Assembly (NCBI RefSeq): GCF_000167195.1
Contig: NZ_AADV02000024.1
Span: 1 to 33,195 of the forward strand
Source of the DNA: Crocosphaera watsonii WH 8501
GTDB lineage: Bacteria; Cyanobacteriota; Cyanobacteriia; Cyanobacteriales; Microcystaceae
Direction of reading: 5' to 3'
DNA: 33,195 nucleotides
Under the pieces are notes generated by a model that saw only the letters and a list, made by a program, of their open reading frames with translations, searched no databases and was not told the DNA's origin. Both the position numbers and the translations under genes were made by a program. Shown here piece after piece: positions 1 to 33,195 of the stretch (positions within the stretch are counted from its first letter, which is position 1; each line of letters starts with the position of its first letter).

Positions 1-532
1 AATAAGTCGAGCCGGTACCATAAGTACTTAGGGTAGGTTTTATAAGACTCTAAAAAAAATCGACAAAAGATTTTCCAATGGCTTCAAAGTTGGGTTCTAT
101 TTTATGATAACGACTCGTTTTTTGGTCGAGAATAGTCTCAGGACAATATTCCAATCTATTAATTGTACTTTTTCCAGCTAACCATCCCTTTTTATCTTCA
201 AGTTCATTAAGCTTTTCTAAAGCGATCTTAAGGGCAGGATCGTGACGTAATTTATCATGGTCATTGACATCTTCATAGCCTAAAATAATTCCATAAAGCC
301 TTTGTGCTAATAACTCATGAACGGAATGGTCTACATAAGATTGATGACGATGATCTTGAAAACAGTTACCAAACTTCTCCGTAATTCCCAGTTTTTTATC
401 CAACTCAGCTATCCAGACAATCCCCGCATCTGAAGTGATTAGTCCCCCATCAAAATTAGCGATTATTTCTTTTCCTTTCTGTTTACTAAAGTTGATTACT
501 TGACGAGGGGTTCGGGGATGACTGGGACTCAT
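1..532 (-). pseudogene. IS1380-family transposase, N-terminal fragment
   Basis: The open frame (50-532) gives 160 residues with the N-terminal features of IS1380-type DDE transposases (DDE_Tnp_1 group): a FDGGLITSDAG segment, then HQSYVDHSVHELLAQRLYG and GYEDVNDHDKLRHDP. Full-length members have roughly 430-450 residues, so the DDE catalytic core is missing. Translation stops just after VDFF at a run of eight A (52-59; T on the coding strand). One frame over, the sequence continues as LESYKTYPKYL up to the window edge, which resembles the next part of this family. I infer a one-base homopolymer error or frameshift, with the rest of the element lying outside the window. Family recognition is firm; the state of the full element cannot be judged. 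Confidence 0.8.
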
Positions 533-711
533 TAAATCAGTTTAAGGTAAATTGCTTTAATAATTAAATTATAGCATATTTTATTCTAACAATCTAGTAC
601 TATTAGAGATTTTATTAATAATTTTTTTGGAAAAATGAGTGATTGATTTATCTTTTCATCTTTGTCTAATTCGGGTTGATTTTAACTTAAAATCTGACAA
701 CAGACTGTTGG

Positions 712-2355
712 TTGGGGAAATCTGCGATCGCTCTGTTCAAACCCACTTCCTGTAAGGCTTCTGTGTTTGGCGATCGCAGATTTTGTGAGAAATTCGGGTA
801 TAGTGATCTGCATTTAATCTCTCAAGAACAAATAGAAAGCATTGTCCAACTACAAGAAGTAACCTCAGATATCGACTTAGGGTTACAAAAAATGACCCAA
901 GCGGTTCAAGACTTCAACCAAACCACGCGATCGCTACAAAAGAATGTCACCACCACCCAGATGCAACCCTTTGCAGACTTGGTTAAACCCTTTCCTCGCT
1001 TGGTACGGGATCTTAATTTACGGTGGCGTAAACAAGTTAATCTGAAAATTGAAGGGGAAAGCACCCTGATCGATCGCACCATGATCGAAACCCTCAACGC
1101 TCCTTTAATGCACCTGATCCGTAATGGGTTTGCTCATGGTATCGAAGACTCTACTACTCGCATCAAAGCAGGGAAACCCCCAGAAGCAACCATCACCCTC
1201 CAAGCAGTTAACCGAGGTACAGAAACCCTGATCACCGTCAAAGACGATGGTAACGGTATTGACACCCATAAAATTTGTCAACGGTTACGAAAAATGGGGA
1301 TCAGCGACGCAGAAATCGCTCAAATGTCCACTCCAGAAATTATTGACTATATTTTTCAACCTGGGTTTAGTACCAGCGAGGAAGTCACGGAACTTGCTGG
1401 CCGTGGGGTGGGGATGGACGTGGTTAAAACCAGTCTGGAAGAGATCCGTGGGGATATTCGAGTTAACAGCGAACCCCGAAAAGGAACCACTTTCATCATC
1501 AGAGTTCCCTTTACCCTCTCCATTTTACGGGTGATGTTAATCGAAAGTTCTGGCCTCATTTTTGCTGTCCCTGCTAACAGTGTAAAAGAAGTCTTCCCTT
1601 TAGAAGTTGAAGGAGTGAACGACTTAACAGAAATTACCTGGCAAGAAGAAACCGTCCCCTTATTACATCCCGAAAAAAGTCTCCGGTTCAACCGACCCCA
1701 TAAACCCTTTGAAATGTCTGGTTATCCCGTGATCAATAAACCCATTGCTTTAATTGTTGGTAGTGATAATAGTTTGGGTGCCATTCATATTGATCGGGTT
1801 TGGAGTGAACCAGAAGTCACGGTTAGACCTATTGAAAGTCCTTTACCCCTACCCATGGGTATCATCAGTTCGATGATGTTAGGGGATGGTAGAGTTGTTC
1901 CTTTGGTCGATCCGGTGCAACTTCTAGAAGACTTCTTAAACAAGGGATCTCAACCTATTTCCCCAACTTCTCAACCTTCAACCGAAAATACGGCTAAAAC
2001 AATTCTAGTAGTAGATGACTCTATTAATGTACGTCGTTATGTCACCTTAACCCTAGAAAAAGCTGGTTATCAAGTGGAACAGGCAAAAGATGGACAAGAT
2101 GCAGTGGATAAGCTAGTTTCAGGACTTGTGGTAGATGGGGTTATTTGTGATATCGAAATGCCACGACTAGATGGTTATGGGGTACTCGAAGAACTGAAAA
2201 CTAAATCAGAGTTTCGCTCTTTACCCATTGCTATGTTGACTTCTCGTAGTAACGAGAAACATCGTAAGTTAGCCCTCAACTTAGGTGCAGCGGCCTATTT
2301 CTCTAAACCTTACAACGAACAAGAATTACTGCAAACCCTGCACAGTCTTTTGTAA
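712..2355 (+). pseudogene. CheA-like hybrid histidine kinase, N-terminally truncated
   Basis: The order of domains is CheA dimerisation segment (about residues 30-110), HATPase with N-box HLIRNGFAHGIED and G-boxes DDGNGID and GRGVGMDVV, a CheW-like domain (about 265-400), and a receiver (about 430-547) with the acceptor aspartate in CDIEMPRLDG and the conserved lysine in FSKPYNE. CheA kinases autophosphorylate a histidine in an N-terminal Hpt domain and act with chemoreceptors in taxis or pilus control. Here no Hpt domain is present: family-like sequence begins only near YSDLHLISQEQ. The only start for the frame is a TTG at 712, and the first 25 or so codons run through the HIP1 inverted repeat. 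I conclude this is the C-terminal remnant of a larger gene. It could still be expressed as a kinase-receiver module without its own Hpt. Confidence 0.7.
718..783. repeat. 14-bp perfect inverted repeat containing HIP1 sites
   Basis: AAATCTGCGATCGC at 718-731 is the exact reverse complement of GCGATCGCAGATTT at 770-783, separated by 38 bases. Each arm carries a full HIP1 octamer (GCGATCGC), the over-represented cyanobacterial palindrome. The element lies at the point where the CheA-like reading frame stops looking like its family, so it may mark a breakpoint or a small inserted hairpin. The preceding stretch 533-717 is AT-rich and I see no gene in it. Confidence 0.6.
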
Positions 2356-2364
2356 GGGGAATAT

Positions 2365-2438
2365 GATCCCCCCTAACCCCCCTTAAAAAGGGGGGAATGA
2401 TCATAAGTCACCCTTGGTAAGGGGGATGGAGGGGGATC
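2365..2438. repeat. Dispersed inverted-repeat element, terminator-like
   Basis: Outer arms GATCCCCC (2365-2372) and GGGGGATC (2431-2438) enclose a tight hairpin CCCCCCTT-AAA-AAGGGGGG (2377-2395). This C/G-rich nested palindrome is typical of dispersed intergenic repeats in cyanobacteria. It sits 10 bases after the CheA-like stop and could end its transcript, although no T-tract follows. Confidence 0.6.
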
Positions 2439-2505
2439 TCAAAACTTCAGCTTGACTTAACCAAAACCAGATTAAAACAATTTTCTACATTCTACATTTT
2501 CTATC

Positions 2506-4257
2506 ATGAACAACTCTTTTCAACCAATTCAAATCTTACAAGATGCCGCCGCTAAATGTAAAAGCGGTCATCTACAAATTACAGCTAACTAAGTAACTTG
2601 GGACTTATACTTTACAGGAGGAATGCTAGAAAATGCAACCCATTCTTTACAGTCCCTCGCTACAATGCAACATTATCTACTCAGAAATAATCAAGAGTCT
2701 ATAGCTAAAATAGTCCCCAATGTAGCCAAAAATTTTCCCCCAAGACAGCCTTTACTTCCTAGTATTTTAAAGCAGTTAGGACAGAAAAATCATTTAACTG
2801 CTGATGAGGTATTGAGTTTAAAAACAGACCTCATCGAAGATGCTTTAGAATCGTATCTATGGTTAAGAGAAGGAGAATATCATTGGCGTGATGATCAACC
2901 TCTATCTTCTCATCATACAACCATAAAAGGGGATGATTGTTTCATCATATCTAATTTATTGGACAATCTGATCATCAGAATGAAAGCATGGCAAAAATTG
3001 TCTGCTGTTATCTCTTCTCCCTATCAGCGTCTTTTCTGTGCTAACCCTGCTTTAATACAGCAAAAAGTTCCTTCTGGAAATCTTAATCCCACCGCCTTAG
3101 AAAAATTAGTTAAGTTGATGCAAGGCAAAACCCTGCGTCAAATTAGTCTTTTTTTAAAGCAAGATGAATTAAAGGTTGCTCAATTATTATTTCCCTATCT
3201 TCAGAGCAATATTCTACAATTAAAATCTCCTCAACCGACTCTAGAAAAACTCCCTTGTATTCCTCCTTTAAAACCAACCAATACACTAAATAAAAACCCA
3301 AATAACCCACAACCACGTAATAATTATCAGCCTACCCAAAGCCAACAAAAGAAAACCTATAAAATTGTTTGCATCGATGATAGTCCCACTATTTTAGACA
3401 TGATTAAAGCCTATTTAGAAGAGGCAGAATACGAAGTTATTACCATAGATAATCCCACGCAGTCCCTTACCTGTTTGTTTAAACATAAGCCAGATTTAGT
3501 GTTAATTGATTTTTCCATGCCTGGTATTAATGGCAATAAACTTTGTCGTATTATCAAAACCAGTCCTTTGTTTAAGAATACTCCTCTAATTATGATCAGT
3601 GGTAATAGTAAAATGTTGACCCCTGAAAATATGAAAGAAGCAGGAGCAATAGACTATTTAGCTAAACCTTTTTGTAAGGAACAATTGCACAATATTGTTA
3701 ATAAATATTTGTCTAATAATAGCAAAGTTAATCAACGTTTAACCAAAGGAAAAAATGATACTCAATCTTCTTTTAAACCCGTAGAAAAACCTAATATTAA
3801 ACAATCTGAAGATTTAGATAGAAAACCAATAACAATTACGAGAAATGAGCAAGATATCGATCCCATTACTGGCCTAGCTAACCGTCAATGTCTTGAGCAG
3901 TATTTATCTGGAATTACTAAAAATACTGAAAACACAAAATCTTCTTTTAGTTTAATATTTATCAAGATCAATAATTTAATCGATATTCAAGACACTTTAG
4001 GAGAAACAGAAAGGGATAACACTCTACGGAATGTGACAAAACAGATGCACTCTTTAGTAAGAGCAAATGATGTTGTCGGGCGTTGGAGTGATAATGAGTT
4101 TGTGATTGTTTTTAATAATATTGAGCATCCCAAAATTCTTGCACATATTAGCCAACGAATTCTTAATACTATTAAACAATCTCCCCTTCTAGTAGAGAAT
4201 CAATTGAATTTAAAATTGAGTCATACTGTCAAAATTAATTCCTTAGTTGGGGCTTAA
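2506..4257 (+). pseudogene. PatA-like response regulator (PATAN-REC-degenerate GGDEF) with in-frame stop
   Basis: From ATG 2506 the frame reads MNNSFQPIQILQDAAAKCK, a typical PatA/PixG-type N terminus, then meets TAA at codon 29 (2590-2592) and continues in the same frame as VTWDLYF to a normal end at 4257. The uninterrupted part after the stop begins with ATG at 2623. Domains are an N-terminal PATAN region (to about codon 240), a receiver (about 285-405, acceptor aspartate in LIDFSMPG, lysine in LAKPF) and a GGDEF-like domain whose signature is degenerate (RWSDNEF), so cyclase activity is unlikely. Such proteins control phototaxis or pili alongside CheA homologues, which fits the neighbour. 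ATG 2623 lies one base after GGAGG, too close for good initiation. A damaged gene is the best reading; read-through or restart is possible. Confidence 0.7.
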
Positions 4258-4265
4258 TTAATTAA

Positions 4266-4321
4266 CAATTAAAAAAATAAAAAATTCCTAACCATAACAT
4301 TACCTATTATGATTAGGAATT
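4266..4321 (-). terminator. Rho-independent terminator of the leftward nif unit
   Basis: Stem arms at 4283-4297 and 4307-4321 pair over 15 positions with one mismatch around a 9-base loop. On the minus strand the hairpin is followed by a T-rich run (complement of 4271-4284, mainly A). This has the form of an intrinsic terminator for transcripts coming from nifP-nifV-nifZ-nifT and the two genes downstream of them. It lies between convergent genes and may also block the plus-strand transcript. Confidence 0.7.
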
Positions 4322-4376
4322 CAAAGAGATTACTTGTACATCGAAATGACAATTATTCATTGTCCATTGTCCATTA

Positions 4377-4805
4377 TCAATTATCTGATGTACAAGATTT
4401 TTCCTCATGACTACGGGGACAAGTTTCTAAGTCTTCAGTCACGGGTTTATCTGGGTTTAAACCGATCCAAGCATCAATTTTTTCAGGATCAAAACCTACC
4501 CGAAAAACCCCATCGACATGAATTAAAGGGCGACGAATTAATAAGGGATCAGCTATCATTAATTCTAAGGCTTGTTCCTCGTTTAAATTATCAGGAATAA
4601 CCTCACCAGACTTAATTCTCGGCGCACTAGGATTAAACCATAAATTAATAGGCAAATCACCAAAAAAGAGACGCAGATTTTCAGGTTTCCAAGGTTCAGT
4701 TAAGAGACTTTTTTCTTCTAAATTGTGACCAGCTGCTAATAATAAATTTTTCTGTTTTGTGTTATTACGGCAACCAGGTTTCTCGTAAAAGGTAACGTTA
4801 GCCAT
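4377..4805 (-). CDS. ArsC/Spx-like nitrogenase-associated protein
   Basis: The 142-residue product matches the ArsC/Spx-like nitrogenase-associated family: MANVTFYEKPGCRNN at the N terminus with the redox-type cysteine at position 12, LLLAAGH, then the ArsC-fold signature LLIRRPLIHVDGVFRVGFD. Members have a thioredoxin-like fold and occur beside nif genes; the biochemical role is not established. The TAA stop of the upstream ferredoxin-like gene overlaps this ATG, so the two are translationally coupled. The C-terminal tail (about residues 115-142) is charged and has two extra cysteines. It is the last gene of the minus-strand unit, ahead of the terminator hairpin at 4283-4321. Family assignment is good; function is unknown. 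Confidence 0.8.
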   Translation of the reverse strand: MANVTFYEKPGCRNNTKQKNLLLAAGHNLEEKSLLTEPWKPENLRLFFGDLPINLWFNPSAPRIKSGEVIPDNLNEEQALELMIADPLLIRRPLIHVDGVFRVGFDPEKIDAWIGLNPDKPVTEDLETCPRSHEEKSCTSDN

Positions 4806-5398
4806 TATTTTTTCCCAGAGGTAATATAGTGTTCTTCTAGTAATCCTGCAATGTTTTTAGGATTGGGTTTACTATGTTTAGATCTCCCCGGCATTAAGAT
4901 CATATTAGGGGCTTTTCCACAGCGTTTTTGACAGCCAGTTTTCTGGATGGTTACGTGCTTTTCTAACCCTAAATTAGAGATAGTTTTTTCGAGGACACCA
5001 TATAGTTTTTTACCTCCTCTTTTGGCACAATCAGACTTATTACAGATCAGGATTTTACCTTTTTTTGCACAAGCTTTACCTTTACCCATAGCATTAGTCT
5101 CCTCTTGTGGATTACATTTTACGTCACAACTGAGCCTGTCAATTTCATAAGCTTTCAATTTTAACTTAGTAAATTTTTCCTTCTTAAACTCCTGTTCTCC
5201 TGTTATTGAAATCCAATCTCCAGGTAATAAGTTTAAAAAGTGGGTATCCTGTAAACTTTTATCAATTTTAATCCTTAATTCTCTTTCTCCAACTGCTAGA
5301 ATTAAAGATTTTGCTTGACCATTAGACTTATAAATAAAGCCCACAAACTTGCCTTGTAATTGAAAGGGAATTATTTCACTAGAATGAATTGAACTCAT
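4805..5398 (-). CDS. [2Fe-2S] thioredoxin-like ferredoxin domain protein
   Basis: The C-terminal half (about residues 108-190) is a thioredoxin-like [2Fe-2S] ferredoxin: ILICNKSDCAKRGG provides the first two cysteines with nine-residue-type spacing and TGCQKRCGKAPNMIL the second pair. The N-terminal 100 residues form a separate domain of mixed beta character ending near DVKCNPQEE, not recognised with certainty. Proteins of this kind are found in cyanobacterial nif clusters as possible electron carriers. The gene ends on the start codon of the ArsC-like gene. ATG 5398 is preceded by CTTAAGGAAAGCTGTC on the coding strand, giving an AAGGAAAG-type ribosome site. A 363-bp gap rich in short tandem repeats separates it from nifT upstream. 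Confidence 0.75.
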   Translation of the reverse strand: MSSIHSSEIIPFQLQGKFVGFIYKSNGQAKSLILAVGERELRIKIDKSLQDTHFLNLLPGDWISITGEQEFKKEKFTKLKLKAYEIDRLSCDVKCNPQEETNAMGKGKACAKKGKILICNKSDCAKRGGKKLYGVLEKTISNLGLEKHVTIQKTGCQKRCGKAPNMILMPGRSKHSKPNPKNIAGLLEEHYITSGKK

Positions 5399-5424
5399 GA
5401 CAGCTTTCCTTAAAGGATGGAGGA

Positions 5425-5745
5425 AGTATCGGTTACCAGTTATCAGTTATCGGTTGTTGCTCACTGCTCACTGTTGACTGAGAAAATTACCATTTTTTTT
5501 GAAGTGATGAGAGATTTTGTCAATTAAAATGACAATTAAGTTCATCTAAGGTTTTGCTAGATTACTCAACCCAAAGTCAAATTATAAATTCTCTCAATAA
5601 GTAAGAAAAATGGTGTAAAAAACTTGAAGAAAGGGGCTTAATTCAGTTATCAGTTACCAGTTATCAGTTACCAGTTGTTGCTCACTGTTAACCGCTCACT
5701 GTTCACTGTTCACTGTTCAATGTTTAATGTTTAATTAAGCCCGAT
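5425..5745. repeat. Heptad short tandem repeats between nifT and the ferredoxin-like gene
   Basis: Two blocks (about 5430-5480 and 5644-5740) contain tandem 7-mers: CAGTTAT/CAGTTAC repeated five times at 5644-5678, then CTGTTCA-like heptads to about 5738. Both blocks share the run CAGTT..TTGCTCACTG. These are cyanobacterial STRR-type heptads. The intervening 5481-5643 is AT-rich and holds no gene that I can see. Confidence 0.7.
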
Positions 5746-5761
5746 AAAAACTGGAGGAAGA

Positions 5762-5962
5762 CTAAAGACGTTTTGCCTCTAAGGTTTGGGGCAAAGTGGT
5801 TTCATCGGTAAGCTCAGGAAATTTTAATTTCCAACCGTTGGCTAAGGTTAAAACTTTGCCGTTTCCTTCAACGGTTTGTTCAACAACCAATTCTTCTAAA
5901 TCTTTTTTGGGAACATAAACAGATAAATTTCCCTCATCGGTGTTACTTAGCATAACTTTCAT
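5762..5962 (-). CDS. nifT: NifT/FixU family protein
   Basis: The 66-residue product MKVMLSNTDEGNLSVYVPKKDLEE followed by a LANGWKLKFPEL motif is typical of NifT/FixU, a small beta-rich protein of unknown biochemical role found in many nif clusters. I place the start at 5962, not at an upstream in-frame codon (5995), because a GGAG box lies about seven bases before it and the family begins MKVM. It follows nifZ by 61 bases on the minus strand, within the nifP-nifV-nifZ unit. The length is normal for the family. Mutants in other diazotrophs show little phenotype, so its function is open. Confidence 0.88.
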   Translation of the reverse strand: MKVMLSNTDEGNLSVYVPKKDLEELVVEQTVEGNGKVLTLANGWKLKFPELTDETTLPQTLEAKRL

Positions 5963-6023
5963 AGCATAACTCCTGAAATAGTTGACAATTGACAATTGAT
6001 GGTTGATAGTTTTTAACTATTAA

Positions 6024-6365
6024 CTAAACCTGAGACTCTTGTAGAGAAGGTTCGACGGTTTCCACGATTTCTTCATCATCGGTATCATCAATAAAAGGTT
6101 CATCCGCAGGAACCAATTCTTTACGACGACAGCCAACAACATAACCATTTTCGAGGAAATGAACGGCATAAATGTAATAACTTTGCAAATAGGTGCCAAT
6201 GCCAACAACATAACCCACATCGCCTTTTTTGGCTAAGGTTTCGCCTATTTCTTTCCCAGGAAATGTCCCATCATTGCGAATCATTTTCCGCAGACGAACC
6301 TTTTGTTCCATTTCAAAAACCGGTGGATCATTGAGTTCAATTTCACCTGCACTATACAATCCCAT
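6024..6365 (-). CDS. nifZ: NifZ, nitrogenase P-cluster maturation protein
   Basis: The 113-residue product begins MGLYSAGEIELNDPPVFE and contains the NifZ core: VRLRKMIRNDGTFPG, GDVGYVVGIGTYLQ and YYIYAVHFLENGYVVGCRRKEL. NifZ helps form the second P-cluster of the MoFe protein in Azotobacter. The start at 6365 is chosen over 6407 because GGAG lies about eight bases upstream and the family starts here; it overlaps the end of nifV by 14 bases, indicating coupled translation. The C-terminal 25 residues are acidic (FIDDTDDEEIVE). Length is in the usual range for the cyanobacterial family. Confidence 0.9.
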   Translation of the reverse strand: MGLYSAGEIELNDPPVFEMEQKVRLRKMIRNDGTFPGKEIGETLAKKGDVGYVVGIGTYLQSYYIYAVHFLENGYVVGCRRKELVPADEPFIDDTDDEEIVETVEPSLQESQV

Positions 6366-7485
6366 GAGACATACTCCTATTAGATACAACATAAAGTAAC
6401 TCTTCAACGGTTAGACTGCGTTTCATTTGCACCGATAAATGGCGCACGGAGTCTAACACCACTTGGGACTCTTCATGGTTTAAACGAATACCATGTTGAC
6501 TCAATACATTGGTCAATAAATGTCGTCCCGAATGTTTGCCCACCACTAAACGGCGTTTCCAACCCACCTCATCGGGGGAAAAGGGTTCGTAGGTTTGGGG
6601 GTTTTCTAAGACACCGTGGGCGTGAATACCCGACTCGTGGGCAAAAACATTGTCCCCGACGATCGCCTTCCAAGGGGGAAGGGCAATACCAGAGGCAGCT
6701 ATCACCTGTTGAGATAATTCCCGTAGGCGAGAGGTTTCTATGGCTAAATCAACCTGATAGAGTCGTTTGAGAGCCATAATCATCTCTTCTAAGGCCGCAT
6801 TACCAGCTCTTTCTCCCAAGCCGTTAACGGTGGTATTAACCGCCGTTGCCCCTGCTTGCAACCCGGCTAAGGCGTTAGCAGTAGCTAAACCAAAGTCATT
6901 GTGGGTGTGCATTTCAATGGGAATCTTCAGGCACTCAACCAATTTTCCCACTTTTTGCGCCGTGGTTAAAGGCTCAAGAATGCCCACCGTATCGCAAAAA
7001 CGGAAACGTGAAGCACCTAAAGACTGAGCAAACTGAGCTACTTCGAGTAAAAAGGATTCATCCGCCCTCGAAGCGTCTTCAGCCCCCACAGAAACAAATA
7101 AATCCTGATCTAAAGCAAAATTCAGACTATCTTTTAAGCGTTGCCAAACAAGATTAGTTTTTCCTTTAAATTTTGCCTTAATTTGAATTTCAGAAACAGG
7201 GACAGAGATATGAACCCTTTTTAAGCCACAGGCAATGGAGGCTTCTATATCGGAACGGACGGCACGGTTCCAGCCTAAAAGCTTGGCCTTTAAACCTTTT
7301 TGGACAATGGTGGTGATGGCTTGGGCTTCTGAGCCTCCCATAGCAGGGATACCCACTTCCAATTCAGGAATACCCATACTATCCATCATCGAAGCGATCG
7401 CTATTTTTTCGGCGGCACTGAAAACAATACCAGCAGCTTGCTCCCCGTCCCGTAGGGTTGTATCATTGATATGAATATTTGTCAA
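6352..7485 (-). CDS. nifV: NifV, homocitrate synthase
   Basis: The 377-residue product is a homocitrate synthase, condensing acetyl-CoA with 2-oxoglutarate to give R-homocitrate, the organic ligand of FeMo-co. It shows the DRE-TIM barrel signatures: INDTTLRDGEQAAG near the N terminus, the metal-binding HTHNDFGLATANAL, the glycine-rich NTTVNGLGERAGN, and GDNVFAHESGIHAHG. The start is a TTG at 7485, supported by a strong GAGGAGG ribosome site eight bases upstream. There is a DUF2949 gene just ahead and nifZ overlaps its 3' end. I see no sign of damage. Distinction from isopropylmalate synthase rests on the shorter length, lack of the LeuA regulatory domain and nif context. Confidence 0.93.
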   Translation of the reverse strand: MTNIHINDTTLRDGEQAAGIVFSAAEKIAIASMMDSMGIPELEVGIPAMGGSEAQAITTIVQKGLKAKLLGWNRAVRSDIEASIACGLKRVHISVPVSEIQIKAKFKGKTNLVWQRLKDSLNFALDQDLFVSVGAEDASRADESFLLEVAQFAQSLGASRFRFCDTVGILEPLTTAQKVGKLVECLKIPIEMHTHNDFGLATANALAGLQAGATAVNTTVNGLGERAGNAALEEMIMALKRLYQVDLAIETSRLRELSQQVIAASGIALPPWKAIVGDNVFAHESGIHAHGVLENPQTYEPFSPDEVGWKRRLVVGKHSGRHLLTNVLSQHGIRLNHEESQVVLDSVRHLSVQMKRSLTVEELLYVVSNRSMSHGIV

Positions 7486-7514
7486 GGCTTAATCCTCCTC
7501 AGATTGACCAATAA

Positions 7515-7727
7515 TTAGGGAGCTTGGAACTGAATTTGAGCATCTAGCCAATCCCAAATTCTTTGTAGTTCTCCCAAAGAGATTAAGCCATATTGCCAAA
7601 GCAACATAGGAATAGGATCTCCTGGTTGTCTTCGGTTCTTGATGACCACTGCTAGGTCATCCCGTGATAAGGCCATCTCTTGTTGCAAGAATTGACTAAA
7701 TTCCGTAGAAATTGAATTGTTTTCCAT
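7515..7727 (-). CDS. DUF2949 family small protein
   Basis: The 70-residue product carries the motif PGDPIPMLLWQYGLISLGELQRIWDWLD, typical of the cyanobacteria-specific DUF2949 family. No catalytic residues or membrane segments are visible; it looks like a small helical protein. It lies 29 bases upstream of nifV in the same direction and downstream of nifP and the 95-aa orf, so it is probably cotranscribed with them. Members occur both inside and outside nif clusters, so the link to nitrogen fixation is only by position. Its function is unknown. Confidence 0.8.
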   Translation of the reverse strand: MENNSISTEFSQFLQQEMALSRDDLAVVIKNRRQPGDPIPMLLWQYGLISLGELQRIWDWLDAQIQFQAP

Positions 7728-7839
7728 GACAGCACTGAGAAGTTCAGTTATCTAGATAGTGATCAAGTAACTGAGAAAACCGGAAAGCGGTTTCAGAGGA
7801 AAAAACCTAACTTTAATAATAATAATTAGCGTTCTGGAT

Positions 7840-7853
7840 GGGGTAAAAACCCC
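7840..7853. repeat. Short perfect hairpin GGGGT-AAAA-ACCCC
   Basis: A 5-bp stem with a 4-base loop lies in the 193-base gap between the 95-aa orf and the DUF2949 gene. A second small stem (AAACCG 7777-7782 with CGGTTT 7788-7793) lies nearby. On the minus strand these could attenuate or process the nifP-nifV transcript. No T-tract supports full termination. Confidence 0.35.
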
Positions 7854-7920
7854 AAGCAAGGCCATTGATTAGTGAATTTTCTCAGTGTTTTGTCGGTGAG
7901 CTAGGCAGAGATTCACGATT

Positions 7921-8208
7921 TTACAGTTGTCTATTTTGATAAGACTTAACGGACTCATAATCAACCGTTTGCCAACATCGCTCTAGCCAGGTGATTAACT
8001 CTTGACGGGGAGCGATAGTTCTAAAGACTACGCTGCGCAGTAAAATAGCATGGATTCCATTTTCTATTTCTACCCACAACGAGCCATCTTCAGGACACCA
8101 GCAGGGAATTTTTAATTCTTGAAGACGTTGACAAACAGTCCAGCGATCGCAGCGAGAAACTTTCTCAACTTGACTGATTAGAGCATCGGAATGATAAGGT
8201 TGCATCAT
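7921..8208 (-). CDS. Conserved small protein downstream of nifP, unknown function
   Basis: I choose the start MMQPYHSDALISQVEKV at 8208 (95 residues), because the longer frame from 8262 would overlap nifP and begins with low-complexity sequence. The product has a helical N-terminal part resembling a winged-helix fold (SQVEKVSRCDRWTVCQRLQEL) followed by PCWCPEDGSLWVEIENG, and a C-terminal ITWLERCW. The predicted wing-like arrangement is only an impression and no DNA-binding claim is made. It lies 16 bases after the nifP stop, so cotranscription is likely. Similar small orfs are known next to nifP in cyanobacterial nif clusters. Function is unknown; the CWC and other cysteines are worth noting. 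Confidence 0.7.
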   Translation of the reverse strand: MMQPYHSDALISQVEKVSRCDRWTVCQRLQELKIPCWCPEDGSLWVEIENGIHAILLRSVVFRTIAPRQELITWLERCWQTVDYESVKSYQNRQL

Positions 8209-8224
8209 AATTGTAAGGTAAAGG

Positions 8225-8935
8225 TCAAGATAGTTTTTGTATCTTTTGTTCCAATTTTTCAATTCTGTCCAATAAAGTCCGAATCACTTGACCTTCAACA
8301 TCTGGTAATTTACCGTGTTCTAAAGGACAAAATGGACCACTACGGGAGATAATACGACCAGGAACTCCTACTACAGTACAATCGTGAGGAACATCGTCTA
8401 AAACGACAGATCCTGCTCCAATACGAACCTGACTACCAATGCAAATATTGCCTAAAACTTTAGATCCGGCTCCCACAATTACCGAATGGCCTAAAGTGGG
8501 ATGACGTTTACCGCTTTCTTTTCCGGTACCACCAAGGGTAACATTCTGGTAAATTAGGCAATCATCGCCAATAATAGCCGTTTCTCCAATCACCACCCCC
8601 ATACCATGATCGATAAACACCCCTTTACCAATGGTAGCTCCAGGATGAATTTCAATTCCCGTGAGGAAACGGGCAATATGAGAGAGCAAACGGGGGAAAA
8701 AAGGCAAATGGCGTTGCCATAGGTAATGAGATAGACGATGGATGGCTAAAGCGTGTAAACCCGGATAGCAACACACCACTTCTAACCAATGATGAGCGGC
8801 GGGATCTCTTTTAAAAATAATTTGAAAATCTTGCCGTAAAACGCTCAATAGGTTAGCCTCAGAAGTACGCGCCTCTGCTATCGAGCTTTTTGAGGGACTT
8901 CCATGACGCTCTCTGACTGGGAGTGATCCAAACAT
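8225..8935 (-). CDS. nifP: NifP, serine O-acetyltransferase (CysE type)
   Basis: The product (236 residues) is a serine acetyltransferase that makes O-acetylserine from serine and acetyl-CoA for cysteine synthesis, feeding sulfur to Fe-S cluster assembly. It has the N-terminal helical domain (RQDFQIIFKRDPAAHHWLEV) and a left-handed beta-helix of hexapeptide repeats with the catalytic FIDHGMGVVIGE and GGTGKESGKRHP motifs. The C-terminal tail ends in a coiled-coil-like LLDRIEKLEQKIQKL. The first 27 residues from ATG 8935 extend beyond typical members; a TTG within the Leu-Leu-Ser-Val segment preceded by GAGG is an alternative start. It is the first gene of the minus-strand nif unit and divergent from nifB across a 1-kb control region. 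Confidence 0.9.
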   Translation of the reverse strand: MFGSLPVRERHGSPSKSSIAEARTSEANLLSVLRQDFQIIFKRDPAAHHWLEVVCCYPGLHALAIHRLSHYLWQRHLPFFPRLLSHIARFLTGIEIHPGATIGKGVFIDHGMGVVIGETAIIGDDCLIYQNVTLGGTGKESGKRHPTLGHSVIVGAGSKVLGNICIGSQVRIGAGSVVLDDVPHDCTVVGVPGRIISRSGPFCPLEHGKLPDVEGQVIRTLLDRIEKLEQKIQKLS

Positions 8936-9108
8936 TAAATTCCGTGCTTACGCATAGACTTAGTTGTTATGCTTATACCAAGCCCTCTATTTGCCCCATG
9001 GGCAAAGATGGTGAGTTAAATTCATTGGATTTATTAGTGGGTAAGTCCCTTTGAGAAAAGCTAGATATATTCAACGTTTCAAGGATTTAAAAAGTTTTTA
9101 TGGGGTCG

Positions 9109-9148
9109 GGGGACAAGTATTTTTTGACAGGGGATAGAGTATTTTTTG
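9109..9148. promoter_or_regulatory. Direct repeat with 22-bp period in the nifP/nifB region
   Basis: GGGGACAAGTATTTTTTG (9109-9126) is repeated as GGGGATAGAGTATTTTTTG (9130-9148). The shared core AGTATTTTTTG starts at 9116 and 9138, exactly 22 bases apart, about two helical turns. Such spacing suggests a dimeric or tandem regulator site, for example for the nif activator CnfR/PatB. That assignment is inference only. Confidence 0.4.
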
Positions 9149-9359
9149 GGCTTGGGTTTTGTATTTATGTACTCAGGCATAATCAGCATCTAGCAAGACT
9201 TTGAAACCTTTTCTGTCCCTATAATAGCCCAAATGGGGGACTACTCAAAATTAAAAAACTATAAAGGGGCTATAAGTACCATCAAATCTAAGTTTTAGCT
9301 ATGTTATACCCCTTTCACTCGAACTTAAGCGGTTTGTAACAAATTTATCAACTAGAAAA

Positions 9360-9375
9360 TGTTACATTGGATACA
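9360..9375. promoter_or_regulatory. Possible NtcA-binding site
   Basis: TGTT-N8-TACA differs from the NtcA consensus TGTA-N8-TACA at one position. No TAN3T -10 box lies 22-23 bases downstream on the plus strand. On the minus strand the hexamer at that distance is TACAAA, close to TAN3T but not matching. It could therefore serve nifP, or act as an upstream site for nifB. Confidence 0.35.
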
Positions 9376-9956
9376 GAATTGAATTCCGTGACAGCACTGG
9401 GGAGGCAAGAGGAAGCTAACTCGGTGTTTCTTTTAAAAGTGAGGAGTGAATAGTGAATAGTGATCTTAAATTGGTGAGTGGTGAGTGGGAAATTAGAGGG
9501 AAAAAAGCCAAGAATAATAGGGTCAAAGCCTTACGTGATCAGACTTAGAGCCTGAGTACAGAAATGCCTGACTCCCTCTGTAAAAATACAGGAGCCTCCC
9601 CCAATAAATACCCGTACCCCGTACCCAAAAATTTTTTTTGTAGCCTCAAACCCTTGTATTTAGAGGGGTTGAGGATATGAGTACAGATTAAGTAATCCAA
9701 TCAATCCCAACCTACTCACAAACACCGGACCCAAAATGAGGGGGGTGGTATAAATGACATAACGCCGAAGACATACAGTTCATTGTTTTTATATTGCTCG
9801 TTATAAAGTCTTTGACTAATTCCTCTAACAACAATGGCAGCTTGGGCAACAACAGCATCATGAGATAAAAACTTTTCCTCTGTTTTTCCTATGTGCAGCC
9901 CTCATGCCTCTTGTTTTTAGTCAAACTTTAATCCATCCTCTAACTCACGGAATTCA

Positions 9957-11429
9957 ATGTTACAATCTACTGGTCTCATTAACCCTAACGCATCTACGGC
10001 TACAAAAGCGGCTCCTAAGGGGAACTCATTCATTCCCAATGCTAAAGGAGGTTGTGCTTGTCCTTCAAGTGGAGATAGCACACAGACTATAGATGCAAGG
10101 ATTCAAGAAAGAATAGCCAAACACCCTTGTTATAGTGAAGATGCTCATCATCACTACGCACGGATGCACGTTGCTGTTGCCCCTGCTTGTAACATTCAAT
10201 GCAACTATTGTAATCGTAAATATGACTGTGCTAACGAAAGTCGGCCAGGGGTGGTAAGTGAAGTATTAACCCCGGAAGAAGCGGCCCACAAAGCGTTAGT
10301 CATTGCAGGAAAAATTCCCCAAATGACGGTGTTAGGTATTGCAGGTCCTGGAGATCCCTTAGCTAACCCCAAACAAACATTTCGCACCTTTGAATTAGTA
10401 GCAGAACAAGCACCAGATATCAAACTCTGCTTATCCAGTAACGGGTTGATGTTACCCGAATATGTAGACCGCATCAAAGAATTGAACATCGATCACGTTA
10501 CTCTAACCATTAATATGATCGACCCAGAAATAGGAGAGAAAATTTATCCTTGGGTTCGGTATAATCGGAAACGTTATAAAGGAATAGAAGGCGTTAAAAT
10601 ACTTCATGAGAAACAAATGGAGTCCTTAGATGCCCTCAAAGAAGCGGACGTACTTTGCAAAGTCAACTCCGTAATGATCCCCGGCATTAACGATGAACAC
10701 CTAGCAGAAGTTAACCAAGTAATTCGTTCTAAAGGTGCATTCTTGCACAACATTATGCCCTTAATTTCTGCCCCTGAACACGGAACTCACTTCGGTTTAA
10801 CCGGACAAAGAGGACCCACCCCCAAAGAGCTAAAAGCTTTACAGGATAAGTGTTCTGGCAACATGAAAATGATGCGTCACTGCCGTCAATGTCGTGCTGA
10901 TGCTGTGGGTTTACTAGGAGAAGATCGTTCTCAAGAGTTTACCAAAGACAAATTCTTAGAAATGACTCCTGAATACGATCAGGCTAAACGTCAAGAAGTT
11001 CATGCAGGTATCGAAAAATTCAACGCCGAACTCAAAGCTGCCAAAGCTCTAAAACAGGCAGAAAAAGAGGCTAACGCACGGAAAATATTAGTTGCAGTAG
11101 CCACCAAAGGTAACCGTCTAGTTAACCAGCATTTCGGTCACGCTAAAGAATTCCAAATCTTTGAAGTAGATGGAACTGAGGTTAAATTTGTCGCTCACCG
11201 CAAAGTAGATCACTACTGTCAAAGTGGTTACGGTGAAGAAGCAACCCTGGACAACATTATTAAATCCATCTCCGACTGTAAAGGAGTTCTCGCCGCCAAA
11301 ATCGGTCCTTGTCCCCAAGAAGAACTACGGAAAGCTGGCTTAGAGCCTTACGAAGCCTACGACATCATCGATAACGTGGCCATTAACTTCTACAAAGATT
11401 ATATGCAGAAAGAAGCATTAGGAGTTTAA
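9957..11429 (+). CDS. nifB: NifB, FeMo-cofactor core (NifB-co) radical SAM synthase
   Basis: NifB fuses Fe-S clusters, inserts carbide and makes the 8Fe core of FeMo-co. The 490-residue product has the radical-SAM cysteines at C78, C82 and C85 (CNIQCNYC), the SAM-binding [12 protein letters not shown], and conserved [13 protein letters not shown] and [18 protein letters not shown] segments that bind the substrate clusters. A NifX-like C-terminal domain spans about 376-490 ([21 protein letters not shown]). The N terminus has a CACP motif around residue 33, normal for cyanobacterial NifB. Start ATG 9957 lacks a strong ribosome site. It opens the plus-strand nif unit; the next ORF starts three bases after its stop. 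All expected residues are intact. Confidence 0.95.
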
Positions 11430-11432
11430 TGT

Positions 11433-11633
11433 ATGCTCGATACCCTTAGCTATCGTCCTCAAAGTTCCCGAGTTTCCTCAAAAGGAAGTACCTCAACCCC
11501 CGTCATCAACCCCCCGAGTTCAACCCCAACGGAAACGGAAAACAACTGTAATACTTGTGTTGATGACTATTCTATTCCTCCCTGTACAGGGTTTTCCAAA
11601 GACTACAGTTGTTTTCCCGACCTCAACGATTAA
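11433..11633 (+). CDS. 66-aa four-cysteine protein in the usual fdxN position
   Basis: The frame starts three bases after the nifB stop and encodes 66 residues. The first 37 are Ser/Thr/Pro-rich; the end carries four cysteines (C39, C42, C51, C60) in the pattern CxxC-x8-C-x8-C, ending in an acidic PDLND. This is not a bacterial 2[4Fe-4S] ferredoxin of the FdxN type, which has about 110 residues and usually stands between nifB and nifS in cyanobacteria. The tight spacing to nifB suggests translational coupling and a true gene. Metal or Fe-S binding is inferred only from cysteine spacing. It could also be a remnant of a rearranged gene. Confidence 0.55.
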   Translation: MLDTLSYRPQSSRVSSKGSTSTPVINPPSSTPTETENNCNTCVDDYSIPPCTGFSKDYSCFPDLND

Positions 11634-11723
11634 TCTAGTACCGCTTTAAATCTATCCTAACGGGCTTAATCTGATTAATTAAGCCCCGACTGACCCCCAA
11701 ACCCTGACTTCTGGTAAAAACTG

Positions 11724-13133
11724 ATGACAGACTGTATTTATCTAGACAATAATGCAACCACTAAAATAGACGAAGAAGTAATAGGCGCAATGATGCCCTA
11801 TCTCACCATCTATTATGGTAACCCCTCCAGTATGCACAGCTTTGGGGGACAGGTAGCAAAAGCGGTTCAAAAGGCCAGGGAACAAGTGGCGGCCTTACTC
11901 GGGGCTGAACATTCAGAAATTATTTTTACCAGTTGCGGTACAGAAGGAGATAACGCAGCTATCTGTGCAGCCTTAACCGCTCAACCGGATAAACATCATA
12001 TTATTACTACAGAAGTCGAACACTCAGCGGTTTTAAATTTTTGCAAACATTTAGAAAAACAAGGTTATAGCGTTACTTATCTGGGAGTTGATAGTCAGGG
12101 AAGATTGGATCTCGGTGAAGTACAAGCAGCCTTAACCGGTAACACCGCTCTGGTGACCATGATGTACGCTAATAACGAGACAGGGGTTATTTTTCCTGTG
12201 GAAGAAGTAGGAAAACTGGCCAAAGAATATGGAGCCTTATTCCATGTAGATGCGGTGCAAGCAGTGGGCAAAGTACCCATGGATATGAGTAAGAGCAGCA
12301 TCGATCTCTTGACCCTATCTGGTCATAAACTTCATGCTCCCAAAGGTGTCGGTGCTTTATATGCACGTAAAGGAATCAATTTTCCTGCATTTATGATTGG
12401 GGGACATCAAGAAAGAGGCCGTCGGGGAGGAACCGAAAATGTCCCTGGTATTATTGCATTAGGAAAAGCTTGTGAGTTAGCACAATCTCACTTAGAAAAT
12501 CTCTCCCACGAAAGACAGTTAAGAGATTATTTAGAAACCAGCCTTTTAACCTTAATTAGCGATACCGTTGTAAATGGAACTACAGAAGAAAGATTAGCAA
12601 ATACAACCAATATTGCTTTTAAATATGTAGAAGGAGAAGGTATTTTATCGTCCCTGAATCAATACGGTATTTGTGCCTCAGCAGGTTCAGCTTGTACCTC
12701 CGGTTCCATGGAACCCTCCCATGTTTTAAAAGCCATGGGGCTGCCTAACAGTGTACTACAGGGTTCTATTCGGTTTAGTCTTTCTCGTTATACAACCCAA
12801 GAAGAGATTAACCGTGTCATTGAGATTGTACCCGATATTATCAGCCATTTGCGCTCAATCACTCCCAGAATAGAAGATGAGACAACTTCATCACCAACAA
12901 AAGAACAAGAAAAAGCAAACTTAATTCAACAAATCTTAGAAGAAGAAGTTAAACCCTTCCTAGCTCAAGATGGGGGAGACATAGACTTATACGATATCGA
13001 AGGGGATCTAGTGAAAGTAGTTCTCAAAGGAGCTTGTGATGCTTGTCCCAGTAGTACCGCCACCTTAAAACTGGCCATCGAAGCCAGATTAAAGGATCGG
13101 GTTGACCCAGAATTGACCGTAATTGCAGTGTAA
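11724..13133 (+). CDS. nifS: NifS cysteine desulfurase fused to NifU C-terminal domain
   Basis: Residues 1 to about 377 are a complete NifS: YLDNNATTKIDEE at the N terminus, PLP-binding lysine K202 in SGHKLHAPKG, and active-site cysteine C324 in SAGSACTSGSMEPSH. NifS releases sulfur from cysteine for Fe-S assembly. Instead of ending near residue 395-400, the frame passes through a short linker (about 378-395, rich in E, T, S) into a complete NifU C-terminal domain with the CDACPSS motif (C438, C441), which binds a transferable [4Fe-4S] cluster. The IscU-like scaffold and BFD-type [2Fe-2S] domains of NifU are absent, and no separate nifU occurs in the window. An in-frame deletion of about 220 codons joining nifS and nifU explains this; an assembly join is the alternative. 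Confidence 0.88.
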   Translation: MTDCIYLDNNATTKIDEEVIGAMMPYLTIYYGNPSSMHSFGGQVAKAVQKAREQVAALLGAEHSEIIFTSCGTEGDNAAICAALTAQPDKHHIITTEVEHSAVLNFCKHLEKQGYSVTYLGVDSQGRLDLGEVQAALTGNTALVTMMYANNETGVIFPVEEVGKLAKEYGALFHVDAVQAVGKVPMDMSKSSIDLLTLSGHKLHAPKGVGALYARKGINFPAFMIGGHQERGRRGGTENVPGIIALGKACELAQSHLENLSHERQLRDYLETSLLTLISDTVVNGTTEERLANTTNIAFKYVEGEGILSSLNQYGICASAGSACTSGSMEPSHVLKAMGLPNSVLQGSIRFSLSRYTTQEEINRVIEIVPDIISHLRSITPRIEDETTSSPTKEQEKANLIQQILEEEVKPFLAQDGGDIDLYDIEGDLVKVVLKGACDACPSSTATLKLAIEARLKDRVDPELTVIAV

Positions 13134-14453
<1,320 letters not shown>

Positions 14454-14459
14454 TCCCTC

Positions 14460-14478
14460 GGTTTAATTGCATTAAACC
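14460..14478 (+). promoter_or_regulatory. Hairpin immediately after nifH
   Basis: GGTTTAAT (14460-14467) pairs perfectly with ATTAAACC (14471-14478) around a 3-base loop, six bases after the nifH stop. No T-tract follows, so it is more likely a 3'-end stabiliser or processing point between nifH and nifD than a full terminator. This would fit the usual excess of nifH over nifDK transcript; that role is inferred. Confidence 0.55.
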
Positions 14479-14508
14479 TATCTCGCTGGGAAATGGGGGA
14501 GTTATATC

Positions 14509-14543
14509 GAAGTCAGAAGTGTGAAGTTTGAAGTCAGAAGTTT
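14509..14543. repeat. Heptad repeats between nifH and nifD, complementary to those before nifH
   Basis: Five heptads in a row read GAAGTCA, GAAGTGT, GAAGTTT, GAAGTCA, GAAGTTT. GAAGTCA is the reverse complement of the TGACTTC heptads at 13291-13318. The rest of the gap has a CCTTTTG/GCCTTTTGG run (about 14563-14582) and a C-rich run before nifD. Confidence 0.65.
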
Positions 14544-14649
14544 TCTTAATTATTTTGACCTTTTGCTTTTTGCCTTTTGGCTTGCACGTAACGCAAACCC
14601 CCCTAACCCCTTTCTATTCCTTCTATAATTCACTTTGAGAGGAAGACCT

Positions 14650-16086
14650 ATGGCAACCGTTGAAGAAAATAAGAAACTTATTGCCGACGTTCTGTCGACT
14701 TATCCCGAAAAAGCCGCCAAGAAACGTGCAAAACACCTTGGTGTTTACGAAGAAGGTAAAAGCGATTGTGGCGTAAAGTCTAACAAACAATCCTTACCTG
14801 GGGTCATGACCGCCCGTGGTTGTGCCTATGCAGGTTCAAAAGGGGTGGTTTGGGGTCCTATCAAAGATATGGTCCACATCTCTCACGGTCCTGTTGGTTG
14901 TGGTTACTATTCCTGGTCTGGTCGTCGTAACTACTACATTGGAACTACTGGGATCGATACCTTCGGTACCATCAACTTTACCTCCGATTTCCAAGAAAAG
15001 GATATTGTTTTTGGAGGAGATAAAAAACTCGCAAAAATCGTCGACGAAATCGAAGAATTATTCCCCCTCAATGGTGGTATCTCTGTTCAGTCAGAATGTC
15101 CCGTAGGGTTAATTGGGGATGACATAGAGGGTGTCGCTCGTCAGAAGTCCAAAGAAACCGGCAAAGGTATTATTCCTGTACGTTGTGAAGGTTTCCGTGG
15201 GGTTTCTCAGTCCTTAGGACACCACATCGCTAACGACATGATCCGTGACTGGGTGTTCCCTGCTGCGGAAAAAGAAGGTCTCGAGTTTGAAGAGACTCCT
15301 TATGACGTAGCCATTATCGGTGACTACAACATCGGTGGTGACGCTTGGTCTAGCCGTATCTTACTCGAAGAAATCGGTCTTCGTGTGGTAGCACAATGGT
15401 CTGGTGATGGTACTTTCACAGAAATGAAAGTTACCCCCAACGTGAAGTTGAATCTGATCCACTGTTACCGTTCCATGAACTACATCAGTCGTCACATGGA
15501 AGAAAAATACGGTATTCCCTGGTTAGAATACAACTTCTTTGGACCTAGCAAAATTGCTGAATCTTTAAGAGCGATCGCTGCACGCTTTGACGAGACTATT
15601 CAAGAAAAAGCTGAAGAAGTCATCAAGAAATACCAAAAACAGTGTGATGACATTCTGGCTAAATACCGTCCTCGTTTAGAAGGCAAAACCGTTATGATGA
15701 TGGTGGGTGGTTTACGTCCTCGTCACGTAGTTCCTGCTTTCAAAGACTTAGGCATGGAAATGATCGGTACCGGTTATGAATTCGCTCACGGTGACGATTA
15801 TAAGCGGACTTCTCACTACGTTAACGATGCTACCCTCATCTATGATGACGTAACCGCCTACGAATTCGAGGAATTCGTTAAAACCCTCAAACCAGACTTA
15901 GTTGCTTCTGGGGTTAAAGAGAAGTATGTCTTCCAAAAAATGGCACTTCCCTTCCGTCAAATGCACTCTTGGGATTACTCAGGACCTTACCACGGTTATG
16001 ATGGCTTCGCTATCTTCGCCCGTGATATGGACTTAGCCCTTAACAGTCCCACCTGGGGATTAGTTGGCACCCCTTGGAATAAATAG
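14650..16086 (+). CDS. nifD: NifD, nitrogenase MoFe protein alpha chain
   Basis: The 478-residue alpha subunit holds FeMo-co and half of the P-cluster. P-cluster ligands appear in [20 protein letters not shown] and [12 protein letters not shown]; the FeMo-co cysteine is in [11 protein letters not shown] and the histidine ligand in [15 protein letters not shown]. The start is ATG 14650 (MATVEENKK), preceded by GAGAGGAAG; an upstream in-frame TTG at 14635 is not needed. The gene is uninterrupted, unlike nifD of many heterocystous strains that carry an excision element. It lies about 200 bases after nifH and 209 bases before nifK, both gaps filled with tandem repeats. Confidence 0.98.
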
Positions 16087-16097
16087 GAGAGGACATC

Positions 16098-16243
16098 ATG
16101 GGAGACTTTGGGGACTGGGGGACTTTGGGGACTGGGAGACTGGGAGACTGAGAGAAATGATTGATATATCTTTACCCTGTCATCCCGTCACCCCCTCGCC
16201 CCGTCACCCCCTCACCCCGTCACCCCCTCTCCCTCTCTCTCCT
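16098..16243. repeat. G-rich and C-rich tandem repeats between nifD and nifK
   Basis: A G-rich block (about 16098-16154, units like GGGGACT and GGGAGACT) is followed by a C-rich block of octads alternating GTCACCCC and CTCACCCC (16187-16226). The GTCACCCC octad recurs between nifE and nifN. The two blocks could pair in part in the mRNA and influence the nifD:nifK ratio; that is inference. An apparent ORF here (16064-16249) only reads through the repeats. Confidence 0.65.
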
Positions 16244-16295
16244 TTCTGAGTTTCTTTGTCTGAGATATCCATCCTAAATACCGGAGTTAATACTA

Positions 16296-17831
16296 ATGGC
16301 TCAAAACGTAAACAACATTAAGGACCACGTTGATCTGTTTCATCAGCCTGAGTACCAAGAACTGTTTGAAAATAAGAAACAGTTTGAAGGAATGCCCGAT
16401 GCTGAGAAAGTAAAAGAAGTGGCCGAATGGACCAAAACTTGGGAATATCGGGAAAAGAACTTTGCCCGTGAAGCCCTAACTATTAACCCTGCTAAAGCTT
16501 GTCAACCTTTGGGTTCTCTCTTAGCTGCCGTTGGGTTTGAAGGAACTTTACCCTTCGTTCACGGTTCTCAAGGTTGTGTGGCTTACTTCCGTACCCACTT
16601 AACCCGTCACTTCAAAGAACCTGTGAGTGCTGTTTCCTCTTCTATGACAGAAAACGCTGCGGTTTTCGGTGGATTAAGAAACATGGTGGACGGTTTAGCT
16701 AACGCTTACGCCCTCTACAAGCCCAAAATGATCGCCATCTGTACTACTTGTATGGCTGAGGTTATCGGGGATGACTTGGGTGCGTTCGTCGGTAATGCTC
16801 GTCAAGACGGGTCTATTCCTGATGATTTCCCTGTTCCTTTTGCTCATACTCCTAGTTTTGTGGGTTCCCACATCACTGGTTATGACAGCATGATGAAATC
16901 TATCTTGGATACCTTAACCGAAGGCAAGAAGGCTGAAACCACCAACGGTAAAATTAACTTCATTCCTGGGTTTGAAACCTATATTGGTAACCTACGGGAA
17001 CTAAAAAAAATCATCTCTGCGTTTGATTTAGATGCCACCATCTTAGGTGACCACGAAATGTACTTAGATTCTCCCAACTTAGGAGAATTTGAAATGTACC
17101 AAGAAGGTACCTCTTTAGAAGATGCGGCTGATTGTATCAACGCTGAAGCAACCATTACCCTACAAACCTACACCACTCCTAAAACTCGTAAAATGATCGA
17201 GACGCAGTGGAAGCAAAAAACCCTCACCTATCGTCCTTGGGGTATTAAAGCAACTGATGAGTTCATCATGGGCTTATCTGAGTTGACTGGCAAACCTATT
17301 CCTAAAGAGTTTGAACTTGCTCGTGGACGTGCCGTTGATGCTATGACCGATACTCAAGCTTGGCTACACGGTAAGAAAGCTGCGGTTTACGGTGATCCTG
17401 ATCTAGTTATGGGCTTATTACAGTTCATGTTAGAAATGGGGGTCGAACCAGTTCACGTCTTGGTTCACAACAGCACCAACGCCTTTGAAAAAGAAGCCAA
17501 AGAACTCTTAGAGTCTAGTCCCTTTGGACAAAATGCTACTGTTTGGGGTGGTAAAGATTTATGGCATATGCGTTCTTTACTGTTCACCGAACCTGTGGAC
17601 TTCATTGTTGGTAACTCCTACGCTAAGTATTTAGAGCGTGATACCAAGACTCCTTTAATTCGTATTGGCTATCCTATCTTCGATCGCCATCACTTACATC
17701 GCTACTCCACTATGGGGTACGAAGGGGCTATTAACCTCCTCAACTGGATCGCCAACGGAATTCTCGAGTCGTTGGATCGTAAGACAGATACTCCTGCTGT
17801 AACGGATATTTCTTTCGACTTAGTTCGTTAA
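16296..17831 (+). CDS. nifK: NifK, nitrogenase MoFe protein beta chain
   Basis: The 511-residue beta subunit completes the alpha2-beta2 MoFe protein and ligates the P-cluster. Ligand cysteines are seen in PAKACQPLGSLLA, HGSQGCVAYFRTHL and ICTTCMAEVIGDD. The N-terminal stretch NNIKDHVDLFHQPEYQELF is typical of cyanobacterial NifK. The C-terminal RIGYPIFDRHHLHRYSTMGYEGA is intact. ATG 16296 is preceded by CCGGAGTTAATACTA, giving a GGAG ribosome site. It is the third structural gene and is followed by a small Mo-nitrogenase-linked gene. Confidence 0.98.
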   Translation: MAQNVNNIKDHVDLFHQPEYQELFENKKQFEGMPDAEKVKEVAEWTKTWEYREKNFAREALTINPAKACQPLGSLLAAVGFEGTLPFVHGSQGCVAYFRTHLTRHFKEPVSAVSSSMTENAAVFGGLRNMVDGLANAYALYKPKMIAICTTCMAEVIGDDLGAFVGNARQDGSIPDDFPVPFAHTPSFVGSHITGYDSMMKSILDTLTEGKKAETTNGKINFIPGFETYIGNLRELKKIISAFDLDATILGDHEMYLDSPNLGEFEMYQEGTSLEDAADCINAEATITLQTYTTPKTRKMIETQWKQKTLTYRPWGIKATDEFIMGLSELTGKPIPKEFELARGRAVDAMTDTQAWLHGKKAAVYGDPDLVMGLLQFMLEMGVEPVHVLVHNSTNAFEKEAKELLESSPFGQNATVWGGKDLWHMRSLLFTEPVDFIVGNSYAKYLERDTKTPLIRIGYPIFDRHHLHRYSTMGYEGAINLLNWIANGILESLDRKTDTPAVTDISFDLVR

Positions 17832-17902
17832 TTAGGAAATCTGAAACGAGGGAGATCAGGATGATTCAGGGAGTTTCTACTCCCCCCCTCTCTCTTCGAG
17901 AA

Positions 17903-17923
17903 GGCAAAAGGCAAAAGGCAAAA
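17903..17923. repeat. Three tandem GGCAAAA heptads after nifK
   Basis: Three exact 7-mers GGCAAAA lie 71 bases after the nifK stop. Related CCTTTTG-type runs occur in the opposite orientation between nifH and nifD. This is another STRR family in this gene cluster. Confidence 0.6.
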
Positions 17924-18028
17924 GTTTGGAATTAATATTTTCTTCCCTTGCTTCCCCTGCACCCTCTGCTTCCTTTACTCTCAACAACTCTCTGCTACTA
18001 TTTTTAATCATAAGATGAGGAAATGGTT

Positions 18029-18331
18029 ATGACAAGTCCTACTCCTTATTCCACTAATAAAAGATTCACTCTCGACCCCCTTTCCCCCCTAAAACGCTGG
18101 CTAGAGCATTTAGAGATCAAAGATCGCTCTTTTGCTCATTTTATTTGTCGGGTGATTCCTTGTTCTTGTCCTTTTGAAAGAACAATAACGGTATTAGGTC
18201 ATAGGTTGTTCCACATTCCTCCTCTATGTAAATTGAATCCTTTTTACCACCAATTTGTGGGTTTACGACTCAAAGCATTGAGTTATCTTGCTGATGTTTG
18301 TGGTGAAAATGTTCAACATTATATTTGTTAA
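18029..18331 (+). CDS. Mo-dependent nitrogenase C-terminus family protein
   Basis: The 100-residue product contains the family core: LKRWLEHLEIKDRSFAHFIC, RVIPCSCPFERTI, LCKLNPFYHQFVGLRLKAL and a terminal LADVCGEN. Proteins of this Mo-dependent nitrogenase C-terminal family occur widely in cyanobacteria, often between nifK and nifE, and their role is not known. Six cysteines, including a CxC, are present. I place the start at 18029 (MTSPTPYS), eight bases after GAGG; an ATG six bases earlier is also in frame. The gene is in the same direction as nifK and nifE and likely part of that transcript. Confidence 0.82.
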   Translation: MTSPTPYSTNKRFTLDPLSPLKRWLEHLEIKDRSFAHFICRVIPCSCPFERTITVLGHRLFHIPPLCKLNPFYHQFVGLRLKALSYLADVCGENVQHYIC

Positions 18332-18346
18332 GTAATTGACAATAAT

Positions 18347-18388
18347 TAATTGTTAATTGTTAATTGTTAATTGTTAATTGTTAATTAC
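18347..18388. repeat. Tandem TAATTGT heptads before nifE
   Basis: Five exact copies of TAATTGT (18347-18381) plus a variant TAATTAC lie between the Mo-nitrogenase-linked gene and nifE. It is an AT-rich STRR heptad array. It ends 32 bases before the nifE start. Confidence 0.75.
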
Positions 18389-18420
18389 TAGGTCATTGGT
18401 AATTATTAGGGAATCCGGTC

Positions 18421-19839
18421 ATGAAACTAACTAAGGGCAAAATCAACGATTTGCTGACACAACCTGGGTGTGAACATAATCAAAATAAGGAAGGCCAAGG
18501 TAAAAATAAGTCCTGTACTCAAACGGCTAACCCTGGTTCTGCTCAAGGAGGTTGTGCTTTTGATGGGGCTTCTATTGCTTTAGTTCCTATCACCGATGCC
18601 GCTCATTTAGTTCATGGTCCCATTGGCTGTTCTGGTAATAGTTGGAATAGTCGGGGTAGTCTCTCTAGTGGTCCAATGACTTATAAGATGGGTTTCACCA
18701 CAGATTTGTCAGAAAATGATATTATTTTTGGTGGTGAAAAAAGACTTTATAAGGCGATATCAAAATTAGTTAAAAAATATAATCCTGCTGCGGTTTTTGT
18801 TTATTCAACCTGTGTAACTGCTCTTATTGGTGATGATTTAGATGCGGTTTGTCAGGCTGCTACTAATAAATATGGAAACCCAGTTATTCCTGTTCATGCT
18901 CCTGGTTTTGTGGGTAGTAAAAACTTAGGAAACCGTCTCGGAGGCGAGGCATTATTAGATCATGTTGTTGGCACAAAAGAACCAAAATATACCACAGCTT
19001 ATGATATTAATTTAATCGGTGAATATAATGTTGCCGGTGAAATGTGGGGTGTTCTTCCTCTGTTTAAAAAAGCAGGTATTAATGTTTTAGCCAAGATTAC
19101 AGGGGATGCTCGTTATGAGGAGGTTTGTTATTCCCATCGGGCAAAACTTAATGTAATGATCTGCTCTAAAGCTTTAATTAATATGGCCACTGCTATGAAA
19201 GAAAGCTATAACATTCCTTATATTGAGGAATCGTTTTATGGCATTGCAGACATGAACCGTTGTTTACGGAACATCGCTCAATTTTTTGGGGATCAAGCAT
19301 TAATAGAAAGAGTAGAACAAATAATAGAAGAAGAAACCGTCAAGTTAAACGTTGCTTTAGCCCCCTATCGGGAACGTCTCAAGGGTAAACGCATGGTGTT
19401 GTACACCGGTGGGGTGAAAAGTTGGTCTATCGTTTCCGCCGCCCAAGACTTGGGTATGGAAGTGGTGGCTACTAGCACCAAGAAAAGCACAGAAGAAGAT
19501 AAGGGACGTATTAAGAAACTTTTGGGTAAAGATGGTATTATGCTGGAAAAAGGTAGCCCAGAGGAGCTTTTGCGGGTCATTGAGAAGACAAATGCTGACC
19601 TCTTGGTGGCAGGTGGCAGAAACCAATACACCGCACTGAAGGCGAAGATACCTTTCTTAGATATTAACCAAGAACGTCATCATCCCTACGCCGGTTATAT
19701 CGGTTTAGTGGAAATGGCCAGAGAGTTAAGCGAAGCGGTTTATAGTCCCATCTGGAAACAAGTTCGTAAACCCTCCCCCTGGGAACTTTGGCAACAGGAA
19801 CACGAAAGCTTATTGAACTTGGAAGCAGAAGGGGAATAG
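18421..19839 (+). CDS. nifE: NifE, FeMo-cofactor scaffold alpha chain
   Basis: NifE forms with NifN the scaffold on which NifB-co is matured with Mo and homocitrate. The 472-residue product resembles NifD, with cluster-binding cysteines in QGGCAFDGAS, HGPIGCSGNSW and YSTCVTALIGDD and the equivalent of the FeMo-co cysteine in NVMICSKALINMA. ATG 18421 follows AATCCGGTC with only a weak ribosome site. Its stop is in the first unit of the GGAGTTC heptad array that separates it from nifN. Length is normal and no damage is visible. Confidence 0.96.
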   Translation: MKLTKGKINDLLTQPGCEHNQNKEGQGKNKSCTQTANPGSAQGGCAFDGASIALVPITDAAHLVHGPIGCSGNSWNSRGSLSSGPMTYKMGFTTDLSENDIIFGGEKRLYKAISKLVKKYNPAAVFVYSTCVTALIGDDLDAVCQAATNKYGNPVIPVHAPGFVGSKNLGNRLGGEALLDHVVGTKEPKYTTAYDINLIGEYNVAGEMWGVLPLFKKAGINVLAKITGDARYEEVCYSHRAKLNVMICSKALINMATAMKESYNIPYIEESFYGIADMNRCLRNIAQFFGDQALIERVEQIIEEETVKLNVALAPYRERLKGKRMVLYTGGVKSWSIVSAAQDLGMEVVATSTKKSTEEDKGRIKKLLGKDGIMLEKGSPEELLRVIEKTNADLLVAGGRNQYTALKAKIPFLDINQERHHPYAGYIGLVEMARELSEAVYSPIWKQVRKPSPWELWQQEHESLLNLEAEGE

Positions 19840-19998
19840 GAGTTCGGAGTTCGGAGTTCGGAGTTCGGAGTTCAGAGTTAATATATCTCCCCCACACTCC
19901 CCGTCACCCAGTCACCCCGTCCCCCCGTCTCCCCGTCACCCCGTCCCCCCGTCACCCCGTCACCCCGTCCCCCCGTCCCCCCGTCTCCCCGTCACCCC
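19839..19998. repeat. Heptad and octad tandem arrays between nifE and nifN
   Basis: Five exact GGAGTTC heptads (19839-19873) start on the nifE stop codon. They are followed by twelve 8-bp units of the form GTCNCCCC (19903-19998; mostly GTCACCCC, GTCCCCCC, GTCTCCCC). The octads leave the nifN frame open, so translation of this region gives a Pro/Ser/Val repeat upstream of the true NifN start. Confidence 0.8.
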
Positions 19999-20015
19999 GT
20001 TACCTCAACAAGAAA

Positions 20016-21380
20016 ATGACAACAATACTAAACCCCCACAAGTCCCTATCAGTCAACCCTTTAAAAATGAGTCAACCATTAGGCGCAGCATTAGCCTTTT
20101 TGGGGTTGCGGAAAATGATGCCTTTGTTTCATGGTTCTCAGGGATGTACTGCTTTTGCGAAGGTTGTCTTAGTGCGTCATTTTCGTGAGTCTATTCCTTT
20201 GTCTACCACTGCGATGACGGAAGTTAGTACCATTTTGGGTGGGGAAGACAATATAGAAAAAGCGATCTTAACTATTCTTGAAAAATATAATCCTCAAATC
20301 ATTGGTTTGTTAACCACTGGGTTAACAGAAACAAGAGGGGATGATATGCCTCGTATTTTAAAGTATTTTCGGGAAAAACACCCAGAGTTAGAGAATTTTC
20401 CTGTTATTTCTGTGTCTACTCCTGACTATAAGGGATCTTTACAGGATGGTTATGCGGCAGCCGTAGAAGGAATAGTCTCTGCTGACTATAGTAGTGTAGC
20501 CGATGATGAACCGCCAATGGTAGGCATGAAACCCCAGGTAACGGTGTTATGTGGTTCCTATATGTCTCCTGGAGATGTAGAAGAGATCAAAGCTGTTATT
20601 GAGGGGTTTGGCATCACTCCGATCATGATTCCTGACTTATCTCGTTCTTTGGATGGCCATTTAGAAGATGATTATCATACGGTGACTACTGGGGGAACCA
20701 GTTTAACTCAATTAAAACAGTTACACCGTTCTTGTTTAACTTTAGCCATCGGGGAAAGTATGGCCAAAGCTGCCTCAATTTTACAGGAACGTTTTGGCAC
20801 AAAATATAAAATTTTCCCTCGTTTAGCTGGGTTAGATGCGGTTGATTCTTTGTTATGGGAACTGTCCCAAATTTTAACCGCCCGTTGCGATCATCACTTC
20901 CCCATTGTGCCAAATGTACCAGCACATTTACAACGGCAACGCCGTCAGTTACAGGATGTTATTTTAGACACCCATTTCTATTTTGGAGGTAAGAAAGTTG
21001 CTTTAGCTTTGGAACCTGATTTACTGTACCAAACCGCTTGGTTATTGACAGAAATGGGGGCAAATATCCAAGCTGCTGTTACTACAACTAAGTCCCCAAT
21101 TTTGGAAAAATTACCCATAGAAACCGTTACTATTGGCGACTTAGAAGACTTAGAAGAATTGGCAGTAGGTTCAGATTTAATTATTACCAATTCTCACGGT
21201 ATTTCCCTAGCTAAACGTCTGAAATCCCCCTTATATAGAATGGGTTATCCTGTGTTCGATCGCTTGGGTTTAGGCCAACGCTGTTTGGTGGGTTATCGTG
21301 GCACCATGAAGTTTTTATTTGATGTTGGCAATATTCTCATGGAAGAAGAAGCCAAACATAGTCCCGTTGCTCTACACTAA
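20016..21380 (+). CDS. nifN: NifN, FeMo-cofactor scaffold beta chain
   Basis: NifN pairs with NifE in the cofactor-maturation scaffold. From ATG 20016 the product has 454 residues, beginning MTTILNPHKSLSVNPLKMSQ, with the NifK-like GSQGCTAFAKVVLVRHFRE and TTGLTETRGDD motifs and a C-terminal MGYPVFDRLGLGQRCLVGYRG. The frame is open for 76 codons further upstream into the end of nifE, but that part is made of GTCNCCCC repeats and nifE antiphase sequence, so I reject it. No clear ribosome site precedes 20016, which leaves the start a little uncertain. The next gene, nifX, starts 55 bases after its stop. Confidence 0.94.
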   Translation: MTTILNPHKSLSVNPLKMSQPLGAALAFLGLRKMMPLFHGSQGCTAFAKVVLVRHFRESIPLSTTAMTEVSTILGGEDNIEKAILTILEKYNPQIIGLLTTGLTETRGDDMPRILKYFREKHPELENFPVISVSTPDYKGSLQDGYAAAVEGIVSADYSSVADDEPPMVGMKPQVTVLCGSYMSPGDVEEIKAVIEGFGITPIMIPDLSRSLDGHLEDDYHTVTTGGTSLTQLKQLHRSCLTLAIGESMAKAASILQERFGTKYKIFPRLAGLDAVDSLLWELSQILTARCDHHFPIVPNVPAHLQRQRRQLQDVILDTHFYFGGKKVALALEPDLLYQTAWLLTEMGANIQAAVTTTKSPILEKLPIETVTIGDLEDLEELAVGSDLIITNSHGISLAKRLKSPLYRMGYPVFDRLGLGQRCLVGYRGTMKFLFDVGNILMEEEAKHSPVALH

Positions 21381-21434
21381 AACGGGTTTACCGCTCAAAG
21401 TTTCCCCTAATTTTGTTCATCTGAGAGGAAAAAC

Positions 21435-21857
21435 ATGAAAGTTGCATTTACTACTAGCGATAATGTCCATGTCAATGCCCACTTTGGTTGGGCGAAGAAT
21501 ATCGACTTATATGATGTCTCTCCCGAAGGCTTCGATTTTGTCAATACCTTAGAGTTCGGTGGCGACTTAAAAGAAGACGGAAACGAAGACAAATTAGTAC
21601 CAAAACTAGAAGCATTAGACGGCTGTACTTTACTCTATGTAACGGCTATTGGTGGTAGTGCAGCAGCCCGTTTAATTCGTCAAAATGTAACTCCCATTAA
21701 AGCTAGGACAGAAACAGAAAAAATTGACGAAATTCTGACACAATTAGTAAAAACATTAAAAGGAAATCCTCCTCCTTGGTTAAGAAGAGTTCTGCAAAAA
21801 GAAGCAGGAATCGAGCCAACGCCCAACTTTTTGGACGACGACGAGGAGGATGAATAA
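21435..21857 (+). CDS. nifX: NifX, FeMo-cofactor precursor carrier
   Basis: NifX binds NifB-co and the VK-cluster and shuttles them between NifB and NifEN. The 140-residue product shows the NifX/NafY-type domain: MKVAFTTSDNVHVNAHFGWAKNIDLYDV with the conserved histidine, and GCTLLYVTAIGGSAAARLI. The C-terminal GNPPPWLRRVLQKEAG and acidic tail (DDDEEDE) are typical. GAGAGGAAAAAC precedes ATG 21435, giving a good ribosome site. It is followed by the DUF269 gene. Confidence 0.93.
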   Translation: MKVAFTTSDNVHVNAHFGWAKNIDLYDVSPEGFDFVNTLEFGGDLKEDGNEDKLVPKLEALDGCTLLYVTAIGGSAAARLIRQNVTPIKARTETEKIDEILTQLVKTLKGNPPPWLRRVLQKEAGIEPTPNFLDDDEEDE

Positions 21858-21992
21858 GAAGTGAACAGTGAACAGTGAAAATTGCTAACTGTAAACTAAT
21901 TATTTGAATGCAAAAATTCTATGAATAATTAACAGCAAAATAGTGTAAAATTGTTCATAGATAACGGAAATATTCTCAGGATAATTGTTATT

Positions 21993-22469
21993 ATGGCAAC
22001 AACAACAACCAACTCAGAACAACCAACTCTCTTAGTTGCAGACAGTCCTTTTCTAAAAGCATTAGTTCAGCAACTTCGGTCTTACGATAGCTTTGGTGTG
22101 TATCGTACTTGGACGGATGAACTTGTTATTGCACCTTACGTTATTCCTAAGAAGAAAAGACGGGAAATTTCCCTAGAAGGAGAGATTGACCCAACCACAC
22201 AATTACGGATCATCTGTTATTTTCGGGCCATCGCTGCCTTAATAGAACAGGAAACCGGATTATTGTGTCAAGTTGTTGTTGACTTAAACCATGAAGGTTT
22301 TGGTTGGGCTTTAGTATGGGGTGGGAAATTAATGGTGGTTTCTCGCAGTTTACGAGATGCTCATCGCTTCGGTTTTGATACCTTAGAAAAGTTAAATGAT
22401 CAAGGAACTAAATTAGTGAATTCTGCCATTGAATTAGTGCAGAGATTCCCTGAAGTTTCTAAATTGTAA
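21993..22469 (+). CDS. NifX-associated protein (DUF269)
   Basis: The 158-residue product belongs to the DUF269/NifX-associated family: LLVADSPFLKALVQQLRSYDSFG, WTDELVIAPYVIPKKKRREI and LVWGGKLMVVSRSLRDAHRFGF. A homologue in Cyanothece 51142 (cce_0566) has a published structure, but the function remains open; a role with FeMo-co is assumed from context. I choose ATG 21993 (MATTTTNSEQ) because the 14 codons upstream in frame are hydrophobic and unlike the family; no strong ribosome site is visible at either start. It lies 135 bases after nifX. Confidence 0.88.
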   Translation: MATTTTNSEQPTLLVADSPFLKALVQQLRSYDSFGVYRTWTDELVIAPYVIPKKKRREISLEGEIDPTTQLRIICYFRAIAALIEQETGLLCQVVVDLNHEGFGWALVWGGKLMVVSRSLRDAHRFGFDTLEKLNDQGTKLVNSAIELVQRFPEVSKL

Positions 22470-22548
22470 TGTAAGCAAGAAGGGAAAATAAAAAGCAATT
22501 TATTGTTATTTTTCCCTCAACTTCTAAGTCAAACATGAGGTAAAAATT

Positions 22549-22785
22549 ATGACAGTAGCCACCGAAAATAATCCTACTCCAGAAGCATTTGCAGACCTAA
22601 AAAAGAAGGTTCGTAAACTAAATTCTAAAGCCGGACAAATGAAGATGGACTTGCACGATCTAGCCGAAGGACTACCTACGGACTACCAAGATCTCATGGA
22701 AACGGCACAAAGAACTTACGATATATTTAGCGAGTTAGATCACCTCAAGAAAAAACTAAAAAACTGGGAGGAAGCCCTAAAATGA
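22549..22785 (+). CDS. Rop-like nif-associated helical protein (Cce_0567 type)
   Basis: The 78-residue product is a predicted two-helix protein: FADLKKKVRKLNSKAGQMKM, then DLAEGLPTDYQDLMETAQRTYD and LDHLKKKLKNWEEAL. It matches the Rop-like family found next to the DUF269 gene and nifW in nif clusters; the Cyanothece 51142 homologue Cce_0567 has been described as a metal-binding helical protein. The stop codon overlaps the start of nifW in an ATGA arrangement, giving translational coupling. ATG 22549 follows GAGGTAAAAATT, a good ribosome site. Function is unknown. Confidence 0.88.
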   Translation: MTVATENNPTPEAFADLKKKVRKLNSKAGQMKMDLHDLAEGLPTDYQDLMETAQRTYDIFSELDHLKKKLKNWEEALK

Positions 22786-23129
22786 CTATTACTGTTGATA
22801 CCCCAAGAACCTTTGCTGAGTTCACCAAACTCATCGACACCGAAGACTACCTAAATTTCTTTGATATTAGTTATGACCCTTCTTTTATTAACGTTAACCG
22901 TCTGCATATTCTTAAGCAGTTCTCTATTCTTATCAAGCAAGTCGATAAAGCCTTCCCCGATCTTAGTGAAAGTGAAAGATTAGAGAAGTATAAATTAGCT
23001 TTCCAGGAAGCCTACGAACTATTTAAAACCTCTAGTCCCCTGGAAACTAAACTCTTTAAAGTTTTCCAAGATGTTCCCAACAACGTGGTTTTATTGGATG
23101 ACTTAGCCCAAGAAGCGGAAACCCTTTAA
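22782..23129 (+). CDS. nifW: NifW, nitrogenase stabilising/protective protein
   Basis: The 115-residue product has the NifW core: FAEFTKLIDTEDYLNFFDI, VNRLHILKQFS, FPDLSESERLEKYKLAFQEAYELF and a terminal segment near VFQDVPNNVV. NifW associates with the MoFe protein and is thought to protect it against oxygen or aid its maturation. The start overlaps the stop of the Rop-like gene (ATGA). A GGAGG ribosome site lies within the end of that gene. It is followed by a repeat-filled gap before hesA. Confidence 0.92.
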   Translation: MTITVDTPRTFAEFTKLIDTEDYLNFFDISYDPSFINVNRLHILKQFSILIKQVDKAFPDLSESERLEKYKLAFQEAYELFKTSSPLETKLFKVFQDVPNNVVLLDDLAQEAETL

Positions 23130-23131
23130 TA

Positions 23132-23216
23132 AGAGTTCGGAGTTCGGAGTTCGGAGTTCGGGAGTTAAATATATCTCTCCAAACTCCCCACCCTTCCCAA
23201 ACTCCCCACCCTTCCC
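23132..23216. repeat. GGAGTTC heptads and an 18-bp tandem duplication between nifW and hesA
   Basis: AGAGTTC followed by three GGAGTTC heptads (23132-23159) repeats the family seen after nifE. An 18-base unit (AAACTCCCCACCCTTCCC) then occurs twice in exact tandem at 23181-23198 and 23199-23216. No gene lies in the gap. Confidence 0.75.
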
Positions 23217-23248
23217 ACACTCTTCCCAAACCTTACCCCCAAGCCGTC

Positions 23249-24046
23249 ATGAACTTCACCCCAACGGAAAGAGAACGTTATTCAAGACAAATACAACTCC
23301 CTGGTTTTGGCGAAGAAGGACAAAAACGCCTCAAGGACTCCACTGCTGTAGTAACAGGAGTAGGTGGACTTGGTGGTACAGTTGCTCTCTACTTAGCGGT
23401 TGCTGGGGTGGGTAAAATCATTTTAGTTAGGGGAGGGGATTTGCGTCTGGATGATCTCAACCGTCAGATATTGATGACCAATAGTTGGGTGGGGCAACCA
23501 AGGGTGTATAAAGCTAGGGAAACCCTGTTAAACATCAACCCAGACATTGAAGTAGAGGCGGTTTCGGAGTTTGTCACAGCAGAGAATATTGACGCTTTGG
23601 TACAACAGGCCAATATTGCTTTTGACTGCGCCTTTGACTTTAAGGAACGCCACCTCTTAAACCAAGCTTGTGTTCGTTGGGGGGTTCCTATGGTGGAAGC
23701 TGCCATGAGTGGCATGGATGCTTATCTAACCACAGTTATTCCTGGGGAAACTCCCTGTTTATCCTGCATTTTCCCAGAAACCCCGGAATGGGATCGCTGG
23801 GGGTTTGGAGTGTTAGGGGCAGTTTCCGGTAGTTTGGCCTGTTTAGCGGCCCTAGAAGGTATCAAACTTTTAACCGGACTCGGAGAACCTTTAACCGGTC
23901 AACTGTTGACCATGGACTTAGGTACTGCCACCTTTGCCAAACGTCGTCCTTATCATGATCCTAACTGTCCCGTATGCGGTAACTTTACCAAACAACGGTT
24001 AAGCAGTTATCTCCCCAAGCAGGAGGAATTAAAGATTAAGAAGTAA
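23249..24046 (+). CDS. hesA: HesA, E1-like (ThiF/MoeB family) protein
   Basis: The 265-residue product is a ThiF/MoeB/HesA-family adenylating enzyme. It begins TERERYSRQIQLPGFGEEGQ, has the nucleotide-binding GVGGLGGTVALYLAVAGVG and DLNRQIL, and zinc cysteines in CLSCIFPE and CPVCGNF. The substrate is not established; the nif setting suggests help in sulfur or molybdenum cofactor supply. In heterocystous cyanobacteria hesA lies beside hesB and a nif ferredoxin, the same order as here. There is no strong ribosome site before ATG 23249. The E1 core residues are all present, so it looks functional. Confidence 0.92.
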   Translation: MNFTPTERERYSRQIQLPGFGEEGQKRLKDSTAVVTGVGGLGGTVALYLAVAGVGKIILVRGGDLRLDDLNRQILMTNSWVGQPRVYKARETLLNINPDIEVEAVSEFVTAENIDALVQQANIAFDCAFDFKERHLLNQACVRWGVPMVEAAMSGMDAYLTTVIPGETPCLSCIFPETPEWDRWGFGVLGAVSGSLACLAALEGIKLLTGLGEPLTGQLLTMDLGTATFAKRRPYHDPNCPVCGNFTKQRLSSYLPKQEELKIKK

Positions 24047-24095
24047 GCAATAGTTCAATTCTAGATTCTATATTCTAAATTCTACATTCTCAATC

Positions 24096-24449
24096 ATGAC
24101 TGTTACTCTTACTGAAAAAGCTTCTTCAAAACTCCAGAATTTCCTAGAAGGAAAAGCCCTTACTGGTATCCGTGTTGGGGTTAAAACCGGTGGCTGTAAT
24201 GGCTACGAATACGCCTTAAATTTAGTTAAGGAAGCTAACAACGAAGATGTTTGCTTTGAACAAGATAATGTCCTCATCTATGTTGATCCTAATAGCGTGT
24301 CTTTATTAGATGGTGTGGTCATTGATTTTGTGGATAGTTTAACCCAAGGCGGTTTCACCTTTACTAACCCCAATGCAACACAGACTTGTGGCTGCGGTAA
24401 ATCTTTCGCTACAGCAAACTGCGGTGGCCAAGCCACAGGATGTGGCTAA
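24096..24449 (+). CDS. hesB: HesB/IscA-type Fe-S carrier
   Basis: The 117-residue A-type carrier has the three conserved cysteine positions: one in TGGCNGYEYAL and two in the CGCGKSF motif near the C terminus. Such proteins deliver Fe-S clusters or iron to targets; the nif version is called HesB or IscA-nif. The tail after CGCG is extended (ANCGGQATGCG) with two more cysteines, common in cyanobacterial nif copies. It follows hesA by 49 bases and precedes the ferredoxin gene. With the NifU scaffold domains missing in this window, this carrier may be more important here; that is inference. Confidence 0.92.
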   Translation: MTVTLTEKASSKLQNFLEGKALTGIRVGVKTGGCNGYEYALNLVKEANNEDVCFEQDNVLIYVDPNSVSLLDGVVIDFVDSLTQGGFTFTNPNATQTCGCGKSFATANCGGQATGCG

Positions 24450-24546
24450 AAAAAGCTTTGATTTTTAACGGTTATTTCTTCTATTTGAGGAGAAATTAAT
24501 GGTAAAAAATTAATGGTAAACCTTCCTGTTTTTAAGGAGAACACTT

Positions 24547-24921
24547 ATGACTGCAACCTACAAAGTTCGTCTCATCAAAACTGTCAAAAGGAAAAATAAA
24601 GAAACAGGCAAAAAAGAGGAGATCAATCAACTGGATATCAGCTTAGATGTTCCAGAAGATGAGTACATCCTTGAAGCATTTGAAGATGCCATTAACCACG
24701 ATCAGATTGAGTATCCTGATGGTCTTGAAGAGTTACCTTCTTCTTGTCGTGCAGGATCTTGTTCTAGCTGTCTTGGTAGAATGGTAGAAGGAGAAGTTGA
24801 TCAGGAAGATCAAAGCTTTTTGGATGACGAACAATTGGAAAAAGGATGGGTACTACTTTGTGTTGCTTATCCTCGTTCAGATTGCACAATTAAAACTCAC
24901 CAAGAAGCTAATTTGGTATAA
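24547..24921 (+). CDS. fdxH: Plant-type [2Fe-2S] ferredoxin, FdxH-like
   Basis: The 124-residue product has the plant-type [2Fe-2S] signature [21 protein letters not shown] with the fourth cysteine in WVLLCVAYP, and the FdxH-like ending [14 protein letters not shown]. FdxH donates electrons to NifH in heterocysts; this homologue probably does so here. Relative to the usual 99 residues there is a basic N-terminal insertion ([18 protein letters not shown]) between the first strand and the core, and a longer loop around the [17 protein letters not shown] stretch. ATG 24547 follows AAGGAGAACACTT, a strong ribosome site. A hairpin 35 bases downstream may end this transcript. Confidence 0.88.
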
Positions 24922-24956
24922 ACTTGTGACCTATTTTCCTCATCCATCCGCTGAGG

Positions 24957-24980
24957 AAGTCGTGGCTTATGCCACGACTT
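24957..24980 (+). terminator. Strong hairpin after the ferredoxin gene
   Basis: AAGTCGTGGC (24957-24966) and GCCACGACTT (24971-24980) form a perfect 10-bp stem with a 4-base loop. Only TCTAT follows, so it is a weak or partial terminator or attenuator separating the nif unit from the two small genes after it. An ATG at 24969 is inside the loop and is an unlikely start. Confidence 0.6.
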
Positions 24981-25016
24981 TCTATCCCTAATACAAACTT
25001 TCAAGGGAAAGATTTT

Positions 25017-25445
25017 ATGGATACTATTCAACAACAAAATAAATCGCTTTCTCCGAGGTTTCCTATGAATTTAAGGTGGAAAAAATTTATTTATAAAACG
25101 GCATTTTGGATGATGGGGGAGATTGTTCTCAATCTCTTGGGTTTAGATAATGTCGCCGATTATAGCGAGTTCATTTTTGGTCACGAATTAGAATTATCTA
25201 AAAAGAATCACAAAACGGTTAAACTCTCTTGCCTTAAGCCAAAATTTTGTGACAAAATTAAGGAAAGTTGTCCCGTGGATGAAGTTGCTTTACAATTTTC
25301 AGATTCCCCAATCGATGATTGTATTACTAATCATCGGGTTTTCTTTAAGAAATGTATAAAAGTTAAACATTATTGTATTAAGGCTTCCTTGTTTTCTGAT
25401 TTGTCGCACAATTTGAAATGGGAGAATTGTAGGCGTGATACGTGA
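25017..25445 (+). CDS. Unrecognised 142-aa cysteine-rich protein
   Basis: From ATG 25017, preceded by AAGGGAAAG, the product has 142 residues. After a polar start it has a segment FIYKTAFWMMGEIVLNLLGLDNVADYSEF that may be an amphipathic or membrane-associated helix. The remainder has at least seven cysteines (SCLKPKFCDKIKESCP, DDCIT, KKCIKVKHYCIK, ENC) and many basic residues. I do not recognise a family with confidence. Related short proteins with a NLLGLDxxADYSEF segment occur in cyanobacteria. The end overlaps the next gene by 11 bases, so the two are coupled. The cysteines suggest metal or redox function, but this is inference. Confidence 0.65.
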   Translation: MDTIQQQNKSLSPRFPMNLRWKKFIYKTAFWMMGEIVLNLLGLDNVADYSEFIFGHELELSKKNHKTVKLSCLKPKFCDKIKESCPVDEVALQFSDSPIDDCITNHRVFFKKCIKVKHYCIKASLFSDLSHNLKWENCRRDT

Positions 25446-25788
25446 AAAATTAGTCAAAAAATATCGAGATTTGGTGAGTTATTCTTATCCTTATATTAAC
25501 TCCCTATTGAATGATTGTTATCTAAAAATTATTGATGGCTGCCTTAATCCTGTTTCTCCACCTTACTATTATTTGGGCATATATTATGTAGGAAGATCGG
25601 GAAAAGAAATTGTTTCCTATCAAGAGGAATTGAGAAAGATTGCTAAGACATTTGGTATGATTGATATCGTTTTTCTCGATGCTAAAAGACTAATTCGCGA
25701 CCCAGTATCAACCCTTAAATCAGAAAATCCCCGTCTTTGGTTAGAACTTTATTGGATCTCTAGCAAGGTAACAACTGACTTAGATTAA
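25435..25788 (+). CDS. Unrecognised 117-aa protein coupled to the 142-aa gene
   Basis: The frame begins with GTG at 25435, overlapping the end of the previous gene by 11 bases. The product of 117 residues is rich in Tyr, Leu and Ile (YSYPYINSLL, SPPYYYLGIYYVG), followed by EIVSYQEELRKIAKTFG and SENPRLWLELYWISSK. No catalytic motif or transmembrane helix is clear, and I assign no family. The mixed alpha/beta pattern suggests a folded soluble domain. It sits directly upstream of the NtcA-type promoter of feoB, so it ends the upstream transcript. There is no sign of frame damage. Confidence 0.6.
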   Translation: MIREKLVKKYRDLVSYSYPYINSLLNDCYLKIIDGCLNPVSPPYYYLGIYYVGRSGKEIVSYQEELRKIAKTFGMIDIVFLDAKRLIRDPVSTLKSENPRLWLELYWISSKVTTDLD

Positions 25789-25904
25789 TACTTAATTATA
25801 CTCATTGGTTTAAGCCAAAAAGATGATGACAAAATAAAATAACTATGATATAGAAAATTGTTAATTAATAAGTCTCAAAAAGAATAGATAATTATTCAAG
25901 TTGT

Positions 25905-25946
25905 GTATCTCTAGTTACTGTTTAAAATAAGAAAAAAAATTACACT
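25905..25946 (+). promoter_or_regulatory. NtcA-activated promoter of feoB
   Basis: GTA-N8-TAC at 25905-25918 is an exact NtcA core (flanked by T on both sides). Exactly 22 bases later a -10 box TACACT (25941-25946) fits TAN3T. This is the canonical class II NtcA-activated arrangement. Transcription would start near 25953, about 18 bases before the feoB ATG. The surrounding 25789-25970 is AT-rich and contains no gene. Confidence 0.75.
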
Positions 25947-25970
25947 AATAACAAGGTATAAAAAAGACAG

Positions 25971-28026
25971 ATGAAGTGTAATCAATGTCCTGATAGTTGT
26001 CAAAATAAATCCCAAACTTCTAACAGTTTTTGGCAGAATTTGTGGCGAAAGCCTCTCAAGATGAAATCTCCAGAAGTGATTTCTGAAGGAACCATTGCCT
26101 TAGTGGGTTCTCCCAACGTGGGTAAGAGTCTTCTCTTTAATGTTTTAACCGGGGGATATACCACGGTTTCTAACTATCCTGGAACCACTGTAGAAGCCTC
26201 TCGTAATTATATCAAAATTGCGAGTAAAACTATCACGATCATTGATACACCAGGTATGTATTCTCTAATTCCAATGACAGAAGAAGAACGATTTTCTCGG
26301 GAGTTATTATTCCGAGAACCTTTAGATTTAGTTGTTCATGTCATTGATGCCAAAAGTCTTAGTCGAATGTTAAATTTAACATTTCAACTAATGGAAACTC
26401 AGGTTCCTATTCTAGTCGCTGTCAACATGATTGATGAAGCAGAAAAATTAGGAATATGGGTAAACGAAAAGCAATTAGAAGCATCCTTAGGTATTCCTGT
26501 TGTCACTTTATCTGCTGCTCAACAACGAGGCATCAAAAGTTTAACCGCTAAGATGGCTAACTATGTCCACATTCCTGCGCTATCCTACAGCTATTGAAGA
26601 AGGAATCACTAAAATAGAGTGCCTTCTAGAGAGCGATCATGACGTAGTGAAAGCAGCCATCGAACCATTAGTATCCAAACGTTCTTTAGCTCTTTTATTA
26701 CTACAAAAAGATCCCTTATTATGGCAAAAGGTTCGTCAAAAAGAACCCAAATTTGAAGCTATTGAAATGGTAGTAGAATCCGTTCAAGCTCAATTTAGTG
26801 ATCCTCTGGTTTTAGTCATAGCTAAAACTCGTCATCACACTGCCAAAAAAATCGAAGAATTAGCCATTGTAAAAATTAGGAAAAAGTCGACGGAGAGCGA
26901 AGAATTTTTTCATCGCGTAACTGTTAATCCTATTACGGGTTTTCCCATCCTTTTTGTGGTTATTTATTTGGGCATCTATAAGTTTGTCGGTTGCTTTGGT
27001 TCTGGAGTTTTAGTTAATTACTTCCAATCTGTTTTTACACAGCAAATTAACCCTTTAATTGACGGGATAGCTACTCGGTTATTGCCCTGGACAATTTTGC
27101 AGGATTTAGTGGCTAATGAGCAGGGAATTTTGACTTTAGGAATGCGTTATGTTATTACCATTATTTTACCTATTACTACTACATTCTTTTTGATTTTTTC
27201 TATTCTGGAAGAAAGTGGTTATTTACCCAGAATTTCTCTGCTAATCGACCATTTATTCAAAATGATTGGTTTATCCGGTCGTTCCATCATTCCTTTAATT
27301 TTAGGTTTAAATTGTAGCAGTGCTGGTTCATTAGTAACCCGCACTATGGAAAGTAAACGAGAACGTTTTATTATCTCTTTACTCTTAGCTTTAGCTATTC
27401 CATGTTCAGCACAACTGGGAATTTTTATTGGACTACTTTCCCAAAATTTTATGGCTTTGATAGTTTGGGCTATTTGTATTGCTTTTATTTTCGCTATTAT
27501 TGGTTCCTTAACCGCCAAAGCATTGCCGGGAAGTTGGTCTTATTTTTACATGGAAATTCCCCCCTTACGTTTGCCTCATCTTCGCTCTACTCTAACGAAA
27601 ACATATAATCGAATTCGTTGGTATTTAAGTGAGGTTATTCCTTTGTTTCTTCTGGGTTCCGTTATTATTTGGTTGGGTAATTTAATTGGGTTACTGCCTT
27701 GGTTAGTCCATAGTTTAGAACCAATTATGCTCAAATTAGAACTGCCAAAACAAGCCTCAAGTATGTTTATTTATGGCTTTTTTCGGCGAGACTATGGAGC
27801 AGCCAGAATGTTCGATCTACATCACGCTGGATTGTTAGAAGGTAGACAATTAGTGGTTTCTGCTGTGACATTAACTCTATTTATTCCTTGCTTATCTCAG
27901 TTTAGGTTTATGCTCAGGGAACGGGGACTAAAAACAACTATTACTCTAAGTAGTTTAGTTATTATTTTTGCTTTCTCTATGGGCTATATATTGAACAAGA
28001 TTTTACTCGTTTTAGAGGTTATTTAA
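25971..28026 (+). pseudogene. feoB: FeoB ferrous iron transporter, frame broken after the GTPase domain
   Basis: FeoB imports Fe(II) with an N-terminal G domain and a membrane channel. The first part (25971-26597) has a cysteine-rich start (MKCNQCPDSC), G1 GSPNVGKS, G3 DTPG, G4 NMID and G5-like LSAAQQRG, then stops at 26595-26597. The second part (from about 26563, one base forward in frame) continues as RYPTAIEEGITKIE into the membrane domain with several hydrophobic helices and the conserved GLNCSSAGSLVTRTMESKRER core. Together they make a normal-length FeoB of about 680 residues. The shift lies near 26575-26597: one base too many or two too few. It may be a real mutation, a sequencing error or a +1 frameshift. 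An intact NtcA promoter and downstream feoA argue for recent damage or error. Confidence 0.8.
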
Positions 28027-28028
28027 TC

Positions 28029-28280
28029 ATGCTTGCTCAAACATTTTCTCTAGAATCCTCAGCCTTAAACTTGATGAAAGAAAAAGAAAAAGGCGTTATT
28101 ACTCAGTTCAGAAAAAGCGATGAAAATTTACTGAGAAAACTTATTGGTATTGGTATTATGCCAGGACTATCTATTACTCTAGAACAAAAGTTTCCTTCTT
28201 ATGTTGTTAAAATTGATGGCACAAGAATAGCTTTAGATCGGTCTATCGCTAAAGCGATTTATGTCAGAAAAACAAAGTGA
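28029..28280 (+). CDS. feoA: FeoA, small SH3-like iron-transport protein
   Basis: The 83-residue product has the FeoA domain: an early GVITQFRKSDENLLRKLIGIGIMPG with the conserved GIMPG turn, then SITLEQKFPSYVVKIDGTRIALDRSIAKAI. FeoA is a cytoplasmic SH3-like partner of FeoB. The start lies two bases after the feoB stop, so the two genes are in one operon, in the order B then A, the reverse of enterobacteria. The N-terminal 17 residues precede the domain proper. The product is intact even though feoB is broken. Confidence 0.88.
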   Translation: MLAQTFSLESSALNLMKEKEKGVITQFRKSDENLLRKLIGIGIMPGLSITLEQKFPSYVVKIDGTRIALDRSIAKAIYVRKTK

Positions 28281-28284
28281 ATTA

Positions 28285-28319
28285 TGAGTTCGGAGTTTGG
28301 GGTTCGGGGTTCGGAGTTA
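28285..28319. repeat. Degenerate GGAGTTC heptads between feoA and modBC
   Basis: Five heptads in a row (TGAGTTC, GGAGTTT, GGGGTTC, GGGGTTC, GGAGTTA) are degenerate forms of the unit found after nifE and nifW. They lie four bases after the feoA stop. Confidence 0.65.
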
Positions 28320-28401
28320 AAATTTTAACTATTTATGTTAGTTCATCTGCTGAATTCCTCTCAATATAACTCTGTCTACATTATGGGTATTAGGAAGTAT
28401 T

Positions 28402-30336
28402 ATGACTCTTGATTTTTCTCCGATTTGGATATCATTAAAAACCGCAGCTTTGGCAACTACGATCGCCTTTTTTCTGGGGGCGATCGCCGCTCGGACTATG
28501 TTTAAATATCGGGGAAAAGTCAAAGGCTTAATCGATGGTATTTTAACCGCCCCTTTGGTACTTCCGCCGACGGTTGTAGGCTTTTTTCTCTTATTATTAC
28601 TAGGAAAATACGGACCAATTGGCAAATTTTTAAGATTATTTGATATTACCGTAATATTTACCTGGTACGCTGCCGTTATTGCCGCCACAGTTGTAGCCTT
28701 CCCCTTGATGTACAAAACCGCATTGGGAGCATTTCAGCAGATCGATACCAACCTTTTAGCTTCTGCTAGAACCCTTGGAGCCACAGAATGGCAGGTATTT
28801 CGGCGTATTTTACTGCCTTTAGCGAGACCTGGCCTTATTTCAGGAGTATTATTAGCTTTTGCTCGTGCTTTAGGGGAATTTGGGGCTACCTTGATGTTAG
28901 CAGGGAGTATTCCAGGCAAAACTCAAACTGTCCCCATTGCCATCTTTTTCGCTGCCGAAAGCGGTGACATGACAGAGGCAATGTTATGGGTAAGCGTTAT
29001 GTTAGTTTTATCCTTAAGCATTGTGGTTGGGGTCAACTATTGGAACGATCATCGTCCCCATCAACGGAGAGCAAAACAGTCCAAACAAGGCCATCTAACC
29101 CTGATAGATGAAACCTTACTCCCCTGGGATAACCCTGTCGCCCCCTTAACCTGGGACTCAACCCGTACAAATGTTTTACCTAGTCCTATTGAATTAATTG
29201 TTGATATACAGAAAAAATTACCCGGATTTACTTTAGATGTTTCTTTTTCCAGTAATCAATTACCATTGGGGCTATTGGGAGGTTCAGGAGCAGGGAAAAG
29301 CTTTATTTTACGCTGTATTGCTGGTTTGGAAACCCCCGATGAAGGTTGTATTATCCTCAATGGTCGGGTTTTATTTGATTCTCGTAGAGGGATAAATGTC
29401 CCAATCCGCGATCGCCGTGTGGGTTTCTTATTCCAAAACTATGCCCTGTTTCCCCATCTCACTGTCGCTCAAAATATTGCTTTTGGCCTACCCAAAACCC
29501 TCTCACCCCGTGCCATCCGTCAACGGGTAGAAAAACAACTGCTTGCGGTACAGTTACACGGGTTAGGCGATCGCTATCCTCAAGAATTATCAGGGGGACA
29601 ACAGCAAAGGGTGGCCTTAGCGAGAGCTTTAGCTAGTGAGCCAGATATTTTGCTATTAGACGAGCCATTTTCCGCCCTAGACACCTATTTACGGGATCAA
29701 TTAAAAAAACTCCTCAGACTCAGTTTAACTCACTTTCCAGGGGCAACCTTATTTGTCTCCCATAACCTAGAAGAAGCCTATCGTATATGTCCCAACCTCT
29801 TGATTTTAGACGAAGGAGAAATCATTGCCCAAGGGCCCAAACAAGACATATTTGATGCGCCCCAATATTTTCGAGTCGCCCAACTCACCGGATGTAAGAA
29901 CTTTTCTCGCGCCGTCATTCAGTCGGAGAATACTATCACTGCTCTTGACTGGGGATGTACCCTAAGAGTGAACGAGCCTATCCCTGATGGTTTAGCTCAC
30001 GTAGGTATACGTGCCCATCACCTCATTTTTACGGGGCTAAAAGAGCAACAAACTCGCTCTCCTGAGAACATTTTTCCTGCTTGGCTGACTACCATCAGCG
30101 AAACCCAACACAGAATGACATTGTACCTCAAGTTAAATTCTTCCCCTAGTAGTCCCTTCGACTATCACCTACAAGTTGAAGTGTTCAAAGACACCTGGAA
30201 TAGGTTGCAATACTTGCCTCAACCTTGGCAAATTCAACTTTACCCCTCACGCCTTCTGTTACTACAAAATAAAAATAGTTCTCTGTCCTTTGAATATCAC
30301 CCCAGTCATCTTTCAACTATTACTAAAGATGATTAG
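28402..30336 (+). CDS. modBC: ModBC, fused molybdate ABC transporter permease/ATPase
   Basis: One 644-residue protein joins ModB (about 1-215: membrane helices, and the permease loop LGATEWQVFRRILLPLARPG) to ModC (about 265-480: Walker A GGSGAGKS near 293, signature LSGGQQQRVALARAL near 396, Walker B ILLLDEPFSALD) and a C-terminal region in the place of the TOBE domain (about 495-644). It imports molybdate for FeMo-co. Fused modBC is known from other cyanobacteria. The binding protein ModA is not in the window. ATG 28402 is preceded by TAGGAAGTATT, a moderate ribosome site. The gene is intact and ends the metal-supply part of the island. Confidence 0.92.
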   Translation: MTLDFSPIWISLKTAALATTIAFFLGAIAARTMFKYRGKVKGLIDGILTAPLVLPPTVVGFFLLLLLGKYGPIGKFLRLFDITVIFTWYAAVIAATVVAFPLMYKTALGAFQQIDTNLLASARTLGATEWQVFRRILLPLARPGLISGVLLAFARALGEFGATLMLAGSIPGKTQTVPIAIFFAAESGDMTEAMLWVSVMLVLSLSIVVGVNYWNDHRPHQRRAKQSKQGHLTLIDETLLPWDNPVAPLTWDSTRTNVLPSPIELIVDIQKKLPGFTLDVSFSSNQLPLGLLGGSGAGKSFILRCIAGLETPDEGCIILNGRVLFDSRRGINVPIRDRRVGFLFQNYALFPHLTVAQNIAFGLPKTLSPRAIRQRVEKQLLAVQLHGLGDRYPQELSGGQQQRVALARALASEPDILLLDEPFSALDTYLRDQLKKLLRLSLTHFPGATLFVSHNLEEAYRICPNLLILDEGEIIAQGPKQDIFDAPQYFRVAQLTGCKNFSRAVIQSENTITALDWGCTLRVNEPIPDGLAHVGIRAHHLIFTGLKEQQTRSPENIFPAWLTTISETQHRMTLYLKLNSSPSSPFDYHLQVEVFKDTWNRLQYLPQPWQIQLYPSRLLLLQNKNSSLSFEYHPSHLSTITKDD

Positions 30337-30388
30337 TTCCATCAACAACCATACTAATTAAAATAGATATAATACCAGTTTCCTAAAG

Positions 30389-30414
30389 TAGGGGTTAACG
30401 GCCGTTAACCCCTA
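30389..30414. repeat. 26-bp perfect palindrome after modBC
   Basis: The half-site TAGGGGTTAACGG (30389-30401) is followed by its exact reverse complement (30402-30414). It lies between the convergent modBC and brnA genes and could act as a bidirectional transcription stop. It resembles the palindrome on the other side of the toxin-antitoxin pair (31005-31023). Confidence 0.7.
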
Positions 30415-30437
30415 AAACCTTAATAAGAAGAATGTCA

Positions 30438-30665
30438 TCATTGAATCCTAATTTTTTGATTCTTGTTAGAGGTTTTTTGTTGTATATGCTCTCGTAATGC
30501 GTGATTAATTAGGGTTAAATAATCTCCTCCTTCTGCTTGATCAACTTGTTGGCCAAACCATTCTAAAATATCGTTATCAATTAAAATCGTTAGCTTTGTT
30601 TGATGAGAAGGAATAGGTTGTACTGCACCTCTTTTTCCTTGGGAAAAGTCATAATTATCTTTCAT
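30438..30665 (-). CDS. brnA: BrnA-type antitoxin
   Basis: The 75-residue product has the BrnA-like DNA-binding region: an N-terminal basic stretch, KLTILIDNDILEWFGQQV and YLTLINHALREHIQQ, forming a ribbon-helix-helix. BrnA neutralises the BrnT ribonuclease toxin and represses its own operon. It starts five bases after the brnT stop, in the usual toxin-first order. The C terminus ends in a basic tail (KTSNKNQKIRIQ). Identification depends partly on the neighbour. Confidence 0.85.
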   Translation of the reverse strand: MKDNYDFSQGKRGAVQPIPSHQTKLTILIDNDILEWFGQQVDQAEGGDYLTLINHALREHIQQKTSNKNQKIRIQ

Positions 30666-30670
30666 GATAT

Positions 30671-30937
30671 TTATTCTAAATAAATTGCTGTTTCTGTTTT
30701 GGTTGCTTTTCGAGCGGAGATAATTCTAATGCTGTTACCTCGATAGGTATAGACAACGGCTAAAAGTTGTCCTATGGCACTCATTCCTATTGTGACATAT
30801 CTTTCTTCTTCTGGATGTTCGTCAAGAGTTGTAATTGCCATTTCATCTAATCGTAATACAGTAACTGCATCTCGAAAACGAACTCGATGTTTTTGCCAGT
30901 TACTTTCTGCTTTCTGTTTATCCCATTCAAACTCCAT
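30671..30937 (-). CDS. brnT: BrnT-type ribonuclease toxin
   Basis: The 88-residue product matches BrnT: MEFEWDKQKAESNWQKHRVRF, then DEHPEEERYVTIGMSAIGQLLAVVYTYRG and the final RIISARKATKTE. BrnT has a RelE-like fold and cleaves RNA to stop translation under stress. The conserved SARKA segment and the EWD...NxxKH start are intact, so the toxin looks active. It is the first gene of the pair. The pair lies between two palindromes and next to an IS-damaged gene, typical of an accessory locus. Confidence 0.88.
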   Translation of the reverse strand: MEFEWDKQKAESNWQKHRVRFRDAVTVLRLDEMAITTLDEHPEEERYVTIGMSAIGQLLAVVYTYRGNSIRIISARKATKTETAIYLE

Positions 30938-31004
30938 GTTAGTTTATTTTTTTGGTTCATTGAAGTATAAATTTAACCATATCACAAAGTTTAACTATCT
31001 TGCC

Positions 31005-31023
31005 GGTTTAACAGTGTTAAACC
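31005..31023. repeat. Palindrome upstream of brnT
   Basis: GGTTTAAC (31005-31012) and GTTAAACC (31016-31023) pair around three bases and run on into CCTA. The shape and the GTTAA-CCCCTA end resemble the 26-bp palindrome on the far side of brnTA. It lies about 70 bases upstream of the brnT start. Confidence 0.6.
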
Positions 31024-31040
31024 CCTACAAAAAATTATCA

Positions 31041-31075
31041 CTCCGAACTCCTAACTCCTAACCCCGAACTCCTAA
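31041..31075. repeat. Heptad array at the end of the TPR gene
   Basis: Units CTCCGAA, CTCCTAA, CTCCTAA, CCCCGAA, CTCCTAA run head to tail. On the minus strand they read TTCGGAG/TTAGGAG, in the same family as the GGAGTTC heptads at the nif genes. The array includes the stop codon of the TPR gene. Confidence 0.65.
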
Positions 31076-31495
31076 CTCATCTTATCAAGCATTATCTGAT
31101 AATTATTTCGTATTGTAATAGTCCAAGGATGTTCATTACCTAAGACAGTTTCTAAGATCTTTATAGCATCTACATATAGAGGTTCCGCTGCTTCATATTT
31201 TCCTTGTTTTCTGTATAGTTCTGCTAAATTATTCATACTACTAGCAACATCGGGATGTTCCTCCCCTAAGAGCTTTTTACTAATGGCTAAAGCATCTACA
31301 TACAAAGGTTCTGCTACTTCATATTTTCCTTGTGAATAGTACAGTGCTGCTAAATTATTCATACTCTGAGCAACATCGGGATGTTCCTCCCCTAACAGCT
31401 TTTTCCACATAGCTAAAGCATCTACATAGAGAGGTTCCGCTGCTTCATATTTTCCTTGTTTTCTGTATAGTTCTGCTAAATTATTCATACTACTA
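31072..31495 (-). pseudogene. TPR-repeat protein, C-terminal part, cut by IS630 element
   Basis: This part encodes three 42-residue kinesin-light-chain-type TPR units with the consensus SMNNLAxLYxxQGKYExAEPLY and LLGEEHPDVA, ending in IRNNYQIMLDKMS. TPR proteins of this kind are scaffolds and are often fused to NB-ARC or CHAT domains. The gene continues on the other side of the IS630 element (from 32877): removing the element and one TA joins the halves in frame in the same TPR consensus. The piece may still be transcribed from the element, but lacks its own start. A start used by ORF prediction (31527) is IS sequence. Confidence 0.8.
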
Positions 31496-32874
31496 GTGCA
31501 GCTTAGCAAAAATAATCCACCAGTCACTTATGATCTTTAAAGCCCTTAAATTTCCAAACGAACGGCTTAGCAAAATGTTGATTAAAGTAATCAATAAAAT
31601 TGAGAATTTTTTGGGATAGTTCTTCAGTTGAACGGACAGTAATTCTTTTGAGTAAACGCCGGACTAAGATCGAAAACCAACACTCAATTTGATTAAGCCA
31701 CGATGTATGTTTGGGAATATAAACAAAGCGAATTCGATGAGATTCATCTGATAAAAAATCTGCTCTGCTGTCCATAGATTGCAAAATCCCCTCCTTTCCT
31801 TTTCTCCCCAAATCAATAGTAATTCCACAGCTTTCTGCTACTAATTTGACTAAGCTTTCCGATTTATGAGTGTTGAGTTTATCTACAATAAAAATCCATT
31901 CTGCTTTTTCATCAATCTTAATCGTTCTCTGGATATGTTCAGAAAAATCTTGTTCTGTTCTTGTCGGTTCAATAGAGGGACTAACAACTTTTCCTCTTGC
32001 CACATCCCAGTTCGCAATCAAGCTTAAAGTTCCGTGTCTTTCATATTCAAATTCGATTTTTTCTACTTGTTTAGGCTTGATTCTTCTGTTCGGAAATAAT
32101 CTCTCAAGAGCTTGAATCCCTGTCATTTCATCTGTACTAATTAAATGAATTCCTTGTTCTAACAAAGTTTTAGCTTCTTGATGAAGTTCACAGATATATT
32201 TGACTTGCTTTTTAAATTTTAAGGGATCATCAATTTTGGCATTTAACCAGTAACGAACGAGATGTGGTTGTAATGTCGCTTCTTTTTAAAAAACGCCCCA
32301 CACTACGGGGGGAAATCTTTTCGACAATTCCTCTTTTTATGGCTTCATCCGCCAACTCTGAAGGTGTCCAATGGCTCACTGGTCTGTCTGATTTTTCACA
32401 TTCTTCACAAGCGATCGCTACAATCTGGACTACTTGTTCGACCGTAAAGGATTTTGTTGTTCCAGGTCTTGGGCGATCGCTTAAAATTCCTTTGATCAAG
32501 ACCATTAATGCTTTCTCCGTTACCTGTTGTTCTTCGGCGGCACTCAGTTTTTCTCTCTCCTCAAACCATCGCGATCGCCACTGACGCACTTGTACTCGGT
32601 CTAATTCTAATCTTCGACTAATCGAACTATTGCTCTCTCCTGATGCTGCGGCTAAGATTAGCTTGGCTCGTCTAACAAGGCGATAGGGGTTTGTTGTCCC
32701 TCTCACTATTTGTTGGAGTACTGTTTTCTGTAGGTTGGAGAGGTTAATTGGCAATGCTTTTATCATGGACATCAACTTCGAGATTCTTCCGTTAGTTTCA
32801 TTGAAACACATTGTCGTGGCTAGTCACGAAAGTTTCTGTAAAAATCTGGTGGATTACTTTCGCCAAAGCTGCAC
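31496..32874 (-). mobile_element. IS630-family insertion sequence, 1,379 bp
   Basis: Terminal inverted repeats begin GTGCAGCTTAGCAAAAAT at the left (31496) and, read inward, GTGCAGCTTTGGCGAAAGT at the right (32874), both continuing into TAATCCACCAG. TA duplications flank it at 31494-31495 and 32875-32876, the hallmark of IS630/Tc1 elements. The uninterrupted target CTACTAGCAAC survives in another TPR unit nearby, proving the insertion point. The element carries one transposase gene on the minus strand, split by a frame change. Confidence 0.93.
31524..32766 (-). pseudogene. IS630 transposase in two frames
   Basis: The N-terminal part (start MIKALPINLSNLQ at 32766) has helix-turn-helix segments (SNSSISRRLELDRVQVRQWRSRW, and a second around SPRSVGRFLKRSD). 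The frame then reaches a stop at 32230-32232. One base forward the sequence continues as EATLQPHLVRYWLNAKIDD into the DDE core: ISTDEMTG, WIFIVDKLNTHKS and LNQIECWFSIL give the D, D and E. The change of frame falls in a T6A5 run (coding strand; 32283-32293). This may be programmed slippage, known in some IS families, or a disabling indel. Total length would be about 410 residues. Confidence 0.8.
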
Positions 32875-33195
32875 TAGCAACATAGGGATGTTCCTCCCCT
32901 AACAGCTTTTTTCTCATAGGTAAAGCATCTACATACAAAGGTTCTGCTACTTCATATTTTCCTTGGGATTTGGACAGGGCTGCTAAATTATTCATACTAT
33001 TAGCAACATTCGGGAGTCTCCTCCCCTAAAAACTTTTTCTCCTAGCTAAGGCATCTTCCTACAAGGGTCCGCCAACTCAAAATTCCCTGGGAAATTGCAA
33101 GGGCGCTAAAATTTTCTACCTCCACCAACCTCGGGATGTCCTCCCCTAAAAACTTTCTCCTAAGCTAAGCCTCTCATCCAAGGGTTTTACCCTTT
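32875..33195 (-). pseudogene. TPR-repeat protein, upstream part, running off the window
   Basis: On the minus strand this encodes further 42-residue TPR units (MNNLAALSKSQGKYEVAEPLYVDALPMRKKLLGEEHPYVA). Coding is clear from about 32877 to 32995; beyond that the 126-bp repeat is still visible but full of one-base insertions, deletions and changes. The reading frame is lost there. This pattern grows toward the end and suggests poor sequence at a contig end. The gene start is outside the window. Confidence 0.75.

Follow-up and report, generated by a model that had tools for sequence, protein, structure and literature searches.

An in-frame fusion of NifS with the C-terminal domain of NifU in the nitrogen fixation gene cluster of Crocosphaera watsonii WH 8501

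The fused gene and its neighbours

The nitrogen fixation cluster of Crocosphaera watsonii WH 8501 carries, between nifB and nifH, one unbroken open reading frame (ORF) on the forward strand (11724-13133), which encodes a protein of 469 residues. Positions are those of the window, that is, the whole stretch of DNA analysed herein (33,195 nucleotides, contig NZ_AADV02000024.1). Its features, with the evidence for each, are:

9957..11429 (+): nifB, upstream neighbour (TIGR01290, 667.8 bits)
11433..11633 (+): small cysteine-rich ORF of 66 aa, CNTCVDDYSIPPCTGFSKDYSC, between nifB and nifS (similar ORFs directly 3' of nifB in eight of nine relatives)
11724..12866 (+): NifS cysteine desulfurase core, residues 1-381, with K202 and C324 (TIGR03402, Aminotran_5, alignment A2)
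12867..12923 (+): remodelled NifS tail and linker, residues 382-400, RIEDETTSSPTKEQEKANL (tail divergence; EQEKA codons match the nifS 3' end)
12921..12923 (+): likeliest deletion junction, the Leu400 codon, counterpart of nifS ..EQEKATL and nifU ..ITLIQQ (junction DNA comparison)
12924..13130 (+): NifU C-terminal (Nfu-type) domain, CxxC C438/C441 (PF01106, E 5.7e-23; whole-genome match G000:C300:12924-13124)
13563..14453 (+): nifH, downstream neighbour (TIGR01287, 453.4 bits)
After nifH: nifD, nifK, nifE and nifN (TIGR01282, TIGR01286, TIGR01283 and TIGR01285, all above cut-off)
24096..24449 (+): HesB-type A-carrier, candidate alternative Fe-S carrier (PF01521, E 3.4e-23)

The NifS model TIGR03402 matches residues 5-381 of the protein with 606.6 bits against a cut-off of 530.75, covering model positions 1-378 of 379, and the Aminotran_5 family matches the same part at E 6.3e-95. 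K202 and C324, which we take to be the PLP lysine and the persulfide cysteine of NifS, are unchanged in 20 of 20 sequences of alignment A2, made up of the fusion protein and 19 relatives. The frame continues into residues 401-466, which match 66 of the 67 positions of the Pfam NifU family, the Nfu-type C-terminal domain (PF01106, 81.3 bits against a cut-off of 27), with the CxxC motif intact at C438 and C441. Because both domains are full length and lie in the same frame, chance is of no concern, and the joining of NifS to a complete NifU C-terminal domain is confirmed as a real feature. A sequence-only reading of this DNA had described a full NifS running into that domain in one frame, with key residues at K202, C324, C438 and C441; the TIGR03402 and PF01106 matches and the uninterrupted ORF bear out the architecture, and all four residues stand exactly at those positions.

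Other parts of NifU were sought in the same frame. Neither NifU_N (PF01592) nor the BFD domain (PF04324) has a match inside the fusion ORF at E 0.001. The model for NifU proper (TIGR02000) reaches 64.4 bits against a cut-off of 273.3 and covers only positions 206-290 of its 290, and the NfuA model (TIGR03341) reaches 35.4 bits against 269.35.

Among the neighbouring genes, the 66-aa cysteine-rich ORF (11433..11633) matches no Pfam family at E 0.001, and a counterpart was not seen in one of the nine relatives compared, G018. Farther downstream, FeoB occupies two overlapping ORFs in different frames (25971-28026, +; the G domain, then the membrane part), through a natural split or else a frameshift. 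One ORF at 28402-30336 (+) combines an ABC ATPase domain with a binding-protein-dependent permease domain and is probably a fusion of the type that we take to be ModBC.

A ferredoxin-like ORF of 116-129 aa lies between nifB and nifS in seven of the nine relatives and is taken as fdxN by its position and cysteine pattern. An intact ORF of this kind is absent between nifB and nifS in WH 8501 (11634-11723), in its closest relative by identity, G002, and in G028. If the ORF is fdxN and G002 is the sister of WH 8501, a placement made by identity and not from a tree, the loss of fdxN would have preceded the putative nifU deletion in the WH 8501 line; on the same assumptions, fdxN and nifU would have been lost separately in the line of G028. 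In the portion of PMC2246100 covered, the spheroid body of Rhopalodia gibba is described as having an fdxN pseudogene together with an N-terminally truncated nifU.

Origin and distribution of the fusion

The locus was compared in detail with that of nine relatives, G028 included. In eight of these cyanobacterial clusters (G001, G002, G004, G006, G007, G016, G010 and G018) nifB lies 5' of nifS as in WH 8501, and the encoded proteins are orthologous to the fused parts, with an identity of 75-83% for NifS and 61-77% for the NifU C-terminal domain (CTD). They differ in having separate NifS and NifU proteins, the latter with NifU_N, whereas WH 8501 has one protein without scaffold and BFD domains. 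In these eight, nifS (400-401 aa) is followed 51-168 nt further on by nifU (292-297 aa); in the ninth relative, G028, nifU is decayed. Since nifS and nifU are separate genes in the compared relatives, one deletion of about 0.8 kb would explain the fusion, its size being 797 nt on the coordinates of G002. The loss of about 220 nifU codons that had been proposed from the sequence is supported by the eight relatives with intact, separate nifS and nifU.

The junction DNA indicates where such a deletion would have fallen. The 18 nt just before the NifU sequence are identical to the 3' end of G002 nifS at 17 of 18 positions, against 11 of 18 for the G002 nifU linker. When the comparison is carried through the Leu400 codon, 20 of 21 nt match the nifS 3' end of G002 and 11 of 21 its nifU linker, and across six relatives the same 21 nt give 16-20 matches to the former versus 8-12 to the latter. 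Beyond the Leu400 codon the sequence is that of NifU (LIQQ...), and at the junction point G002 has a 6-nt near match between its nifS and nifU (ACCTTA vs ACCCTA). The deletion probably removed the spacer along with about 223 codons of nifU, but only the last two codons and the stop of nifS, nearly all of NifS being kept. A junction a few codons earlier, with a linker partly derived from nifU, is possible, both segments being short, and is less well supported.

The NifS-NifU fusion is rare among the genomes searched and unremarked in the literature passages covered. With the fusion protein as query, 84 genomes in a phylum sample of 386 cyanobacterial genomes gave a match at E 1e-140 or better, and residues 1-469 were covered only in WH 8501. 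This sample includes 60 nifH-bearing genomes (E 1e-110 or better), and in 58 of them NifU_N is matched strongly (at E 1e-46 or better; lists compared by eye); those without are WH 8501, which has none, and G028, which has a 25-position remnant (E 8.8e-5). At the family level, NifS is matched at E 1e-150 or better in 24 of 50 genomes, 22 of the 24 having NifU_N at E 1e-47 or better, and apart from that of WH 8501 no NifS-NifU fusion was found among the 24. A pattern-based scan with one genome per species yielded 39 loci, none with a tail domain on NifS; the NifS frame, counted from match start to stop, extends to at most 415 codons, one locus (L106) being cut at its 5' end. An apparent second fusion in Desulfovibrionaceae (L077, match over residues 3-466) was rejected, as it consists of two ORFs, nifU (298 aa, 4404-5300) and then nifS (5297-6514).

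No statement of a natural NifS-NifU fusion was found in the text passages of the Crocosphaera and NifU literature covered, and the C. waterburyi paper makes no mention of nifU, nifS or fdxN (PMC11630315). The legend of Figure 4 in PMC2246100 gives a WH 8501 NifU entry, ZP_00516385.1, which may be the fusion. A NifQ-NifU N-terminal domain fusion, described for some deltaproteobacteria in the part of PMC11605450 covered, is alike in that one NifU domain is fused to a nitrogenase-maturation partner; it carries the scaffold domain, whereas the WH 8501 fusion joins the carrier domain to NifS.

Sequence constraint, expression and Fe-S assembly genes

Pairwise dN/dS of the CTD is 0.12-0.23 against seven relatives, dS being saturated against the eighth (G018), and that of the NifS core is 0.08-0.14 against eight relatives. 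On the WH 8501 branch, the 69 CTD codons give dN 0.076 and dS 0.377, and the branch ratio is 0.20 versus 0.12 in G002, over these 69 codons only. The values suggest that the CTD is constrained, somewhat more loosely than in G002, which is supportive and not decisive because some of the branch may be older than the fusion. Private changes in the NifS core number 35 in WH 8501 versus 8 in G002, and those in five other nif genes together 28 versus 9 (nifE over 256 codons only). NifS-specific acceleration was rejected as proof of remodelling, since the ratio in NifS (35:8) does not differ significantly from that in the other nif genes (28:9; p 0.59).

At the end of NifS, five relatives share FSSDDATWLQ over the ten aligned tail codons, and G016 has FNSDDASWLQ there. 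Against G002, 13.1 of 24.3 nonsynonymous sites in these codons differ in WH 8501 (pN 0.54), which has a 2-codon insertion in addition; the G002 tail itself gives pN 0.00 against G001 or G004 and 0.08 against G016 (2.0 of 25.7). The 12 residues preceding EQEKA resemble no tail among six relatives closely. As described in the passages of PMC2854127 covered, the contacts of E. coli IscU with IscS lie at helix 8 (309-316), the C-terminal helix 379-391, Glu347 and the end of helix 11, and a truncated IscS without residues 376-404 fails to bind IscU. The NifS proteins were aligned to E. coli IscS, with a footprint that omits the end of helix 11, for which the source numbers no residues. Among sites invariant in six relatives, WH 8501 shows changes at 6 of 17 within this IscU footprint versus 36 of 311 elsewhere (one-sided p 0.013, post hoc); with the tail left out, the figures are 2 of 9 versus 31 of 299 (p 0.25). 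Enrichment in the footprint was rejected as a signal, being weak, post hoc and driven by the tail. The NifS tail, which aligns in part to the IscU-contacting helix of IscS, has been rewritten, in a manner that fits scaffold loss, and the core is without a clear signal. Two changes, R219N and R221P, correspond in the alignment to IscS R223 and R225, which the same source, as far as covered, gives as CyaY/IscX binding residues (PMC2854127); changes at positions that may bind CyaY/IscX serve here as a lead only.

The WH 8501 assembly consists of 6,238,068 bases in 323 contigs and is 99.95% complete. The NifU_N family (PF01592), which also takes in IscU and SufU, has no match in any of the 323 contigs at E 0.001; a control search with the same profile was positive in 12 of 14 genomes, including E. 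coli and B. subtilis. For the BFD [2Fe-2S] domain (PF04324), the 323-contig genome likewise gives no match at E 0.001, with a control search positive in 7 of 14 genomes. By the PF01592 search, a complete nifU elsewhere in the genome, for which the sequence-only reading had advised looking, is absent from this assembly. Its suggestion that the strain uses SufU or IscU instead finds no support in this assembly, PF01592 being without a match although the E. coli and B. subtilis controls were positive. The genome contains three Nfu domains (in the fusion ORF, an 80-aa protein and a 286-aa protein), three A-type carriers, one of them at 24096-24449 on the nif contig, and two SUFBD_core proteins. 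With HesB/A-type carriers and SufBD-type proteins in the genome, another carrier, as further suggested, may therefore serve. A candidate full NifU at L002 (G000:C322, open frame 291) was rejected: the ORF there spans 286 aa and contains an Nfu domain, and the genome-wide NifU_N search is empty at this locus. To the eye, the C-terminal part of this 286-aa protein, beyond the Nfu domain, is Rieske-like. A table in PMC8896826, taken with its column heading out of view, lists C. watsonii WH 8501 with SufBD only, and Allochromatium vinosum and Rhodobacter sphaeroides with 'SufBD, IscU (NifU)'; the entry for WH 8501 may rest on the same draft genome.

Evidence on expression comes from a preprint on the diel proteome of WH 8501. 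In the sections covered, the product of Cwat3817 was seen by mass spectrometry all day, at a higher level at night, and is reported as NifU, a 'molecular scaffold'; SufB, SufC and SufD were likewise detected (PMC12265555). The locus order given there is Cwat3815 nifB, Cwat3817, Cwat3818 nifH, and it is by this gene order and locus numbering that Cwat3817 is identified as the fusion ORF. These sections are without the word NifS, one figure legend abbreviating 'S', and the timing of NifU is inconsistent between the text, which assigns it to the night cluster (cluster 1), and Table 2, which gives 'no cluster' (PMC12265555).

Cluster supply to nitrogenase

Given the intact fusion, an assembly with no NifU_N or BFD match, and the presence of SufB/D-type, Nfu and A-type proteins, we consider it rather probable that WH 8501 expresses a protein in which a desulfurase is joined to a [4Fe-4S] carrier that either loads itself or is supplied by SUF, and that this fusion arose by the deletion of about 0.8 kb. 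This deletion, in an ancestor of the strain, would have joined nifS to the 3' end of nifU at the cost of the BFD [2Fe-2S] domain and the U-type scaffold. The dimer geometry, cluster binding, cluster source and cluster targets that we infer are these. The NifS dimer would form a persulfide at C324, a linker of about 20 residues would tether the Nfu-type domain, and one [4Fe-4S] cluster would be held between the CxxC of this domain and the CxxC of another subunit. The cluster could be handed over by SufBCD or assembled on the tethered domain from sulfur made alongside, loading by SufBCD being slightly favoured over self-loading, and it would then be passed to NifH and NifB.

The proposed route can be set beside known systems. 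NifU, as described in the part of PMC11605450 covered, holds transient [4Fe-4S] clusters in its N- and C-terminal domains, receives sulfur from NifS and delivers to NifH and NifB. In Paenibacillus polymyxa WLY78, according to the passages of PMC8038749 covered, nitrogenase is supplied by a NifS-like protein, the Nfu-type YutI and SufCDB without NifU. The two diazotrophs are alike in combining a NifS-like desulfurase, an Nfu-type CxxC protein and SufBCD with no NifU; they differ in that P. polymyxa has separate proteins and possesses SufU (PMC8038749), whereas in WH 8501 the desulfurase and Nfu domain form one chain and a U-type protein was not found in the assembly. A stronger proposal, in which the fusion is a scaffold-free unit that builds [4Fe-4S] clusters de novo on the tethered CxxC with persulfide from the same dimer, wholly replacing NifU in an aerobic free-living diazotroph, appears doubtful to us.

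The Nfu tail could instead be a tolerated remnant, NifU being dispensable as SufBCD, HesB/A-type carriers and the 80-aa Nfu supply nitrogenase, and NifS serving only as sulfur donor; we regard this, the main rival reading, as unlikely. The SUFBD, A-type and Nfu genes are all present in WH 8501. G028, which has nifH and NifS and which is presumably a diatom spheroid-body-type endosymbiont, also speaks for it: at its locus (L070), NifU_N is cut to 25 positions, and the CTD joined to it lacks the second cysteine and is broken across reading frames. In the portions of the papers covered, nifU truncation in the diatom endosymbiont is described as losing a gene that is redundant when the cell grows diazotrophically (PMC2246100), and stand-alone Nfu is reported to be indispensable in cyanobacteria (PMC7058544). 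The diatom spheroid bodies (PMC2246100) and G028 are like WH 8501 in being same-family diazotrophs that have lost the NifU scaffold domain and an intact fdxN. G028 differs, however, in having no fusion and a broken CTD, the fate of an unneeded nifU, whereas in WH 8501 the tail is intact, both cysteines are kept and dN/dS is far below 1; moreover, a strong NifU_N is retained in 58 of the 60 nifH-bearing cyanobacterial genomes.

We think it very improbable that the fusion is the product of a collapsed or chimeric assembly, the strain really having nifS with its usual stop and a complete nifU, and about 0.8 kb having been lost in assembly. The genome is a draft in 323 contigs, and this draft also underlies the locus numbering and probably both the PMC8896826 entry and the proteome database, so that these are not independent. 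Nevertheless, the near match at the junction (about 6 nt) is far too short for repeat collapse, a stray NifU_N is found in no contig, the reading frame passes unbroken through the junction, and the 12 residues ahead of EQEKA, with the 2-codon insertion, closely match the tail of none of six relatives. With its tail diverged and carrying this insertion, the joint thus looks changed since it formed, unlike a joint made by cloning or assembly. That an assembly gap or a missing replicon conceals a U-type scaffold is hardly credible, as only the draft status speaks for it, against an assembly completeness of 99.95%, a nifU directly after nifS in nine relatives, and a nifS-nifH interval that is fully sequenced in WH 8501.

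NifU is regarded as the central scaffold on which nitrogenase clusters are built, and efforts to move nitrogen fixation into plants make use of it. WH 8501 seems to make nitrogenase without this textbook scaffold. The literature may need correcting in this respect, the 'NifU scaffold' in the part of PMC12265555 covered being, by locus order, a desulfurase-carrier fusion without a scaffold. A free-living marine diazotroph with nifHDKEN and no scaffold domain would be a natural experiment on the true requirements of nitrogenase; it points to NifS-Nfu plus SUF as a possible shorter list of parts, and makes the need for the NifU scaffold directly testable.
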